Part shown: positions 1 to 64,000 of the stretch, piece by piece
Numbering within the stretch: the stretch's first letter is position 1
Layout: each line of letters starts with the position of its first letter
From: Terriglobales bacterium
GTDB lineage: Bacteria > Acidobacteriota > Terriglobia > Terriglobales > Acidobacteriaceae
Assembly (NCBI GenBank): GCA_025934735.1
Contig: JAICWP010000007.1
Location: 124,001-188,000 of the forward strand
Reading direction: 5' to 3'
DNA: 64,000 nt
The notes under the pieces: model-generated
Seen by the model: only the letters and a program-made list of their open reading frames with translations
The model's database searches: none
What the model was told of the DNA's origin: nothing
Made by a program: the position numbers and the translations under genes

Positions 1-406
1 GTGAACCACTGGGGTGAGATGAAGGGCTAAGGCAAGCGTTTGTCCAACACGCTAAAATAGCGAATGCATCCAGCATCACTGGAACCCCGTGGCTAATCGG
101 CAGGAACTCTGCTTGCCGAAACAAACCAGCAATCCCGAACTTCCCAACCCGGCATCGGAATAGCAACAACCTGCTTTGCTTACCCCTTTGCCGGTTGTAA
201 GAGTGGGACAGAGCAAGTTCCGTCCCACTCTCCTTACTAAAATCCATCTCACCATGCGGACTTGCTTTGATGTGCCCGGATCATCAGGCGATTGAAGCGA
301 CACAATTCTGCACATTCTGTCCGTCTTCCCGGCACTCCCGGCAGTGATGTTGTGCGTCGGACAGTTCTGTGGCACAGTTTTGCAGGTAGAGGACGGGAGG
401 GATCTT
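1..406. other. Intergenic region with a perfect 10-bp hairpin
   Basis: No coding region in this stretch convinces me. It contains one perfect inverted repeat, AGAGTGGGAC at 200-209 and GTCCCACTCT at 222-231, separated by 12 bases. No T-run follows the stem, so it is either a factor-dependent terminator for a gene left of the window or a leader structure for the secreted protein at 407. The short ORFs overlapping it show no recognisable family. Confidence 0.4.
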
Positions 407-1573
407 ATGAAAGCCGTCCGTAACACATTCCTCGCAACCACCCTGCTCATCCTGGTGCTGGGCCTGCCGGCGCCGGCGCAGACCGCTTCGGATCAAACAT
501 CCGATTCCCCGCAGTCATTGAACAGCACCACCAATCTGCAGGACCAATCCGGAGCCGCCACTCCCACTCGCGTCATTCAGTCCCACCAGCAAGAAGACGG
601 CAGGACGGTGGACGTCCAGACTCTGCAGAGGCAGAGCATCAACGGCGGCACAGAAGTTTATGGGCAAACTGAAAGCGAAACCGTGAAGGTGAACGCTACC
701 ACCACACGGATAACCACCCGCCACTTCGTGACCAACAGCGACGGCCAGAAGGTGCTCAACGGTGTGACCGTGGAAGAGAAACGGGAATTGCCGGATGGCG
801 CCGAAAACGTCCTCAGCACCGTATCCCGCCCAGATGCCGATGGCAAGCTGCAGGTGACGCAGCGGGAGGTCCAGCAATCCGAGCAGACCGGTCCTGGCGT
901 CCGCACCACCAACACCACCGTGCTGCTGCCTGGTCCCGATGGCGCGCTGGCTCCCAGCACGCAAACTCACGAGGTCCAAAAGCAGTTGCAGCCGGGAATG
1001 ACCGAATACACCCGGTCGCTTTCTCTGCGGAACGGCGACGGCAATTGGCAGGTCAATGAAGTTCGCCAAGGGACGATTCAGAAGAGCGGCAGCACGGAAA
1101 CCAAGCAAGAAAATGTTTCTCGCCTCAATGCCGATGGGCAAATGGCCGTCATGGAAAAGACGGTCAGCAAGGAAACCAAAACCGATGGCGAGCAGCGCAA
1201 GGAGGTGCAGAAATTCTCTATCACCATGGGGGGCGCGATCGCCTATCCCGATGGCCAGATGCACCTTGATCGCCAGCTCACCACCGTGACCCGCACCGGA
1301 CCCGGAGGCGAGCAGGTCACGGAACAGCAGGTCAATGAGCGCAGTCCCGCTGCGCCGGAGGAGGGTTTGCGGCCCAGCCAACGCGTTCTCGACATCACCC
1401 GCCCCGGCATGGAGGGTGTCAAACAGCAAACCGTCAGCATCGAGTCAGCCAGTCCCAATGGCGGCATGAATGTGGTCTGGGTGAACACCAGCAAGCTCAG
1501 CGGCAATGGCCCGGTTACGGTGGATACGAAGCAGTCGCCGGCACAAAAGTCGGCGACTCCCGCGCCACACTAA
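407..1573 (+). CDS. Secreted repetitive protein of unknown function
   Basis: I do not recognise a family. The 388-residue product begins with a signal peptide (MKAVRNTF, then a leucine-rich core ending at APAQ near residue 25) and is otherwise hydrophilic, rich in Thr, Gln, Val and Glu. From about residue 50 to 350 it consists of loose repeats of roughly 35-40 residues, each with an N-x-DG or P-DG turn followed by alternating polar and hydrophobic positions, which suggests stacked beta-strands outside the cytoplasm. The ATG at 407 follows a GGGAGG ribosome site; the in-frame ATG at 344 would put the signal peptide too far in. Confidence 0.7.
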   Translation: MKAVRNTFLATTLLILVLGLPAPAQTASDQTSDSPQSLNSTTNLQDQSGAATPTRVIQSHQQEDGRTVDVQTLQRQSINGGTEVYGQTESETVKVNATTTRITTRHFVTNSDGQKVLNGVTVEEKRELPDGAENVLSTVSRPDADGKLQVTQREVQQSEQTGPGVRTTNTTVLLPGPDGALAPSTQTHEVQKQLQPGMTEYTRSLSLRNGDGNWQVNEVRQGTIQKSGSTETKQENVSRLNADGQMAVMEKTVSKETKTDGEQRKEVQKFSITMGGAIAYPDGQMHLDRQLTTVTRTGPGGEQVTEQQVNERSPAAPEEGLRPSQRVLDITRPGMEGVKQQTVSIESASPNGGMNVVWVNTSKLSGNGPVTVDTKQSPAQKSATPAPH

Positions 1574-1622
1574 AGGCTCGGGATTGTTGCTCCCCGCTTC
1601 CCTGCTGTAGTAGATGTGGTAA

Positions 1623-2354
1623 GTGCGAGAATCCGAAGATCCCGCAGCGCGGCAGCATTCAGCTTATAAACAGCAGGCCGCCGAGCACGCTGTCACCTTC
1701 GTGAATTCCGGAATGGTGGTGGGCTTGGGAACGGGCTCAACCGCCATTTTTGCTATCCGCCGCATTTCCGAACTGCTGCGCGCAGGGCAATTGCACGAGA
1801 TTGTCGGCTTTGCCACTTCCCAAGCCACTTGGGAGGAAGCGCGGCGGTTGGGCATTCCTCTGCTGGCCGAAGACATGCCGAGAGCTATTGACCTCACCAT
1901 AGATGGTGCCGACGAAGTGGATCCCCACCTGAACCTTATCAAAGGCGGGGGCGGAGCCCTCCTGCGGGAAAAAATAGTCGCCCAGGCCAGCCGGCGCGTA
2001 GTCATCACTGTGGATGACAGTAAGCTCTCGCCCCGCTTGGGCACCCGCCATGCGGTTCCGGTGGAAGTGCTGGCCTTCGGCTGGCAAAGCCAGTTGCGCT
2101 TCCTGGAATCTCTCGACGCCAGCGTCTCAGTTCGCGACAATGCCGAGGGCTCCAGGTTTGTCACCGACTCCGGCAACATGATTCTCGACTGCCACTTCGG
2201 CCCTATTGCCGATCCCTTCGGACTGGCCGACAGCCTCAGCCGGCGCGCTGGAATCGTGGAGCACGGCCTGTTTCTGGGACTGGCCACCGATTTGGTGGTT
2301 GCAGGCCCCGCCGGCCTCCAGCACCGCACCCGCCGCGCCGATGGGTATTCTTGA
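1623..2354 (+). CDS. rpiA: Ribose-5-phosphate isomerase A
   Basis: This cytoplasmic enzyme of the non-oxidative pentose phosphate pathway interconverts ribose 5-phosphate and ribulose 5-phosphate. Family motifs are present in order: the phosphate-binding VGLGTGSTA near residue 33, [21 protein letters not shown] in the middle with its catalytic Asp residues, and the LLREKIVA helix. At 243 residues it is close to the usual 220-235. The start is a GTG at 1623 with a weak ribosome site. It stands alone, 49 bp after the secreted protein. Confidence 0.93.
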
Positions 2355-2594
2355 CCGCAGCGCGAAATCCCCCGTAATGACGTCTGGTTGTGACCGTCGT
2401 CACTGATTTGCCCAATTCCGGAGGCATACTTGTATGAGTTACTCGGTGCAGAAGTGAAGTGAGCAGTCCCCTCCTACCGGGATGGCACCAAGATCGGCCA
2501 CGCGCCAAAGCCGATGTCCCCAATGCCAAATACCGCCCCACGCCAGAACGCTCCCGCCAACTCGGGTAGCACTCTAGACCCGAAAGGCGCGGCC

Positions 2595-5474
2595 ATGTTT
2601 ACTCGCCGGTATTTATACGCGGCGATTGGATGTGTCGTGCTGGTGATTTCCATTACAACGCTCGTCCTGCGTCACGAGTACCAGCAGCAGCTGGCATACT
2701 GGCACGAAAGGCTGACCCGCATTGCAGATACTAAACAGCAAGCGCTGGAGCATTGGGTCAATGAACGAGACCAAGATGCACAGTTGCTCGCGTCCTTTCT
2801 CTCTTCCCGAATAGCGGCCCTGAACCAACCGGTGCAAGCGCCGAAACTGCCACGCTGGCGGCAGCGAAGGATAGATGCAGAGCTTGCTCATATCACCGAC
2901 ACTTATGGGTACGCGGGAGCCTACGTATTGGACCGCACCAGCAGGGTGCAAGCACAAAGCCATGGCTCCGTACCCCTCCCGCCGGAAGTAGCGAAAACCG
3001 CCGTGCGGGGAGCAGATCGCAAAATCCTGACCATTCCCGCGCCGAATTTCCCCATCGGCTCTTCACAGGTGGCGTTTATCAACCCCATCACGGATCTGGA
3101 AGCCGCCACGGCCAAAGACAAGAGAGCGGAAGTAATCGGTTATGTCGTCCTGCTTGCAAGGGCCGAGGCTGTCAGTGCGCTTCTGTCTTCCGACGCCGAC
3201 GCCACGGTTACAGGCGAAACGGTGCTGGTGACTGCAGAATCCGGAAAGCCGGTTTTCATTTCCCCGCTCCGGTACTGGCGCCGGGGACATGCGGCACTCC
3301 TGCCTCTTCCCCAAAGCCCGGCAAGCATTGCTTTGTTGCAGAAACGCGCGTTTTTTGGCGAGTATCGGGACTACCGTGGTATTCCGGTTCTGGCCGCGAC
3401 TCGCTTCCTGCCCCAGTTGGGGTGGGGAATTGTCATTAAGGTAGACCGGGCGGAAGCCCTCGCTGAATTCCAGCGGACATTCATTCGCGACATCGGTTTG
3501 GCCTTGGTCTTAGTCATTGCCATTGTGAGTCTAGCCATTGCCTGGGCTCGGCAGCTACGTTTACAGCGGCTTCAGGCAGACGTCTTAGCCGGAAAGCAAA
3601 CCGAACAACACCTGCGCGAGTATGAAAAGGTGGTCGAAGGCGTCGAGGAAATGATCGTGGTTGTTGATCGCAACTACCGGTACCTGATCGCCAATCAGGC
3701 TTTCCTCAATTATCGCGGCCTAAAACGAGAACAAGTCATCGGCCGCTCGGTTGCGGAGGTCCTGAACAAGGAGATCTTCGAACCCTTTTTGAAGACAAAA
3801 GTGGACGAGTGCCTGCAAGGCAAGGTCGTGACCTTCAGCATGAAGTACACCTATCCTAAGCTGGGCGAAAGGGACTTATGCCTATCTTATTTTCCCATTG
3901 AAGGGCGTAACGGGTTCGACCGCATCGCTTGCGTCTTGCAGGACATCACGGACCGCAAGCGCGCGGAGAACGCTTTGCGCGAGTCGGAAACCCGATATCG
4001 GCTGCTGTTTGAGCGTAATCCCGCGGCCGTTTACCGCTGCACGCTGGAGGGCAAGTTACTGGATTGCAATGAGGCCTTTGCTCGCATCGCGGGTTGCGAA
4101 TCCCGAGAGGATGCCTTGCGCTTCCCCGTCTCGCAGTTTTACCTCTATCCTGAAACCAGAGCTTCCGTATTAGCCGAACTGCGCGAACGGGGCTCTCTTG
4201 CCGATGTTGAGTTTTGCACCAAGCGGAAGGATGGCACACCCATTTGGATATTAGCCAACCTGACATACCTGGCAGGCGAAAACGGTGGTCCTGACTTGCT
4301 GGAAGGCGCTTTTGTTGACATTACCGGCCGTAAGAATGCGGAGGAGGCGCTGCAGCGCTCCGAGGCCCAGCTGCGCGCCTTCATCGAGAACGCGCCTTAC
4401 GGCATGTTCCGCTATGCCAAAGGCCGATTCCTGAGCGCCAACCCCGCCCTGGTTCGCATCCTGGGCTACAACACGGAAGCGGAGGTGACGGCGCTGAACG
4501 TAGCGACCGGTGTCTTCAGCGAAGCCTCAGAGTGCCACGATCTGCTGGAATTCTGCAGACAGCGGGCGACTTTCGGTCCGCTGCAGGCGCAGTGGAAATG
4601 CCGCGACGGACGCTCGATTCTGGTCAGGTTCAGCGGCCGGCTCGCCACCGCTCCCCAGAACGGGCACCTTATCGCCGAGGCCATTGTGGAGGACATTACC
4701 CAGCAGCGCAGCATGGAAGAGCACCTGCGCCAGGCCGACAAAATGGAGGCACTGACCCGCCTGTCTACCGGCATTGCGCACGATTTCAACAACTTGCTGT
4801 TGGGGATCACGCTCAACCTGGAGCACGTCATAGCAGGGACAGGCGCTACGGATACCCTGCTGCGGCAAGAACTGGAGGAAACGTTGCTGGCCGCCAAAAA
4901 CGCCGCCGTCATCACCCGGCAACTGCTTGCTTTTGGCCGCAAGCGGGAAATGCAGCCGCAATCGGTCAGTCTCAACGATGTGGTAACCCGCAGCCACGAC
5001 CTGATGACCCGGCTGGCGGGAGATAAGATTTACGTTCACACGATACTGGACCGCCAACTGGGCACGGTCTTGGCCGACCCTGTGCAGATTCAGCAGGTCA
5101 TCCTCAACCTGGTCGTCAACGCCTGCGATGCCATGCCGCCAGGTGGCCAGATCACGGTTAAGACAGCAAACATCAAACTGGAGAACGCTGCGCTCGACGA
5201 GTACTTCACAACCCCGCCGAAGCCCGGGAGCTACGTCGTGCTGGAGGTCACGGATACCGGCAGCGGCATCAGCAAAGAGGCGCTCAGCCATGTTTTCGAG
5301 CCCTTCTTTACGACTAAGCTGGAGGGCAGCGGCCTGGGACTATCCACCAGCCACGGCATTGCCAGCCAGAGCTCCGGCTATATGTCGGTGCGCTCCCAAG
5401 CAGGACGGGGAACTACTGTTAAGTTCTACTTGCCGCAAGCAGATGAAATTTCAGTAGCCAGAGAAACTGCCTAG
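2595..5474 (+). CDS. Membrane sensor histidine kinase with three PAS domains
   Basis: A hybrid-free two-component sensor. With the ATG at 2595 it has 959 residues: a membrane helix at about 7-25, a periplasmic sensor region to about 293, a second helix at 295-320, then PAS domains near 343-455, 463-578 and 589-705. The HisKA segment has the phospho-acceptor His at about 729 in GIAHDFNNLL, and the ATPase domain shows the N box VNACDAMPPGG, the DTGSGIS box, FEPFFTTK and GSGLGLS. I chose 2595 because of an upstream GAAAGG and because it puts the first helix at the N-terminus; an in-frame ATG at 2514 would add 27 residues. No receiver or response regulator is adjacent. Confidence 0.9.
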   Translation: MFTRRYLYAAIGCVVLVISITTLVLRHEYQQQLAYWHERLTRIADTKQQALEHWVNERDQDAQLLASFLSSRIAALNQPVQAPKLPRWRQRRIDAELAHITDTYGYAGAYVLDRTSRVQAQSHGSVPLPPEVAKTAVRGADRKILTIPAPNFPIGSSQVAFINPITDLEAATAKDKRAEVIGYVVLLARAEAVSALLSSDADATVTGETVLVTAESGKPVFISPLRYWRRGHAALLPLPQSPASIALLQKRAFFGEYRDYRGIPVLAATRFLPQLGWGIVIKVDRAEALAEFQRTFIRDIGLALVLVIAIVSLAIAWARQLRLQRLQADVLAGKQTEQHLREYEKVVEGVEEMIVVVDRNYRYLIANQAFLNYRGLKREQVIGRSVAEVLNKEIFEPFLKTKVDECLQGKVVTFSMKYTYPKLGERDLCLSYFPIEGRNGFDRIACVLQDITDRKRAENALRESETRYRLLFERNPAAVYRCTLEGKLLDCNEAFARIAGCESREDALRFPVSQFYLYPETRASVLAELRERGSLADVEFCTKRKDGTPIWILANLTYLAGENGGPDLLEGAFVDITGRKNAEEALQRSEAQLRAFIENAPYGMFRYAKGRFLSANPALVRILGYNTEAEVTALNVATGVFSEASECHDLLEFCRQRATFGPLQAQWKCRDGRSILVRFSGRLATAPQNGHLIAEAIVEDITQQRSMEEHLRQADKMEALTRLSTGIAHDFNNLLLGITLNLEHVIAGTGATDTLLRQELEETLLAAKNAAVITRQLLAFGRKREMQPQSVSLNDVVTRSHDLMTRLAGDKIYVHTILDRQLGTVLADPVQIQQVILNLVVNACDAMPPGGQITVKTANIKLENAALDEYFTTPPKPGSYVVLEVTDTGSGISKEALSHVFEPFFTTKLEGSGLGLSTSHGIASQSSGYMSVRSQAGRGTTVKFYLPQADEISVARETA

Positions 5475-5571
5475 CTTGAACCACGCCTGGGACAAAATCC
5501 CGATAATCCAGCTTCCCGGATAGACCGCCTTACCTTCAGGACTCCAGCCCCAAAAAAAGATAGTAATAACC

Positions 5572-5583
5572 ATAGTTAACTAT
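5572..5583. promoter_or_regulatory. Perfect 12-bp palindrome, candidate operator
   Basis: ATAGTTAACTAT is a perfect palindrome, followed by a second half-site-like AACTATAA at 5586-5593. It lies 24 bp before the ATG of the DtxR-type regulator. DtxR/MntR proteins typically bind such AT-rich palindromes at their own promoters, so autoregulation and control of the transporter downstream is a reasonable inference. Confidence 0.55.
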
Positions 5584-5607
5584 TCAACTATAATGCAGGT
5601 TTGTGCC

Positions 5608-6285
5608 ATGATCACAATTTCCAAGGAAGACTATCTGAAAGCGGTGCTGGAAGCTGAGAGCGAGGGCGAGCACGTTATCTCCGCCACGCTGGCCCACAGG
5701 CTCTCAGTCTCTGCGCCGGCAGTGACCATGGCTCTGCGGCGATTGAAGCGCGATCGCCTGGTGGCCGTACGTGCTGACGGGCGTGTGGAACTGACCAGAG
5801 TTGGACGTGCCATCGCCCTTAGAACTATGGTGCGGCACCACCTCATTGAACGCATGCTCACCGAGGTGTTTGGCATGGAGTGGTATCGGGTGCACGAGGA
5901 AGCCGAGCGCCTGGAACACGCCGTTTCACCCGAATTCGAGAGCAAACTCGCACAGAAACTGGGTCCCGCGGGCACGTGCCCGCATGGCAATCCGGTTGTG
6001 CCGGAGACTGGAGATGCCCGCCGCCGGCGAGGCCTGCGCCTGCTGTGCGAGGCTCTCCCAGGCAAGAGGTATCAGGTGACTAGCATCTACGAGCGCGACG
6101 GTACCCTTCTGCGCTTTCTCGACCAGCGTGGCATCCGGCCCGGCGCCAAGGTGCGCATCCTGGAACGCAACTATGACCAGACGCTCACTTTGATCGCCGG
6201 AACCAGCAAAGTTTCCGTGGGAGGACCGGCAGCGGAAAAAGTTTGGGTTGGGCCGGTGCAAGCCGAAAAGCCGCGAAGGCATTAA
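5608..6285 (+). CDS. DtxR/MntR-family metal-dependent repressor
   Basis: The 225-residue product has the usual three parts: an N-terminal winged helix (TISKEDYLKAV at the start, recognition region SAPAVTMALRRLKRD), a dimerisation and metal-binding domain with the HHLIERML and HEEAERLEHAVS motifs carrying the His/Glu ligands, and a C-terminal SH3-like FeoA-type domain after about residue 150. The ATG at 5608 is preferred over 5593 because a GCAGG ribosome site precedes it and the protein then starts at the family's usual place. It lies 104 bp upstream of an Nramp-like transporter, which it probably controls with manganese, iron or another divalent ion as corepressor. Confidence 0.9.
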   Translation: MITISKEDYLKAVLEAESEGEHVISATLAHRLSVSAPAVTMALRRLKRDRLVAVRADGRVELTRVGRAIALRTMVRHHLIERMLTEVFGMEWYRVHEEAERLEHAVSPEFESKLAQKLGPAGTCPHGNPVVPETGDARRRRGLRLLCEALPGKRYQVTSIYERDGTLLRFLDQRGIRPGAKVRILERNYDQTLTLIAGTSKVSVGGPAAEKVWVGPVQAEKPRRH

Positions 6286-6389
6286 CCTCGGTTTAACAAT
6301 TACTGCAGTCCAGGGTTTAGCTACGTTCATGGAGTGAAGCTGATCGCGATGATGGGAACCTCGACAGCTTGGGCCGCGGGACCAGCAGC

Positions 6390-7757
6390 ATGAATCTATT
6401 CGCAAATTTAAAGACACGCGGCAATTTCGTGATCACTCATGAAGATATTGACCGCGCCCACGACCGGGCCCGCGTGTTGGCTGCTCGTTCGCGCGGCAAC
6501 TGGTTCTCCCGCTTTCGTCTCCTGTGGCTGCTGATTGGTCCTGGCATCCTGGTTATGCTGGGCGAGAACGACGGTCCCAGCATGCTGGCCTACGCCGCGA
6601 CCGGCGCCAAGTTTGGCATCGGTTTTTTCCTTCCGTTCATAGTCCTCACCTTTGTCATGGCAATCGTCGTCCAGGAGATGACGGTGCGCCTCGGCGCCGC
6701 CACCCAGCGCGGTCATGCCGAGCTCATCTTTGAGCGTTTCGGCCCTTTCTGGGGCTGGTTTTCCATGATTGACCTGGGCATTGGGAATTTTCTTACCCTG
6801 ATTACGGAGTTCATCGCCATACGGGCCGGGCTGGGCTTCTTCGGTGTGCCGCCCTGGGCTGCCGTCCTCGCTGCCCTCGCTCTCCTCTATACCGCCCTCA
6901 TGACCCACCGCTACTGGACCTGGGAGCGAATTACCTTGGCCATTGCCGCGTTTAATCTGGTTTTCATTCCGGTTGCCCTGCTTACACATCCAGACTGGCA
7001 TTCCGTGGGCCATGCCTTTGCCAGTTGGCAACCCCTCCCCAGGATGGAACAGGACACACTGCTCATCGTTCTGGCCGATATCGGCGCTACCGTCACCCCC
7101 TGGATGCTTTTCTTCCAGCAGAGCGCCACCGTGGACAAGGGTATGACACGGCGCGACGTTGGTTTTGGCCGCGTGGATACCGCGCTCGGCGCCGCTCTGG
7201 CCGCCGCTGCGGCGCTGGCCACGGTGATTGCCACCACTCCCCTCTTTACTCACCACATGAGCGCCGAACACTTCCAGGCGGCGGAATTTGCCCAGGCGCT
7301 TCGGCCCCTCATCGGCAACGTTGGCGCTTCCCTCTTTGCCCTGGGAATGGTGGAAGCAGGGATGGTCGCCTGCGTTACCATTTCCCTTTCTTCCGCTTAT
7401 GCCTTTGGCGAGGTCGCGGCCCGGCCCCATAGCCTTAATCTGCCCGTACGCCAGGGAAAAGCCTTCTACTCCGTCGTGTTCCTGCTGGCCGTTTTGGCCG
7501 CGCTCATCGTTCTCATACCGGGCCTGCCGCTGGTGTATGTGGTTTTGGTGGTGAACGTGATCGCGGTGCTGGCCATGCCGCCCGCGCTCGCCTTTCTCTT
7601 TCTGCTGGCCAACGATCGGGAACTGATGGGCGATGTAGTCAGCCCCACATGGGCCAATGTGCTGGCCGCCGCCGTGGTCGTCTTTTTGATTGCTGCCGGC
7701 GTGATGTTTGGCATCAGCGTCATTGCGCCCCACCTATTCGCTGCTTCACCGAGGTAA
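6390..7757 (+). CDS. Nramp-superfamily metal transporter with altered metal-site motifs
   Basis: A 455-residue polytopic membrane protein with about eleven helices. The first helix begins IGPGILVMLGEND, clearly Nramp-like, but the canonical DPGN metal motif reads DGPS (61-64), and the helix-6 MPH motif reads TPW (236-238, in GATVTPWMLFFQQ). Canonical Mn/Fe transporters use the Asp, Asn and Met of those motifs. Only the Asp is kept, as in Nramp-related clades of different selectivity, including NRMT-type magnesium transporters. The substrate is therefore open. The start is the ATG at 6390; a TTG 7 codons earlier is less likely. The DtxR-type regulator lies just upstream. Confidence 0.85.
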   Translation: MNLFANLKTRGNFVITHEDIDRAHDRARVLAARSRGNWFSRFRLLWLLIGPGILVMLGENDGPSMLAYAATGAKFGIGFFLPFIVLTFVMAIVVQEMTVRLGAATQRGHAELIFERFGPFWGWFSMIDLGIGNFLTLITEFIAIRAGLGFFGVPPWAAVLAALALLYTALMTHRYWTWERITLAIAAFNLVFIPVALLTHPDWHSVGHAFASWQPLPRMEQDTLLIVLADIGATVTPWMLFFQQSATVDKGMTRRDVGFGRVDTALGAALAAAAALATVIATTPLFTHHMSAEHFQAAEFAQALRPLIGNVGASLFALGMVEAGMVACVTISLSSAYAFGEVAARPHSLNLPVRQGKAFYSVVFLLAVLAALIVLIPGLPLVYVVLVVNVIAVLAMPPALAFLFLLANDRELMGDVVSPTWANVLAAAVVVFLIAAGVMFGISVIAPHLFAASPR

Positions 7758-7766
7758 GCACAAGTC

Positions 7767-7985
7767 ATGAATGCCGGACAAAAAATGCGCACTCCGTTGT
7801 CACCCTCCGATGAGGAGCTGGTCTTATCCGCTCTTGAGCCCGACCAACTGGCCGAAGCTAAAAAACAGCGCATCCCGCGCCGCTCGTTGCGCAAAAGCGA
7901 ACTTTTGGTTCTCTGGTTTCTTCGGGTTTATCTGCTGTTTATGATTTTCGTGGTGGTGTACCAGGCCTGGAGCGGCACCCATTAG
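7767..7985 (+). CDS. Small single-helix membrane protein
   Basis: A 72-residue protein I do not recognise. The first 45 residues are charged and hydrophilic; residues 46-66 (LLVLWFLRVYLLFMIFVVVY) form one membrane helix, and the tail is five polar residues. It starts 9 bp after the transporter stop, so it is likely co-transcribed and may be an accessory or stabilising peptide, though nothing in the sequence proves that. Confidence 0.6.
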   Translation: MNAGQKMRTPLSPSDEELVLSALEPDQLAEAKKQRIPRRSLRKSELLVLWFLRVYLLFMIFVVVYQAWSGTH

Positions 7986-8120
7986 CGGCCGCCGATTCGG
8001 GAGTTGTTCTATACTGGGAACGACGCAACCGCTACCCCGTACCCTCGTTTTACTTCCTCTCGAGGCTCCGTGCGAACATCCTTCTAGTGCGGTAGTTCTG
8101 CCGTGAGGGGGAGAGTACCC

Positions 8121-8996
8121 ATGAGCAGCATCCCCGATCCCAGCCAGACCATTGCGTCGCCTAGCGCCGAGTCGCTGCGCAGCGAAGAAATTCAGCGTCA
8201 ACTCAGGCAACTGGGCAGCCGCGACCTGCAACTCTGGTCCATTGGCGCGCTGATCCTGGTGGTTCTCGCCGCCGGCATCCTCTCCGTGGTCGCCCCGAAT
8301 CTGGCTTGGCGCGGCCTTTCCGGCGTAGGCCGTGTGGAATACCGGTATCTGCCGCAGCTGTTCTTTGGCCTCATCTCGCTCATCCTGCTATTCAACCTCT
8401 ACATCGTCACGCAGAAATGGAATCTCAATTCCACCCGCGCGGCGCTCATCCGCGAACTGGTCTTCAGCGAGCGCCTGGAAAGCTTCACCCTGATTGATCC
8501 GCTCACTCAGCTGCTCAACCGGCGCTCCCTGGACCAGGTGCTGCCGCGGGAGCTTGCGCGCGCCAACCGCTCCGGCAGTCATCTCACCTTCGTGCTGGTG
8601 GAGGTGGCCGGCTTCAAGGGCCTGAATGACCGCCTGGGTAATGTGGCCGGCGACCAATTGCTGGTGGAGGTGGCCCGACTGCTGAAGGGCACCTTCCGCG
8701 GCTCGGACGCCATCATCCGCTATAGCGGCGATCGCTTCTTGATCGTCATGGCCGACACCAACGAAAAACGCGCCGTGTCGGCCATGCGCCGTCTCTCCGA
8801 CATCGTGGACCGCTGGAACCTGAATACCCGGTCGGGTTGGGAGATGGTGCTGAATTACGGTATCGCGCAGTATGCGATTGGCGCTACTGCCGCCGAGTTA
8901 TTGATATCGGCAGAAGAGAAACTCGTGCAGCAGCAGACCAAGGCGGCGCCTCAACCTGTCCGCCTGGCCTCAGCCGCCGCTGTCTCCTTGAAATGA
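8121..8996 (+). CDS. Membrane protein with degenerate GGDEF domain
   Basis: The 291-residue product has two membrane helices (about 40-60 and 75-95), a short linker and a GGDEF-type domain beginning at DPLTQLLNRRS. The signature motif is SGDRF (202-206) instead of GGDEF or GGEEF, and the metal-binding LDIDxFK segment reads VEVAGFK. Both changes remove acidic residues that hold magnesium and GTP, so diguanylate cyclase activity is unlikely. It may be a c-di-GMP or GTP sensor, or a scaffold. The ATG at 8121 follows GGGGGAGAG; a GTG at 8103 is in frame but less likely. Confidence 0.82.
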   Translation: MSSIPDPSQTIASPSAESLRSEEIQRQLRQLGSRDLQLWSIGALILVVLAAGILSVVAPNLAWRGLSGVGRVEYRYLPQLFFGLISLILLFNLYIVTQKWNLNSTRAALIRELVFSERLESFTLIDPLTQLLNRRSLDQVLPRELARANRSGSHLTFVLVEVAGFKGLNDRLGNVAGDQLLVEVARLLKGTFRGSDAIIRYSGDRFLIVMADTNEKRAVSAMRRLSDIVDRWNLNTRSGWEMVLNYGIAQYAIGATAAELLISAEEKLVQQQTKAAPQPVRLASAAAVSLK

Positions 8997-9167
8997 TCGG
9001 TTGATGCTGCGCGGCCGGCCTGCAGCCGCCCTGCCACGAGTGTCTGCCTCGACCCTTGCGCTTGTGGTTCTCCTCACATCTCCCTGTGACACCCCTCACT
9101 GCCTGTTCGCCCATTCCGGGCGAACATCGAAGGTTGCTACCAGCGGTTTCCACACAAGGAGTGTGCC

Positions 9168-10517
9168 ATGCAGAAGGTCCTCATCCTGGGCGCGGCGGGC
9201 CGTGATTTTCATAACTTTAACGTGGTTTTCCGCCAAAACCCCGATTTTAAGGTCGTCGCCTTCACCGCCACACAGATACCCGATATCGCCAACCGGCGCT
9301 ATCCGCCGGAACTCGCCGGTCCGCTCTATCCCCAGGGCATCCCCATCGCCGAGGAAAAGGAAATGGAGCGCCTTATCGCCGAGCAGGCCATTGATGTTGT
9401 TGTTTTCTCCTACAGCGACGTTTCCTACCCGACGGTCATGCATCTGGCTTCCCGAACCGTGGCCGCAGGCGCTGACTTCTGGCTGCTGGGCACGGAGCAC
9501 ACACAACTGAAGGCGAGTGTGCCTGTGGTATCTGTCTGCGCCGTGCGCACCGGTTGTGGCAAGAGCCCGGTATCGCGCCGAGTGGCCGCCGAGTTGCGCC
9601 GCTTGGGGTGGAAGCCGGTTGTCATTCGCCATCCGATGCCCTACGGCGACCTCGCCGAGCAGGCAGTGCAGCGCTTTGCCCGCCTGGAGGACTTGGAGCG
9701 CCACAACTGCACTATCGAAGAACGTGAGGAATACGAGCCCCATATCGTGAACGGCACCGTGGTGTATGCCGGTGTGGATTATGAAGGCATCCTGCGCCAG
9801 GCAGAGCGCGAGGGCGATCTCATCCTGTGGGATGGCGGCAATAACGACACACCCTTTTACGCTTCCGACCTGGAAATCGTTGTCGCCGATCCGCATCGTC
9901 CCGGCCACGAACTGGGCTACTTCCCCGGCGAGGTCAACCTGCGCCGCGCCCACGTGGTGATTATCAATAAGGTGGACACTGCCGAGCCCCACAACGTGGA
10001 CCTGGTGAGGCAAAACGTGCGCCAGAACAATCCTCAGGCCACCATCATTGCAGCCGCCTGTAAGGTTTCCGTGGCTAATCCGGAACAGATCAAGGGCCGT
10101 CGCGTCCTGGTTGTCGAGGACGGCCCCACGCTCACTCACGGCGAAATGCCTTACGGCGCCGGCGTGGTCGCAGCGCGCCAGTGGGGCGCCGCCGAGCTTG
10201 TGGACGCACGCCCCTACGCGGTCGGCTCCATTCGCGGCACTTACCAGCGCTTCACTCATCTGACCACTCTGCTTCCTGCCATGGGATATAACGCTATTCA
10301 GCGTCACGAACTGGAAGAAACCATTAACCGCGTGCCCGCCGACCTGGTGCTGGTGGCTACACCCGTGGACCTGGGCGGCATACTGCGGCTAAACAAGCCC
10401 TGTGTGCGCGTCGGTTACGAAGTGGAAGAGCGCACCCAGCCTACGATCGCCGATGTGTTGAGCCAGTTCACTGCACGCCACGAGCATCGCTTGGAAGCGG
10501 CGCGCACCGCGGTATAG
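9168..10517 (+). CDS. COG2403-type P-loop protein (cyclic diphosphoglycerate synthetase-like)
   Basis: A 449-residue cytoplasmic protein. Residues 1-110 form a Rossmann-like domain (KVLILGAAGRDFHNFN), followed by a P-loop region with GCGKS at 129-133. The family is annotated as a predicted GTPase or is compared with archaeal cyclic 2,3-diphosphoglycerate synthetase; its true reaction is not established for this group. It opens the carbamoyl-phosphate/arginine cluster, ending 8 bp before the ornithine carbamoyltransferase start, and such proteins are often found beside carbamate kinase. AAGGAG precedes the start. Confidence 0.8.
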   Translation: MQKVLILGAAGRDFHNFNVVFRQNPDFKVVAFTATQIPDIANRRYPPELAGPLYPQGIPIAEEKEMERLIAEQAIDVVVFSYSDVSYPTVMHLASRTVAAGADFWLLGTEHTQLKASVPVVSVCAVRTGCGKSPVSRRVAAELRRLGWKPVVIRHPMPYGDLAEQAVQRFARLEDLERHNCTIEEREEYEPHIVNGTVVYAGVDYEGILRQAEREGDLILWDGGNNDTPFYASDLEIVVADPHRPGHELGYFPGEVNLRRAHVVIINKVDTAEPHNVDLVRQNVRQNNPQATIIAAACKVSVANPEQIKGRRVLVVEDGPTLTHGEMPYGAGVVAARQWGAAELVDARPYAVGSIRGTYQRFTHLTTLLPAMGYNAIQRHELEETINRVPADLVLVATPVDLGGILRLNKPCVRVGYEVEERTQPTIADVLSQFTARHEHRLEAARTAV

Positions 10518-10525
10518 GAGGAGAC

Positions 10526-11503
10526 ATGCAGGGAACTTCTGCTTGGCCGGACGACTTTCTCACCGTCCGCGACTTCTCGCCGGCGCAGATTGAGGACTTG
10601 CTGCATCTCGCCGTGCAGATCAAGGCCAACCCTGCCGGCTATTCCAGCGCGCTCCAGGGTAAAACGCTGGCCATGATTTTCGAAAAGCCCTCTCTCCGCA
10701 CGCGGGTCACTTTTGATGTCGGTATTCACCAACTGGGCGGCTTCTCCCTCTACCTCTCGCCGGCGGAAATCAACCTGGGCAAGCGCGAGTCGGTTTATGA
10801 CGTAGCCAAAAATCTCGAACGCATGGTGCAGGGCATCATGATCCGCACCTTCGCCCACCAAATTGTCCAGCGGATGGCTCAATATGCCTCCATTCCTATC
10901 ATCAACGGCCTCACCGACTACAGCCATCCCTGCCAGGCTATGGCTGACTACCTGACCGTGCTCGAAATCAAAGGCCGGGTGGCCGGGCTGAAAGTCGCCT
11001 TCATTGGCGACGGCAACAACGTCGCTCACTCTCTGCTGTTCGCTGGCGCACAGCTGGGCGCTCACGTGTGGGTGGCCACGCCGCCGGGATACGAGCCGCT
11101 TAAGGACGCGCTCTCCTGGGCGCAGAATCGTGCCGCCCAGACTCATGGCAGCTGCACCCTCACCACTGATCCCGTGCGGGCGGTGCGCGATGCCGATGTG
11201 ATTTACACCGACGTCTGGGCCAGCATGGGCCAGGAGAATGAGGCGGAAGCGCGCCGCCAGCACTTTTTGCCCTACCAGGTGAATGGTGCCCTCTTCGCTC
11301 TGGCCAAGCCGGACGCCATTTTCATGCACTGTCTGCCGGCGCACCGCGGCGACGAGGTCACCGACGAGGTCATTGACTGCCCGCGCTCGGTGGTATTTCA
11401 ACAAGCGGAAAATCGTTTGCATGCCCAGAAAGCCATCCTGCTGCAGCTGATGAAGCACTCCGTGGCGGAAGCAGTGGTAGCAGAGGAGTTGGTGCACGTA
11501 TGA
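10526..11503 (+). CDS. arcB: Ornithine carbamoyltransferase
   Basis: This enzyme moves a carbamoyl group between carbamoyl phosphate and ornithine/citrulline. The 325-residue sequence has the carbamoyl-phosphate loop SLRTR (56-60), HPCQAMADY (from His134) and the ornithine-binding HCLPAHRG near residue 270. GGAGGAG lies just before the ATG. It could be biosynthetic (argF) or catabolic (arcB); carbamate kinase downstream favours catabolic use, making ATP from citrulline-derived carbamoyl phosphate. A repeat element starts 4 bp after its stop codon. Confidence 0.93.
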   Translation: MQGTSAWPDDFLTVRDFSPAQIEDLLHLAVQIKANPAGYSSALQGKTLAMIFEKPSLRTRVTFDVGIHQLGGFSLYLSPAEINLGKRESVYDVAKNLERMVQGIMIRTFAHQIVQRMAQYASIPIINGLTDYSHPCQAMADYLTVLEIKGRVAGLKVAFIGDGNNVAHSLLFAGAQLGAHVWVATPPGYEPLKDALSWAQNRAAQTHGSCTLTTDPVRAVRDADVIYTDVWASMGQENEAEARRQHFLPYQVNGALFALAKPDAIFMHCLPAHRGDEVTDEVIDCPRSVVFQQAENRLHAQKAILLQLMKHSVAEAVVAEELVHV

Positions 11504-11506
11504 AAT

Positions 11507-11530
11507 GGGAGTCGGGAGTCAGGAGTCGGT
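11507..11530 (+). repeat. 7-mer tandem array, left arm of element A
   Basis: Three 7-bp units (GGGAGTC, GGGAGTC, AGGAGTC) followed by GGT lie directly after the ornithine carbamoyltransferase gene. The inverted counterpart is at 11652-11665. Between them is a truncated four-helix-bundle reading frame. Confidence 0.75.
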
Positions 11531-11653
11531 ATGAGGGGTTATCGCGGCTTAGTCGTTTGGCAGAAAGCCAGGGAGCTTGTCACGGAGGTAGATCGTGCGA
11601 TATCCGATTTTCCCAAGCACGAGCTCTATGGATATTTGCAAACCTCCTCTTGA
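11531..11653 (+). pseudogene. Truncated four-helix-bundle (S23/IVP-like) gene
   Basis: The 40-codon frame starts MRGYRGLVVWQKARELV and continues into DFPKHELYGYLQTSS before a stop. The first 34 residues match the opening helix of the 23S rRNA intervening-sequence/four-helix-bundle family, normally about 115-130 residues. The rest is missing: after the ELYG turn the sequence runs into the right arm of 7-mer repeats, which supplies the stop codon. It reads as an internal deletion of an element that once carried a complete gene. Confidence 0.65.
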
Positions 11654-11665
11654 CTCCCGACTACC
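11652..11665 (+). repeat. 7-mer tandem array, right (inverted) arm of element A
   Basis: GACTCCC and GACTACC are inverse copies of the units at 11507-11527. The TGA of the truncated four-helix-bundle frame overlaps the first unit. The carbamate kinase start follows 13 bp later. Confidence 0.7.
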
Positions 11666-11678
11666 CAAAGAAGTGAGC

Positions 11679-12680
11679 ATGCCAAGAACAATGCTCCTTG
11701 CCGTGGGCGGCAATTCCCTCATCCGCGCGGGGGAGAAAGGGACTTTTGCCGAACAACTCGCGAACGCTCGGCACACCGCCGCCGCCATCATCGGCCTGAT
11801 TCGCGACGGTTACCGCCTGGTCATCACCCACGGTAATGGACCCCAGGTGGGCGCTGACCTCCTGCGCTCCGAGCGCGCCGCCGATCAGGTTCCCGGCCTT
11901 CCTCTGGACGTGTGTGGCGCCGCCACCCAGGGCGAAATCGGTTACCTGCTGTGCCAGTCGCTGCACGATGAGCTGGGCGCCGCCGGCTTGCACATACCCC
12001 TGGTGAGCGTGATCACCCAGACGGTGGTTTCTCCGGACGATCCTGCCATGCAGCACCCCACCAAGCCCATCGGCCCTTTCTACTCGCGGGCAGATGCCGA
12101 GCAGCGCAAGCGTGCCTTCGGCTGGGAGATCGTGGAGGACGCCGCCCGCGGCTACCGGCGCGTGGTCCCCTCGCCCGAGCCCATCGACATCATTGAGTTG
12201 GAGGTCATCCGCGATCTGGTCGAAGATGGCGTGCTGGTCGTAGCCGTGGGCGGAGGCGGCATTCCCGTGGTGCGCTCCAACGGCACCCTGCAGGGCGTAG
12301 AAGCGGTGATTGATAAGGACCGCGCGTCCGCCCTGCTGGCCTCGCGCCTCAACGTGGACCTGTTCGCCATCTCCACCGATGCCGATTTTGTTTACCGCGA
12401 CTACAAGACGCCGGCGCAGCAGCCGCTCACCCATGTAACCGTTTCCGAAATGGAGACGTATCTTCGGGCCGGCCAGTTCCCTCCCGGCAACATGGGGCCC
12501 AAAGTTGAATCAGCACTGCGCTTTTTGCGCAATGGTGGCCCCGAGGTGATCATCACCTCGTATCAGCATCTGTATGAGGCGGTGGCTGGCCACGCCGGCA
12601 CCCGCATCGTGCGCGATGGCGAATTGGTGGCTGCCGGCGCCGAACAGGAATACGGCACATTGCCGCTGCGAGGCAGGTGA
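11679..12680 (+). CDS. arcC: Carbamate kinase
   Basis: This enzyme makes ATP from carbamoyl phosphate and ADP, releasing carbamate. The 333-residue sequence shows the amino-acid-kinase fold: AVGGNSLI at the start, THGNGPQVG near residue 50, and VAVGGGGIPV in the nucleotide-binding half. The start is the ATG at 11679 with GTGAG before it; an upstream in-frame ATG at 11595 would read through the repeat element and give an unrelated N-terminus. The stop is 4 bp from the next start, so it is coupled to the carbamoyltransferase downstream. Confidence 0.93.
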   Translation: MPRTMLLAVGGNSLIRAGEKGTFAEQLANARHTAAAIIGLIRDGYRLVITHGNGPQVGADLLRSERAADQVPGLPLDVCGAATQGEIGYLLCQSLHDELGAAGLHIPLVSVITQTVVSPDDPAMQHPTKPIGPFYSRADAEQRKRAFGWEIVEDAARGYRRVVPSPEPIDIIELEVIRDLVEDGVLVVAVGGGGIPVVRSNGTLQGVEAVIDKDRASALLASRLNVDLFAISTDADFVYRDYKTPAQQPLTHVTVSEMETYLRAGQFPPGNMGPKVESALRFLRNGGPEVIITSYQHLYEAVAGHAGTRIVRDGELVAAGAEQEYGTLPLRGR

Positions 12681-12684
12681 AATC

Positions 12685-13671
12685 ATGCGACATGAAGCTC
12701 TTGCCGCCGTCAGGCGTGGCCCGGAGCCGGCAACCGAACTCAATCGGCAGACCGATTCCGCCAGGCTGCAGCACGTCATCGAATCGCCGCAGTTCACTGT
12801 GCCTATGCTCATGGAGCTCTTCGACCGCTCCCGCGGCATGGAGCGGGTGGTGGCCCGCGGCGGCACCCTCGACTACCAGAATAAAATTCTGGCCACACTG
12901 TTCTACGAGCCCTCCACCCGCACGCGTTTTTCCTTCGAAGCCGCCATGCACCGCCTGGGCGGCCGCGTGCTTTCCACCGAGCACGCCAGCGCCTTTTCCT
13001 CCGAGATCGAAGGCGAGCAGGTGGAGGACTCCATCCGCATCATCGGCAACTACGCCGACGTCATCGTCATTCGCCATCACCAGGAAGGCGGCGCGGCCCG
13101 CGCCGCTGAAGTATCTCCGGTGCCCGTCATTAACGCCGGCGACGGGGACGGCGGGCAGCATCCCACCCAGGCGCTGCTCGACCTGTACACTATCTACCGC
13201 GAGCGGCCTCTGGACGGGCTCAGCGTGGCCATTATCGGCGAACTCGACAAAGGGCGCACCGCGCGCTCTCTGGCCTATCTGCTGGCCAAGTTCGAGCGCA
13301 TCAAGATTTTTTTTGTGAGCCCGCCCGAGTTGCAGATGAAGCCCGACATCCTCGAGTACTTGGACGAGCATGACGTTAATTACGAACTCGAACCCGATTT
13401 GATGCGGGTGATTGGCGAAGTCGACGTGGTGTACCAGACCCGCATCCGCCCTGAACGAGTGGGAGATGCCGAACTGCTGCGCCGCTATGCCATCAATTCG
13501 GCGGTTTTGCCGCACATGAAGCTCAGCGCCATGATCCTTCACCCTTTGCCTCGCACCGTCGAACTGGACAAGTTGGTGGATGGCGATCCGCGGGCGCTCT
13601 ACTTCCGCCAGGCCGCCAACGGGTTGTACGTCCGCATGGCCTTGTTAACCATGCTGCTGGATAAAGACTAG
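12685..13671 (+). CDS. pyrB: Aspartate carbamoyltransferase homologue with altered active site
   Basis: The 328-residue protein is of the aspartate carbamoyltransferase type: FYEPSTRTRF (73-82) binds carbamoyl phosphate, HPTQALLDLYTI and HPLPR follow in place. Two key positions differ. The loop whose lysine (Lys84 in E. coli) is catalytic reads SSEIEGE, with Glu109 at that place, and the aspartate-binding TRxQ motif reads TRIR, with Arg255 instead of Gln. It may be an aspartate enzyme with a changed loop, or a carbamoyltransferase for another amine or acid. Its position between carbamate kinase and ornithine aminotransferase, away from other pyr genes, supports the second reading. No regulatory pyrI lies nearby. 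Confidence 0.8.
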   Translation: MRHEALAAVRRGPEPATELNRQTDSARLQHVIESPQFTVPMLMELFDRSRGMERVVARGGTLDYQNKILATLFYEPSTRTRFSFEAAMHRLGGRVLSTEHASAFSSEIEGEQVEDSIRIIGNYADVIVIRHHQEGGAARAAEVSPVPVINAGDGDGGQHPTQALLDLYTIYRERPLDGLSVAIIGELDKGRTARSLAYLLAKFERIKIFFVSPPELQMKPDILEYLDEHDVNYELEPDLMRVIGEVDVVYQTRIRPERVGDAELLRRYAINSAVLPHMKLSAMILHPLPRTVELDKLVDGDPRALYFRQAANGLYVRMALLTMLLDKD

Positions 13672-13797
13672 AGTCGGTAGTCAGTAGTCGGCAAGACGGT
13701 ACAGGGCTGAGTACGAGATTGACGAATAGTAGCGGGTAATCAGAGTGCTGGAGAGCAACGATACTCTCTGACTCCCCACTCCTGGTTCCCGACTACC
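13672..13797 (+). repeat. Miniature 7-mer inverted-array element B
   Basis: The left arm at 13672-13692 is AGTCGGT, AGTCAGT, AGTCGGC, starting on the base after the pyrB-like stop codon. The right arm at 13770-13797 is GACTCCC, CACTCCT, GGTTCCC, GACTACC, the inverted form of the same period. The 77-bp core has no reading frame of note. It resembles element A without its gene. The rocD ribosome site begins just after it. Confidence 0.75.
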
Positions 13798-13815
13798 TGT
13801 GTAGGAGAGGACAAC

Positions 13816-15027
13816 ATGCCTGCTATTGCCGAACAGCTTCCCACGCAATCCTACGTTGAACTGGAAAACGCTTACGGCGCCCACAACTACCATCCCCTGG
13901 ACGTGGTCATAGAGCGCGCCGAGGGCGTGTGGGTGTACGACGTCGAGGGCAAGCGCTATCTCGACTGCCTGGCTTCCTACTCGGCAGTCAATCAAGGGCA
14001 CTGCCATCCTCGCATCCTCCAGACTCTGGTGGAGCAGGCTCACAAGGTCACGCTTACCTCCCGCGCTTTCCGCAATGATCAGCTGCCGCTGCTCTACAAG
14101 GAGCTCCACGACCTGACCGGCTACGACATGGCCCTGCCGATGAACTCCGGCGCCGAAGCCGTGGAGACGGCGGTGAAGACTGCTCGCAAGTGGGGCTACA
14201 CCGTCAAAGGCGTGCCTGAGTGCCATTCGGAAATCATTGTCTGCGCCAACAACTTCCACGGCCGCACTATCACCATCATCAGTTTCTCCACCGACGAGCA
14301 GTACCGCCGCGGTTTTGGACCTTTCACGCCCGGATTCAAGATCATTCCCTATGGCGATTCGCGCGCCCTGATTGGAGCTATTACCTCCAACACCTGCGCC
14401 TTCCTGGTTGAACCCATTCAGGGCGAGGCCGGCATCATCATTCCTCCCGACGGCTTTCTGCGCGAGGCGGCCGATATTTGCCGCCGCAACCGCGTACTGC
14501 TCATTGCCGATGAAATCCAGTCCGGCCTGGGCCGCACCGGCAAGCTCTTCGCCTACATGCATGAAGGCATCCACCCGGACGTGCTGATCATCGGCAAGGC
14601 GCTGGCCGGCGGCTTCTATCCGGTTTCCGCAGTACTCGCCTCAAAAGAAATACTTGGCGTTTACCAGCCCGGCGACCACGGCAGCACCTTCGGCGGCAAT
14701 CCGCTGGGCTGCGCCGTTGCCCGTACCGCCTTGCGCGTTCTCATTGAGGAAAAGATGGTCGAGCGCTCCGCTGAACTGGGCGCCTACTTCCTCGATCGCC
14801 TACGCACCTTGCGCAGTTCCGATCTGCGCGAAGTCCACGGCCGAGGCTTGTGGATCGGCATCGAGATGAACAGCCCGGCGCGTCCCTACTGTGAGGCGCT
14901 GAAGCAGGAGGGCATCCTCTGCAAGGAGACGCACGATCGCGTGATCCGCATCGCCCCTCCGCTGGTCATCACCCGCGAGGAGATTGACTGGGCATTCGAC
15001 CGCATCAAGAAGGTGATCGAAAAATAG
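13816..15027 (+). CDS. rocD: Ornithine aminotransferase
   Basis: A class III PLP aminotransferase that converts ornithine and 2-oxoglutarate to glutamate semialdehyde and glutamate. In the 403-residue sequence the PLP lysine is Lys261 in IIGKALAGG; the [12 protein letters not shown] motif precedes it and [14 protein letters not shown] binds the cofactor phosphate. The start [15 protein letters not shown] is typical of ornithine rather than acetylornithine enzymes. AGGAGAGG precedes the ATG. Next to the carbamoyltransferase genes it gives a route from arginine-derived ornithine to glutamate. Confidence 0.92.
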
Positions 15028-15130
15028 CTCTTAGAAGGAAGGCCACCCTGCTGGCGTGCCCTTCCGAAACGCGGCTCTTGCGCCTACCTCTCTGGCCATC
15101 CCTGCCCATGGGGCGCTATCATCAATAGTC

Positions 15131-15958
15131 ATGGCGAACCGCGTTCTCCTTTGTCCTCCCACTTTTTTCGAGGTTCGCGAGGTCAAAAATCCGTACATGC
15201 GTGGTCTGCTGCCGGTTGATCCGGTGCGGGCACAGCATCAGTGGGACACGGTATGCGAGGCCTTTCGCTCCGCCGGTTTTGAAGTCGAGCTTATTGACCC
15301 GGTACCGGAGCTTGAGGACATGGTTTTCGCTGCCAATCCCGTCTTCGTGGGTCACCGCCCCCCGCAAGCGCCCTTCATCGTCCCCGGCCGAATGCGCTAC
15401 GTTTCCCGTCGCAAGGAAGTGCGCCACTTTGTGGATTGGTTCCGCGCCCGCGGTTACAAGATTGTGGAACTCGATCTCGGCGACGACTTCCTCGAAGGCC
15501 ACGGCGACCTGATTTGGGATGCCGACGGCTCTCGGGTCTGGGCTGGGCATGGCTTTCGCTCTACGATTGGCGGAGTCGAGAAATTTGCGGCGGCCATGCG
15601 TCCCATGGAAATCTCTGTGATTCCCCTCCAACTGGTGGACGAACACTTCTATCATCTCGATGCCTGCTTCGCCCCGCTGCGTCCCGGCTCCGTCCTGATC
15701 TACCCCGGCGCATTCTCCCCCGAATCTCTGGAGCTCATCCGCAGCCACATCCCGCGGGTGTACGAAGTGGACCGTGAAGACGCGCTCAATTTTGTTTGCA
15801 ACGGCGTTTCCGCCAAGGGAAAGTTCCTTACTCCTTCGTCCACCCATTGTGTCCGAGAGGCCCTGGCCCGGGAGGGTTTGGAGCCGGTTGTCCTCGATAC
15901 CTCTGAATTCTTGAAATCGGGCGGCAGCGTCTGCTGTCTCAAGCTGTTCTTCGACTGA
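15131..15958 (+). CDS. Guanidino-group hydrolase, arginine dihydrolase/DDAH-like
   Basis: A 275-residue single-domain protein of the guanidino-modifying enzyme superfamily. The catalytic Cys is in SGGSVCC (Cys268 or 269 near the C-terminus) and the catalytic His in YHLDACF (His175). FAANPVF puts an Asn at 69, where cyanobacterial arginine dihydrolases carry a residue important for releasing two ammonia molecules. It may therefore turn arginine into ornithine directly, or act as a deiminase or dimethylargininase. No classical arginine deiminase lies in the cluster. The ATG at 15131 is preferred to an upstream GTG at 15056. Confidence 0.82.
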   Translation: MANRVLLCPPTFFEVREVKNPYMRGLLPVDPVRAQHQWDTVCEAFRSAGFEVELIDPVPELEDMVFAANPVFVGHRPPQAPFIVPGRMRYVSRRKEVRHFVDWFRARGYKIVELDLGDDFLEGHGDLIWDADGSRVWAGHGFRSTIGGVEKFAAAMRPMEISVIPLQLVDEHFYHLDACFAPLRPGSVLIYPGAFSPESLELIRSHIPRVYEVDREDALNFVCNGVSAKGKFLTPSSTHCVREALAREGLEPVVLDTSEFLKSGGSVCCLKLFFD

Positions 15959-16122
15959 TTTAGCCTCAACCTGCCGCTGAATGCTCTGGGCCCGCCGCCC
16001 TGCCCGACCCCTCCGTTTCCACCTCTCCTGTGAGCGAGTTCCTGCGCTAGAACTCCGGCCAGTGTTCCGAAATGACAACTCGGGACTGCGGAAACCGCTC
16101 CAACTAGCGAGAGGACACTGTC

Positions 16123-17058
16123 TTGCGATTCGGGCCAATTCACCTTGCTCTCTGCTTCCTTCTCTTCTCGGGATTGCTGTTTTCCAGCGGCTGCAGCGGC
16201 GCTCGCAGCATGTCCGTTCCCGCCGCCAGCAAAGCTGTTCCGCAGTTTGGCCACGTCGTGCTCGTTATGGAGGAGAACCACAGCTACTCCAGCGTCATCG
16301 GCAGCTCGGCTATGCCCTACCTCAACAGCCTCGCCCAGCGCTACGGCCTGGCCACCAATTATTTTGCCGATGCGCATGGCTCCATCGCCAATTACTTCAT
16401 GCTCACTACCGGGCAGCTGGTTACCCTCGACGACAGCTTTACCGGAACTGTCAGCAACGACAACCTTGTCCGCGAGCTGGTGGCCTCGCACAAAACCTGG
16501 AAAAGCTATGCGGAGAGCCTGCCTTCCGTCGGCTATGCCGGAGGCGATGTATTTCCCTACCTGGAGCGCCACAACCCTTTCTCCTATTTCAGCGATGTGC
16601 GCAACAACAGCGCCCAGTTGCAAAACCTGGTGCCCTTCACCCAGTTTGCCGCCGACTTGGCCGTCAACCATCTGCCCAACTTTTCTTTTGTGGCGCCCAA
16701 TGCCGAACACGACGCGCACAGCTGCCCCGACGGCACCCTGAATTGCGCCGACAGCGCGCGCCTGTCCACGGCCGACAGTTGGCTACAGGCCAATATTGGC
16801 CCGTTACTCGCCAGCAGCACGTTTCACAAGGATGGATTATTGGTGATTGTGTTCGACGAGTCGTTCGACATTGATATCGCCCACGGCGGCGGGCATGTAG
16901 CCATGCTGGTGATTAGCCCCAGGGCGAAGTGCGGCTTTCAATCCACCACCTTCTACCAGCATCAGAGCACGCTGCGCCTGCTGATTGAGGGCACCGGGAC
17001 GGCGGGCTTTCCCGGCGTTTCGGGCGCTGCGCCCGATATGGCGGAATTCTTCCGTTAG
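16123..17058 (+). CDS. Lipoprotein phosphoesterase (AcpA/phospholipase C-like)
   Basis: The 311-residue product starts with a signal peptide and a lipobox-like SSGC near residues 21-24, so it is probably a lipid-anchored periplasmic or surface protein. VVLVMEENHSY is the N-terminal metal-site motif of the phosphoesterase family that includes acid phosphatase AcpA and bacterial phospholipase C; VIVFDESFD and HGGGHVAMLVISP supply the later metal ligands. The start is a TTG at 16123 with GAGAGG upstream. Its substrate cannot be read from the sequence. Confidence 0.85.
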   Translation: MRFGPIHLALCFLLFSGLLFSSGCSGARSMSVPAASKAVPQFGHVVLVMEENHSYSSVIGSSAMPYLNSLAQRYGLATNYFADAHGSIANYFMLTTGQLVTLDDSFTGTVSNDNLVRELVASHKTWKSYAESLPSVGYAGGDVFPYLERHNPFSYFSDVRNNSAQLQNLVPFTQFAADLAVNHLPNFSFVAPNAEHDAHSCPDGTLNCADSARLSTADSWLQANIGPLLASSTFHKDGLLVIVFDESFDIDIAHGGGHVAMLVISPRAKCGFQSTTFYQHQSTLRLLIEGTGTAGFPGVSGAAPDMAEFFR

Positions 17059-17109
17059 AAGTTACGCGACTGAGCAAGACATGCTTTCACTGCAGGTAAG
17101 CAAGAACCG

Positions 17110-17334
17110 CTATGCAGCGGCGACCTTTTCTTCTGTTACCTTCACCGCGCCGGAATAAACGCACAACAGCAATTCCAGCGGGCTGGTCACACCCAGCTTG
17201 CTATAAATGCTGCGCAGGTGAGCCTGTACCGTGCCTTCGCTGAGGCGGAGCTGATGCGCGACCTGCTGGCAGGTGAAGCGGCTAAGGGTGCATCTCACAA
17301 TCTCTTGTTCGACGGGGGTAAGCGTGTCCGACAT
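17110..17334 (-). CDS. Stand-alone LuxR/GerE-type helix-turn-helix protein
   Basis: The 74-residue product is almost only a GerE DNA-binding domain: LTPVEQEIVRCTL, then QQVAHQLRLSEGTVQAHLRSIYSKLGV. It has no receiver or ligand-binding domain. GGAGG precedes its ATG. The upstream region at 17335-17623 has two perfect 10-bp inverted repeats that could be binding sites. It is downstream, on the same strand, of the sugar transporter and ROK kinase genes but separated by 289 bp. Confidence 0.8.
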   Translation of the reverse strand: MSDTLTPVEQEIVRCTLSRFTCQQVAHQLRLSEGTVQAHLRSIYSKLGVTSPLELLLCVYSGAVKVTEEKVAAA

Positions 17335-17623
17335 GGGGGTCCTCCGTTACGGGCTGGGGGCCGGATCGGTTCCGAACCGTTGTTTGCTTGGCGCAGCGCC
17401 GCGCCAAGCACATGATCGGGCTGCCCAGGTGGCTCCTGGTTTGAAACTACCTGGGCAGACTGATCGACGAAGTGGCTTAACTAGAAGGTAAACTCTGCCC
17501 GGCACCTTGGGAATGGCACGACAGTGCTACTGATATCTCCCGCTCACGGGGATTTTGCCCTGTTGGTGGCGCGGGACGGTTTTGTCGCGGGCAGCCTCGC
17601 CCTCGAACCTATCCGAATGAATC
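17335..17623. promoter_or_regulatory. Gap with two perfect 10-bp inverted repeats
   Basis: TGCTTGGCGC at 17385-17394 pairs with GCGCCAAGCA at 17401-17410 across 6 bases, and CTGCCCAGGT at 17421-17430 pairs with ACCTGGGCAG at 17449-17458 across 18 bases. They lie between the ROK kinase stop and the HTH start, both read leftwards. They may be a terminator for the kinase, a leader structure or operators for the HTH protein. I see no coding sequence here. Confidence 0.45.
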
Positions 17624-18622
17624 CTAGCAATGAAGCGGCGCACGAGGGTTGCACAGCGCCGCCCCTCCGGCAATCCCCGCGTCGGCGCCATAGCGGGCAA
17701 TCAGCAGTGGAATCTCGCCACAGCGCGAGTTGATGCAGCACTCTGGCAGGCGCTTGCTGATTTCGCCCAACAACGGGCTGAGCATGGCCGCCACGCCTCC
17801 ACCAATGATCATGACGTCGGGTTCCAGTAGGTCCACCATGTTGCCCAGCCATAGCGCCAGCAGGTCCACCGTCTCCAGCAACACTTCCCGAGCCACGGCG
17901 TCGCCCTCAGCAAAGGCTTGCCCCACCATTTCGCTGGTGACCGCCTCAATTTCGCCGCCGGCCAGCGCCAGCATGCCCGATTCCCGTCCAGCGCTCAGCT
18001 TGGCGCGCGCTCTCCGAGCAATTGCCGGCCCGGCAGCCAGCGCTTCGATGCAGCCCGGCTTGCCGCAACCGCAACGTGGTCCGCGATAGTCAATGCTGAC
18101 GTGTCCGCCCTCGGCCGCCGCGCCCGTCCGCCCATGGTAGATGCGCCCATCAATAATAATTCCCGTGCCAATGCCGGTGCCGATGGTGGCGTAAAACAAA
18201 TTGCGATAGCCGCGTCCCGTACCCCACTGTGCCTCCGCCAGGGCTGCCGCATTGGCATCATTGTCCACTTTCACCGGCACGCGGAAAATCTTCGCCACTT
18301 CGTCTGCCAGAGGGTAGTTGCGCCAGCAAGGCAAGTTAGGAGGATTGATCACCACGCCGCGGTTGGGATTCAGCGGTCCCGGCGCGCAGATGCCGATGCC
18401 GGCTACCGCGGCCGGCAGCCCAGCATGGCCATCGAACTGTTTACCCACTGCCTCAATCGCGGAGATCACCGCCGTTAGGCCGGCAGAAGCTTCGCCCTTC
18501 GCTGCCATGGGAGCGCGCGCGTGCTGCAGGATGGTCCCGCTTTCATCCACCAATCCCGCCGCTACCTTCGTGCCGCCAACGTCCACGCCCATCAATAGAC
18601 CTTGTGCGGGCATTGCTGACAT
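17624..18622 (-). CDS. ROK-family sugar kinase (glucokinase-like)
   Basis: The 332-residue protein begins MGVDVGGTKVAAGLV (phosphate-1 motif) and carries VKVDNDANAAALAE with the catalytic Asp, the GTGIGTGIIIDG phosphate-2 motif, EGGHVSID, and the ROK zinc motif CGCGKPGC. It has no N-terminal helix-turn-helix, so it is a kinase and not an NagC-type repressor. Its start lies 3 bp after the stop of the FHS sugar transporter, so the two form an operon: import of a hexose followed by phosphorylation. Confidence 0.9.
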   Translation of the reverse strand: MSAMPAQGLLMGVDVGGTKVAAGLVDESGTILQHARAPMAAKGEASAGLTAVISAIEAVGKQFDGHAGLPAAVAGIGICAPGPLNPNRGVVINPPNLPCWRNYPLADEVAKIFRVPVKVDNDANAAALAEAQWGTGRGYRNLFYATIGTGIGTGIIIDGRIYHGRTGAAAEGGHVSIDYRGPRCGCGKPGCIEALAAGPAIARRARAKLSAGRESGMLALAGGEIEAVTSEMVGQAFAEGDAVAREVLLETVDLLALWLGNMVDLLEPDVMIIGGGVAAMLSPLLGEISKRLPECCINSRCGEIPLLIARYGADAGIAGGAALCNPRAPLHC

Positions 18623-18625
18623 TCG

Positions 18626-19969
18626 CTAGGCTTTGACGGCGCGCTCGCTATTTGGCTTCGAACCGCTCAGCGCGAAGAACAGAATGTACACATAGCACAG
18701 CGCTGGGATGATCAGCGCATGGTGCAGGCCCTGGCCCCACAGTGCCCCACCGTAGGAGCGCGCGTTGATGAAATCGCCTACCTTGCCCACGAACCAGGGA
18801 ATTATGGCTCCGCCCACAATCGCCATGATCATGATTCCGGAGCCATCCCCGGTCAGCGGCCCCAATTCCGCCACACCCAGCGTGAAAATGCTAGGGAACA
18901 TGATCGAGTTGAAGAAGCCCACCAGCAGGATGGCCCACATTGCCACGTGCCCATTGCTGAGTACCGAAATCGTGACCAGCAACGCCGCCATGATCGCGCA
19001 GAATCCCAGCAGGCTTCCTGTCTTGATCTTCTGCAGCAGCGCCGACCCGATAAACCGTCCCACCATGGCGCCCATCCAGTAGAGCGAAATGTAGCCCGCC
19101 GCAATCACCAGGGCGTGCTGATAGCGGGCCGCCGCATCGGGCAGGCTGGCTTGGCTGACGAAGTGCCCAATATTATCCAGTGCGAGATAATTCGCAATCG
19201 AGCTGCCGATGGCAACCTCCGCCCCAACATAAACGAAGATGGCAATCGCCCCGAAAATCAGGTTAGGATGGTTCCACACCGAGTCGTTGACCTTCTCGCC
19301 TATGTGGTGCTCCGCCGATTGAATCTCCGGCAGTTTGGCCAGCCCAATCAGCACCGCCAGCACCACCAGCGCAATACCCAGCCCAACATACGGCTTGATC
19401 ACCGAGGCTGCCTGCTGCACCGAGGTCGCATTGGCCGACATCCCCTTGAGAATGAGGTGGGCCCCTACCCATGGCGCTATCACCGTGCCCAGCGAATTGA
19501 AGGCCTGCGTCAGATTCAGCCGGCTGGAAGCGGTTTCCGGGTTGCCCAACACGGTCACATAGGGATTGGCCGCCACCTGCAGCACCGTGATGCCCGCCGC
19601 CAGCACGATCAGCGCCGTTAGAAATAATCCAAACGACGGCACCTTGGCCGCCGGAACAAACAGGAACGCGCCCGCTCCCATGGTCAGCAGACCCAGCACC
19701 ATTGCCTTCTTGTAACCCACCCAGTCAATCACCTTGGCGCCCGGAATGGAGAACACGAAGTAGGCGGAGAAGAACGCTGTTTGCACCAGCATGCTGACCG
19801 CCAGCTTGATGTTGAACACATGCTGAAAATGCGGGATCAGCACGTCGTTCAGCGCCGTTAGCGAGCCCCACATGAAGAAAAGCGTGGTCACGACCGAAAG
19901 GGCCGCGCCATAGCTCTTCTGCGGTGCAGCTGTTGTCGTTACAGAGGTCTTGGTGTTAGCAATGGCCAT
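18626..19969 (-). CDS. fucP: FHS-family sugar/proton symporter (FucP/GluP-like MFS)
   Basis: A 447-residue twelve-helix MFS protein of the fucose-galactose-glucose/H+ symporter type. Family signatures are FFMWGSLTALNDVLIPHFQ in helix 1, GVQ-like VLQVAANPYVTVLG in helix 4 and SRLNLTQAFNSLGT before helix 5. The substrate could be fucose, glucose or galactose; the ROK kinase immediately downstream favours glucose or a related hexose. Confidence 0.9.
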   Translation of the reverse strand: MAIANTKTSVTTTAAPQKSYGAALSVVTTLFFMWGSLTALNDVLIPHFQHVFNIKLAVSMLVQTAFFSAYFVFSIPGAKVIDWVGYKKAMVLGLLTMGAGAFLFVPAAKVPSFGLFLTALIVLAAGITVLQVAANPYVTVLGNPETASSRLNLTQAFNSLGTVIAPWVGAHLILKGMSANATSVQQAASVIKPYVGLGIALVVLAVLIGLAKLPEIQSAEHHIGEKVNDSVWNHPNLIFGAIAIFVYVGAEVAIGSSIANYLALDNIGHFVSQASLPDAAARYQHALVIAAGYISLYWMGAMVGRFIGSALLQKIKTGSLLGFCAIMAALLVTISVLSNGHVAMWAILLVGFFNSIMFPSIFTLGVAELGPLTGDGSGIMIMAIVGGAIIPWFVGKVGDFINARSYGGALWGQGLHHALIIPALCYVYILFFALSGSKPNSERAVKA

Positions 19970-20181
19970 CAGGTTTTATCCATCTGGGAAACGTTCGCCT
20001 CAGCTTACTCCTTTGATACATCCCTTGCGACTAGAACTGACCGGTGGCGCACTCAAGCCTTCCTTTGGCTTGAGTGGGGACTCGATCACCCCAAGATTTC
20101 CAAATTTCAACAGCCGGGAGTCTTGTGGCTGCGGGCGCCCTCGCCGGCGACCCGCTATTTATCGATTTTGCAGATGAGGCG

Positions 20182-21804
20182 CTAGTTCACGCCTGCCGCA
20201 CATTCAAAGCTGCCCGCCTGGTTCCTATCGCCTTTCCCCTCGTACTTCGCTGCCTGGGGGTAGGGACACAAGGGCCTCGTCATCTTTATGCCTTTCGTGC
20301 GGTCTTCATCGTTAATGTACTTGGTCGCGATAATGGCACCCGGTGCCTTGCCCTGCTCTACCCACTGCTCGAGCGCGACTTGCAGGTCGTGCTCAGGATC
20401 CTTGGGCACATTGGTGCCCGGCTCGCCAAAAGAATCCGCCCCCGGCCCCTCGAAGCAGTGCTGCATTCCCGGCACCATGTACAGGCGCACAAATGAATCC
20501 GTAGTCTGCCGTCCGAGGGCGCCCACTACTTGCCGGTAGTACGCTACGCTGTTGAGCGCTGAAATGGCGGGGTCATTCCAGCCATGGTAGAGAATGAGCT
20601 TGCCACCTCGCGCCTGAAACCCTTTCAGGTTCGGGTCTGTGGCATTCAGGATGCGCGCCGTTTTGCTGTCCGCTGCTTTCACTGCTTCGTCCAGATTGGC
20701 TGTCTTATAGTTCCACCGCGCCTGGTCATATACCATGTTGGAGAAAAACCCGTTTCCAAACTCAAACATCAGGCTCTTGCCGGGCCCGTCGCCCGTGATC
20801 CAAGTCTTCCACCCGCCATCTCCCAGCTCAGCCCCGGGCAAAAGACCGGCATAGACTTCCCGGCCGCGCGAGTCATGAACTCCCGTGTACAGTCTTTTCA
20901 GCGTATTAGCCTGTGCCGCAGTCAGGCATTTGTCGGAATCGCTGCCCCTGCATAGCAGGCTTGCCGGATCGAAGCGGCATTGCCGCGGATCGTTCAGAAT
21001 TCCGTCGGCAACTCCGTCCCGCGCGTCGCAGGCGGCATTCACGGCTGCGGCAATGGCGGGCAGTTTGCTTGCCGGGATATAGCTGGCCGGCTTTAACGTG
21101 GTCACCTGTGCACCCCACAGTGCGCTGGCCAGCAAGTGGGTCCAGAAGTTCGCCGGAGCGCCCGCCATAATGCCGTCGTAGTCCGCCGGAAAACGCTGCG
21201 CCTCCATCAGCGCCTGGCGCCCCCCATTCGAGCAGCTGGCAAAATAGGAGTGCCGCGGATGCTCGCCGTAGAATGCCTGCGTCGCTGCCTTGCCCATCTG
21301 CGTCATCTCGTGGATAGCCCGGTAACCGAAGTCAATAATTTTCTCTGGATGTCCCAGCGCCCAGCGGGCATCCGTTCCGGTGGCCGCATGGCCGGTATCG
21401 GTTCCCGCGGTGGCATAGCCATCTTTTACGGCAATTCCCATCAGGTGGTAATCAATTTCACCGGCGAACCCGCCGTTGCCCTGCCCTTGAAATCTGCCGT
21501 TCCAGCCGCTTACCGGCATCCACACTTCGATCTTGATATCGGAATCCCTGCTTGGCCTGCCCACCGCAGTTACTCGGCAGAACGCTGCGAGCTTTTTGTA
21601 AAACCCAGGGTTCCCTCGCAGCCACGGTGATTCGGTTTTCGGAGGCGTAAACGCTCCGGCCGATACGCTCTCCGCCGAAGTGATTTGAACTTTTGGCAAC
21701 GCCAGCTTCGCCAGTTGCTCACATTTTACTGTCGCAACTCCCTGTCCCAGCGCTGCTGCTGAAACTGCTACCGCTAGCCCCACGATGGCTAATGCTCTCT
21801 TCAT
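20182..21804 (-). CDS. Secreted tannase/feruloyl esterase family protein
   Basis: The 540-residue protein has a signal peptide (MKRALAIVGLAVAVSAAALG). The nucleophile elbow is ASCSNGGRQALMEAQRFP, with the Ser flanked by the Cys conserved in tannases; LYHGWNDPAI holds the catalytic Asp and MQHCFEGPGAD the His with its paired Cys. Family members split ester bonds of gallate or ferulate in plant material. A 149-residue secreted protein lies 21 bp upstream and is probably co-transcribed. Confidence 0.88.
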   Translation of the reverse strand: MKRALAIVGLAVAVSAAALGQGVATVKCEQLAKLALPKVQITSAESVSAGAFTPPKTESPWLRGNPGFYKKLAAFCRVTAVGRPSRDSDIKIEVWMPVSGWNGRFQGQGNGGFAGEIDYHLMGIAVKDGYATAGTDTGHAATGTDARWALGHPEKIIDFGYRAIHEMTQMGKAATQAFYGEHPRHSYFASCSNGGRQALMEAQRFPADYDGIMAGAPANFWTHLLASALWGAQVTTLKPASYIPASKLPAIAAAVNAACDARDGVADGILNDPRQCRFDPASLLCRGSDSDKCLTAAQANTLKRLYTGVHDSRGREVYAGLLPGAELGDGGWKTWITGDGPGKSLMFEFGNGFFSNMVYDQARWNYKTANLDEAVKAADSKTARILNATDPNLKGFQARGGKLILYHGWNDPAISALNSVAYYRQVVGALGRQTTDSFVRLYMVPGMQHCFEGPGADSFGEPGTNVPKDPEHDLQVALEQWVEQGKAPGAIIATKYINDEDRTKGIKMTRPLCPYPQAAKYEGKGDRNQAGSFECAAGVN

Positions 21805-21825
21805 GAGGGCCTCTCCCTGTTGTGG

Positions 21826-22275
21826 TTACTTGCCGGCCGGGGTTAGATCCGTGATGGGCAAATCCCAGTGCGCGAGCAGAATCTCGAAGCGCCTTTGCTC
21901 TTCCCGCTTATAGGTCTCCTGGTCAGGCCAGAGCTGTTTGATGAGCTCCTCTTCCTGCGGATCGGAGGTGGTAGCAACCGTCGAATTTTTGAACCGGATC
22001 GTCACCCGGTAATCCCAGCGCGCGTCCTCCGTCATGTGGTTGGCCGGAGTTTCGATCTTCACTGCCAGCATGCGCCCGCCCTCCACTCCCTTCTTCAGCA
22101 GCGGATAGTGATTCTTCAGAAAGAGGTTCAGAAACTCCTGCTGATGTCCCCACTGCACCTTGTAGTAGTACTCCATGGTGTAGGGCTGGTTCGCCCCGCC
22201 CTGCGGCGGAGCGCCCTGCGCTAGCAGCGGCAGCCCGGCACAGCTGAGCAACAGCGCCATCAAAATGTTCTTCAT
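21826..22275 (-). CDS. Secreted protein of unknown function
   Basis: The 149-residue product has a signal peptide ending near LLAQG (residue 20). The mature part is soluble, with YTMEYYYKVQWGHQQEFLNLFLKNH and later WPDQETYKREEQRRFEILLAHW; the spacing of aromatics resembles a dimeric alpha-beta barrel, but I do not recognise a named family. It sits directly upstream of the tannase-like esterase in the same direction. Confidence 0.75.
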   Translation of the reverse strand: MKNILMALLLSCAGLPLLAQGAPPQGGANQPYTMEYYYKVQWGHQQEFLNLFLKNHYPLLKKGVEGGRMLAVKIETPANHMTEDARWDYRVTIRFKNSTVATTSDPQEEELIKQLWPDQETYKREEQRRFEILLAHWDLPITDLTPAGK

Positions 22276-22355
22276 CAGTTCCTCCCTCTCGACACGGCTC
22301 AGATTCTAAACCTTGCAATCTGCAAAAACTTCCGCGCTGGAGCACAATATCAGCA

Positions 22356-23666
22356 ATGCTTCGCTTGGCGACTCTTCTAAGCCTGTGCGCTTATTTAGGC
22401 GCAATGCTTTTTGCTGCCAAAACCGCCCCACCTTCGGTTCCGACTTTCTATCGCGATGTCTTGCCCATCCTGCAGCAGCATTGCCAGAGCTGCCATCGGC
22501 CAGGGGAAATCGCGCCCATGTCCTTCGTCACCTACGAGCAGACTCGCCCTTTCGCACTAGCCATCCGCCAGGCCGTCACCGCGAAGAAAATGCCTCCCTG
22601 GTTTGCCGACCCCTGCTGCGGTCACTTTGCTAACGATCCCTCGCTGACTGCGCAGCAGATCGCCACTATCTCATCCTGGGCTAACGGCGGCGCCCCCGCC
22701 GGCAGTCCTCACGACGCTCCTCCACCGCCGCACTGGGTTCAGGGCTGGAACATATCGAAGCCCGACGCGGTAGTGCGCATGCCCAGGGCTGTCTCAATTC
22801 CCAACCATGGCGCGGTGGAATACACCTACGAGATCGTGCCCACCGGCTTCACTCGAGACAAGTGGGCGCAGATGTCAGAACTTCGCCCTTCCGCCCGCGA
22901 CCACGTGCACCACGCCGTCGTCTACATTCGCCCACCTCACTCGCGTTGGCTGCGGCGCGCGCCCCTGGGTGTTCCCTTCACTGCCGGCTCTCTTACCAAC
23001 CCCGAAGACCGCCGCGGCGCTGAGTTCACCACTGCCGACCTGCTTCTGGTCTACGCTCCCGGCAGTTCTCCTGACCGCTGGCCCGACGGTTTGGCTAAAT
23101 TAATCCCCGCCGGCTCCGATCTGGTGTTCCAGATGCACTACACCACTAACGGCCACGCCGCCACCGACCAGACCCGCATCGGCCTGGTATTCGCCGAAGA
23201 GCCGCCGCGCCGGCGCGTCCTGACCCTGCAGATGAACCGCCACGGGCTGATGATCCCGCCGCACGCTTACAACTTTGAAGTAGAAGCTCAAGGAACGCTG
23301 CCTAACGACTGCACCCTGCTCAGCTTCTTTCCCCACATGCACCTGCGCGGCAAGCGCTTCGAGTACAACCTGATTCACCCCGACGGCCGTATCGAAAGGC
23401 TGCTCAAGGTAAATTGGGATTTCTATTGGCAGCTCAGCTACAAGCTTGCTCAGCCGCGGTTGCTGAAGGCCGGAACCAGGCTGCAGGCCATCGCCTGGTA
23501 CGACAATTCCGCCAACAATCCTCATAATCCCGATCCCAACGCCACTGTGGTGTGGGGCGAGCAAACCTGGAATGAAATGATGGTCGGCTTTTTCGACGTG
23601 GCCGTCCCCGCCGGCATGAGCAAGGAGCAGTTTTTCACTCGCCACCCAGCGCCGGCGGCACCCTGA
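22356..23666 (+). CDS. Secreted heme c protein with copper type II monooxygenase-like domain
   Basis: The 436-residue product has a signal peptide, then a small cytochrome c domain with CQSCH (heme binding) near residue 45 and KKMPPW as the usual downstream motif. From about residue 120 it resembles the ascorbate-dependent copper monooxygenase fold: DHVHHAVVYIRP, VFQMHYTTNG and FFPHMHLRGKRF provide candidate copper-binding His and Met residues. Proteins of this architecture are common in Acidobacteria; their substrate is not known. Confidence 0.85.
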   Translation: MLRLATLLSLCAYLGAMLFAAKTAPPSVPTFYRDVLPILQQHCQSCHRPGEIAPMSFVTYEQTRPFALAIRQAVTAKKMPPWFADPCCGHFANDPSLTAQQIATISSWANGGAPAGSPHDAPPPPHWVQGWNISKPDAVVRMPRAVSIPNHGAVEYTYEIVPTGFTRDKWAQMSELRPSARDHVHHAVVYIRPPHSRWLRRAPLGVPFTAGSLTNPEDRRGAEFTTADLLLVYAPGSSPDRWPDGLAKLIPAGSDLVFQMHYTTNGHAATDQTRIGLVFAEEPPRRRVLTLQMNRHGLMIPPHAYNFEVEAQGTLPNDCTLLSFFPHMHLRGKRFEYNLIHPDGRIERLLKVNWDFYWQLSYKLAQPRLLKAGTRLQAIAWYDNSANNPHNPDPNATVVWGEQTWNEMMVGFFDVAVPAGMSKEQFFTRHPAPAAP

Positions 23667-23774
23667 CCAACTCCCTGCTGGCCTTGCGGGCAGGCCGCCG
23701 TTATTGCTGAGCAACAAGTTATTGCAAAGCTCACCAACTCCCTTCGCCTGGGGCGCCCAACTTCCCGCTTTCCA

Positions 23775-23803
23775 TTGACTTGCCCTGCCACCCCGCCTAC
23801 CAT
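23775..23803 (+). promoter_or_regulatory. Possible sigma-70 promoter giving a near-leaderless transcript
   Basis: TTGACT (23775-23780) and TACCAT (23798-23803) are spaced by 17 bp. The kinase ATG is only 12 bp after the -10 box, so transcription from here would start a few bases before or at the start codon. No ribosome site lies before that ATG, in agreement with this. Confidence 0.4.
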
Positions 23804-23814
23804 AGCGCGACATT

Positions 23815-26802
23815 ATGATTGGTCAGACCATTTCTCATTACGGCATCCTGGAAAAGCTCGGCGGGGGCGGCATGGGCGTCGTATTCAAGGCCGAGGACAC
23901 CCGCCTGCACCGCCTGGTCGCGCTCAAGTTTCTGCCCGACGACGTGGCGCGCGACCCGCAGGCGCTCAGCCGCTTCCAACGCGAGGCTCAGGCTGCCTCT
24001 GCCCTTAACCATCCCAACATCTGCACCATTTACGACATTGGCGAGGAGAACGGCAAAGCTTTCATCGCCATGGAATACCTGGAAGGCGCCACCCTGAAGC
24101 ACCAGATCGGCGTCCGGCCCATGGAGATGGAGACCCTGCTCTCGCTCGCCATCGAGATTGCCGACGCGCTGGATGCGGCCCATGCCAAGGGCATCATTCA
24201 CCGGGATATCAAGCCGGCCAACATTTTCGTGACCGACCGCGGCCACGCCAAGATTCTCGATTTCGGCCTGGCCAAAATGGAATACGCCGGCCGCGCCCCG
24301 CAGCAGGAAGCAACCTCCGCCCCTACTGTGGTCAGCGAGGAACACCTCACCAGCCCCGGCTCGGCCCTGGGCACGGTGGCTTATATGTCGCCGGAACAGG
24401 CCAAGGGCAAGCCCCTCGACCGCCGCACCGATTTGTTTTCCTTCGGCGCGGTCCTCTACGAGATGGCCACGGGCAAGGTGGCCTTCCGCGGCGAGACTTC
24501 GGCGGTCATCTTCCAGGCCATTCTGGACCGCGCGCCCACCGCCCCGGTTCGCATCAATCCGGAAATCCCTTCCAAGCTGGAAGAAATCATCAGCAAAGCC
24601 CTTGATAAGGACCGTGAGTTGCGTTACCAGAACGCGGCCGACATGCGTGCCGACTTGAAGCGGGTGCGCCGCGAACTCGAATCGGGACGCAGCCCGATCC
24701 TGGAAATTGGCGAAGATGAGCCCGCCCCCGCCAGACCGGGTAGCGGCCCGGTTGCGGCCCAAGGTTCCGCGGTGCGCATGGCCCCCGCAAGCTCAGCGGC
24801 CGCCGTGGCGGTGGCCAGCAGCAGCCGGGTTTCGGCGGCCGCCTCCGGCAGCACGCCCGCCGCCAGCGGTTCCTCGTTATTGGGGGTGCCGCCCCCGCGC
24901 CCCAAGTGGCGCCTCTATGCCGCGCTGGGCGCTCTGCTCATCGTGGCCGCCGGCATCGGTTTCTTTCTCTACCAGCAGCGCGCCCACGCCATCACCGAAA
25001 AGGATTCCATCCTGGTCACCGACTTTGTGAATACCACCGGCGATTCGGTATTCGACGGCACCCTGAAGAAGGCGCTGGCCGTGGACCTGCAGCAGTCGCC
25101 CTTTCTCAACGTGGTGCCTGAGCAGCAGGTGCAGAAAACCCTGAAGTTCATGGGACGCGGCCCCGACCAGCCCATCACCAGCGATATCGGCCGCGAGATC
25201 TGCCAGCGCAACGGCATCAAGGCTATGCTCACCGGTTCCATAGCCCTCCTGGGAGACCAGTATCTGGTCACGCTGCAGGCGGTGAACGCCTCCACCGGCG
25301 ATTCACTGGGCCAGGTGCAGCAACAGGCCAAGGGCAAGGACGCGGTTCTCAACGCTTTGGGCAGCGCCGCCACCAGCCTGCGCGGCAAGCTGGGCGAGTC
25401 TCTGGCTTCGGTGCAGAAATTCGACAAGCCGCTGGATGAAGCCACCACCTCTTCCCTGGAGGCCCTGCAGGCCTTCACCCTGGGTGACGCCCAGCACAAC
25501 AAGCTGGAAGACATCGCCTCCATGCCCTTTTATCAGCGCGCCATCGAACTGGACCCTAACTTCGCTCTCGCCCACCTGCGCCTGGGCGTGGTCGCGGGCA
25601 ACACCGGGCAAAGCGCGCTGACGGCTAAAGAGGTGCAGAAGGCTTTCGAACTGCGCGACCGCACCAGCGAGTATGAGCGGCTCTACATCACCGCCTATTA
25701 CTATTTCGATCGCGGCGAGATTGAAAAAACCATTCAAGCGTGGGAACTGATGAAGCAAACCTACCCGCGTGACGAGCCCTCGCGGGTCAATGTTGCGGTG
25801 GCCTACCAATTTCTTGGGCAATACGAAAAAGCTGTGGAGAACTGCCTGGAAGCCATCCGGGTTGAGCCCGATACGCTGAACTGCTACCTGGTGGGGGCGC
25901 AGAGCTACAGGGACCTGGGCAGGTTCGACAATGCCGACGCCCTCCTGGCGCAGGCACAGCAGCGGAAGATTGGCGGCACCGGGCTGTACGTTGATCTCGC
26001 CCGCTCCGCCATCCTGCGGGGGGACAGCGCCGGCGCCGCTCACCTGGAGCAATTGGCGCATGCCAGCCCGGAAGGCGAGTTGCGGGTTCTCGGTCAACAA
26101 GCGGAGCACGCCGGGGCCCTGGGACAGTTGGGGCAGGTGCGGCTGTTGCGGGCGCGCGTGGTGGAGCGGGCCAAGGGCATGAATATGCCCGATTTCGCCG
26201 CTAACCAGCTCATAGACGAGGCCAACGCCGAAGCCGCATTTGGCTATTCCGCCCACTCCGCCGGACAGATTGATGCCGCCATGGCCTTGTCGCGCGACCC
26301 CGCTTTTCTAGGGGACGTTGCTGATGCCGCCTCGGCCGCCCTGCAGGATCAGAAAGCGGAGGCGCTGCTGACCGAAGTCCTCAAGGCCCGGCCCGACGAC
26401 ACCTTCCTGCAGAAGGTCGTCGTTCCTCGCGTCCAGGCCCGGCTGCAGATCCACCAGGGCAAAGCCGCGGCCGCGGTGCAGACCCTGGCCGCGGCTCAGC
26501 CCTACGAAGACGGCTTCCTCTGGTTCAATACCCATGTGCTGCGCGGCCAGGCTTACCTGGCCGGCGGCGATGCCGCCAACGCAGCCTCGGAGTTCCGCAA
26601 GTTTCTCGTTCGCCGCTCACTCGCGCCTTTCTCCCTTTATTACCCACTGGCTCAGCTCGGCCTGGCGCGAGCACTGGCCGCACAACATGACGCTGCCCGC
26701 GCCCGCACCGCCTACCAGGATTTGTTCGCCATGTGGAAAGATGCCGATCCCGACCTTCCGGTGCTGAAACAAGCTAAAGCGGAATACGCAAAATTGCAGT
26801 AG
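23815..26802 (+). CDS. Ser/Thr protein kinase with membrane helix and TPR sensor half
   Basis: A 995-residue Hanks-type kinase. [13 protein letters not shown] is the glycine loop, VALKFL the lysine, HRDIKPANI (near residue 130) the catalytic loop, and DFGLA binds magnesium; the kinase domain ends near residue 285. An Ala/Pro-rich linker leads to one membrane helix at about 365-383. The outer half begins with a domain that reports a function of small-molecule or lipoprotein type ([14 protein letters not shown]) and continues as TPR-like helical repeats to the C-terminus. This plan is typical of acidobacterial signalling kinases; partners are unknown. Confidence 0.92.
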
Positions 26803-26918
26803 AGATTGGCCTATGCCTGGGGAGCCTGCTTGGCCCCAGCAACCGGCCGCTCACGCTCGTGGTGAATTGAACAACCGACATTACTCCTTAAGTGTTTGCC
26901 AACCGCATTCTGAAGCGT

Positions 26919-27662
26919 TCACCTCGGAAGGCCCTTCGGTGGCGACAACGCCCACACTAGCGCCTGAAAATCCGTCGGCGGCTCGCAGTCCACTACCACC
27001 CCAGCGCCTGAACGCGGATGAACGAACTCCAGGTGCCCGGCATGCAGCGCCACCCGGGCAATTCGCCGCTCAGACGCTTCCTCCGGGTGATACTTTCTGT
27101 CGCCAATCACAGGGTGACCCGTAACGGAGAACTGCACCCGGATCTGGTTCTGCAGTCCGGTCAGCAGCGTGACTCGCACTAGGGAGGCACCCCGTAGTCG
27201 GCTTTCCACTACGTATCGAAGCTCTGCCCGCGCCGCCTGCCGGTCGCGCTCGGCGCTCAGCTTTTGAAACATTCCCTTTCGCCGGAAGTAGTGCACCAGC
27301 TTCCCTTCTTCAGCCGCGACATGTCCACGCACCACCGCCAGATACTGCCTCACCGGGGTGTGCTCCAGAAACTGCCGGACCAGCGTGTCCCGGTCCCGTT
27401 CGGTTTTTGCAAAGAGCAGAATTCCCGACGTAAAACGGTCAATCCGGTGCACCACAAAGGCTCGCTCTCTCCTCGCCTTCAGTCCCGCGGAAAGCAGCGA
27501 CCACGCCGAAACCGCGTCCGAACCCTTCACCGGCACCGCTGCCAGCCCGGCAGGTTTGTTAACCACCACCACCGCATCATCTTCGTAAAGCCTGGCCAGC
27601 TCTCTTGAGGAACTTCGTTTTCTCGAGTGGCCGCCGCCGAAAGGTTTTTTCATACCCGACAT
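26919..27662 (-). CDS. RluA-family RNA pseudouridine synthase
   Basis: The 247-residue protein has the catalytic motif HRIDRFTSGILLFAK, with the Asp that attacks the uridine ring, after an AVVVVNKPAGLAAVP motif and before LTGLQNQIRVQF and GDRKYH. There is no S4 domain at the N-terminus, only about 20 basic residues, so it resembles the RluA/TruC branch. Which rRNA or tRNA position it modifies cannot be told. It diverges from the ABC-type permease that starts 82 bp away. Confidence 0.9.
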   Translation of the reverse strand: MSGMKKPFGGGHSRKRSSSRELARLYEDDAVVVVNKPAGLAAVPVKGSDAVSAWSLLSAGLKARRERAFVVHRIDRFTSGILLFAKTERDRDTLVRQFLEHTPVRQYLAVVRGHVAAEEGKLVHYFRRKGMFQKLSAERDRQAARAELRYVVESRLRGASLVRVTLLTGLQNQIRVQFSVTGHPVIGDRKYHPEEASERRIARVALHAGHLEFVHPRSGAGVVVDCEPPTDFQALVWALSPPKGLPR

Positions 27663-27744
27663 TCAGGAACCATTGGCACGCTGCCGGTGTCTCCTTGCCC
27701 CAGGACCGGAGTATAGTACCTGCGCACAGGCGAGCGAGGCCGAG

Positions 27745-30288
27745 ATGATGGTCGGTAAAGACACACCGGGTCCGGACACCGCGAGCAACCTGAGGGAGCA
27801 CTCATCACCCTTGCGGTGGATCGAAGATGCCCGGCGCGATCTTCGCTTCGCCCTCCGTTCCCTGGCCAAAATGCCCGGCTTTACCGCCATCGCCATCATC
27901 GTCATCGCAGTAGGCATTGGCGCCAATACCGCCGTCTTCTCCGTCATCAATAGCGTGCTCTTGAAGCCGCTTCCCTATCCAAACCCGCAATCGCTGGTGC
28001 AGCTGATGGTGACCTCGCCGGAAGGAAGATGGGCGGGCGCCAGCGTGCCCAAATTCAATATCTGGCATCAGCAGACCAGCATTTTCCAGTATGTCGCCGG
28101 CTACGACCAGGGAGGCTCCGGTCTTAACCTCACCGGCGGAGCCGAACCGGAACAGGTGCAGGGCATTCACGTTACCGCCGATTATTTTCGCCTGTTCGGC
28201 GCGCCCATCCTGGGAGGCCGCACTTTCAGCGCTGCCGAAGATAGCCCCCATGGCGGCCAGGTTGTCGTCCTCAGTTACGGCCTCTGGAAGCGCCGCTTCG
28301 GCGGCGATCTCGGCATCGTCGGCAGAAATATCCATCTCGACGGACAGGCATTCCAGGTCGTTGGCGTGATCGGCCGTGGGTTCATCACCGAACCCGCGGG
28401 TGACCTCTGGCTGCCCTACCAGTTCGATTTGACCACACACGACATGGCCAACTACTTCGTCGTTGCTGCGCGTTTGAAACCGGGCATAACGCTGCCCATG
28501 GCCGACGCCGGCCTGAAGCTTGCCACCGAGCAGTTCCGCCGCACCTATCCCGGTCCCGGCAGCATGGGCCCGCAGAATGGCTTTAGCGTAATACCGCTCG
28601 AGGAGAGTATCGTCGGCGATACTCGCGAGTCGCTTCTGGTTCTGCTCGGAGCGGTGGGCCTGGTTCTGCTGATCGCCTGCGCCAATGTCGCCAATCTTCT
28701 GCTCATCCGCGCCATGGGCCGAAGGCGCGAGCTCGCCACCCGCTCCGCCCTGGGCGCCAGCCGCGGTCACATCATCCGCCAGCTGCTGGCCGAAAGCCTC
28801 GCCGTCTCCCTCATTGGCGGCCTGCTCGGCCTGATCCTCGGATTTGTCGGCGTTCGCCTTCTGCTGGCTCTTAGTCCGGCGGTAAATATCCCTCGCATCG
28901 GCGAAAACGGCGCCGCCGTCACGCTCGACCACAATGTCCTGCTCTTCACTTTTGGTGTATCGGTGATCACGGGGATCGTTTTCGGACTCATCCCCGCCAT
29001 TAGCGTCGCCCGCGCCAACCTGGCCTCGGCCATTAACGAGAGCAGCACCCGTTCCAGCGGTGGCTTTCGCAGCGGCAGAATTCGTTCCACCCTGGTGGTG
29101 AGTGAAGTTGCCCTCGCCCTCGTGCTGGTTATCGGCGCGGCCCTGCTCATCCGCACCTTCATGAAGCTGCAGGCGGTGGATCCCGGGTTCACCACTCACA
29201 ACGTTCTCACCATGGCCATGTCCATCGGCGGAGAGCGTTTCCAGAAGACTGCGGGCGTAGCGCAAATCATCCGCGATGGCACGGAGCGCCTCCATGCCCT
29301 TCCCGGCGTGGAGACCGCCGCCGCGGCCTGCTGCCTCCCGCTGCAGGGCGGATTTGGCTTGCCCTTCGACGTGGTCGGCCGCCCCAAGGGCAAGGATCCC
29401 TCCACCGGCGACGCCGGATACTTCCCCGTCTCCTGGAGCTACTTCCGGGCGTTCCAGGTTCCCGTTCTACGCGGCCGTGATTTTACCGAGCAGGACAACG
29501 GCTCCGCTCCCGGCGTCGTCCTCATCAACGAAGCGATGGCTAAAAAATTCTGGCCCAAAGGCGACCCGCTGCAGGATCGGCTTCTCATTGGCCCTAACAT
29601 GGGTCCTGATTTCGCCGAACCGCCGCGCCAGATCATTGGCGTGGTCGGTGACGTCCGTGACCAGGGCCTGGATCAGACCCCGTTCCCCACCATGTACATC
29701 CCCGTCGCGCAGATGCCCGACAAGGTCACCGCGCTCAATTCCCGCATCACGCCGCTCTGGTGGATTGTCCGCACCCGCGTGGAGCCGCATACCCTGGTCA
29801 GCCCCATCACCCTTGCGCTGCGCGACGCCAGCGGAGGTCTAGCCGTCGCCCACATTCGCACCATGGATGAAATCGTCGTTCTCACTACCACCCGCCAGCG
29901 TTTTAACATGCTCCTGCTTGCCATCTTTGGCGGCTCCGCGCTGCTCATGGCAGCCATCGGCATCTATGGGCTCATGGCCTACTCCGTGCAGCAGCGCACC
30001 CAGGAGCTCGGCATCCGCATGGCCCTCGGCGCACAGGCCTCCAACCTACGCAATATGGTCATCCGGCAAGGCATGGTGCTTGCCATCATCGGCGTTGTCA
30101 TCGGCATCGGCGGGGCTTTGTGGCTCACCCACTTCCTCAGCAGCCTCCTTTTTGGAGTCAAAGCCTGGGATCCCGCCGCCTTCATCGCTACTCCGCTTCT
30201 GCTCAGCGCGGTCGCCCTGCTGGCCGTCTGGATTCCCGCCCGCCGCGCCACCCGCGTCAATCCCATTGACGCCCTGCGCTTCGAATGA
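27745..30288 (+). CDS. ADOP-type FtsX/MacB-like permease
   Basis: The 847-residue protein starts with a short cytoplasmic region and DARRDLRFALRSLAKMPGFT, the conserved lead-in of acidobacterial duplicated orphan permeases. Helix 1 (AIAIIVIAVGIGANTAVFSVI) is followed by a periplasmic MacB_PCD domain, three helices of the first FtsX unit, a second periplasmic domain and the last FtsX unit ending in PARRATRVNPIDALR. No ATPase gene is next to it, as usual for this group. The ATG pair at 27745/27748 is preferred to a TTG at 27673. Confidence 0.9.
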   Translation: MMVGKDTPGPDTASNLREHSSPLRWIEDARRDLRFALRSLAKMPGFTAIAIIVIAVGIGANTAVFSVINSVLLKPLPYPNPQSLVQLMVTSPEGRWAGASVPKFNIWHQQTSIFQYVAGYDQGGSGLNLTGGAEPEQVQGIHVTADYFRLFGAPILGGRTFSAAEDSPHGGQVVVLSYGLWKRRFGGDLGIVGRNIHLDGQAFQVVGVIGRGFITEPAGDLWLPYQFDLTTHDMANYFVVAARLKPGITLPMADAGLKLATEQFRRTYPGPGSMGPQNGFSVIPLEESIVGDTRESLLVLLGAVGLVLLIACANVANLLLIRAMGRRRELATRSALGASRGHIIRQLLAESLAVSLIGGLLGLILGFVGVRLLLALSPAVNIPRIGENGAAVTLDHNVLLFTFGVSVITGIVFGLIPAISVARANLASAINESSTRSSGGFRSGRIRSTLVVSEVALALVLVIGAALLIRTFMKLQAVDPGFTTHNVLTMAMSIGGERFQKTAGVAQIIRDGTERLHALPGVETAAAACCLPLQGGFGLPFDVVGRPKGKDPSTGDAGYFPVSWSYFRAFQVPVLRGRDFTEQDNGSAPGVVLINEAMAKKFWPKGDPLQDRLLIGPNMGPDFAEPPRQIIGVVGDVRDQGLDQTPFPTMYIPVAQMPDKVTALNSRITPLWWIVRTRVEPHTLVSPITLALRDASGGLAVAHIRTMDEIVVLTTTRQRFNMLLLAIFGGSALLMAAIGIYGLMAYSVQQRTQELGIRMALGAQASNLRNMVIRQGMVLAIIGVVIGIGGALWLTHFLSSLLFGVKAWDPAAFIATPLLLSAVALLAVWIPARRATRVNPIDALRFE

Positions 30289-30418
30289 AAACAACGTCTC
30301 TTGGGGCGCGGGCGCCTGCCTTCGCCATCCGCAGGAAGGCGCCGTTCCGAACCATTTCTCCCCTCGAGATACCTCGTCGCGCTCAGCAACACACTTGTCG
30401 TCGCGCGTGGGCTGGCCG

Positions 30419-32044
30419 CTACTGCAAGTCGTTCTTGTCGGGGTTGTAGTAGAAATTGAAACGCAGGGCCAGGTAGGGGCCGTGGAATTCCTGCGGCAGG
30501 GGCTCAAAGGGATTGGACGCGGTGATGCCGCCCCAGGCGCCGCGGTCCAGCGAAACATCGCCGGAAGTGCTCACCAGCTGCATACCGGTCACGCTGCCGT
30601 TCGGCATAATAGCAAACTGGATGGATACCTTGCCCTTCTTCAACAGCGGCGGCCGCGCAATCTCGGGAATCAGGTTGTACCAGTTAAGGCGCACCACGTG
30701 CACGATCCGGCTTAGGTAAGGACCGAAGTTCACGCCCTGCGTATCGCTCAGAATTTCCAGGTTGCTCTTGACTCCGCTATGCGGGCCAGTGCCCAGGCCG
30801 TAATCGCCGCCCTCACCGCCGCCAAAGCTGCCCCGCGCCGAGGCCGCTTCCCGCGTCGCCTGCTGGATCGCCGCGCCCGCCGACATCGGTTGCTGGAAAG
30901 GGTTCGGCCCCTTGCGCGCCTGCTGCGCCGGCAACGGCAACTGCGACTGTTGCGGTGTGCTCTGGGCGGGCGCCCCTCCTCCCGCCGGATTAGGCGAGGG
31001 CTGAGCCTGTGCCATTTGCTGCGGCTGCGCTGGAACCGCCGGGCTGGGCTGCGCCATCGGTGCTGCTGCGCCCGGAGCCCCCGCGCGCCGCATGTCACGC
31101 AACCGTTCCAGGGTTTTCTTATCAATTACCGGGTTTCGTGACTGCGCAATTCGGTTCTTGTCGGAAAGAACATTGGTGTTGGGCTTGGCGATGTTCTTCT
31201 CCAGGTCGGGCGGCACCTCCAGGAAGGTCACCTGCTTGCTGCGCATCAGGTCGGCCGCCGAAATCAGCGCCACTCCCTTCCTATACCCCGGCAGATACTT
31301 GGGCGCCACCACCAGCAAAATCGCGATCAGCAGGTGCGCCGTCACCGACATCCAGAACGCTTCCCGCAGCCGCGAGCGGGACAGGTCGTCCTTCAGTTGG
31401 CTCACCATTACGTGGGTGAAGTCAATGTCCACGCGAATTGGTTTGCGCGGCGGCGCTGGGGCCGCACCGGGTACTCCCGGCCGGGTGTACTCGGCCTGGG
31501 GTTCATCGGGCAGGAACACCTTGGGGGTGTCAATCAGCGAGGACCAGTGCGGCGCCCGCAGAATTTTTTCCGACGCCACGTACGGGTCCACCGGCTCCGA
31601 GGTCAGCTCCAACGGCGGCAGCTGTTCCGGATGAATGCCATCGCGCACGCTCCGCCACAGCGAGCTGAACCAGGGATGGCTCATGCGATCGGCTATGAGT
31701 TCGCCCACGTCCACCGGACGCGATTCCAGCTCCAGCGGCGCCAGCGTCTCCGGCGTGATCACGTTGCCCAGGTTCGTGAAAACGGTGCGATACCAGGGAA
31801 GGGTCAGCATGTCCCCGGGCAACATGCCTAGGTCCACCGGGTGGGAAGTCAGTTCGAGCGGCGCCAGTTTTTCAGGAGCGATGCGGTCGCGCAGGCTGGA
31901 GGCCAGCGTCCGCCACCACGCCCGGTTCAAGCTGGGCGGTGGCAGCAGGTTTACTTCGTAATCAGAAGGTGTGTCCTCGGGGCCGCCGTTGAGCACATAC
32001 TCGGTACGGGGTTCCTCGGGCGGGATTTCCGTTCTGGGCGTCAC
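30419..32044 (-). CDS. TonB-family protein with three N-terminal 41-residue repeats
   Basis: A 541-residue energy transducer-like protein. The C-terminus (NLIPEIARPPLLKKGKVSIQ and on) matches the TonB C-terminal domain, preceded by a Pro/Gln/Ala-rich spacer (about 320-400) and one membrane helix near 232-255. Unusually, about 230 residues precede the helix. They contain three tandem 41-residue units (43-83, 84-124, 125-165), each beginning with Trp and holding an I-x-PE-x-L-x-PLEL-x-S-x-PVD core. These would be cytoplasmic. The start is GTG at 32044 with no clear ribosome site. Confidence 0.85.
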   Translation of the reverse strand: MTPRTEIPPEEPRTEYVLNGGPEDTPSDYEVNLLPPPSLNRAWWRTLASSLRDRIAPEKLAPLELTSHPVDLGMLPGDMLTLPWYRTVFTNLGNVITPETLAPLELESRPVDVGELIADRMSHPWFSSLWRSVRDGIHPEQLPPLELTSEPVDPYVASEKILRAPHWSSLIDTPKVFLPDEPQAEYTRPGVPGAAPAPPRKPIRVDIDFTHVMVSQLKDDLSRSRLREAFWMSVTAHLLIAILLVVAPKYLPGYRKGVALISAADLMRSKQVTFLEVPPDLEKNIAKPNTNVLSDKNRIAQSRNPVIDKKTLERLRDMRRAGAPGAAAPMAQPSPAVPAQPQQMAQAQPSPNPAGGGAPAQSTPQQSQLPLPAQQARKGPNPFQQPMSAGAAIQQATREAASARGSFGGGEGGDYGLGTGPHSGVKSNLEILSDTQGVNFGPYLSRIVHVVRLNWYNLIPEIARPPLLKKGKVSIQFAIMPNGSVTGMQLVSTSGDVSLDRGAWGGITASNPFEPLPQEFHGPYLALRFNFYYNPDKNDLQ

Positions 32045-32196
32045 ACTAGTTGGTTACGATGCACCCACACACCTTGGGCTTGCTGGCTGGGAGGGCGGGA
32101 CCAGAGTATCTCACTTTGCTAGTGCAATTGTAGCCGTTTATGGCGCAGGATGGCGGCTCTCACTAAGATTTCTGCGCATCCGGTAAAGGGTCGGTC

Positions 32197-32412
32197 CTAG
32201 ACAATCCGGCCGTGTTCTTTCAATGAGTTACAGCCCGCCCGCGCGGCTATGTCGCGAATCCGCAACAGCTTTGCGGCGTCGCTCAGGCCGCTCCCAAGCA
32301 CCTGCTCGATTTCGGCCATCCAGCTCCGCACCGCTGCATGTACTCCGCTGGCCAGCTCGTCAGCGATCAGGTCTATGAATTCTCTTTCCGCGCTCAATGT
32401 GGGGGATGTCAT
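32197..32412 (-). CDS. Small protein of unknown function
   Basis: The 71-residue product (starting MTSPTLSAEREFIDL) is mostly predicted helical, with ELASGVHAAVRSWMAEIEQVL in the middle and no membrane segment. I do not recognise it. An upstream in-frame start at 32463 would add 17 residues without family features. A perfect 14-bp inverted repeat lies about 90 bp upstream. No clear ribosome site is visible, so it may not be a gene. Confidence 0.4.
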   Translation of the reverse strand: MTSPTLSAEREFIDLIADELASGVHAAVRSWMAEIEQVLGSGLSDAAKLLRIRDIAARAGCNSLKEHGRIV

Positions 32413-32502
32413 GGTTGGTGTAACGCAGCTCGAAACCTCTGCTGCTCCCACCCATAGAAACACGTCCTGCCCGAAAACGATGTAAAAAGACAGTTAAATG
32501 GG

Positions 32503-32538
32503 GTAAAGAAATGTAAAGTCGCTGTTACATTTCTTTAC
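32503..32538. promoter_or_regulatory. Perfect 14-bp inverted repeat
   Basis: GTAAAGAAATGTAA at 32503-32516 pairs exactly with TTACATTTCTTTAC at 32525-32538 across 8 bases. The AT-rich arms are unlike the surrounding G+C-rich sequence. It may be an operator for the small gene at 32197-32412 (read leftwards) or a bidirectional hairpin. Confidence 0.55.
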
Positions 32539-32553
32539 ATAGTTGGAATCAGC

Positions 32554-32697
32554 CTGAGCTCAGCCGCGAACCGGCGCCAGAATGTAACCCACAGCTAAGC
32601 GACTGTGCCCCAACTACATTTCGCCCGAGTGGAGAAAGGAGGACTGAGCTCAGCCGCGAATCGGCGCCAGAATGTAGCCCACGGCGTAAGCCGTGGG
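32554..32697. repeat. Duplicated 39-bp repeat with terminal hairpin
   Basis: Each copy starts with the palindrome CTGAGCTCAG and ends in AATGTA(A/G)CCCAC. The second is extended by an 8-bp stem hairpin and then GCCCCGGAGGGGC. The form matches a dispersed intergenic repeat of the REP kind; a similar CCCxAGGGAC hairpin type occurs at 60834-60895. Confidence 0.6.
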
Positions 32698-32768
32698 TTG
32701 TAATGGCACATGAGTGAAGCCCCGGAGGGGCGAAAGAATGAAATTTTCCGCGAATTCCGCGTTGATCT

Positions 32769-33338
32769 TTACTCACTCGCGGGAGCGCCGCACTCCGCGA
32801 AGGTCATGGCTTGGGCGGAGCTGCGGGTCCGCCGCTTCCACTCCTGAAACAATTCCGCGTAGTTTTTTGTGATGTATTGCTTGGGGGAAACGCCCAACCG
32901 CTCGGCGGTGCTATCAATCCACTCCGGCGGTCCTTCGATCTCCGCCAGATTGCCAATAGGCGTCTCATCCACCACCACGTGCCCCTCCGCATCCTTCCAT
33001 TCGGCGCGAAACTTTTCGTATTGGAATGAAGGTAAGTAGCCCAGGGCCAGCAGGATGGCTTTCATGTTCTCGCCATTGGCCACCTCGGTCTCCGTTTCAA
33101 CCCTCGTCTTGTGTATCCCTTTTTTCCCGCGCGCCTTGTGGGTGAGCGTCCATATGTCCCCATACTGACGTAATCGAAGCAACTGCCCGGTTTTTTGCAA
33201 TTGCCCGTTGGCCGTGTCGTAAAGCGTATTGAATTCGTGTGTGCGGGGAGTTTGCTGGTGAAATCCCAGGGCGCGCAGCTTATCCTCGAGCTCGGCGATG
33301 TCTTCAACCACGAATTTGATTTCGACTTCGTCGGCCAC
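32769..33338 (-). CDS. CYTH-domain protein (class IV adenylate cyclase/triphosphatase type)
   Basis: The 189-residue protein opens with EVEIKF, the ExExK signature of the CYTH fold, and has further charged strand motifs (LLRLRQYG, LTHKARGKKG, VVVDETPIGNLAEIEGP) that line the tunnel binding triphosphate and metal. It could be a CyaB-like class IV adenylate cyclase or a thiamine/inorganic triphosphatase; the sequence alone does not decide. It lies after the terminator of the kor operon and is probably transcribed separately. Confidence 0.85.
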   Translation of the reverse strand: MADEVEIKFVVEDIAELEDKLRALGFHQQTPRTHEFNTLYDTANGQLQKTGQLLRLRQYGDIWTLTHKARGKKGIHKTRVETETEVANGENMKAILLALGYLPSFQYEKFRAEWKDAEGHVVVDETPIGNLAEIEGPPEWIDSTAERLGVSPKQYITKNYAELFQEWKRRTRSSAQAMTFAECGAPASE

Positions 33339-33349
33339 GTGAACTCTTC

Positions 33350-33385
33350 CAAGTTAAAAAGAAAGGCCCTCGTTCCCGAGGGCCT
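33350..33385 (-). terminator. Rho-independent terminator after korB
   Basis: AGGCCCTCG (33364-33372) pairs with CGAGGGCCT (33377-33385) across a TTCC loop. Read on the minus strand, the stem is followed by TTTCTTTTT. It lies 19 bp after the korB stop codon and before the CYTH gene. Confidence 0.8.
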
Positions 33386-33403
33386 GAGTCCTAACTGTTG
33401 CCC

Positions 33404-34444
33404 TTACCGCAACTCTTCCATACACTCTTCCAGCACTTTGCGGCTTGGACGCGTAACCTCCTGCGGCAAGGTGGCCAGCGGCTTGTCCGTCATATTCACC
33501 AGGTCAATGAAGTTGGGCGCCTTGGTGTTGACGTAGAGCACTCCGGTAAGCACTTCGTTCTTCTCGTGCGCTTCGAGCAGGCGGGTGATGGCGCCAATGC
33601 GGTTCGTGGGATCGTAGTCCTCTTCCAGCTTGCGCAAGTGCAGCTGCGAGCCATCGTGCATGGTCACGTCCACGGTGGTGCCGGGATCGTAATCCACGCT
33701 GATGTCCTCGAACGCAGGCACGAAGTTCACTTCGTGCAGCGGTTCGTCGTGATCCTTCATGTACTTGTACGACTTGGTTGAGCCCTCATGATCGTTGAAG
33801 GTCACGCACGGCGAAATAACGTCCAGCATCACCGTGCCGCGATGGGCGATGGCAGCCTTCATCATGGCCGAAAGCTGCTTCTTGTCGCCGGAAAAGGAGC
33901 GTCCCACAAAGGTGGCACCCAACTGGATGGCTAGCACGCAAGTGTCAATGGCGGGCAGATCGTTCACCACGCCCGTCTTCAGCTTGGACCCGACGTCGGC
34001 GGTGGCAGAGAACTGGCCCTTGGTCAGTCCGTACACGCCGTTATCTTCAATGATGTAAATGATGGGGAGGTTCCGCCGCATGAGGTGAATGAACTGCCCC
34101 ATGCCGATGGAGGCGGTGTCACCGTCGCCGCTTACACCCAATGCCAGCAGGTTGCGATTAGCCAGCACCGCGCCTGTGGCCACCGAAGGCATGCGCCCGT
34201 GCACCGCGTTGAAGCTGTGGGAGCGGTTCATGAAGTACGCTGGGCTCTTGGATGAGCAGCCAATGCCGCTCAGTTTTGCCAGGCGCTCCGGTTGCACCCC
34301 CATTTCGTACATGGCCTCCAGAATGCGCTCGGAGATGGCATTGTGGCCGCAGCCGGCGCACAGCGTAGTCTTGCCGCCCTTATATTCCATAACGCTCAAC
34401 CCAATCCGGTTGGTCTTGGGCGTCGGAGTTGATGTGCTCGCCAT
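33404..34444 (-). CDS. korB: 2-oxoacid:ferredoxin oxidoreductase beta subunit
   Basis: The 346-residue subunit binds thiamine diphosphate and a [4Fe-4S] cluster: CAGCGHN near residue 30, GIGCSSKSPAYF, and the GDGDTASIGMGQ to EDNGVYGLTKGQ segment that binds ThDP-magnesium. With korA it oxidises 2-oxoglutarate or another 2-oxoacid to the acyl-CoA with reduction of ferredoxin. Its ATG abuts the korA TAA without a gap, which implies tight coupling. A terminator follows. Confidence 0.93.
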   Translation of the reverse strand: MASTSTPTPKTNRIGLSVMEYKGGKTTLCAGCGHNAISERILEAMYEMGVQPERLAKLSGIGCSSKSPAYFMNRSHSFNAVHGRMPSVATGAVLANRNLLALGVSGDGDTASIGMGQFIHLMRRNLPIIYIIEDNGVYGLTKGQFSATADVGSKLKTGVVNDLPAIDTCVLAIQLGATFVGRSFSGDKKQLSAMMKAAIAHRGTVMLDVISPCVTFNDHEGSTKSYKYMKDHDEPLHEVNFVPAFEDISVDYDPGTTVDVTMHDGSQLHLRKLEEDYDPTNRIGAITRLLEAHEKNEVLTGVLYVNTKAPNFIDLVNMTDKPLATLPQEVTRPSRKVLEECMEELR

Positions 34445-36277
34445 TTACTTACCCTCCATGGTCATGATCTCGTCAGTTACCGAACGCGCATCCAGGGGCA
34501 GCCCATGGATGTGGGCGATGCTGCGCAGGCGCGTGATGCGCTCCGGTGACACGTCCAGCTTGAGCAGTGAAAGCAGCTGCGCATCGCGGTTCTGCTCCAC
34601 CACGTAAACCCGCTCGTGCTTCTCGATGAAGTCGTGCACCTCGCGGGTAAAAGGATAAGCGCGCACCCGCAGGTAATCGGCTTCCATGTTGTACTCCCCG
34701 CGCAGCTGGTCGAGGCTCTCCGTGATGGCCCAGTGCGAGGTGCCGTAGGCGATAATGCCGATTTTCGACTTGCCGGTGTGTACCTCGGGCCGCGGCACAT
34801 GAGAACGCGCGGTTTCAAATTTGCGGTTGATGCGTTCCATGTTGTGCTCGAAGTCGTCCGGCCGTTCGCTGTACTGCGACTTTTCGTTGTGGCCGCTGCC
34901 GCGCGCGAACCAGGCCGCCGCCGGATGCTCCGTGCCCGGCAACGTGCGGTAGGGTATGCCGTCGCCATCCACATCCTTGTAGCGCTGGAAGCCGCCCAGC
35001 CGCTCCAGGTCTTCCTTGCTCAGCACTTTGCCGCGCTGGATCGGTTTCTCCGGGTACTCGAAGGGCTCCGACATCCAGTTGTTCATGCCCAGGTCAAGAT
35101 CAGAGAGCACGAACACCGGCGTCTGGAACTGCTCCGCCAAATCAAACGCCTCGCCCGCGAACTTGAAGCACTCCTGGGGCGACGAGGGGAACAGCAAAAT
35201 ATGTTTGGTGTCTCCATGGGAGAGGAAAGCGGTGGAGAGCACGTCGCCCTGCGAGGTGCGGGTCGGCAGCCCAGTGGACGGCCCCACGCGCTGGATATCC
35301 CAGATTACCGCCGGAACCTCCACGTAGTAGGCCAGGCCGGCGAATTCCGACATCAGCGAAATGCCCGGGCCAGCGGTGGCGGTCATGGAACGGGCACCCG
35401 CCCAGCCCGCGCCGATCACCATGCCGATCGCGGCCAGCTCGTCTTCCGCCTGCACGATGGCGAATGTCGCCTTTCCATCGGGCCCAATGCGGTATTCCTT
35501 CATGTAATCAATCAGCGTTTCCACCAGGGAAGAGGAAGGCGTAATCGGATACCAGGTGACCACCGTGACGCCGGCGAACATGCAGCCCAGGGCGGAGGCG
35601 GAGTTGCCGTCAATGATGATCTTGCCCTTGTTCTTGTCCATGCGCTCGATGCGGTAGGGGTCCTGCTTGGTCAGGCTGGCCACCGCGTAATCGTAGCCGG
35701 CGCGCGCCGCTGCCAGGTTCAGCTCCGCCGCCTTCACCTTGCGGGCAAACTGTTTGCGGATGGCCTTTTCCACTTCCGCCATGTCCAGGTTGAGCAGGCG
35801 CGCCACCACGCCCACATACACCATGTTCTTCACCAGCTTGCGCAGTTTGGCTTCCGGGCACACCGTAGCCACCAGTTTGTCGTAAGGGACGGAATAAAAG
35901 ATCAGGTCCTGGCGCAGGCTGCGCAGGTTGAGCGGCTCGTCGTAGAGCACCACCGCGCCATCGCCGAGCGAGAGGACGTCTTCCTGAGCGGTTTCCGGGT
36001 TCATCGCCACCAGGAAATCAATTTCCTTTTTGCGCGCGATGTAGCCGTCCTTGTTGGCTCGGATGGTGTACCAGGTGGGCAGACCGGCGATGTTGGAAGG
36101 AAACAGGTTCTTGCCCGAGACCGGAACGCCCATCTGGAAAATGGTGCGCAGCAGCACCGTGTTGGAGCTCTGCGAGCCCGAGCCGTTCACGGTGGCTACC
36201 TGGATGCTCATGTCGTTGACAATGGGTTTGCTGGCCGGTCGCCCGGCGTGCTGGATTGCTACATCAGTGGTGGCCAT
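34445..36277 (-). CDS. korA: 2-oxoacid:ferredoxin oxidoreductase gamma-alpha fusion subunit
   Basis: A 610-residue fusion: residues 1-200 are the gamma domain (GSGSQSSNTVLLRTIFQMG to NLAAARAGYDYA), followed by the pyrimidine-binding alpha domain (GNSASALGCMFAGVTVVTWYPITPSSS, QAEDELAAIGMVIGAGWAGARSMTATAGPG) and the C-terminal transketolase-like part (GTSHWAITESLDQLR). This order is normal for aerobic two-subunit KorAB enzymes. It is the first gene of the pair and ends directly at the korB start. Confidence 0.93.
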   Translation of the reverse strand: MATTDVAIQHAGRPASKPIVNDMSIQVATVNGSGSQSSNTVLLRTIFQMGVPVSGKNLFPSNIAGLPTWYTIRANKDGYIARKKEIDFLVAMNPETAQEDVLSLGDGAVVLYDEPLNLRSLRQDLIFYSVPYDKLVATVCPEAKLRKLVKNMVYVGVVARLLNLDMAEVEKAIRKQFARKVKAAELNLAAARAGYDYAVASLTKQDPYRIERMDKNKGKIIIDGNSASALGCMFAGVTVVTWYPITPSSSLVETLIDYMKEYRIGPDGKATFAIVQAEDELAAIGMVIGAGWAGARSMTATAGPGISLMSEFAGLAYYVEVPAVIWDIQRVGPSTGLPTRTSQGDVLSTAFLSHGDTKHILLFPSSPQECFKFAGEAFDLAEQFQTPVFVLSDLDLGMNNWMSEPFEYPEKPIQRGKVLSKEDLERLGGFQRYKDVDGDGIPYRTLPGTEHPAAAWFARGSGHNEKSQYSERPDDFEHNMERINRKFETARSHVPRPEVHTGKSKIGIIAYGTSHWAITESLDQLRGEYNMEADYLRVRAYPFTREVHDFIEKHERVYVVEQNRDAQLLSLLKLDVSPERITRLRSIAHIHGLPLDARSVTDEIMTMEGK

Positions 36278-36414
36278 GGGGTCCTATCCTTGTGCCCTCT
36301 GCTGGACTGGAGTGGATTTCGCATTGATGGGGAAACTCTTCATTATACAAACCGTTTTGGATGGCGGTAAAGCCGAGCCCGGCGGGAGAACAGGACTGGT
36401 AACCGCCCCGGGCG

Positions 36415-37371
36415 CTATTCTTCGTGGAAGAACTGCGCCATCTGGCGGAACTTATTATATCGTGTAGCGACTATTTCCGGAGCAGGAATTTTTTTGAGCG
36501 GACAGTAGTTTTTCTGCAGGGCCGCATCCAGCAGCGCAGCCGCGGCATCGTGGTCGCGATGGGCCCCGCCTTCCGGCTCCGCCACAATCTCATCCACGCA
36601 GCCCAGTTCGCGCAAGTCGGAGGCGGTAATGCGCAGCGCCTGCGCGGCCAGTTCCTTCTTGCCTGCGTCCCGCCACATGATGGAAGCGCAGCCCTCGGGG
36701 GAAATCACCGAGTAGATGGCGTTTTCCATCATGAGCACGCGGTCGGCCACCGCAATGGCCAGCGCACCTCCGCTGCCCCCTTCTCCCGTAATGGTGGTCA
36801 CGATGGGAACCTTCAGGCGAGCCATTTCGCGGAGATTGCGGGCGATCGCCTCCGCCTGCCCCCGCTCCTCCGCTCCCAGCCCGGGGTAGGCGCCGGGTGT
36901 GTCCACAAAAGTGAAAATCGGCCGCCCGAACTTTTCCGCCATGTGCATCGCGCGCAGAGCCTTGCGATACCCCTCCGGGTTGGGCATGCCGAAATTGCGA
37001 TAAACCTTCTGCTTGGTGTCGCGCGCTTTCTGGTGCCCCAATACCAGCACCTCGTCGCCGTGGAAGCGGGCCATACCGCAAATAATGGCGGGATCGTCGC
37101 CGAAGGCGCGGTCGCCGTGCAGCTCGCTCCAGTCGGTGAAAATCCGCTCCACGTAGTCCAGCAGGTAAGGGCGTTGCGGATGCCGCGCCAGCTCCGTCTT
37201 TTCCCAGGCGTTGAGATGAGCGTAAATCTGCAGCCGCAGCGCGTTCACACGTTCGTGCAGCTGCTGCAGCTTGCGGTGCGCCGCCTGGTTATCACCGGCC
37301 AGCGACTCCAGCTGTTCGATCTGCTGCTCGATTCGTTCCAGCTCGTGTTGTGCCTTAATCGCCGATTCCAT
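36415..37371 (-). CDS. accA: Acetyl-CoA carboxylase carboxyltransferase alpha subunit
   Basis: Part of the complex that carboxylates acetyl-CoA to malonyl-CoA for fatty acid synthesis. Motifs: RPYLLDYVERIFTDW, HGDRAFGDDPAI, TPGAYPGLGAEERGQAEAIA, GEGGSGGALAIA and SPEGCASIMW. I place the start at the ATG 37371, which gives 318 residues, the usual length, and has GCAGGA before it. The frame is open up to a TTG at 37527 that overlaps the dnaE stop codon; that longer form would add 52 residues lacking homology. It follows dnaE on the same strand, a common arrangement. Confidence 0.93.
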   Translation of the reverse strand: MESAIKAQHELERIEQQIEQLESLAGDNQAAHRKLQQLHERVNALRLQIYAHLNAWEKTELARHPQRPYLLDYVERIFTDWSELHGDRAFGDDPAIICGMARFHGDEVLVLGHQKARDTKQKVYRNFGMPNPEGYRKALRAMHMAEKFGRPIFTFVDTPGAYPGLGAEERGQAEAIARNLREMARLKVPIVTTITGEGGSGGALAIAVADRVLMMENAIYSVISPEGCASIMWRDAGKKELAAQALRITASDLRELGCVDEIVAEPEGGAHRDHDAAAALLDAALQKNYCPLKKIPAPEIVATRYNKFRQMAQFFHEE

Positions 37372-37523
37372 CTTGTCCTGCCGGCCGTCCAGCGAGGCTG
37401 CCCACAATGACTCCACCATCGAAAGCAGAAACTCAGAGACAGCAAACACGCCGTCGCTGCCCTCCCGCGCCCGCGCCGTTCCCGTGCCCGCTCCGCCGTG
37501 TTTCGTCGTGACTGCCACTCGCT

Positions 37524-40500
37524 TCAATCGATAACCCGCACGCTGCCCCGGCCGCAGAGTTCCTCCACGCGGTCAATGAAGCGGCGGTCTGGTTGGACAT
37601 TATAGCCTTCGGCCTCCATCACTACCATGAAGTCGTCCTGGCGTTCCACGTCAAACAATACCTTCGCCGCCCCTTTGCTTTCGCTGCACAGCGCGTGCAG
37701 TCCGTCCACCGTGGCTTCGCTCGCCGTCTCCAGCGGAATGCGGATGCGCAGGTGGTTGGCCAGCTTGGGCCGGACGTCCTCCAGCGGCAGAATTTCGCTG
37801 ACCGTCAGCTTGGGGTTCGCACCTTCCTCCACCCGCACCCCGCAGCGCACCAGCACCGGTACTTCCAGCTTCACCCGCTCTCCCAGGCGCTTATAGGCAT
37901 CAGGAAACACCAGCATGTCGAGTGAACCGGTCATGTCTTCCAGCGTGGCCTGGGCATAGAGGTCGCCCCTCTTGGACTTAAGCACCCGCACATTGGCGAT
38001 GATGCCGCCAATGCAGATCTCCTCGTCCTTGGCGGTGGAGTACTTCATTTGCCCGACTTCTTCCGAGGTGCGCGCGTTCAGATCCCGCAGCTTGTCGCGG
38101 TATTTTTCCAGCGGGTGGCCGGTGATGAAGAAGCCCAGGATTTCCTTCTCGGCAGCCAGGCGCTGGTGTTCATCCCAATCCGGCACCTCGGGCAGGTGAT
38201 CGTTGTGGGCGTGCTCATGCTCCTGCTGGAACACACCGAACAGGCCGTGCTGGCCGGATTCGGCGTCGCGCTGTGCCTTAGCCGCGCGCTCCATGGCTTT
38301 GTCCAGCACCTCCATCAACTGCGCCCGCCTCCCCAGCGAATCCATGGCCCCGCTCTTGATCAGCGACTCCAGCACCCGTTTGTTCAGCAGTCGCAGGTCC
38401 ACCTTCTCGCAGAACTGGTAAATGGTCTGGAAGCGGCCCAGTTGTTTGCGCGCCGCCACAATGGATTCAATGGCATTGTGGCCTACGTTTTTTACCGCCG
38501 CCAATCCGAAGCGGATGGCGCTGCCGTGAGGCGTAAAGTTGGCGTCGCTCACGTGCATGTCCGGCGGCTCCACCGCGATGCCCATCTCGCGGCATTCGTT
38601 GATGTACTTCACCACTTCGTCGGTATTGCCGGTCACCGAGGTGAGCAGGGCCGCCATGAACTCCACTGGATAATGCGTCTTCAAATAGGCGGTGTGGTAG
38701 GCCAGCAGCGCGTAAGCCGCCGAGTGCGACTTGTTGAAGCCGTAACCGGCAAACTGCTCCATCAAATCGAAAATCTTTTCGATCTTCTTCTGCGGGAAAC
38801 CTCGCTGGGTGGCGCCCTCCACAAAGCGCTCCCGCTGCTTGGCCATTTCCTCGGCTTTCTTCTTGCCCATGGCCCGCCGCAGCAGGTCGGCTTCGCCCAG
38901 GGAGTACCCCGCCAGCCGGTTGGCGATCTGCATCACCTGTTCCTGGTAGACGATGACGCCTAGCGTCTCCTTCAGGTTTTCTTCCAGCTCCGGCAGTTCG
39001 TATTCGATCTTCTTGCGCCCATGCTTGCGGTCAATAAAGTCATCAATCATGCCGCCCTGAATGGGTCCTGGGCGGTAAAGCGCGTTAAGCGCAGTCAGGT
39101 CCTGGATGGAGTTGGGCTGGTAACGGCGCAGCACGTCCCGCATGCCGTGCGATTCAAACTGGAACACGCCCGAAGTCAGCCCTTTGTGGAAGACCTTCTC
39201 GTAGGTTTCGTTGTCCTCCAGTGGAATGTCGTCCAGGGTCAACTTCTGCTCGCGGGTTTGCGCGATCAGCTTGAGCGCGTCATCGAGAATGGTGAGCGTG
39301 GTCAGCCCGAGAAAGTCCATCTTCAACAGGCCCAGCTTCTCGATGGCCGTCATGTCGAAGGCGGTGACAATTTCGTCGTTTTTGGTCTTGTGCAGCGGCA
39401 CCAGTTCGATCAGCGGCCGTGGCGAAATCACCACCCCCGCCGCGTGCACCCCCGAGTTGCGCACCAGCCCTTCCAGCTTCTTGGCCGTATCAATCAGTTG
39501 CTTCACCTGGCCATCGCTGTCGTAAGCCGTTTTCAGCGGCGGCGAATCTTCCAGCGCCTTATTGATGGTGATGTTCAGCGTGGTCGGCACCATCTTGGCG
39601 ATGCGGTCCACTTCGGCGTAAGGAATCTCCATCGCCCGGCCCACATCCTTGATGGCCGCCTTAGCCGCCATGGTCCCGAAGGTAATGATTTGGGCCACGT
39701 TCTCCCGCCCGTACTTCTGGGTGACGTAGTTGATGACCTCGCCCCGCCGGTTCATACAGAAGTCAATATCAATATCGGGCATGGAGACGCGTTCCGGATT
39801 GAGGAAGCGCTCGAACAACAGGTCATGCTGCAGCGGGTCAATATCGGTAATGCCCATGGCATAGGAGACCAGCGAGCCCGCCGCCGAGCCGCGCCCCGGC
39901 CCCACGGGAATATGGTTCTCCTTGGCGTAGCGGATAAAATCCCACACAATCAGGAAATACCCGGCAAACTTCATCTGCTGGATGATGGCGATCTCGCGCG
40001 ACAGGCGCTGGTCGTACTCGCTCAACGGATGCTTCAGCCGGCCCTGAGCCTCAAGCGGGCGCAGCGACTCCGCCCGGCGCGTGAAGCCCTGGTGCGCAAT
40101 TTTCTCGAAATATGTGTCGAGCGTTTCGCCTTCGGGCACGTCAAAACGCGGGAACGGATGGCTGATCTTCTCCAGGCGCAGGTTGCAGCGCTCCGCTATG
40201 GCCAGCGTTTGCGTGAGCACGTCGGGCGCATCTTTGAATACCTGGTACATCTCGTTGTAGTTCTTGACGTAGAACTGGTTGCCTTGGAACTTCATCCGGT
40301 TGGTGTCCTGGATGGACTTCCCGGTCTGGATGCACACCATCACGTCCTGCGCGTGGGCGTCTTCCTCGCACAGATAGTGGCTGTCGTTGGTGGCCACCAG
40401 CGGCGTGCCCAGTTCCTGGCCCAGGCGGAACAGGTCCTTGTGGATGCGCCGTTCCATTTCGAGGCCCTGATCCTGGATCTCGATGAAGAAGTTTTGCGGG

Positions 40501-41009
40501 CCGAAAATTTCCCGGTAGAAGGCGGCTGCCTTCTTTGCCTCTTCGTACTTCCCTTCCGTCAGCCGCTCGCAAACTTCGCCCTTCAGGCAGCCGGAAAGGC
40601 TGATGAGCCCCTGCCCGTGCTCGGCCAGGAACTTCTTGCTGATCCGTGGTTTGTAGTAGAAACCATGAAGCGACGCTTCCGAGGTGATCTTGGCCAGGTT
40701 GCGATAGCCTTCCTCGTTTTCCGCCAGCAGCAGCAGGTGGTTATAGGTGTCGCCTTCGGGCGGCGTGCGGTCGGTGCGGTGGTCGTCCTTTTTGCAGACG
40801 TAAACCTCGCAGCCGATGATGGGCTTCACCCCGGCCTTGGTGGCGGCATTGAAAAAATCTACCGCGCCGAAAATGTTGCCGTGGTCGGTCATGGCCACGG
40901 CGGGCATGCCCAGCGTATGCACCCGGTCCACTAGTTTGTGCACGTCGCAGGCGCCGTCCAGCAGCGAGTAATCCGTGTGCAGGTGAAGATGGATGAACTG
41001 TTCGGCCAT
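37524..41009 (-). CDS. dnaE: DNA polymerase III alpha subunit
   Basis: The replicative polymerase catalytic subunit, 1161 residues. Order of domains: PHP (HLHLHTDYSLLDGACDV at the start), polymerase core with GPGRGSAAGSLVSYAMGITDIDP and the catalytic PDIDIDFCMNRR, the beta-binding/helix-hairpin-helix region, and an OB-fold (GGIIANVRVLKSKRGDLYA) near the C-terminus. It shows no error-prone DnaE2 feature. It diverges from the nucleoside hydrolase gene, with 230 bp between. Confidence 0.95.
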   Translation of the reverse strand: MAEQFIHLHLHTDYSLLDGACDVHKLVDRVHTLGMPAVAMTDHGNIFGAVDFFNAATKAGVKPIIGCEVYVCKKDDHRTDRTPPEGDTYNHLLLLAENEEGYRNLAKITSEASLHGFYYKPRISKKFLAEHGQGLISLSGCLKGEVCERLTEGKYEEAKKAAAFYREIFGPQNFFIEIQDQGLEMERRIHKDLFRLGQELGTPLVATNDSHYLCEEDAHAQDVMVCIQTGKSIQDTNRMKFQGNQFYVKNYNEMYQVFKDAPDVLTQTLAIAERCNLRLEKISHPFPRFDVPEGETLDTYFEKIAHQGFTRRAESLRPLEAQGRLKHPLSEYDQRLSREIAIIQQMKFAGYFLIVWDFIRYAKENHIPVGPGRGSAAGSLVSYAMGITDIDPLQHDLLFERFLNPERVSMPDIDIDFCMNRRGEVINYVTQKYGRENVAQIITFGTMAAKAAIKDVGRAMEIPYAEVDRIAKMVPTTLNITINKALEDSPPLKTAYDSDGQVKQLIDTAKKLEGLVRNSGVHAAGVVISPRPLIELVPLHKTKNDEIVTAFDMTAIEKLGLLKMDFLGLTTLTILDDALKLIAQTREQKLTLDDIPLEDNETYEKVFHKGLTSGVFQFESHGMRDVLRRYQPNSIQDLTALNALYRPGPIQGGMIDDFIDRKHGRKKIEYELPELEENLKETLGVIVYQEQVMQIANRLAGYSLGEADLLRRAMGKKKAEEMAKQRERFVEGATQRGFPQKKIEKIFDLMEQFAGYGFNKSHSAAYALLAYHTAYLKTHYPVEFMAALLTSVTGNTDEVVKYINECREMGIAVEPPDMHVSDANFTPHGSAIRFGLAAVKNVGHNAIESIVAARKQLGRFQTIYQFCEKVDLRLLNKRVLESLIKSGAMDSLGRRAQLMEVLDKAMERAAKAQRDAESGQHGLFGVFQQEHEHAHNDHLPEVPDWDEHQRLAAEKEILGFFITGHPLEKYRDKLRDLNARTSEEVGQMKYSTAKDEEICIGGIIANVRVLKSKRGDLYAQATLEDMTGSLDMLVFPDAYKRLGERVKLEVPVLVRCGVRVEEGANPKLTVSEILPLEDVRPKLANHLRIRIPLETASEATVDGLHALCSESKGAAKVLFDVERQDDFMVVMEAEGYNVQPDRRFIDRVEELCGRGSVRVID

Positions 41010-41239
41010 GCCCTCTGGGAAGCTCTTAATAGTGGAGTTTTGTTGTTTCCATTCTACCCACCTGAAGTACAGCCCGCGACACCCAAATATCCACAGCTAC
41101 GCATTGACGTGGGCACAGGCGCCCCTTCGACTGGGCTCAGGCAGGCTCTCGCCTGTGCAGCCGGGCGTAGCCCGCTCATGTGCGCGGCACGGCGAAATGT
41201 GTCATCCTAGTGCTCCCCAGGTGCAAAGGAACAAAGCCC

Positions 41240-42265
41240 GTGAAATCGCGTAGGGCCCTCATCATCTTCCTCATGTTTGCTTTCTCTTCCCTGGCTGCCG
41301 CCCAGCCGGCGCGCATCATTTTCGATACCGACATGGGCAATGACATTGACGACGCCCTGGCCTTGGCCATGCTGCATGCACTCGAGAGCCGAGGTGAGGC
41401 CAAGCTGCTGGCCGTCACCATCACCAAAGACAACCGCTGGGCTGCCCCGTATGTGGACCTGATCAATACTTTTTACGGCCGACCCGACATTCCCATCGGC
41501 GTGGTGCACAACGGCAAGACGCCGGAAAGCAATCCCATGATTCAGGGGCCCTCGGAGCGCAAGCGGCCGGACGGCAGCTATGTTTACCCGCACAAAATTA
41601 CGGATGGCAGCCAGGCTCCCGAAGCCGTTTCCCTGCTGCGAAAAATTTTGGCGCAGCAGCCCGACGGCAGCGTGGTCATCGTGCAGACCGGCTTCAGCAC
41701 CAACCTGGCGCGCCTGCTTGATTCGGCGCCTGACAGCGCCAGCCCGCTCAGCGGCCGCGATCTAGCTGCGAAGAAAGTGCGCCTCCTGGTGGCCATGGCG
41801 GGAAATTACGTTTCCACCAAGCCGGAGTTCAACGTGGAAACCGATGTGCCTGCGGCGAGCAAACTGTTCGCCGAGTGGCCTACGCCGATTGTAGTCAGCG
41901 GGTTCGAAGTGGGCTTAGCCATGCTCTTCCCTGCGGCCAGCATCGAGCACGATTTCGAGTATGTGCCCGACCATCCCGTGGCCGAGGGCTATCGCCTGCT
42001 GATGAAGATGCCCTATGACCGTCCCACCTGGGATTTGACCGCCGCTCTCTACGCGGTATGGCCAGACCACGGGTTTTTTGACCTCTCCCCCCCCGGCAAG
42101 ATCACCGTGCTTCCCGACGGCGGGACGAAGTTCGCTCCCGATCCCCAAGGCAAGCAGCGTTACCTGATCGTTACCGAAGCCGAGCGCCCGCGCACACTGG
42201 AAACCATGATTCTGCTGGCCAGCCAGCCTCCTGAGAAGGCGGGCGCCGCAGCTGCGGGACGGTAG
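41240..42265 (+). CDS. Secreted inosine-uridine-type nucleoside hydrolase
   Basis: The 341-residue product has a signal peptide (MKSRRALIIFLMFAFSSLAAAQ), then the calcium-binding motif FDTDMGNDIDDALAL typical of nucleoside hydrolases. NMAGN-like VAMAGNY and the later DLTAALYAVWPDHGFF provide the remaining ligands. It would split ribonucleosides to base and ribose outside the cytoplasm. I chose the GTG at 41240, which has AAAGGA upstream, since the longer frame from 41180 places 20 residues before the signal peptide. Confidence 0.88.
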   Translation: MKSRRALIIFLMFAFSSLAAAQPARIIFDTDMGNDIDDALALAMLHALESRGEAKLLAVTITKDNRWAAPYVDLINTFYGRPDIPIGVVHNGKTPESNPMIQGPSERKRPDGSYVYPHKITDGSQAPEAVSLLRKILAQQPDGSVVIVQTGFSTNLARLLDSAPDSASPLSGRDLAAKKVRLLVAMAGNYVSTKPEFNVETDVPAASKLFAEWPTPIVVSGFEVGLAMLFPAASIEHDFEYVPDHPVAEGYRLLMKMPYDRPTWDLTAALYAVWPDHGFFDLSPPGKITVLPDGGTKFAPDPQGKQRYLIVTEAERPRTLETMILLASQPPEKAGAAAAGR

Positions 42266-43900
42266 CTACCGCAGCCCATACACGCTGAGTTGGCCTTTTG
42301 CGCCCACATACACCTTGCCATTCGCGATGGTGGGCACAGCGAACTTGACTGCCCCGCCGGCGTTGTCGCGCTGCGCGTTCTGCGTGCTGTCGTAGAGCTC
42401 TCGGGTTAGATCGGTGGCATCGTAGGCGCGCAGAATCTCGGGGCTGCCATCCACGTAGCCATCAGCCTGGATGATCCACACAATCCCGTTATGATTGCCA
42501 TTAGCTGAAATTGAGGGCGTCGGCCCGGGAAACTGGAAGGTCGTGGACGATTGCGATTCCGGCACCGCCCGGAAATTGCTGCTCTGGGCATCGAATTTGA
42601 ATGCCTTCAGCGTGTCCCAGGTGCCGCCCACGTAGAGGCTCCCGTTCCACCACGCGGGTGTGCCCCACACTCCCGCGCTAGCCAGCGGGATGGATTGAAG
42701 CACGCCGGTATCACCGGTTGGGTCGAACTTGCCCATGTGGGCGGCGTCCAGCAGGTAAATGGTTCCCGACTTGCCCGTAACCACCATCAACTGTCTGCCC
42801 TGCAGAGCGCTCAGCTTGGGCAAAAGCACCACGCCACCGGAACCGGGTTCGATGTCGCTGGCGTTGAGCGCCTCCTGGTCATAGGGCGTGAAATAGTCGC
42901 GCACGGAAAATTCGTGGCCCTCTTCCATGCCCAGCCGCACCACGCTGTTGCCGAAGTTCAGCCCTCCCCGCGGGAAGGCATCGAACACGCCGTTGCCGGT
43001 GGCGAAAAACGTATCCTGGCCATCTCCGGCGGGCGCGGCGCCCGATTGCCAGATGCCGCCACCCACGCCGTTCGGGGTTGCGTTCCAGGCGGCCACCTGG
43101 CGCAGGTTGCGGGCGTCGTACGCCATCACCCAGCCGTGGTAGGGCCAGCCATCGCAATGCGAAGCCCAGGCGATGTAAACCTTGCCATCCTGCAGCAGCA
43201 GTCCCGCGCGTTGGTGTTCGCGCAGCGGATCGAACCGCACAACGCCGCCGCTGGAAGCCGCGCCTGTCCCGGGCACCGCCGCCGAAATCACCACCGGCCC
43301 GCCCAGCCGCTCCGCTCCCGTCCTCACGTCCAGCGCATGCAGGCGCTGCACCATCTGCCCGTTTTCTTCCGACTTGCTCACCACGTACAGAATGCCGGCA
43401 ACGGCATCAATCACCGGCGTGCCCGTAATGCCGATTTCCGGAACAATATCGGAGCACCCGTATTCGTTTACATCCTGCGCCGGCGCCGGCTTGATCCCGG
43501 CCGCCGCATTGACAAAGGTGTCCTGCCACAAGGGTTGAGCGTTGCCGCCGCCATCGTTATCGGCGTCGAAGGCATACACGCTGTCATGCTCGGTGGCCAC
43601 GAACACCACGTTGTGCACGCCCTTATGCGGTACGCGCACGTCCGGCAGATACAGTGGTTGCGTGTACACGTACCCGTCCACCGCGTGGCTGAAGATTTTC
43701 CCGAACTGCCCAGGATTGACGTTTTCAGGCGTAAGTATGGTTTCGAGGACATTACTGCCCTGGCGTGCGGGATTGTTGTGGTAGGTGGTGACCCGGACCT
43801 TGCCGTCACCATTGCCCGGGGCCAGGCTGAGCACCAGCAGGGCAAAAATAAAGGCCACGGCCAGCGGCCAGCTCTGTTTCCGCGGAACTCCCATGGTCAT
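42266..43900 (-). CDS. Secreted PQQ-like beta-propeller protein
   Basis: The 544-residue product starts with a hydrophobic signal segment (WPLAVAFIFALLVLSLAPG) and continues as repeated blades with the motif of pyrroloquinoline-quinone-type propellers: VVFVATEHDSVYAFDAD, GILYVVSKSEE, KVYIAWASHCDGWPYHGWV, GTIYLLDAAHMGKFD, KVYVGAKGQLSVYGL. I see no clear catalytic calcium or heme site, so it may be a binding or structural protein and not a dehydrogenase. The start is uncertain among ATGs at 43948, 43900 and 43894. Confidence 0.8.
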   Translation of the reverse strand: MTMGVPRKQSWPLAVAFIFALLVLSLAPGNGDGKVRVTTYHNNPARQGSNVLETILTPENVNPGQFGKIFSHAVDGYVYTQPLYLPDVRVPHKGVHNVVFVATEHDSVYAFDADNDGGGNAQPLWQDTFVNAAAGIKPAPAQDVNEYGCSDIVPEIGITGTPVIDAVAGILYVVSKSEENGQMVQRLHALDVRTGAERLGGPVVISAAVPGTGAASSGGVVRFDPLREHQRAGLLLQDGKVYIAWASHCDGWPYHGWVMAYDARNLRQVAAWNATPNGVGGGIWQSGAAPAGDGQDTFFATGNGVFDAFPRGGLNFGNSVVRLGMEEGHEFSVRDYFTPYDQEALNASDIEPGSGGVVLLPKLSALQGRQLMVVTGKSGTIYLLDAAHMGKFDPTGDTGVLQSIPLASAGVWGTPAWWNGSLYVGGTWDTLKAFKFDAQSSNFRAVPESQSSTTFQFPGPTPSISANGNHNGIVWIIQADGYVDGSPEILRAYDATDLTRELYDSTQNAQRDNAGGAVKFAVPTIANGKVYVGAKGQLSVYGLR

Positions 43901-43948
43901 GCTATCTGATGCTTCCGCAACCCTCGGTGGTGCTTGTGTGCTGCGCAA

Positions 43949-44388
43949 GCCGGAAGCAACCTATCCTGTCAGGCTGAAATGTAAATCCGCGCGCGTGATT
44001 CCCTGGTGCGATGCTAAACCATCCGCCAGCTCCCGTGTCCAACCTTTACACAAATGCTTATCGTGCGCCGCCCGCCAGCAGATGTTCTTCCTGCTGGACT
44101 TGCCCGCTGTTCCGAGACGCCTTCTGCAGGCGCCGCCATCAGCCAGCCGCCGGAAGTGTGTGGGACGGGGCTTCACCCCGGCTGAGCCCGTGTGGGGACG
44201 GGGCTTCGCCCGACGGAGCCCGTGTGGGGACGGGGCTTCGCCCCGTCCAGGGCGAGCGCAGCTCGCCTTCCTTCCATTGGCGATCCTGAGCGCGGCGTGG
44301 AAGCGTACCGCCTGAATCAGCCACTACTCGGTCGCGAATTTCTATATATTTCCTCTGGCGATTAGTTTTCTGATGGGGAGAAAAGCTC
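43949..44388. other. Long intergenic gap with a 32-bp tandem repeat
   Basis: This gap separates the divergent propeller and glycoside hydrolase genes and must hold both promoters. Its clearest content is the tandem repeat at 44158-44253. The rest (43949-44157 and 44254-44388) shows nothing coding. TTTCTATATATTTCC near 44338-44352 is the most promoter-like AT-rich segment. Confidence 0.6.
44158..44253. repeat. Three 32-bp tandem repeats forming GC-rich hairpins
   Basis: Copies begin at 44158, 44190 and 44222 with GTGTGGGGACGGGGCTTC or a close variant. The third folds into GGACGGGGC, loop TTC, GCCCCGTCC (44228-44248), a perfect 9-bp stem. The first two have imperfect stems. Confidence 0.75.
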
Positions 44389-45528
44389 GTGACCCGATTG
44401 AGACCGGCATTCTTGCTCCCGCTGGCGGTGTTTTTATTCCTTCCGCTCTCCGCCCTCTCGCAACCCTGGCCGGAAGCCCGCGCCAATGCCTGGTACCAGC
44501 AGCAGCCCTGGCTGGTGGGCAGCAATTTCATTCCCGATGACGCCATCAATCAGCTGGAGATGTGGCAGGCCGCCACCTTCGACCCGCACGAAATAGACAA
44601 GGAACTGGGCTGGGCCGAGGGCCTCGGCATGAACACCATGCGCGTGTTCCTGCACGACCTGCTCTGGGAGCAGGACGCGGATGGCTTCAAGCAGAGGATC
44701 AATACATTCCTGGAAATTGCTGCCCGCCACCACATTCGGCCCATCTTCGTTCTCTTCGATTCCTGCTGGGATCCCCTGCCCAAGCTGGGCCCGCAGCATC
44801 CGCCGATTCCCGGCGTGCACAATTCCGGTTGGGTGCAGAGCCCCGGCGCCGCGGCCCTACAGGATCCCGCGCAATACCCGCGCCTGCAATCCTACGTGCA
44901 AGGCATGATCGGCGCTTTTGCCAACGATCCTCGCGTGCTGGCCTGGGATTTGTGGAACGAACCCGACAATACGAACGGCGGCTCCTACGCCCGCCTGGAG
45001 CCCAAGAACAAGGTGCAATTGGTGCAGGCCCTGCTGCCTCAAGTATTTGCCTGGGCCCGCGCCGCCCATCCTTCGCAGCCGCTGACCAGCGGCGTCTGGG
45101 ATGGCGACTGGTCAGCCGACAACAAGCTGACGCCCATGCAAAAAATTCAGCTGGAGAATTCCGACATCCTTTCCTTTCACAATTACTCGTGGCCGGAAGA
45201 TTTTGAAAAGCATGTGCACTGGCTGCAGCGCTATCACCGCCCCATCCTCTGCAGCGAATTCATGGCCCGTCCCATGGGCAGCACCTTCGATACTATCCTG
45301 CCCATCGCGAAGAAATACCACGTCGGCGCCATCAACTGGGGCCTGGTCGCCGGCAAAACTCAAACTTATCTGCCCTGGGATTCCTGGCAGCGGCCTTACG
45401 TTCTCGAGCCGCCGCCCGTCTGGTTTCACGAAGTGTTTCACCCGGATGGCAAGCCTTACCGGGAAGAGGAAGCGCTTATCATCCGTCAGTTGACCGGTAA
45501 ATCCGCCTCCCAACTTGGCGTGAAGTGA
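44389..45528 (+). CDS. Secreted GH5-like glycoside hydrolase
   Basis: The 379-residue product has a signal peptide (LLPLAVFLFLPLSALSQP). The TIM-barrel motifs of the cellulase clan are present: LGMNTMRVFLHD in strand 2, VLAWDLWNEPDN with the acid/base Glu in strand 4, and RPILCSEFMAR with the nucleophile Glu in strand 7. The exact polysaccharide is unknown. The start is a GTG at 44389 preceded by GGGGAG. galM lies 288 bp beyond, on the opposite strand. Confidence 0.85.
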   Translation: MTRLRPAFLLPLAVFLFLPLSALSQPWPEARANAWYQQQPWLVGSNFIPDDAINQLEMWQAATFDPHEIDKELGWAEGLGMNTMRVFLHDLLWEQDADGFKQRINTFLEIAARHHIRPIFVLFDSCWDPLPKLGPQHPPIPGVHNSGWVQSPGAAALQDPAQYPRLQSYVQGMIGAFANDPRVLAWDLWNEPDNTNGGSYARLEPKNKVQLVQALLPQVFAWARAAHPSQPLTSGVWDGDWSADNKLTPMQKIQLENSDILSFHNYSWPEDFEKHVHWLQRYHRPILCSEFMARPMGSTFDTILPIAKKYHVGAINWGLVAGKTQTYLPWDSWQRPYVLEPPPVWFHEVFHPDGKPYREEEALIIRQLTGKSASQLGVK

Positions 45529-45816
45529 CGGCTGAGCCTCAGGGGTACTCTTGATCCGAAGGCGACTTACGTATGTCACCTCTCGTGAACCCCGATGTCC
45601 TTCCGATTGAGGAAATCTGGAAGCTTATGTGCGCTACGTCGAACTAACTCAGAAGCTTACATCTGTCATGTCGAGCGAGGGCGCACGCCCGAGTCGAAAC
45701 ACCCCCGCGCCGCCGGCAACACCATGAATGCGTGAAGGCGTTCCTGTATCGGTACCTACTTGATCGTATGTGGGGTGATTCAGGGCCGGCGCGGCACGGC
45801 GCGAGGTGGATCCCGC
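45529..45816. other. Convergent intergenic gap
   Basis: The gap lies between two converging genes. It contains a partial dispersed repeat around 45660-45705 (GTCATGTCGAGCGAGGG, then CGAGTCGAAACACC), the same general type as the GTCATCCTGAGG sequence near 59568. I see no reading frame or clear terminator here. Confidence 0.5.
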
Positions 45817-46986
45817 TTACTGAGTGGAGAATTTGTAGGTCGTGGTGGACCGGAACCAGCGCCCCGCCTTCAACTCGGTGGAAGGGAACTTAGGCTGGTT
45901 GGGGGAATCGGGAAAATGCTGCGTCTCCAGGCAAAATGCAGAGCGCCGCTGATACTTCACTCCGCCTTTCCCCGCCACCGTTCCATCCAGAAAATTCCCG
46001 CTGTACAGCTGAATCCCCGGTTGCGTGGTCCACACCTCCAGCACCCGCCCCGAGCTGGGATCGTAGGCGCGTCCCGCGAGCACCGGCCTGCGCCCCGCTT
46101 TCCCATCCAGCACGAAGTTGTGATCGTACCCGTGTGCCAGCTTCAGCTGCTCATAATCGGCATCAATGCGCGCGCCAATGGCGGTGCTCTGCGTGAAGTC
46201 CAGCGGCGTTCCCTTCACGCTGGCGATCTCCCCGGTGGGAATCAGGTCGGCATTGATCGGCGTGAACCGGCCCGCGTGCAACATCACTTGCTGCTGCAGA
46301 ACGTCGCCATGCCCCTGCCCTGCCAAATTGAAATAAGAATGGTTTGTCAGGTTCACCACCGTGTCTTTATCGCTGGTGGCCGCGTATTCAATTTTCAGGC
46401 TGTTGTCGTCGCCTAGCGTGAAGCGCACGTCCACCGACAAATTTCCGGGGAAGCCCTGGTCCCCATCCTTGCTCAGGTAAGTCATCTGCAGCGCCGCAGC
46501 CGCAGGCGTGGAAACGTCTTCCGCCTTCCATAGCCTTTTATTGAAGCCGCTGGTACCGCCGTGCAGAGTGTTGTCGCCGTTGTTCTTGGGCAGGGTGTAA
46601 ACATGCCCATCTAGCGTGAACTTGCCGTGGGCAATGCGGTTGGCATAACGGCCCACCGTGGCCCCGAAGTACGCTTTATCGTTGACATAGCCTTCCAGGT
46701 TGTCGTAGCCCAGCACCACGTCCTCAATTTTGCCGTGACGGTCGGGCACTCTCATGCGCACAACCGTGGCGCCGTAGTTGGTGATGGCCACCTCCATCCC
46801 ATTCTTGTTGCGCAGAATGTAGAGGTCGGCCTGGCCGCCATCCGGGGTCTTGCCAAATAGTTCCTTGTGCATCCTGTTATTCGCCGCTGCCCTTTCGAAT
46901 TTTGGCTGGTGTTGCGCGAAGGTCAAAGAAACATACACAGCCAGCGGCAACAGCAGCAGCTGGGCACAAAAAGCGATGCGTCGCAA
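45817..46986 (-). CDS. galM: Secreted aldose 1-epimerase
   Basis: The enzyme interconverts alpha and beta forms of hexoses. The 389-residue sequence has a signal peptide (QLLLLPLAVYVSLTFAQ) and the family motifs ITNYGATVVRMRVPD, GATVGRYANRIAHGKF with the substrate-binding Arg/Asn, NTLHGGTSGFNKRLW with a catalytic His, LTNHSYFNLAGQG, and GYDHNFVLD. Most GalM proteins are cytoplasmic; an exported form fits the neighbouring secreted glycoside hydrolase. Confidence 0.92.
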   Translation of the reverse strand: MRRIAFCAQLLLLPLAVYVSLTFAQHQPKFERAAANNRMHKELFGKTPDGGQADLYILRNKNGMEVAITNYGATVVRMRVPDRHGKIEDVVLGYDNLEGYVNDKAYFGATVGRYANRIAHGKFTLDGHVYTLPKNNGDNTLHGGTSGFNKRLWKAEDVSTPAAAALQMTYLSKDGDQGFPGNLSVDVRFTLGDDNSLKIEYAATSDKDTVVNLTNHSYFNLAGQGHGDVLQQQVMLHAGRFTPINADLIPTGEIASVKGTPLDFTQSTAIGARIDADYEQLKLAHGYDHNFVLDGKAGRRPVLAGRAYDPSSGRVLEVWTTQPGIQLYSGNFLDGTVAGKGGVKYQRRSAFCLETQHFPDSPNQPKFPSTELKAGRWFRSTTTYKFSTQ

Positions 46987-47154
46987 GGAGCCTCCTTCGA
47001 TTGCCGCATAGCCTGGCTAGTCCCGTGGTAAACAAAGAACGGTAATGCCAGCGGCCTGTCCGGGTCAACCGGCGCGACTCCATCATCCCGTCAGAAACCG
47101 CCGCAGGGGCTGTGGTAAACTCGGCGTCCCCTGTAGCTCGAGCCATTGCCTGCT

Positions 47155-48354
47155 ATGAAGCGTGCCGTCGCACCTCCTCGCGTGGTCAAGGTGGAAGACC
47201 TTCGGCGCGTGGCCCAGCGCCGCGTACCCCGCGTCGTTTTCGATTACCTGGATGGCGGCTCCGACGGCGAGGTCACCCTGCGCGAGAACTGCCGCGCTTT
47301 TGAGCAGGTCACCTTTCGTCCTCGCCACGCCGTGGCTGTGCCCACGTGCGATCTGCGTACCCGGGTGCTGGGCCTGGACCTGGCGCTTCCATTCCTGCTG
47401 GCGCCAGTGGGCTACAGCCGGGTCATGCACCCGGATGGCGAATGCGGCGCCGCGCGCGTTGCCGGCAAGGCCGGCACCGGCTACATTCTCTCCACCCTCT
47501 CCGGCCATCGCCTGGAAGACGTGAAGGCGGCCTCCACCGGCCCGGTCTGCTTCCAGCTCTACCTGGTAGGCGGCCGTAAAGTCGCGGAAGGCACGGTGGC
47601 GCGCGCCCGCGCCGCCGGATGCGCGGCGCTGGCGGTCACCATTGATACTGCCGTCGCTGGACTGCGCGAGCGCGACGTGCGCAATGGCATGGTCGAACTG
47701 CTGGGCGGCAGCGCATTCTCCAAGCTGCCCTATATCTCCCAGGTGCTCACACGCCCACGCTGGCTGCTGGATTTTCTGCTTGATGGCGGCGTGCCGCCCA
47801 TGGCCAACGTTGTGCTTTCCGACGGCAAGCCCCTTCCCCTGATTGACGTGGGCGCCGCCCTCGCCGCCGCCGCCGTCACCTGGCAGGATTTGCGCTGGCT
47901 GCGCCAAGCCTGGCCCGGTCCTATCGTGGTGAAGGGCGTCCTTACTGCCGAGGATGCTCGCCGCGCCGTGGATGAGGGCGCGGCCGCGGTAGTGGTCTCC
48001 AACCACGGAGGCCGGCAGTTGGATTGCGTTTCGGCCACCTTGCGTGCGTTGCCGGAGGTGGTCGCGGCCGTCGGCGATAAGACCGAAGTGCTCATGGACG
48101 GCGGCATCCGCCGCGGCAGCGACATCGTAAAGGCCATTTGCCTGGGCGCCCGCGCCGTGCTCATCGGCCGCGCCTACGCCTACGGCCTGGCCGCAGCCGG
48201 AGAAGCGGGCGTGACTCGAGCCATCCAGATCCTCATCGCCGACCTGGAGCGCACCCTGCGGCTGCTGGGCTGCTCCTCCATCCGCGAACTGGACCGTTCC
48301 TATGTCGAGCTCCCTGTGGAATGGACGAAACGCTCATCGCAGGCCTCCGCCTGA
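47155..48354 (+). CDS. lldD: FMN-dependent L-lactate dehydrogenase/2-hydroxyacid oxidase
   Basis: The 399-residue flavoprotein oxidises L-lactate (or another L-2-hydroxyacid) to pyruvate. Motifs: FDYLDGGSDGEVTLREN at the N-terminus, PVGYSRVMHPDGE, FQLYLVGG, VKGVLTAEDARRAVDEGA with the FMN lysine, and VVSNHGGRQLD with the catalytic His, followed by MDGGIRRGSDIVKA. The ATG at 47155 is preferred to a TTG 9 bp earlier. The lactate permease gene follows, after a 226-bp gap filled with a repeat element. Confidence 0.9.
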   Translation: MKRAVAPPRVVKVEDLRRVAQRRVPRVVFDYLDGGSDGEVTLRENCRAFEQVTFRPRHAVAVPTCDLRTRVLGLDLALPFLLAPVGYSRVMHPDGECGAARVAGKAGTGYILSTLSGHRLEDVKAASTGPVCFQLYLVGGRKVAEGTVARARAAGCAALAVTIDTAVAGLRERDVRNGMVELLGGSAFSKLPYISQVLTRPRWLLDFLLDGGVPPMANVVLSDGKPLPLIDVGAALAAAAVTWQDLRWLRQAWPGPIVVKGVLTAEDARRAVDEGAAAVVVSNHGGRQLDCVSATLRALPEVVAAVGDKTEVLMDGGIRRGSDIVKAICLGARAVLIGRAYAYGLAAAGEAGVTRAIQILIADLERTLRLLGCSSIRELDRSYVELPVEWTKRSSQASA

Positions 48355-48369
48355 TGTCGAAATAAAAAC

Positions 48370-48528
48370 CGCAAAGGACGCAAAGGCGGCAGAGAACGAA
48401 ATCACAAAGTTGGTGAATTAATCTATCTAAGTTGTTTTTCTGATCCGTCAGGTACAGAAGGGAATGCGATAAATTTTCTCTGCGTCCTCTGCGGTTTTGG
48501 TTTGGTTTTGCTTTTGCTTTTGGTGTTG
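48370..48528 (+). repeat. 9-mer inverted-array element in the lldD-lctP gap
   Basis: The left arm (48370-48398) has units CGCAAAGGA, CGCAAAGGC, GGCAGAGAA. The right arm (48476-48493) has TTCTCTGCG, TCCTCTGCG and continues into TTTTGG-type short units to about 48528. The 77-bp core has no frame. The arms begin 15 bp after the lldD stop codon. Confidence 0.75.
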
Positions 48529-48580
48529 ATTCACCCAGGAGCGCGAAATCTTCACGCAAACCCTCAACCCGGTCGGCAAT

Positions 48581-50149
48581 ATGTGGCTTACCGTCCTGCT
48601 GGCGCTGGTGCCCCTGGCTGCGCTGCTTTTTCTGCTCGCCATTGTGCGCCTCACCGCCTGGCTAGCCGCTCTCATCGCGGGTGGGGTCGCCCTCACGCTT
48701 GGCGCGGCGCTCTGGCACGCGCCTTGGGGAGGCATGTTGCGCTCCTACTCCTATGGCGCTCTCTCCGGCGCCTGGGTGATTGACTGGATCACCTTCTGGG
48801 GCCTGGTCATCTTTAACACCCTGGTCGTGACGGGCGACTTCGCCCGCTTTAAAGCTTGGATGGTGCACCACGCCACCGCCGACATTCGCGTGCAAACCAT
48901 CATGCTGGCCTGGGCTTTCGGCGCGCTCCTCGAAGGATTGGTGGGCTTTGGCTATCCCTGGGCCGTGGTGGTGCCCATCCTCGCCGGCCTCGGCATCGCC
49001 GATCTGGAAGCCATCCGCATCGCCGCCCTGGCCAACAACGCTCCTGTTTCCTATGGCGCGCTGGGCGTCCCCATCCTCGCGCTTTCGGTGGTGACTTCGC
49101 TGCCCGTCATGGCGCTTTCAGCCTCGGTGGGAAATATTGTGGCCGTGCTGGCGCTCCTACCCCCCTGGGTGCTGATTTACCTGGTCACGAACTGGAAGGG
49201 CGTCCGCGAGGCCTGGCCGCTGGCACTGGTCGGCTCCTTCTCCTACATCGCCGGACAATGGCCGGTGGCGCACTATCTCGGCCCCTACCTGCCCGATCTC
49301 AGCGGCGCGCTGGTTTCCTTCTGGGTGCTATTCGGGTTTGTGAAACTCTGGTCACCCAAAACCATTCGCGGATTCGGCGGCCTGCCGCTGGAACTGGTTG
49401 CGCGCGATCCCGACCCGCCGGTCACCGGTCGGGAAGCTTTTTCCGTGTGGCTACCCTACCTAGTGCTCATTGGCGTTGTGGTGGCCTGGACCGGACCCTG
49501 GTCGCACCTGCCCTCCATCAGCCTGTTTCACTTGACGGAAACGGCTCGCTCCTCCGTCACCCAGAAGTCCATCGCTTCCACCTTCAACTTCAATCCGCTG
49601 AGCGGAGGCACCTCAATTTTCGTTTCCTGGCTGGTGATTCTGGCCCTCCTGCGGCCTGGGGCTGGGGCGCTGAAGCAAGTCTTCGCCAAAACCTTCCACC
49701 AGATTTGGGGCGCCCTGATTGTCGCCCTCTTCGTTTTCGCCCTCGCTTACACATTCGTGTATACGGGGATGGCCAATTCGCTGGCCTACGGGCTCTCCAA
49801 AACCGGTGTGATCTTTGTGGCGCTGGCGCCGATTCTGGGCTGGATCGGCGTGGCCCTCTCCGGCAGCAACACTTCCACCAACGCCATGTTTGGCCCAGTG
49901 CAGGCGGTCACCGGGCGCCTGCTCAACATGCCGGCTCTGCTGCTGCCTTCGCTCAATTCCGTGGGCGCCGAGGTGGGCAAACCCATCGCCCCGCAAACCG
50001 CCAGCGTGGGTGTTTCCACCAGCAAATTCGTGCGCAGCGAGGGCGCGGTCATCCGCCACAATATGGGTTGGACGCTGATTATGCTGGGCTACCTGGTGCT
50101 GATCGCGCTGTTTTTCTATTTCGCCTTGCCCAATGTGATGGCGCTGTAG
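48581..50149 (+). CDS. lctP: L-lactate permease
   Basis: A 522-residue polytopic membrane protein of the LctP family, importing lactate or glycolate with protons. Conserved motifs are AWAFGALLEGLVGFGYPWAVVVPILAGLG, ANNAPVSYGALGVPI, and near the C-terminus GVALSGSNTSTNAMFGPVQ and GKPIAPQTASVGVS. About 13 helices are expected. Together with lldD upstream it forms a lactate uptake and oxidation unit. The ATG is at 48581; its ribosome site is weak. Confidence 0.93.
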   Translation: MWLTVLLALVPLAALLFLLAIVRLTAWLAALIAGGVALTLGAALWHAPWGGMLRSYSYGALSGAWVIDWITFWGLVIFNTLVVTGDFARFKAWMVHHATADIRVQTIMLAWAFGALLEGLVGFGYPWAVVVPILAGLGIADLEAIRIAALANNAPVSYGALGVPILALSVVTSLPVMALSASVGNIVAVLALLPPWVLIYLVTNWKGVREAWPLALVGSFSYIAGQWPVAHYLGPYLPDLSGALVSFWVLFGFVKLWSPKTIRGFGGLPLELVARDPDPPVTGREAFSVWLPYLVLIGVVVAWTGPWSHLPSISLFHLTETARSSVTQKSIASTFNFNPLSGGTSIFVSWLVILALLRPGAGALKQVFAKTFHQIWGALIVALFVFALAYTFVYTGMANSLAYGLSKTGVIFVALAPILGWIGVALSGSNTSTNAMFGPVQAVTGRLLNMPALLLPSLNSVGAEVGKPIAPQTASVGVSTSKFVRSEGAVIRHNMGWTLIMLGYLVLIALFFYFALPNVMAL

Positions 50150-50181
50150 GCGCGCCCTGCGGTTGACCGACAAATGAAAAC

Positions 50182-50306
50182 CGCAGCGGACGCCAAGGAC
50201 GTAGAGGTTTAAAGTAAATCTTGAATCAGGCCCTATGTTTACTCATTTCAGATGATAAGTACCGACAAAGAAAAAATGTTCCTCGGCGTCCTCCGCGTAC
50301 TCTGCG
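50182..50306 (+). repeat. 9-mer inverted-array element in the lctP-nat gap
   Basis: The left arm at 50182-50208 is CGCAGCGGA, CGCCAAGGA, CGTAGAGGT; the right arm at 50280-50306 is TCCTCGGCG, TCCTCCGCG, TACTCTGCG. Read in reverse, the right units are again CGC(A/C/G)GAG(G/T)A type. The arms are three clean units each, with a 71-bp core that has no gene. Confidence 0.8.
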
Positions 50307-50335
50307 GTTAAGTTTTGATCTTCGTTTCGCAGCCC

Positions 50336-51088
50336 ATGAACTTTGCCGCCTATCTCGCCCGCATCGGTTACTCGGGGCCGGTTACGCCCACGCTGGAGGT
50401 GCTGCGCGCTGTTCATCGCGCCCACCTGCTCAGCGTGCCTTTTGAGAACCTGGATATTGCCCGCGGGCGCGCCCTGGTGGTGGATCAGGAGGCCTGCGTG
50501 CGCAAGCTGGTGGAACAGCGCCGCGGCGGCTTCTGCTACGAGATGAATGGCGCTTTCGCCGCCCTGCTCCAGGCGATCGGGTTCCAGGTCACGCTTCTGT
50601 CCGCCCGCGTAGCCCGCCAGGACGGCTCTTTCGGCCCCGAATTCGACCACCTCACCTTGCGCGTGGACCTGGACCAGCCCTGGCTTGCCGACGTCGGCTT
50701 TGGCGACTCCTTTCTTGAGCCGTTGCGCCTTCTGCCCGGCATCGCGCAGCAAGATGCCGGACAGATTTATCGCATTACCGAAACTGGCAGCGTGCTCCAA
50801 CTGCAAAAATGGGAAACCGGGGGCGCCTGGAACGATTTGTACAGGTTCACTCTTCAACCCCGCCAGATTCAAGACTTCGCGGCCATGTGCCACTATCACC
50901 AGACCTCGCCCGATTCAAGCTTCACCCGCAAGCGCCTGTGCACGCGCGCCACGCCCGAAGGCCGCATCACTCTTTCCGACATGAAACTGACGATTACCCG
51001 CAAGGGGGAAAAGGAACAGAGGATGCTCTCCTCCGAGGACGAATGGCGCGCCGCCCTGCGCGAATACTTCGAACTTGTGCTGGAATAG
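50336..51088 (+). CDS. nat: Arylamine N-acetyltransferase
   Basis: The 250-residue enzyme moves an acetyl group from acetyl-CoA to arylamines or hydrazines. The catalytic triad is readable: Cys in RRGGFCYEMNGAF, His in FDHLTLRVDL and Asp in LADVGFGDSF. The N-terminus (YLARIGYSGPVTPTLEVLRAVHRAHLLSVPFENLDI) is typical. The ATG at 50336 starts the family's usual N-terminus. Confidence 0.93.
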   Translation: MNFAAYLARIGYSGPVTPTLEVLRAVHRAHLLSVPFENLDIARGRALVVDQEACVRKLVEQRRGGFCYEMNGAFAALLQAIGFQVTLLSARVARQDGSFGPEFDHLTLRVDLDQPWLADVGFGDSFLEPLRLLPGIAQQDAGQIYRITETGSVLQLQKWETGGAWNDLYRFTLQPRQIQDFAAMCHYHQTSPDSSFTRKRLCTRATPEGRITLSDMKLTITRKGEKEQRMLSSEDEWRAALREYFELVLE

Positions 51089-51226
51089 ACACCAAGCGGC
51101 ACAAGAATACAGCCTGCGCCGCAAGCCATGGGTTAGCAGCGGAACCCAGGAAAGCCCTCAGGGGCGAAAGCTGGGTCATGGGACAATCCGTGAAGGCCGA
51201 CTCCCCGCCAGTCATTCGAAAGAGAT

Positions 51227-51244
51227 TTTCTCGCGTCCTCTGCG
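51227..51244 (+). repeat. 9-mer array abutting the thiS stop codon
   Basis: TTTCTCGCG and TCCTCTGCG are right-arm units of the 9-mer family. The next three bases (51245-51247) are the thiS stop codon on the minus strand. No complete left arm is visible; 51100-51180 holds a REP-like stretch instead. Confidence 0.6.
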
Positions 51245-51457
51245 TTAATCTTTTTCGCTCCCTCCGCCCACGAATTGCACAATCTCCAGCCTGTCCCCAC
51301 CCTTCAGCCAGGTCTGCGGCCACAGCTCGCGGCGCACGATCTCACGATTCAGCTCTACTGCCACGCGGTCTGCCTTCATGCCCAGTTGCTCAACCAGCAC
51401 CGCCAGCGTCAGCCCCTCCGTCAGTTCCCGCTCCTCGCCATTAATCTGCAGCTTCAT
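51245..51457 (-). CDS. thiS: Sulfur carrier protein ThiS with C-terminal tail
   Basis: The 70-residue ubiquitin-like protein carries sulfur as a C-terminal thiocarboxylate for thiazole synthesis. MKLQINGEERELTEGLTLAVL and ALRIEIVQFVGGG-like LEIVQFVGGG fit the family. ThiS must end in Gly-Gly, but here four residues, SEKD, follow the glycines, encoded by bases that belong to the adjacent repeat. The tail would need removal before ThiF can act, or the gene may be impaired. No other thi gene is in the window. Confidence 0.85.
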   Translation of the reverse strand: MKLQINGEERELTEGLTLAVLVEQLGMKADRVAVELNREIVRRELWPQTWLKGGDRLEIVQFVGGGSEKD

Positions 51458-51487
51458 ACCTCGATTCTAACTGCAAGAAATCAAACC

Positions 51488-51698
51488 CGCAGAGAACGCA
51501 AATGACGAAGACGGTTCTAGGTCTTACCAAAACCCAAATTCACGTTGAGCCGTTCTAAACCCACACCTGCGTCGAGGGACTCAGGAGATATTCCTCCGCG
51601 TCCTCTGCGTCTCGGCGTTGGGTTTTGGTGTTGCTTTTGTTTTATGCACGACGCTTCAGAATCTCCGCGTCCTCTGCGTCTCGGCGTTGGGTCTTGGT
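51488..51698 (+). repeat. 9-mer inverted-array element with duplicated right arm
   Basis: The left arm at 51488-51514 is CGCAGAGAA, CGCAAATGA, CGAAGACGG. The right arm occurs twice: 51594-51629 and 51663-51698 are direct copies of CTCCGCGTCCTCTGCGTC and following bases with one difference, 69 bp apart. The second runs up to the stop codon of the gene at 51711. This element fills the gap between thiS and that gene; no frame is visible in it. Confidence 0.75.
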
Positions 51699-51710
51699 TT
51701 TGGTTTTGTC

Positions 51711-52301
51711 TTACGCGCGCGCGGACTTGCGCAGCCGGAATTTGCGGGTAACCACTCTGCCCCCGTGCGTCGCCTGCACCAGAATGTCGGATTGGGAGAG
51801 CTCCGGCTCGTCAGCTCCCAGCTTCAGCTCGGCTGCCCCGGATGAGTCGGTAGTCGCCTGCGAGTAAAGCGGCTCGCCCTCGGACCGCTTCAGCCGGGCC
51901 GTCACTTTGGCGCCTTCCACCGGCCTCTCGCCCTCGCTCACCAGAATTCTCACCATAAGGGCATCTTCGGAGCGCGGCGCTCCCGCATTGGTCCATTGCA
52001 GCTTCAGCCCGCTGGGCGCCTTGGGAATTTCCGGTTCCGGACGGCCCAGCACACCCTCCAGCCGTCCTTCGCGGATGGCGTCCAGCACCGATTTGTGCTG
52101 GCCCCGCAGGCTCTGCTCCAGCTGCTTCTCCGAGATTTCGTCCCGCTGACCGCCCTGCTGATACGGTGTCGCCATTTTTCCAATGCACCGGCCGCGCACG
52201 AATACCTGCGTCTGCAGCAGCCGCTCGTGTTCCCGCGCCTCGCTCTGCACGTGGTATACGGTGTCCAAGTGCTTTACATCTGTGTTGAAACCAAAAATCA
52301 T
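51711..52301 (-). CDS. Protein of unknown function with a C-terminal Ig-like domain
   Basis: The 196-residue product begins MIFGFNTDVKHLDTVYHVQSE. Residues 1-80 contain a short strand region and a charged helix (EISEKQLEQSLRGQHKSVLDAI); from about 120 the sequence LMVRILVSEGERPVEGAKVTARLKRSEG resembles a carboxypeptidase-regulatory or Ig-like beta sandwich. There is no signal peptide. A GTG or ATG further upstream at 52376 is open but 52301 gives a more natural start. I do not recognise a named family. Confidence 0.7.
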   Translation of the reverse strand: MIFGFNTDVKHLDTVYHVQSEAREHERLLQTQVFVRGRCIGKMATPYQQGGQRDEISEKQLEQSLRGQHKSVLDAIREGRLEGVLGRPEPEIPKAPSGLKLQWTNAGAPRSEDALMVRILVSEGERPVEGAKVTARLKRSEGEPLYSQATTDSSGAAELKLGADEPELSQSDILVQATHGGRVVTRKFRLRKSARA

Positions 52302-52363
52302 AGAAGCCTGCTGCCGCGTACCACTGCCGATACCTGCTGCGTTGCCGCCGCCGTCCCGCGCGC

Positions 52364-52393
52364 TTGACAGTGGCAACTATCAAAACCTAATCT
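52364..52393 (+). promoter_or_regulatory. Possible sigma-70 promoter for the nuo operon
   Basis: TTGACA at 52364-52369 is an exact -35 consensus; TAATCT at 52388-52393 is a weak -10 at an 18-bp spacing. It would start transcription about 40 bp before nuoA. Confidence 0.4.
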
Positions 52394-52440
52394 AACTAGT
52401 TTAGCTCTTGTATTGGTCGCGAATTATATACATCAGCTTT

Positions 52441-52830
52441 ATGCCGGACAATTACTTCACTCGCTACCTGCCGTTGCTCATCTACTTCGTCTTCGCCGGG
52501 GCGCTGGCGAGTGCCATCGTGCTTTTATCCTGGATTGTTGGTCAGCGCCGGCCCACGCGCGCCAAGATGCAGCCCTACGAGTGCGGCATCCTCCCCACAG
52601 GCGATGCCCGCGAGCGCTTCTCCGTCAAGTTCTACCTGGTCGCCATGCTCTTCATTCTGTTCGATGTAGAGGCGGTTTTCCTCTATCCCTGGGCCATCCT
52701 GCTGCGCGATCTCAAGATGTTCGGCTTCTGGGAGATGCTGGTCTACATCGGCATCGTGCTGGTGGGATTCTTCTACGTCTGGAAGAAGGGCGTGCTGGAC
52801 TGGTCCACTACCCGGGGAGAGTCGCTTTAG
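52441..52830 (+). CDS. nuoA: NADH-quinone oxidoreductase subunit A
   Basis: A 129-residue membrane subunit of complex I with three helices and the conserved loop AKMQPYECGILPTGDARERFSVKFYLVAMLFILFDVE, including the acidic residues of helix 2 that line the quinone-proton path. The ATG at 52441 gives the normal length. The stop codon abuts the nuoC start; nuoB, which normally comes between, is absent. Confidence 0.95.
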   Translation: MPDNYFTRYLPLLIYFVFAGALASAIVLLSWIVGQRRPTRAKMQPYECGILPTGDARERFSVKFYLVAMLFILFDVEAVFLYPWAILLRDLKMFGFWEMLVYIGIVLVGFFYVWKKGVLDWSTTRGESL

Positions 52831-53328
52831 ATGCCTATCGCCCCTGCTATCAGCAAATTGGAAGATCTGCTGGAACGCCCCGCCGTGGCTGCCTTGCTGG
52901 CCTGGCGACGTGAGGCCGTGCAGTCGGCCAGGTTCGATCGCAACGAGCTCACCATTTACCTGGAGCGCGGCTCCATCCGCGAGGCCTGCGCCATCCTGAA
53001 GGATTCAGCCGAGGCCCAGTTCAGCTTTTTCTCTGACCTGACCTGCGTGGACCTCTACCCCTCCGAGCCGCGTTTCGAAGTGGTTTACCACCTGCTTTCC
53101 ATGAAGCGGAAGGACCGGGTGCGCCTCAAGGTGCAGTTGCCCGGCTCCGATCCCAGCTTGGAATCCATCACACCCCTCTGGCCGGCGGCCAATTTCTTCG
53201 AACGCGAGATCTTTGACCTCTTTGGCGTGCGCTTCCAGGGACATCCCTACCTCCGCCGCATCCTCATGCCTGAGGACTGGGAGGGCCATCCCTTGCGCAA
53301 GGACTACCCGGTCGAGGGATATCGGTAA
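52831..53328 (+). CDS. nuoC: NADH-quinone oxidoreductase subunit C
   Basis: The 165-residue peripheral arm subunit (30-kDa type) has the signature NFFEREIFDLFGVRFQGHPYLRRILMPEDWEGHPLRKDYPVEG. It is a stand-alone nuoC, not fused to nuoD. It begins on the base following the nuoA stop codon and ends 2 bp before nuoD, so all three are translated together. Confidence 0.94.
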   Translation: MPIAPAISKLEDLLERPAVAALLAWRREAVQSARFDRNELTIYLERGSIREACAILKDSAEAQFSFFSDLTCVDLYPSEPRFEVVYHLLSMKRKDRVRLKVQLPGSDPSLESITPLWPAANFFEREIFDLFGVRFQGHPYLRRILMPEDWEGHPLRKDYPVEGYR

Positions 53329-53330
53329 TC

Positions 53331-54536
53331 ATGGCCCATATGACCACAACCCCGGTGATTGAGCCCGGCCAGGATCGCACCATGATCCTGAACATGGGCC
53401 CGCAGCACCCCTCTACTCATGGCGTGCTGCGTCTCATTCTGGAGATTGACGGGGAAAACGTGGTCCGCATGATGCCGGATATCGGCTACCTGCACACCGG
53501 CATCGAGAAGACCTGCGAAGCCAAGTTCTACCAGCAGGTGGTGCCCCTCACCGACCGCATTGACTACCTCTGTCCGCTCACCAACAACCTGTGCTACGTG
53601 CTGGCGGCGGAGAAGCTGCTGGGCATGGAAATCCCGCCGCGCGCGCAATGGATTCGGGTCATGCTCAACGAACTGACCCGCATCAACTCCCACCTGGTGT
53701 GGCTGGGCACGCATGCTCTCGATATCGGCGCCATGTCGGTTTTCCTTTACTGCTTCCGCGAGCGGGAAGACCTGCTGCGCATCTTTGAGATGGTCAGCGG
53801 CCAGCGCATGATGACCTCCTACTTCCGGGTAGGCGGGCTGGCCTTGGAGCCGCCGCTGGGCTTCTTCGACCGCGTGAAGCACTTCGCCGACCGCTTCCCC
53901 GAAAAAGTTGACGAGTACGAGGGCCTGCTCACTTCCAATCCCATCTGGGTGGAGCGCACCAAGAACGTGGCCTACCTCTCGCCCGAGGACGGCATCGCCA
54001 TCGGCGCTACCGGGCCCACGCTGCGCGCCTCCGGCGTGGATTGGGACCTGCGCCGCGACATGCCCTATTCGAGCTACGAGCAGTTCCAGTTCAAGGTGCC
54101 AGTGCGCGCCGAGGGCGACGTTTTCTCCCGTTACATGGTGCGCGTCGAAGAACTCCGTGAGTCCAACAAGATTGTGCAGCAGGCGCTGGCCGGGCTCCCC
54201 GAAGGCCCCATCAAAGCGGAATCGCCTAAGGTGGTTCTTCCCGAGCGCGAGAAGATGAAGACACAGATGGAAGCCCTCATCTATCACTTCAAAATCATCA
54301 CTGAGGGCTTTACCGTCCCCGCGGGTGAGGTTTACCAGGCCATTGAGTCGCCGCGTGGCGAGATGGGCTACTACGTGGTCAGCGATGGCACCGCCAAGCC
54401 CTACCGCGTGCACATGCGTTCGCCTTCGTTTGTAAACCTGCAGGCGCTGCCCAAAATGTGCGAAGGCCGCCTCATCGCCGACGTGGTCGCCGCCATCGGC
54501 AGCATTGATATCGTGCTCGGCGAGATAGACCGGTAA
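53331..54536 (+). CDS. nuoD: NADH-quinone oxidoreductase subunit D
   Basis: The 401-residue 49-kDa-type subunit forms the quinone site with NuoB. It carries NMGPQHPSTHGVLRLILEIDGE, the HTGIEKTCE segment, EREDLLRIFEMVSGQRMM and the C-terminal CEGRLIADVVAAIGSIDIVLGEIDR. Family His and Tyr residues for quinone binding (in QHPSTHG) are intact. Its stop codon is the first base group of an 8-mer repeat array. Confidence 0.95.
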   Translation: MAHMTTTPVIEPGQDRTMILNMGPQHPSTHGVLRLILEIDGENVVRMMPDIGYLHTGIEKTCEAKFYQQVVPLTDRIDYLCPLTNNLCYVLAAEKLLGMEIPPRAQWIRVMLNELTRINSHLVWLGTHALDIGAMSVFLYCFREREDLLRIFEMVSGQRMMTSYFRVGGLALEPPLGFFDRVKHFADRFPEKVDEYEGLLTSNPIWVERTKNVAYLSPEDGIAIGATGPTLRASGVDWDLRRDMPYSSYEQFQFKVPVRAEGDVFSRYMVRVEELRESNKIVQQALAGLPEGPIKAESPKVVLPEREKMKTQMEALIYHFKIITEGFTVPAGEVYQAIESPRGEMGYYVVSDGTAKPYRVHMRSPSFVNLQALPKMCEGRLIADVVAAIGSIDIVLGEIDR

Positions 54537-54990
54537 TTGAGTGATTGTGTAATCGGGTAATTGTGTAATTGAAAATCGGCGCGAGGTGGTGAGCATGGCG
54601 TCGAAGCCCGAAGATTTAAGAGAGCGCACCAAGAAGTTCGCGCTGCGCATTATCCGATTGTTTCGGGCTCTGCCGAGGAGTGGGGACGCACAGGTCATCG
54701 GCAAGCAGTTGCTCCGCAGTGGCACATCTGTGGCCGCAAATTATCGGGCGGCGTGCCGGGCAAGATCGCGGCAGGAATTTGCCGCGAGAGTTGGAATCGT
54801 AATGGAGGAGTCGGACGAAACGGTGTTCTGGCTGGAGCTCATTTGCGAGTCGGGAATAATGCCGGTTCCCCGCCTGGAGGCTCTACTGAAGGAGGCGCGC
54901 GAACTGGCGGCAATATTCACGGCCTCATACCGCACCGCTCGCAGAAAACGGTCAATTACACAATTACCCGATTACCCGATTACACAATCA
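54534..54990 (+). repeat. 8-mer inverted-array element carrying a complete four-helix-bundle gene
   Basis: The left arm at 54534-54572 has GTGATTGT, GTAATCGG, GTAATTGT, GTAATTGA plus a partial unit that overlaps the nuoD stop. The right arm at 54952-54990 has TCAATTA, CACAATTA, CCCGATTA twice and CACAATCA. The same units form two smaller elements further along the operon. The gene at 54595 is inside; its last codons and stop lie in the right arm. Confidence 0.8.
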
Positions 54991-54993
54991 TGA
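54595..54993 (+). CDS. Four-helix-bundle protein (S23/IVP-like) inside the nuo operon
   Basis: The 132-residue protein matches the four-helix-bundle family related to 23S rRNA intervening-sequence proteins (PF05635/TIGR02436 type): DLRERTKKFALRIIRLFRALP, QLLRSGTSVAANYRAACRARS, and VMEESDETVFWLELICESG. GAGGTGGTGAG precedes the ATG; a GTG at 54586 is also possible. The last residues (SITQLPDYPITQS) are encoded by the right-arm repeats, and the TGA overlaps the nuoE start as ATGA. It is unrelated to complex I and marks an insertion between nuoD and nuoE. Function of the family is not known; some members act with mobile elements. Confidence 0.88.
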   Translation: MASKPEDLRERTKKFALRIIRLFRALPRSGDAQVIGKQLLRSGTSVAANYRAACRARSRQEFAARVGIVMEESDETVFWLELICESGIMPVPRLEALLKEARELAAIFTASYRTARRKRSITQLPDYPITQS

Positions 54994-55472
54994 GGTTTTC
55001 CGACAGCTTCGAGTCCCGCTTCACCTCCATGCTTGGCCACTATCCCACCAAGCGGTCGGTGCTGGTGCCTACCCTGCTCTACATGCAGGACGAGCTTGGC
55101 TACCTTACCGACGAGGCTATCCGCGACATAGCGCAGCGCCTGGAGTTGACCGAACTGGAAGTGCGCAACGTGATCAGCTACTACTCCATGCTCACCACGC
55201 GCCCGCGCGGCAAATATAACGTGCAAGTCTGCCGTAATATCAGCTGCATGCTCTGCGGCGCCGACGATGTCATTGCGCACCTGAAAAAGCGCCTGGGTAT
55301 CGCCCACAAGGGCACGACGGCGGACGGCATGTTCTCCTTCGAGGAAGTGGAGTGCATCGGCGCCTGCAGCTGGGCGCCCGCCATGCAGGTCAACTACGAC
55401 TTCCACGAGAAGCTCACGCCGGAAAACGCGGAGAAGGTTCTGGACGAGTATCGGAGGAAAGGAAGCCAGTGA
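54990..55472 (+). CDS. nuoE: NADH-quinone oxidoreductase subunit E
   Basis: The 160-residue subunit carries a thioredoxin-like [2Fe-2S] cluster: QVCRNISCMLCG has the first pair of Cys (C-x4-C) and VECIGACSWAP the second (C-x3-C). N-terminal helices (YPTKRSVLVPTLLYMQDELGYL) are typical. The ATG at 54990 uses the final base of a repeat arm and overlaps the stop of the four-helix-bundle gene, so translation probably depends on that gene; no ribosome site of its own is visible. Confidence 0.94.
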   Translation: MRFSDSFESRFTSMLGHYPTKRSVLVPTLLYMQDELGYLTDEAIRDIAQRLELTELEVRNVISYYSMLTTRPRGKYNVQVCRNISCMLCGADDVIAHLKKRLGIAHKGTTADGMFSFEEVECIGACSWAPAMQVNYDFHEKLTPENAEKVLDEYRRKGSQ

Positions 55473-55476
55473 TCGT

Positions 55477-55565
55477 GCAATTGGATAATCGGGTAATTGG
55501 GTAAATGAAACCGCCCGCTTCGGTCTTCAATTACCCGATTACTCAATTACCCAATTACTCAATTC
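55477..55565 (+). repeat. Miniature 8-mer inverted-array element, nuoE-nuoF gap
   Basis: The left arm 55477-55508 is GCAATTGG, ATAATCGG, GTAATTGG, GTAAATGA; the right arm 55526-55565 is TTCAATTA, CCCGATTA, CTCAATTA, CCCAATTA, CTCAATTC. A 17-bp core separates them. It begins 4 bp after the nuoE stop. Confidence 0.85.
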
Positions 55566-55582
55566 GTTCCGCTTAGGAATAA

Positions 55583-56893
55583 ATGGCCGATTTAGTAAGC
55601 CATCCCGACGAAGTCAAGGTCGTCTCCCGGCGCTTCGGCCAGGGTGCGGCCAATCTCGACCGCTACCTCGAGCTTGACGGCTACAAGGCCGTGCAGAAGG
55701 CGCTCAGCATCGGCCCCGACGCCGTCATCAATGAGATGAAGGCCTCAAACCTGCGCGGCCGCGGCGGCGCCGGCTTCCCTACCGGCATGAAGTGGAGCTT
55801 CGTCCCCAAGCAGGCACCCAAACCTAAGTACGTCCTCTGCAACGGTGACGAAAGCGAGCCTGGCACCTGCAAGGACCGGCTCATCCTGGAACACGATCCG
55901 CATTCTGTGATCGAAGGCGTGGTGGTGGCCGGCATCGCCGTGGGCTCCCATACTGGCTACATCTACATTCGCGGCGAATACCGCTACCTTTCGGAGATCA
56001 TGCAGAAGGCGCTGGCCGACGCCTACGCTCGCGGCTTTCTCGGCAAAAATATTTTTGGGAGCGGCTACGACTTCGATGTGTACTGGCACGGCGGCGCCGG
56101 CGCCTATGAAGTGGGCGAAGAGTCCGCGCTCATGGAGTCGCTGGAGGGCAAGCGTGGCGTCCCTCGCATTCGCCCGCCATTCCCCGCTGTTGTCGGCCTG
56201 TGGGGCGGCCCCACCGTCATCAACAATGTGGAAACACTGGCCAGCGTTCCCCACATCATGCTGGGCGGCGGCGAATGGTACGCCAGCCTGGGCACTCCCA
56301 AGAACGGCGGCACGCGCCTGTTCTGCCTCAGCGGGCACGTAGCCAAGCCCGGTGTGTACGAGCTGCCGCTCGGCTACAACCTGAAGAAGATGATCTTCGA
56401 AGTCGGCGGCGGCATCCGCGACGGCAATAAACTCAAGGCCGTTACCCCCGGCGGCTCTTCCACCCCGGTGCTTAAGGCCGACGAATGCGATGTAGGCATG
56501 GATTTCGACCAGCTCATGAAAGCCGGCTCCATGCTGGGCTCTGGCGGCGTGGTCGTGCTCGACGACACCACCTGCATGGTCAAGTATCTGCAGCGCATCA
56601 TGATGTTCTACCAGCACGAGAGCTGCGGCTGGTGCATTCCCTGCCGCGAAGGCACGGACTGGCTTAAGAAGACGCTCAACCGCTTCCATGCTGGCGGCGG
56701 TGTGGAAAAGGACATTGGCAACATTCAGTACCTGGCGGAAAACATGCTTGGCCGCACATTCTGCCCCTTGGGCGATGCGGCCGCCATGCCCGCGATTTCC
56801 ATTGTGAAGAAGTATCGGAACGAGTTTGAGGATCACCTGAACGGACGGCCCTGCCCGTTGGAGGCGAAAGCGCTTGAGGCGGTGCCGGCCTGA
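55583..56893 (+). CDS. nuoF: NADH-quinone oxidoreductase subunit F
   Basis: The 436-residue subunit binds NADH, FMN and a [4Fe-4S] cluster. Motifs: LRGRGGAGFPTGMKW (NADH), CNGDESEPGTCKDR (FMN), WHGGAGAYEVGEESALMESLEGKRGVPRIRPP, and cluster ligands in ESCGWCIPCREGTDW with the last Cys in RTFCPLGDAA. TTAGGAA precedes the ATG. It is flanked on both sides by 8-mer elements. Confidence 0.95.
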   Translation: MADLVSHPDEVKVVSRRFGQGAANLDRYLELDGYKAVQKALSIGPDAVINEMKASNLRGRGGAGFPTGMKWSFVPKQAPKPKYVLCNGDESEPGTCKDRLILEHDPHSVIEGVVVAGIAVGSHTGYIYIRGEYRYLSEIMQKALADAYARGFLGKNIFGSGYDFDVYWHGGAGAYEVGEESALMESLEGKRGVPRIRPPFPAVVGLWGGPTVINNVETLASVPHIMLGGGEWYASLGTPKNGGTRLFCLSGHVAKPGVYELPLGYNLKKMIFEVGGGIRDGNKLKAVTPGGSSTPVLKADECDVGMDFDQLMKAGSMLGSGGVVVLDDTTCMVKYLQRIMMFYQHESCGWCIPCREGTDWLKKTLNRFHAGGGVEKDIGNIQYLAENMLGRTFCPLGDAAAMPAISIVKKYRNEFEDHLNGRPCPLEAKALEAVPA

Positions 56894-57008
56894 GAGATTG
56901 TGTAATCGGGTAATTGTGTAATCGGGCAATTGGGGCGGTATTCGGCTCAGCTGCTGGTGCAATCGGTTTCAAATTACACAATTACTGAATTACACAATTA
57001 CTCAATTT
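56894..57008 (+). repeat. Miniature 8-mer inverted-array element, nuoF-nuoG gap
   Basis: The left arm 56894-56933 has five units: GAGATTGT, GTAATCGG, GTAATTGT, GTAATCGG, GCAATTGG. The right arm 56969-57008 has TCAAATTA, CACAATTA, CTGAATTA, CACAATTA, CTCAATTT. The core is 35 bp. The element occupies the whole gap, from the base after the nuoF stop to 3 bp before nuoG. Confidence 0.85.
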
Positions 57009-57011
57009 CTT

Positions 57012-59387
57012 ATGCCCGACGTAAACATCACGGTTGATGGCAAGAAGCTGGCGGTTCCCGCCGGCACGCTGCTCATCGAGGCCTGCAAGAGCGTAGGCAT
57101 CGAGGTGCCCTCCTTTTGCTATTACCCCGGCCTGTCGCTGCAGGGCGCCTGCCGCATGTGCCTGGTCAAGATTGAAAAAATGCCCAAGCTGCAGACCGCC
57201 TGCACCACGGTGGTCACTGAGGGCATGGTCGTCAGCACCGAAATTGACGAGGTCCGCCAGGCGCGCAAGGCCATGCTGGAACTGTTGCTCGCCAATCACC
57301 CCCTTGACTGTCCGGTGTGCGACGCCGGCGGCGAGTGCGAGTTGCAGGACATGACTTTCTCCTACGGCGCCGCCGAATCCAAGCTCATTGACATCAAGAA
57401 CCACAAGGATGAGCAGCAGTGGTCGCCGGTGGTGTACTTCGACCGCCCCCGCTGCATCATGTGCTACCGCTGCGTGCGCATCTGCGGCGAAGGCATGGAC
57501 GTGTGGGCCCTGGGCACCGCCAATCGCGGTTCCGCCCAGCTCATCATGCCCAACCACTCCGACTATCTGGAGTGCGAAGAGTGCGGCATGTGCATTGACA
57601 TCTGCCCTGTGGGCGCGCTCACCTCCGGCGCTTACCGTTACAAGACTCGCCCCTGGGAAATGAAGCACGTAGGCACCGTCTGTACTCACTGCGCCGATGG
57701 CTGCAAAACCACCCTCGGCGTGCGCCGCTCGCCTACCGGCATGCAGATTGTGCGCGGCGATAACCGCGACAAGAGCGGTATCAACGGTGACTTTCTCTGC
57801 ATCAAGGGCCGCTACGCCTTCGATTTCGCCAGCCACGATCACCGCATCCAGCAGCCGCTCATCCGTCGGGAGGGCCGCCACGTGCCCGCCAGCTATGACC
57901 AGGCGTACGAGCACATCGCACTTCGCCTTAAGGAAATTCGCGAGCAGCACGGTGGCCACGCCATCGGCGTGATTGGCTCCACCCGCACCAGCAACGAAGA
58001 AAGTTACCTCCTGCAGAAGTTTGCCCGGCTGCTGCTGGGCACCAACAACATTGACCACCACCGAACCGCCGATTTCCCGTCGTTTGCCGGCGCGCTGGCG
58101 CGCAAAAAAGACGCTACTGCCAGCATGCGTGATGTGTTCAACGCGCCCGCAATTCTGCTGATCGGTAACGATCCCACCGAGCAGCATCCCCTGCTTGCCT
58201 GGCAGATTCGCAACAACGTGCGCCTGCACCGGGCGCGCTTGTACGTGGTGAATTCCTCGCCCATCAAGCTGCGCCGCCAGGCCGCCAGCTTCACCCAGAT
58301 TCCCGCCGGAAGCGAACCGCAACTAGCTGCCTTCCTCGCCGGCGACGACTCCGCCGCGAACGCCCTCGCCTCCGGCGAAATCACACGTGAAGCCCTCGCC
58401 GCCTTGCGCGACAAGCTCCGGGGCGAGCCGAACCTGATCATCATCTTCGGCTCTGAGCTGCGCGGGAGCAGTATTGATTCTCTAGTCCGCTTCGGAGCCG
58501 CAATTTCGGGAGCGAAGTTTGTCTGCCTGGGTGATTACGCCAACTCTCGCGGGGCCGCCGACATGGGCCTTTATCCGGACCTGCTGCCCGGCTACGTGCC
58601 CGTGGGCTCCGGTGCCCGCTTCCATGAGGAGTGGGGCGCGCCCGTGCCCACCGAACCGGGCATGAACCTGCTGCAGATGGTGGATGCGGCGAAGGCAGGC
58701 CGCCTGAAAGCGCTCTACATCGTGGGCGCCAATCCCGTGGCCCGCTACAACCTTGATCCCTTTGCTCTTTCGAAAACGTTCATCGTCGCCCACGACATGT
58801 TCCTCACGGAGACTGCGCTGCTCGCCGAGGTTATCCTGCCTGCCGCCAATGCCTATGAGAAGTCGGGCACCTTTACCAACACCTGCGGCGACCTCCAACT
58901 GCTGAAGAAAGCCGGCGACATCACCACCGTGAAGAGCGACTTCGAAATGCTGCTGCGCGTGGCCGATCGCCTGGGCTTTGACCTGCGCCAACTAGTGCCT
59001 TTCCGCCAGGCCGAGCGCGCCGACCTGGGTCAGTCTCGCGGCGCGCAGTCCGGCGAAGCCGATCGTCACGCCATCTGGCTGGAGGCACATGGGCTCGAGC
59101 CCAAGCTCAGCCCGTTTGATCCCATTGCCATGCTCGACGAAATCCAGCGCCTGGTGCCGGGTTACGACGTTTCGCGCGTCGAACTGCTGGCCGGCAATGA
59201 TCAGCACACGAGCATAGAGGCAGGCGTGGCCAGCTCCATCGCCAGCCAGCCGGAACTCATTCTGCCTGCCAATGACACGCTATTTACCTCGGGCACCCTG
59301 GGACGCTACTCGCGGACCCTCAACTCGGTGATTGAAAACCCGCGGCGTGCCCCAGCAGATAAAGCGGATAGAGAAGTGGTCGTATAA
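57012..59387 (+). CDS. nuoG: NADH-quinone oxidoreductase subunit G
   Basis: The 791-residue subunit has an N-terminal [2Fe-2S] ferredoxin fold (CYYPGLSLQGACRMCLVKI), a His-Cys3 site (LLANHPLDCPVCDAGGECELQD), two [4Fe-4S] sites (CIMCYRCVRICGEG, CEECGMCIDICPVG), a further HCADGC, and a molybdopterin-oxidoreductase-like remainder from residue 220. No ribosome site lies before the ATG, as the upstream bases are the right arm of a repeat element. Confidence 0.94.
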   Translation: MPDVNITVDGKKLAVPAGTLLIEACKSVGIEVPSFCYYPGLSLQGACRMCLVKIEKMPKLQTACTTVVTEGMVVSTEIDEVRQARKAMLELLLANHPLDCPVCDAGGECELQDMTFSYGAAESKLIDIKNHKDEQQWSPVVYFDRPRCIMCYRCVRICGEGMDVWALGTANRGSAQLIMPNHSDYLECEECGMCIDICPVGALTSGAYRYKTRPWEMKHVGTVCTHCADGCKTTLGVRRSPTGMQIVRGDNRDKSGINGDFLCIKGRYAFDFASHDHRIQQPLIRREGRHVPASYDQAYEHIALRLKEIREQHGGHAIGVIGSTRTSNEESYLLQKFARLLLGTNNIDHHRTADFPSFAGALARKKDATASMRDVFNAPAILLIGNDPTEQHPLLAWQIRNNVRLHRARLYVVNSSPIKLRRQAASFTQIPAGSEPQLAAFLAGDDSAANALASGEITREALAALRDKLRGEPNLIIIFGSELRGSSIDSLVRFGAAISGAKFVCLGDYANSRGAADMGLYPDLLPGYVPVGSGARFHEEWGAPVPTEPGMNLLQMVDAAKAGRLKALYIVGANPVARYNLDPFALSKTFIVAHDMFLTETALLAEVILPAANAYEKSGTFTNTCGDLQLLKKAGDITTVKSDFEMLLRVADRLGFDLRQLVPFRQAERADLGQSRGAQSGEADRHAIWLEAHGLEPKLSPFDPIAMLDEIQRLVPGYDVSRVELLAGNDQHTSIEAGVASSIASQPELILPANDTLFTSGTLGRYSRTLNSVIENPRRAPADKADREVVV

Positions 59388-59730
59388 AGTTTCACGTTTC
59401 AAGCTTTCCCAGGTTTCAGGGTTTCCCAGTTTTCAAGGTTGCCCAGTTTTCAAGGTTTTAGAGGTTTCAGACGTTTCAAGCTGTCACAGGTTTTAAGGCT
59501 TCACAGCTTTCAAATGTTCCAAAGTTTCTCACGTTGCAAGGGATGTATGCCCTTGCTTAATGGAGGCGTCATCCTGAGGACCTTCAGGTCCGAAGGATCT
59601 CGCGTGCACTTCCAGGCACACGGCTTTTCCGAAGGCCCGCCGCCAAAGGCAGAGGGCACGATTTTTTAAACTTTGCGAGCTTGAAACTTTGAAAGCGTGT
59701 TGTCAGAGAGGTTGAAGGCAGGACACACAG
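59388..59730 (+). repeat. Repeat-filled gap between nuoG and nuoH
   Basis: The 343-bp gap holds no gene. From 59388 to about 59540 it is an array of about seventeen loosely matching 8-9-bp units of the TTTCAAGG or TTCCCAGG type. A dispersed repeat follows (GTCATCCTGAGGA at 59568, CGAAGGATCTCGCG at 59591). An inverted arm, AAACTTTGCGAGCTTGAAAC and on, spans 59668-59697. The layout mirrors the other inverted-array elements with a different unit. Confidence 0.7.
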
Positions 59731-60768
59731 TTGACCCTCGGCACTTTTATTATCGTTTCCGTTATCAAGATCGTGATCGCGCTCTTCGTGTTGCTCACCG
59801 GCGTGGCCTACACGGTCTGGCTGGAGCGCAAGCTCGTGGGGCGAATCCAGAACCGCTGGGGCCCCACCCGCGTTGGCCCCTTCGGCCTGCTGCAGCCTCT
59901 GGCCGACGGCGCCAAATTCCTGTTCAAGGAAGACATCACGCCGCCCCACGTCTATAAGCCGCTGTACATCGCGGCGCCCATGATCGCCATGATTTTCGCC
60001 GTCACCTCCATGGCAGTCATCCCCATTGGCGACTGGGTCACTGTGGCCGGCGTGCACACGCCCCTGCAGATCACCGATGTCAACATCGGCCTGCTCATCA
60101 TCCTGGGCATCACCTCCATCGGCGTCTATGGCATTGCGCTGGCGGGCTGGGCTTCGAACAGCAAGTATTCCCTGCTGGGCGGGTTGCGCGCCACGGCGCA
60201 GATGATCAGCTATGAAGTCGCGTTGGGGCTCTCGCTCGTGGGTGTGCTCATCCTCTCTGGCACTTTTAGCCTGCGCGGCATTGTGGATGCACAGGCCGGA
60301 ACCTGGTGGGGCTGGCTGCCCAAGTGGAATTTCTTTCAGGGCCAGTTTGTTGCGTTCTTTGTTTATCTGATGGCGGCCTTCGCGGAAACCAACCGCGTGC
60401 CCTTCGATTTGCCGGAAGCGGAAACCGAACTGGTGGCCGGTTACCACACCGAGTACAGTGCCATGAAATTCGCCATGTTTTTCATGGCAGAATACGCCAA
60501 CATGTTTACCGTGGCATGCCTGGCTTCGCTGCTGTTCCTGGGCGGCTGGCATGGCCCGCTGTTTGGCCCAACCTGGCTGCAGGAAATCCTGCCCGTGTTC
60601 TGGTTCGCGCTGCGGGTGTTCGCGTTCATCTTTCTGTACATCTGGATTCGCGGCACCCTGCCCCGTTTCCGTTACGACCAGCTCATGAAATTCGGCTGGA
60701 AGGTGCTGCTGCCCCTGGCCGTTGCGAACCTGGTGATCACGGGCCTGGTGGTAGCGCTAAGAGCGTAG
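59731..60768 (+). CDS. nuoH: NADH-quinone oxidoreductase subunit H
   Basis: The 345-residue membrane subunit forms the quinone entry with NuoB and NuoD. Signatures: TVWLERKLVGRIQNRWGPTRVGPFGLLQPLADGAKFLFKE and ETNRVPFDLPEAETELVAGYHTEYS. Eight helices are expected. The start is a TTG at 59731 with AGGCAGGA upstream. The stop codon overlaps a 7-mer repeat. nuoI, normally next, is absent. Confidence 0.94.
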   Translation: MTLGTFIIVSVIKIVIALFVLLTGVAYTVWLERKLVGRIQNRWGPTRVGPFGLLQPLADGAKFLFKEDITPPHVYKPLYIAAPMIAMIFAVTSMAVIPIGDWVTVAGVHTPLQITDVNIGLLIILGITSIGVYGIALAGWASNSKYSLLGGLRATAQMISYEVALGLSLVGVLILSGTFSLRGIVDAQAGTWWGWLPKWNFFQGQFVAFFVYLMAAFAETNRVPFDLPEAETELVAGYHTEYSAMKFAMFFMAEYANMFTVACLASLLFLGGWHGPLFGPTWLQEILPVFWFALRVFAFIFLYIWIRGTLPRFRYDQLMKFGWKVLLPLAVANLVITGLVVALRA

Positions 60769-60784
60769 GAGTCGGGAGTCGGCC
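60767..60784 (+). repeat. 7-mer array overlapping the nuoH stop codon
   Basis: AGGAGTC and GGGAGTC, then GGCC, begin within the TAG of nuoH. They match the left-arm units at 11507-11527. I see no matching inverted arm in this gap, so the element may be incomplete. Confidence 0.6.
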
Positions 60785-60833
60785 TAGTTGGTAGCTGGCG
60801 GCGGCCGGTCAGAGGAACATCGGGTTTCGGAAG

Positions 60834-60980
60834 GGCTCGGCTTCAGCCGAGCCGCCCCGGGCCACACAATTTGTGGGCTTTAGTCCCTGAGGGACCTGGT
60901 TGGATTGGCTATTGGGCTAATCCGGTAATGAGCAATTGAAGGGTTTGCAAGCAGCCAATAGCCAAGAGCTAACAGCCAGA
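60834..60980 (+). repeat. REP hairpin and a further 7-mer inverted pair in the nuoH-nuoJ gap
   Basis: GGCTCGGCT (60834-60842) pairs with AGCCGAGCC (60845-60853) across two bases. Then ATTGGCT and ATTGGGCT (about 60904-60919) face AGCCAAT, AGCCAAG, AGCTAAC, AGCCAGA (60953-60980), a 7-bp array in inverted orientation. No reading frame exists in the 254-bp gap. Confidence 0.65.
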
Positions 60981-61022
60981 GCCCGGCTAGTCAGCTAGAT
61001 AGCGAGTTAGCTTTCATCGATC

Positions 61023-61622
61023 ATGCTTCACTTAATTCTATTTTCGGTTTTCGCGGTGATCGCGGTGGCGGGGGCGCTCAACCTCCTCGTCCAGCGCCAT
61101 CCCATCAGCAGCGCCCTTTCTCTGATCGTGGTCATGGGCTCGCTGGCGGTGGAGTACCTGCTTCTGGGCGCTGAATTCGTCGCCGCCATCCAGGTCATCA
61201 TCTACGCTGGCGCCATCATGGTGCTCTTCGTCTTCGTGATCATGCTGCTCAACGCGGGCGTAGAGGAGCGTACCAAGGGCAGCAAGGTGGCCCTGATTCT
61301 CGGCTTCCCTGCCATGCTGGTCGGCGGACTGCTCGTCGCCTGGGTGCTGCTGCGCGCCCCCAATGTCGGATCGGTGAACGTGGGCGCCATGTACGGGCCG
61401 CCCAAAGCCATCGGCTGGCTGCTCTTTCACGATTTCCTGCTGCCCTTTGAAGTCACCTCCGTGCTGGTCCTCATCGCCATTATGGGCGCGGTAGTGTTGG
61501 CCTCGCCTGTGCGCTCGCGCTTTTCCAGGCCGCAACCGGAACCGGAACGCCAGGCCCTCAAGGCCGCAGCCGGAACCGAACCCGCCCACGAGGAAACCGT
61601 CACCGCCAGGAGGTCCAGCTGA
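61023..61622 (+). CDS. nuoJ: NADH-quinone oxidoreductase subunit J
   Basis: The 199-residue membrane subunit has five helices: [71 protein letters not shown] covers the first three and contains the pi-bulge region of helix 3. A charged C-terminal tail of about 35 residues follows. Its stop overlaps the nuoK start (TGATG). Confidence 0.94.
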
Positions 61623-61924
61623 TGGTTCCGCTGCATTATTACCTCCTGCTGAGCGCCATCCTCTTCGCTTGCGGCGTCACCGGATTTCTTATCAAGCGCA
61701 ACATCATCACCATTTTCATGTCCATTGAGCTCATGCTCAACGCCGTGAATCTCTCTTTCGTCGCCTTCGCCGCGCGCTGGCATGTGCTCAGCGGCCAGGT
61801 GTTCGTTTTCTTCGTGATGGTTGTGGCCGCGGCAGAGACCGCCGTTGGCCTGGCCATCATCATTGCCGTTTACCGCACCCGCGAGACGCTGAATGTGGAC
61901 CAGGTGAACCTGCTCAAACTATGA
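61622..61924 (+). CDS. nuoK: NADH-quinone oxidoreductase subunit K
   Basis: A 100-residue three-helix subunit. The two membrane Glu residues of the proton path are present in [18 protein letters not shown] and [18 protein letters not shown] strong CCAGGAGG site lies before the ATG. It overlaps nuoJ by one base and nuoL by four, so J, K and L are coupled. Confidence 0.95.
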
Positions 61925-64000
61925 CGCCCAACTTCCACCTCTGGCTCATTCCGCTGCTGCCCCTCGCCGGCGCCGCCGTCAACGGCCTGCTGGGCCGGAA
62001 TTTCAGCAAGCGCCTGGTGGCGTTCTTCGGGCTGTTTTTTGTGGCCGCCTCATTGGCCGTGGTGTGGACCGTCGCCATCCGCTTCTGGTCGCTGTCGCAA
62101 GCAGCCCCGCACACGGAAGTCCTCGCGCCCTGGATCATGGCCGGGGGCTTCACCGCTCATTTCGCCTTCTACCTCGACCAGCTTTCGCTCATCATGATCC
62201 TGGTCGTCACCAACGTGGGCTTTCTCATTCACGTGTATTCGGTCGGCTATATGTGGGAAGAAGGCGGGTTCTACCGCTACTTCAGCTACCTGAACCTGTT
62301 CATGTTTTTTATGCTGATCCTGGTCCTGGCCAACAACTACCTGCTGATGTTCATAGGCTGGGAAGGCGTGGGCCTGGCGTCCTACCTGCTGATTGGCTTC
62401 TTCTTCGTGCGCGACTCGGCCGCCTCGGCGGGCAAAAAGGCGTTCATCGTCAACCGCATCGGCGACTTCGGTTTTCTGATCGCCCTGTTCCTGCTCATCC
62501 AGCACTTCGGCACGCTTGACTTCGACAAAGTCTTCCCGGCGATCGCCAGCCTGCCGGTAGAAACGGCGGGCACGGGCCTGCTGACTGCCATCGGCCTGCT
62601 GCTGTTGGCTGGCGCCTGCGGGAAGTCGGCGCAGATTCCCCTTTACGTGTGGCTGCCCGATGCCATGGAAGGCCCCACCCCGGTTTCCTCGCTGATCCAC
62701 GCCGCCACCATGGTTACCGCGGGCGTATACATGGTGGCGCGCTCGAACGTCATCTTTGACCACGCCCCAGACGCTCTCATGGCCGTAGCCATCGTCGGGG
62801 TCATCACCGCGCTGTTTGCCGCCATCATTGGCATGGCGCAGAACGACATTAAGAAAGTTCTGGCCTACTCCACCATTTCCCAGCTCGGCTACATGTTCCT
62901 GGCCTGTGGCGTAGGCGCATTTTCCGCCGGCATTTTCCACCTGATGACCCACGCCTTCTTCAAGGGCCTGCTTTTCCTGGCCGCCGGCTCGGTTATCCAT
63001 GCCTTGGGAGGCGAGCAGGACATGCGCCACATGGGCGGCCTGCGCAAAGAAATTCCCTGGACCTTCTGGACCATGACCGCGGCCACCGTTGCCATAGCCG
63101 GTATCCCGTTTTTTAGCGGTTTCTTCAGCAAGGACGAAATTTTGTGGAAGTCGCTCTCCAGCCCATACGGCAGCCGTGCTTACTGGGCCATCGGCGTCTT
63201 TACCGCCCTGCTCACCTCCTTCTACATGTTCCGGCTGTGGTTTATGACCTTCTTCGGCGAGTATCGCGGCTCAGGCAGTCACGGTTACGAGCACGCCGGT
63301 CATACCCACCCCACGCTGGCCAGCGCCAAAGACGTTCTCGCGGAAATTGTGGTTCCCGCCGAATTCGTCAGCACGGTGATGAGCAACATCATCGAGCGCG
63401 GCGGCATGGTGGTCAGTTTTGAGGAGCGCGGCGGCATGACCATCCTTAGCGCCAGCGTGCCCGCCGCCAAAATGGTCCATTACGAAGAGTGGCTGCGCGA
63501 TCACACCAAAGCCCGCGGCACATGGTCGGAGCGCGCGCCGGACAAGCAAGGCAAGGCGGAAGTGCTGGTTCGCCCCCTGGCTGTGGAGCACGAGCACCGC
63601 GGCCACATTCACGAGAGCCCCAGGGTCATGCTGGTGCCTATGGTGATCCTGGCCATCCTGGCCGTCATCGGCGGCTACATCGGCGTGCCCGAAGCTCTGG
63701 GCGGTCACAACCGCTTTGATCACTTCCTGGCGCCAGTTTTCCGGACTGCGGCCGGCACGCTGCCCGCGGGCACGCCGGGAGGGGGCGAAGCGGCCGCTGA
63801 AGGCACCGCCGCCCGCCTTTCGGAAACCATGGCCACCGCCGTCTCCATCCTCATGGCCTTCCTCGGCCTCTTCTTCGCCTGGCTGCTTTACTACAAAAAG
63901 CGCGACCTGCCTGACCGCATTGCCGCCAGCCTGGGATGGCTCTACAACACGGTGCGAGACAAGTTCTACGTGGACGAGATTTACCAGGCCGTGATCGTCA
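61921..64000 (+). CDS. nuoL: NADH-quinone oxidoreductase subunit L with inserted EF-G domain V-like module (partial)
   Basis: The gene starts ATG 61921 inside the nuoK stop and runs off the right end after 693 codons. The antiporter-like core is normal: [81 protein letters not shown]. After helix 14 the histidine-rich loop (GYEHAGHTH to [12 protein letters not shown]) is split by about 80 residues. Residues 474-540 read like domain V of [11 protein letters not shown], an ERGG turn, ASVPAAKM, then [12 protein letters not shown]. The final helices ([10 protein letters not shown] at the edge) follow. I know of no described case of this fusion. Confidence 0.93.
63340..63540 (+). other. EF-G domain V-like insertion within nuoL
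   Basis: Residues 474-540 of NuoL fit the beta-alpha-beta-beta-alpha-beta pattern of elongation factor G domain V. Shared positions include E-x-VV-P-x-E(F/Y), a conserved R-x-G, E-x-RG, A-x-VP-x-A-x-M, Y, LR, T and RGT. It lies between two His-rich flanks on the NuoL soluble loop. Reading frame is continuous through it. The match is by eye. Confidence 0.75.

Follow-up and report, generated by a model that had tools for sequence, protein, structure and literature searches.

The STRR sequences of cyanobacteria are heptameric intergenic repeats. In the accessible parts of their paper, Rehm et al. (2015, PMC4692102) describe a GGGAATC repeat at 186 and 183 sites in two Xanthomonas genomes, with 70 convergent inverted pairs in Xcc, 75 in Xac and a preference for four units. 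There the heptamers, which also include the GGGGA(C/T)T repeats of Nostoc, are mostly intergenic and lie between aligned ORFs, and in 2015 the role of the GGGAATC type was still to be elucidated (PMC4692102). TAACTGA repeats have been described in the Beggiatoaceae (MacGregor 2015, PMC4679880). The portions available of these two papers name no partner gene for the heptamers and contain the words "four helix" in neither case, and "23S" does not occur in those of PMC4692102. The S23 protein family (PF05635) is described in excerpts from another literature as a pentamer of four-helix bundles (PMC4990558, PMC10053308) that is said to lack a known function (PMC4990558); its gene can be held in rRNA IVS, which have complementary borders (PMC4990558). 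The domain family cd16375 contains Avd together with the IVS-encoded proteins, and an alignment of structure 2GSC with 4DWL is mentioned (PMC10053308, in the part available). Two further papers (PMC8700078 and PMC10910872) mention the S23 family, with no such repeats in the accessible portions of their text.

The window analyzed here is a stretch of 64,000 nucleotides from a Terriglobales bacterium (contig JAICWP010000007.1 of assembly GCA_025934735.1). At 11507-11667, between argF and arcC, it contains a 40-codon fragment of a PF05635 (S23 / 23S rRNA-IVP) gene flanked by inverted arrays of the heptamer GGGAGTC (Table 1), the left one of which begins 3 bases past the argF-like stop codon. The remnant ORF matches the PF05635 profile at positions 3-31 of 106 (E = 7.1e-5) and can be assigned to the family as a fragment, its 23.4 bits lying below the whole-protein cut-off of 33.8 because only the first third of the S23 gene is left. 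An earlier note on this DNA had proposed an S23-like gene framed by inverted 7-bp arrays, and both the profile match and the inverted arms bear this out. The array, the arm pairing, and the fold of the remnant each exceed chance: the window contains 5 occurrences of two tandem GGGAGTC units (at most 2 mismatches) where 0.55 are expected, and none of 100 shuffles reaches 5; the left-right arm alignment scores 29, which was equalled by 1 of 5000 random segment pairs; and as single-stranded DNA the remnant folds with z = -3.56 (DNA parameters), no shuffle being equally stable.

Read most simply, the remnant is a full S23 element that has lost most of its gene and kept its arms, and therefore a step towards a gene-less cassette, in agreement with the earlier description of a gene cut to 40 codons and intermediate between full and miniature forms. 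The best identity of its protein to the collected S23 proteins is 64% (over 33 residues), to genes with other units; that the closest relatives among the collected genes are without GGGAGTC is, as far as these sequences go, a point against this reading. For the remnant, the match between clade and unit cannot be read, since the fragment is short and its relatives are so distant that at 64% identity sharing of a unit is not expected.

Table 1. Features of the window around the remnant and of the other S23-type and array sites (gene names of the argF-like, arcC-like, and nuo-like genes are presumed from reading the sequence)
Feature	Position in window	Strand	Remarks
argF-like ornithine carbamoyltransferase gene (presumed)	10526..11503	+	325-aa ORF; orthologous junction in relatives
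Left arm: GGGAGTC GGGAGTC AGGAGTC + GG, three tandem heptamers	11507..11529	+	
5' S23 (PF05635) gene fragment, 40 codons	11531..11653	+	profile positions 3-31 retained, remainder lost ahead of right arm
Right arm, inverted left array (CTCTTGACTCCCGACTACCCA on + strand)	11647..11667	-	contains the stop codon TGA (11651-11653)
arcC-like carbamate kinase gene (presumed), downstream neighbor	11679..12680	+	ATG at 11679
Second S23 element of the window	54533..54993	+	intact gene 54586-54993, PF05635 54.3 bits; inverted arrays of an 8-bp unit; gap between nuo-like genes
Gene-less cassette, inverted arms, 8-bp unit of the 54533..54993 element	55479..55564	.	next gap of the nuo-like operon
Gene-less cassette, inverted arms, 8-bp unit of the 54533..54993 element	56897..57010	.	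further gap of the nuo-like operon
Array-only GGGAGTC site (AGGAGTCGGGAGTC)	60767..60780	+	no S23 match adjoining

Across the whole source genome, tandem GGGAGTC (at most 1 mismatch) gave 23 hits in 18 arrays, with 1 hit for the reversed pattern. Besides the two remnant arms there are thus 16 other arrays; judged by eye from their flanks, these are mostly intergenic, with one (C45:61349) apparently inside a gene, and one site (L007) is a short hairpin cassette. At another place (L006 1501-2040, C46:122132-122671) two GGGAGTC arrays, again by eye, point outward, '-' then '+', the reverse of the usual order, and flank an unrelated gene. Despite the 16 further arrays, no intact S23 gene with the GGGAGTC unit was found in this genome. 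As there are more arrays without an S23 gene than with one, an array alone is no marker of the gene. PF05635 has three matches in the genome at the search threshold, the argF-arcC fragment not being among them: an S23 gene on C45 with AGTTCTC arms, the intact gene of the window at 54586-54993, and a decayed fragment on C5. This second decayed S23 fragment (L003 1486-1756) covers positions 53-87 in our own profile model, and what may be traces of arms can be made out by eye on both sides. Within the window, three successive gaps of the nuo-like operon (54533-57010) carry one 8-base unit, a full element and two miniatures standing side by side. Elsewhere in the window we observed an array of GTTTCAAGG / GTTTCAGAG-like units of 8-9 bases at 59396-59512, perhaps of another unit family and without an S23 match, and a 32-base unit in 2.7 tandem copies at 44156-44245.

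We compared the junction DNA with 61 genomes, the source genome included, and five relatives align on both sides of the argF-arcC gap, which is 175 bases long in the source genome. The gaps of two of these relatives, G014 and G027 (450 and 447 bases), contain full-length S23 genes between inverted arrays, the units of which differ from GGGAGTC and from each other, and those of G003 and G031 (25 and 58 bases) and of G029 (∼73 bases, hairpin-like, counted by eye) are without an S23 gene. The filled (175, 447, 450) and empty (25, 58) gaps are too diverged in sequence for a target site duplication to be read from their comparison. The G014 and G027 S23 proteins are only 47% identical and stand apart on the protein tree, and this, with their different units, gives no support to a single vertically inherited insertion. 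Given these different units and ungrouped proteins, different S23 lineages have probably occupied the gap on more than one occasion.

PF05635 is present in 83 of 120 genomes, the source genome and 119 relatives. The matches listed for these genomes hold 157 distinct S23 genes, an incomplete sample of those in the relatives; 149 are full length (8 are not), and with one short of flanking sequence 148 were used. The first S23 profile omitted 10 of 30 seed loci, those on the opposite strand. When the left flank of each gene was aligned with the reverse complement of its own right flank the median score was 39, compared with 16 for the right flank of another element and 16 for the direct orientation. 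With the arm threshold set at 25, 136 of the 148 genes among the matches listed are framed and 12 fall below. A sample from other phyla, 80 named S23 loci that are the best 80 of 589, left 76 loci once 4 short of flank were set aside, and 60 of these are framed (16 are below threshold), compared with 3.9% of mismatched pairs. As a control we took the longest other gene of each locus; 0 of 142 such genes in the first sample and 2 of 72 in the second are framed. Hence the S23 gene and the arms go together in many phyla; the claim that gene and arrays form one system is upheld, and the arrays are not equally present beside unrelated genes, an outcome that had been named as one that would overturn it.

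A period of 7 is seen in 41 of the 46 left flanks, and in 60 of the 68 right flanks, whose arrays score at least 14, and the median arm is 30 bases long, about four units. The stop codon of the remnant ORF lies inside the right arm, as had been proposed; this is no general rule, holding for 43 of the 136 framed genes, with the stop before the arm in 79 and after it in 14. Purifying selection acts on the S23 protein (21 pairs, median pN/pS of 0.20), and the solved structures 2gsc and 2rld have five chains per entry. A location inside rRNA for the loci whose arms are weak or missing was considered and rejected, as 20 S23 loci of other phyla, mostly of the weak or armless kind, gave 0 Rfam matches at the gathering threshold.

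For the relation between unit and protein we used the 136 framed elements, leaving out the 12 of 148 without arms. The unit is shared by 16 of 1733 pairs of elements with proteins below 40% identity, 47 of 2710 at 40-45% (63 of 4443 below 45%), 51 of 2212 at 45-50%, 57 of 1576 at 50-55%, 92 of 648 at 55-60%, 106 of 280 at 60-70%, and 19 of 21 at 70% or more, and 20 of these last 21 pairs come from different genomes. In a Mantel comparison of unit with protein, r = 0.22, with a null standard deviation of 0.025 and a maximum of 0.085 in 999 permutations. The link survives when every pair is removed whose flanking ORFs are homologous and agree in side and strand: a unit is then shared by 113 of 6639 pairs below 50%, 124 of 2129 at 50-60%, 65 of 204 at 60-70%, and 4 of 5 at 70% or more. 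On the maximum-likelihood protein tree, labeled with the 14 unit classes of three or more members (85 of the 136 rows), there are 27 unit changes compared with 64.0 ± 2.0 after shuffling; because these tests count related sequences, the most conservative version takes one row per site (41 rows), and this gives 17 changes against 30.7 ± 1.3. The direction of the unit relative to the gene is the same in 388 pairs and opposite in 38. Unit thus tracks S23 protein clade, with its orientation to the gene kept. The earlier note had held that each subfamily has its own unit and had suggested sorting S23 genes by flanking unit as the check; done in this way, protein clades do match units.

A unit set by the host genome was rejected, only 5 of 165 same-genome pairs having a common unit, and genome labels placed on the tree give 62 changes compared with 69.2 ± 1.8 shuffled, a slight genome effect. 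Pairs from one site with saturated synonymous sites still have their units in common, which would hardly be expected of neutral non-coding DNA, and the unit of the arms at a given site may differ from one species to another. In a search for protein columns going with the unit, domain positions 50, 8, 101, and 70 lead, but negative columns are nearly as strong and the pairs are not independent, and we attach no significance to these positions.

The genus of Xanthomonas codiaei connects these elements to the published heptamers. Its S23 gene is found in 28 of 31 genomes, as one copy in 25 of the 28, and 29 of 30 S23 loci have arms (flanks of 250 and 300 bases, scored with no mismatched-pair control); these loci are probably in large part orthologues at one site and non-independent. 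Proteins 77-88% identical to the solved XCC0516 stretch have GGGAATC/GGGAGTG-type units, those at 63-68% GGGATTC-type units, and those at 52-54% GGGGACC or CGGGACC, with one protein at 55% being without arms. An exact GGGAATC is present in 22 of 30 left flanks, and the right arms carry the variants GGGAATA, GGGAGTC, and GGGAATG with no exact copy. Rotating the complement of AGTTATC, one of the units seen here, gives the TAACTGA of the Beggiatoaceae.

We then counted AGTTCTC and AGCTYTT across 110 genomes, each pattern match being one hit (so that a long array gives several), subtracting the elements' own arms and defining a carrier loosely, as a genome with an S23 gene that has the unit at no more than 2 mismatches in either flank, among the matches listed. 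The 9 AGTTCTC carriers have a median of 82 extra hits compared with 0 in 101 non-carriers, of which 14% have at least 10 (p = 2.7e-7), and the 8 AGCTYTT carriers a median of 39 compared with 0 in 102 others, 13% with at least 10 (p = 1.6e-7). Outside the carrier set, which draws on the S23 genes among the matches listed, AGTTCTC is also abundant in G005 (136), G028 (95), G017 (41), G072 (40), G094 (33), and G037 (32), and AGCTYTT in G054 (72), G050 (63), and G003 and G004 (22 each). In other phyla, tandem GGGGACC gave 77 and 143 hits in two unit-bearing genomes and at most 18 in ten others, the genome with 18 also giving 16 with the reversed control, and GGTGAAT gave 48 in the unit-bearing genome, eleven others reaching no more than 2. 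Whichever of the four units is counted, its carrier genomes therefore greatly exceed most others in cognate hits, which in part belong to short inverted cassettes that lack the gene.

In 17 hand-chosen loci of two genomes of one genus, G108 and G101, there are 21 cassettes of 88-303 bp with '+' then '-' arms; none has an S23 match inside, and the sole S23 gene of those loci lies outside the cassettes. Three of the 15 G108 interiors are homologous (78-80% identity), one of these being inverted, and the other 12 have no clear relative among the set, one short 24-base match apart. With only 3 of 15 clearly homologous, we rejected the idea that the cassettes are copies of one another; a simple copying model does not predict 12 unrelated interiors. 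Eight orthologous gaps compared by eye hold cassettes in both genomes, and the whole unit differs at two sites (5471, 8294) and the outer unit at one (15443). At L286 8294-8474 and 15443-15639 an array of one unit lies outside the arms of a second unit, as though one cassette had entered the loop of another. By eye, the cassette interior at L286 18778-18979 looks inverted relative to the orthologous G101 site, the flanks being collinear, a possible inversion between the arms. These unit changes, nesting, and inverted interiors are signs of movement or exchange, with no event caught in the act. No insertion with target duplication was caught among filled and empty comparisons, which are between genera, the one-genus sites all being occupied (8 of 8), and three G101 S23 loci compared with G108 yielded no clean empty S23 site. 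A 142-base insertion in G101 at L166 1227-1368 is a palindromic repeat (∼130 bases) that is absent from the orthologous place in G108 and has more than 20 related matches there; we rejected it as an S23-type cassette event, since it belongs to another palindromic, mobile repeat family. A further repeat (CGCCCCGCAAGCGGGG...), at L034 76-193, has many matches in G108.

How might such elements otherwise be explained? The arms could pair in the operon mRNA with the S23 gene as the loop, which RNase III or another nuclease would trim, making this an IVS-like RNA element. The complementary borders of S23-bearing rRNA IVS, as described in the part of PMC4990558 available, are in keeping with this idea, as is the fold of the remnant strand, and so is placement: of 131 elements with recognizable neighbors, 67 have a gene of the element's direction on both sides, and behind a co-directional upstream gene the left arm generally begins only a few bases past the stop codon (median 5 bases, 96 elements). 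The remaining 64 are not fully co-directional, however, and selection on a stem should leave an excess of G.U among the arm mismatches, whereas we counted 149 G.U and 142 A.C (p = 0.73). On this test we rejected selection on an RNA stem, and the likeness of the arms is probably not maintained by pairing in sense RNA. The RNA explanation would also leave the dispersed cognate arrays without a gene unaccounted for, and among 20 loci from other phyla, most with weak arms or none, there was no Rfam match; we consider it unlikely. About equally improbable, in our judgement, is that the arrays are slippage repeats or stop-codon hairpins and that S23 genes merely insert into pre-existing hairpins. 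Rehm et al. cite slippage for heptamers in the accessible text of PMC4692102, array-only sites outnumber S23 sites, and the nested or unit-changing cassettes and the mostly unrelated G108 interiors would all fit. This explanation nevertheless predicts that the unit goes with the host, and it is shared in just 5 of 165 same-genome pairs compared with 19 of 21 pairs with proteins at least 70% identical, nearly all of them cross-genome (20 of 21); nor would slippage make a second, inverted arm or keep the orientation of the unit to the gene.

The arms might instead be regulatory or terminator hairpins of the host, bound by S23 as a regulator without mobility, with copies spread by ordinary recombination. 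The tight placement behind stop codons and the near-universal, mostly single-copy S23 gene in the genus of X. codiaei are what such a regulator might show. Yet orthologous gaps may be empty or may be occupied by another S23 lineage or by unrelated units, and one interior family occurs at three sites, once inverted, which suggests movement, so that we regard this as the least probable of the three, and a distinctly remote one.

The reading we favor, with rather better than even confidence, is that the remnant is a decayed element of a kind consisting of an S23 gene between inverted arrays of a short, usually 7-base, unit. The S23 pentamer of four-helix bundles would recognize the cognate unit in the arms; acting by itself or together with an enzyme, of the host or yet to be identified, it would drive the copying or exchange of segments bounded by arms, in cis for its own element and in trans for the gene-less cassettes. 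If the protein reads the arms specifically, the parallel change of clade and unit would be accounted for. Given the lack of a G.U excess in the arm mismatches, we favor a role at the level of DNA, in which S23 would mark or join the two arms. To our knowledge PF05635 has no catalytic activity, and we know of no cutting activity for the S23 protein. Weighing against this reading are the genomes rich in hits outside the carrier set, the S23 loci below the arm threshold, the change of unit at single sites, the 12 unrelated G108 interiors, which somewhat lowered our confidence in it and in the wider possibility below, and the 16 further GGGAGTC arrays of a genome in which no intact S23 gene with that unit was found. 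At the remnant, most of the gene would have been lost while the arms stayed.

A wider possibility, to which we give somewhat less than even chances, is that S23 is the missing partner of the heptameric repeats (GGGAATC, TAACTGA, perhaps STRR) and represents a new mobile or array-building class, in which the pentamer would read a clade-specific 7-base word and spread both gene and cassettes while the code evolves. The link between S23 and heptamers gives the protein a partner and the repeats a possible origin across many phyla, and the natural pairs of protein clade and 7-base unit listed here, some of them near the solved 2gsc, make a protein-DNA recognition code testable. If S23 moves or builds arrays, its recombination activity would be of a kind not found in the known families of transposases, recombinases, and reverse transcriptases.

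S23 in rRNA IVS, heptamer repeats, and the logic of RAYT/REPIN are each known separately, and their union may be new: we found no paper joining S23 genes with heptamer arrays in open-access full text, and a subscription paper or preprint may exist. The S23 arrays share with the heptameric intergenic repeats their period, their tandem arrangement between aligned ORFs, and their convergent pairs, and differ in having a partner gene, which the available text of the published descriptions does without. With 23S rRNA IVS they share a protein family inside complementary borders (PMC4990558, in the part available), but S23/heptamer elements lie between protein genes, as the remnant does between argF and arcC and not inside an rRNA gene, and they have clade-specific array arms, dispersed copies, and no sign of selection for RNA pairing. 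The Avd protein of diversity-generating retroelements has a fold related to that of S23. MITEs are likewise short gene-less segments with terminal inverted repeats, which the remnant, too, possesses as do insertion sequences, whereas the S23 cassettes have no shown target duplication and no known transposase sharing their ends, and most G108 interiors are unrelated. The closest likeness is to RAYT/REPIN systems, in which, according to the accessible portion of PMC3116915, a low-copy gene is linked with short repeats, and the genome contains numerous inverted doublets of the cognate repeat that lack the gene; dispersed cognate doublets occur in the carriers here as well, as seen in the hit counts and in the 21 doublets of chosen loci in two genomes. 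The S23 protein is PF05635 and not a tyrosine transposase, PF05635 being the sole match below E = 0.1 for the two S23 ORFs of the window with no tyrosine (Y1/HUH) transposase among their matches, and the S23 units are tandem heptamers in inverted arms where the RAYT/REPIN repeats are palindromes of 20-40 bases. Since the defining features of both RAYT/REPIN and rRNA IVS are thus absent, we rate the S23/heptamer element as a new kind, one that may be RAYT/REPIN-like in its logic while using an unrelated protein, the binding and mobility of which we infer from the sequence comparisons.
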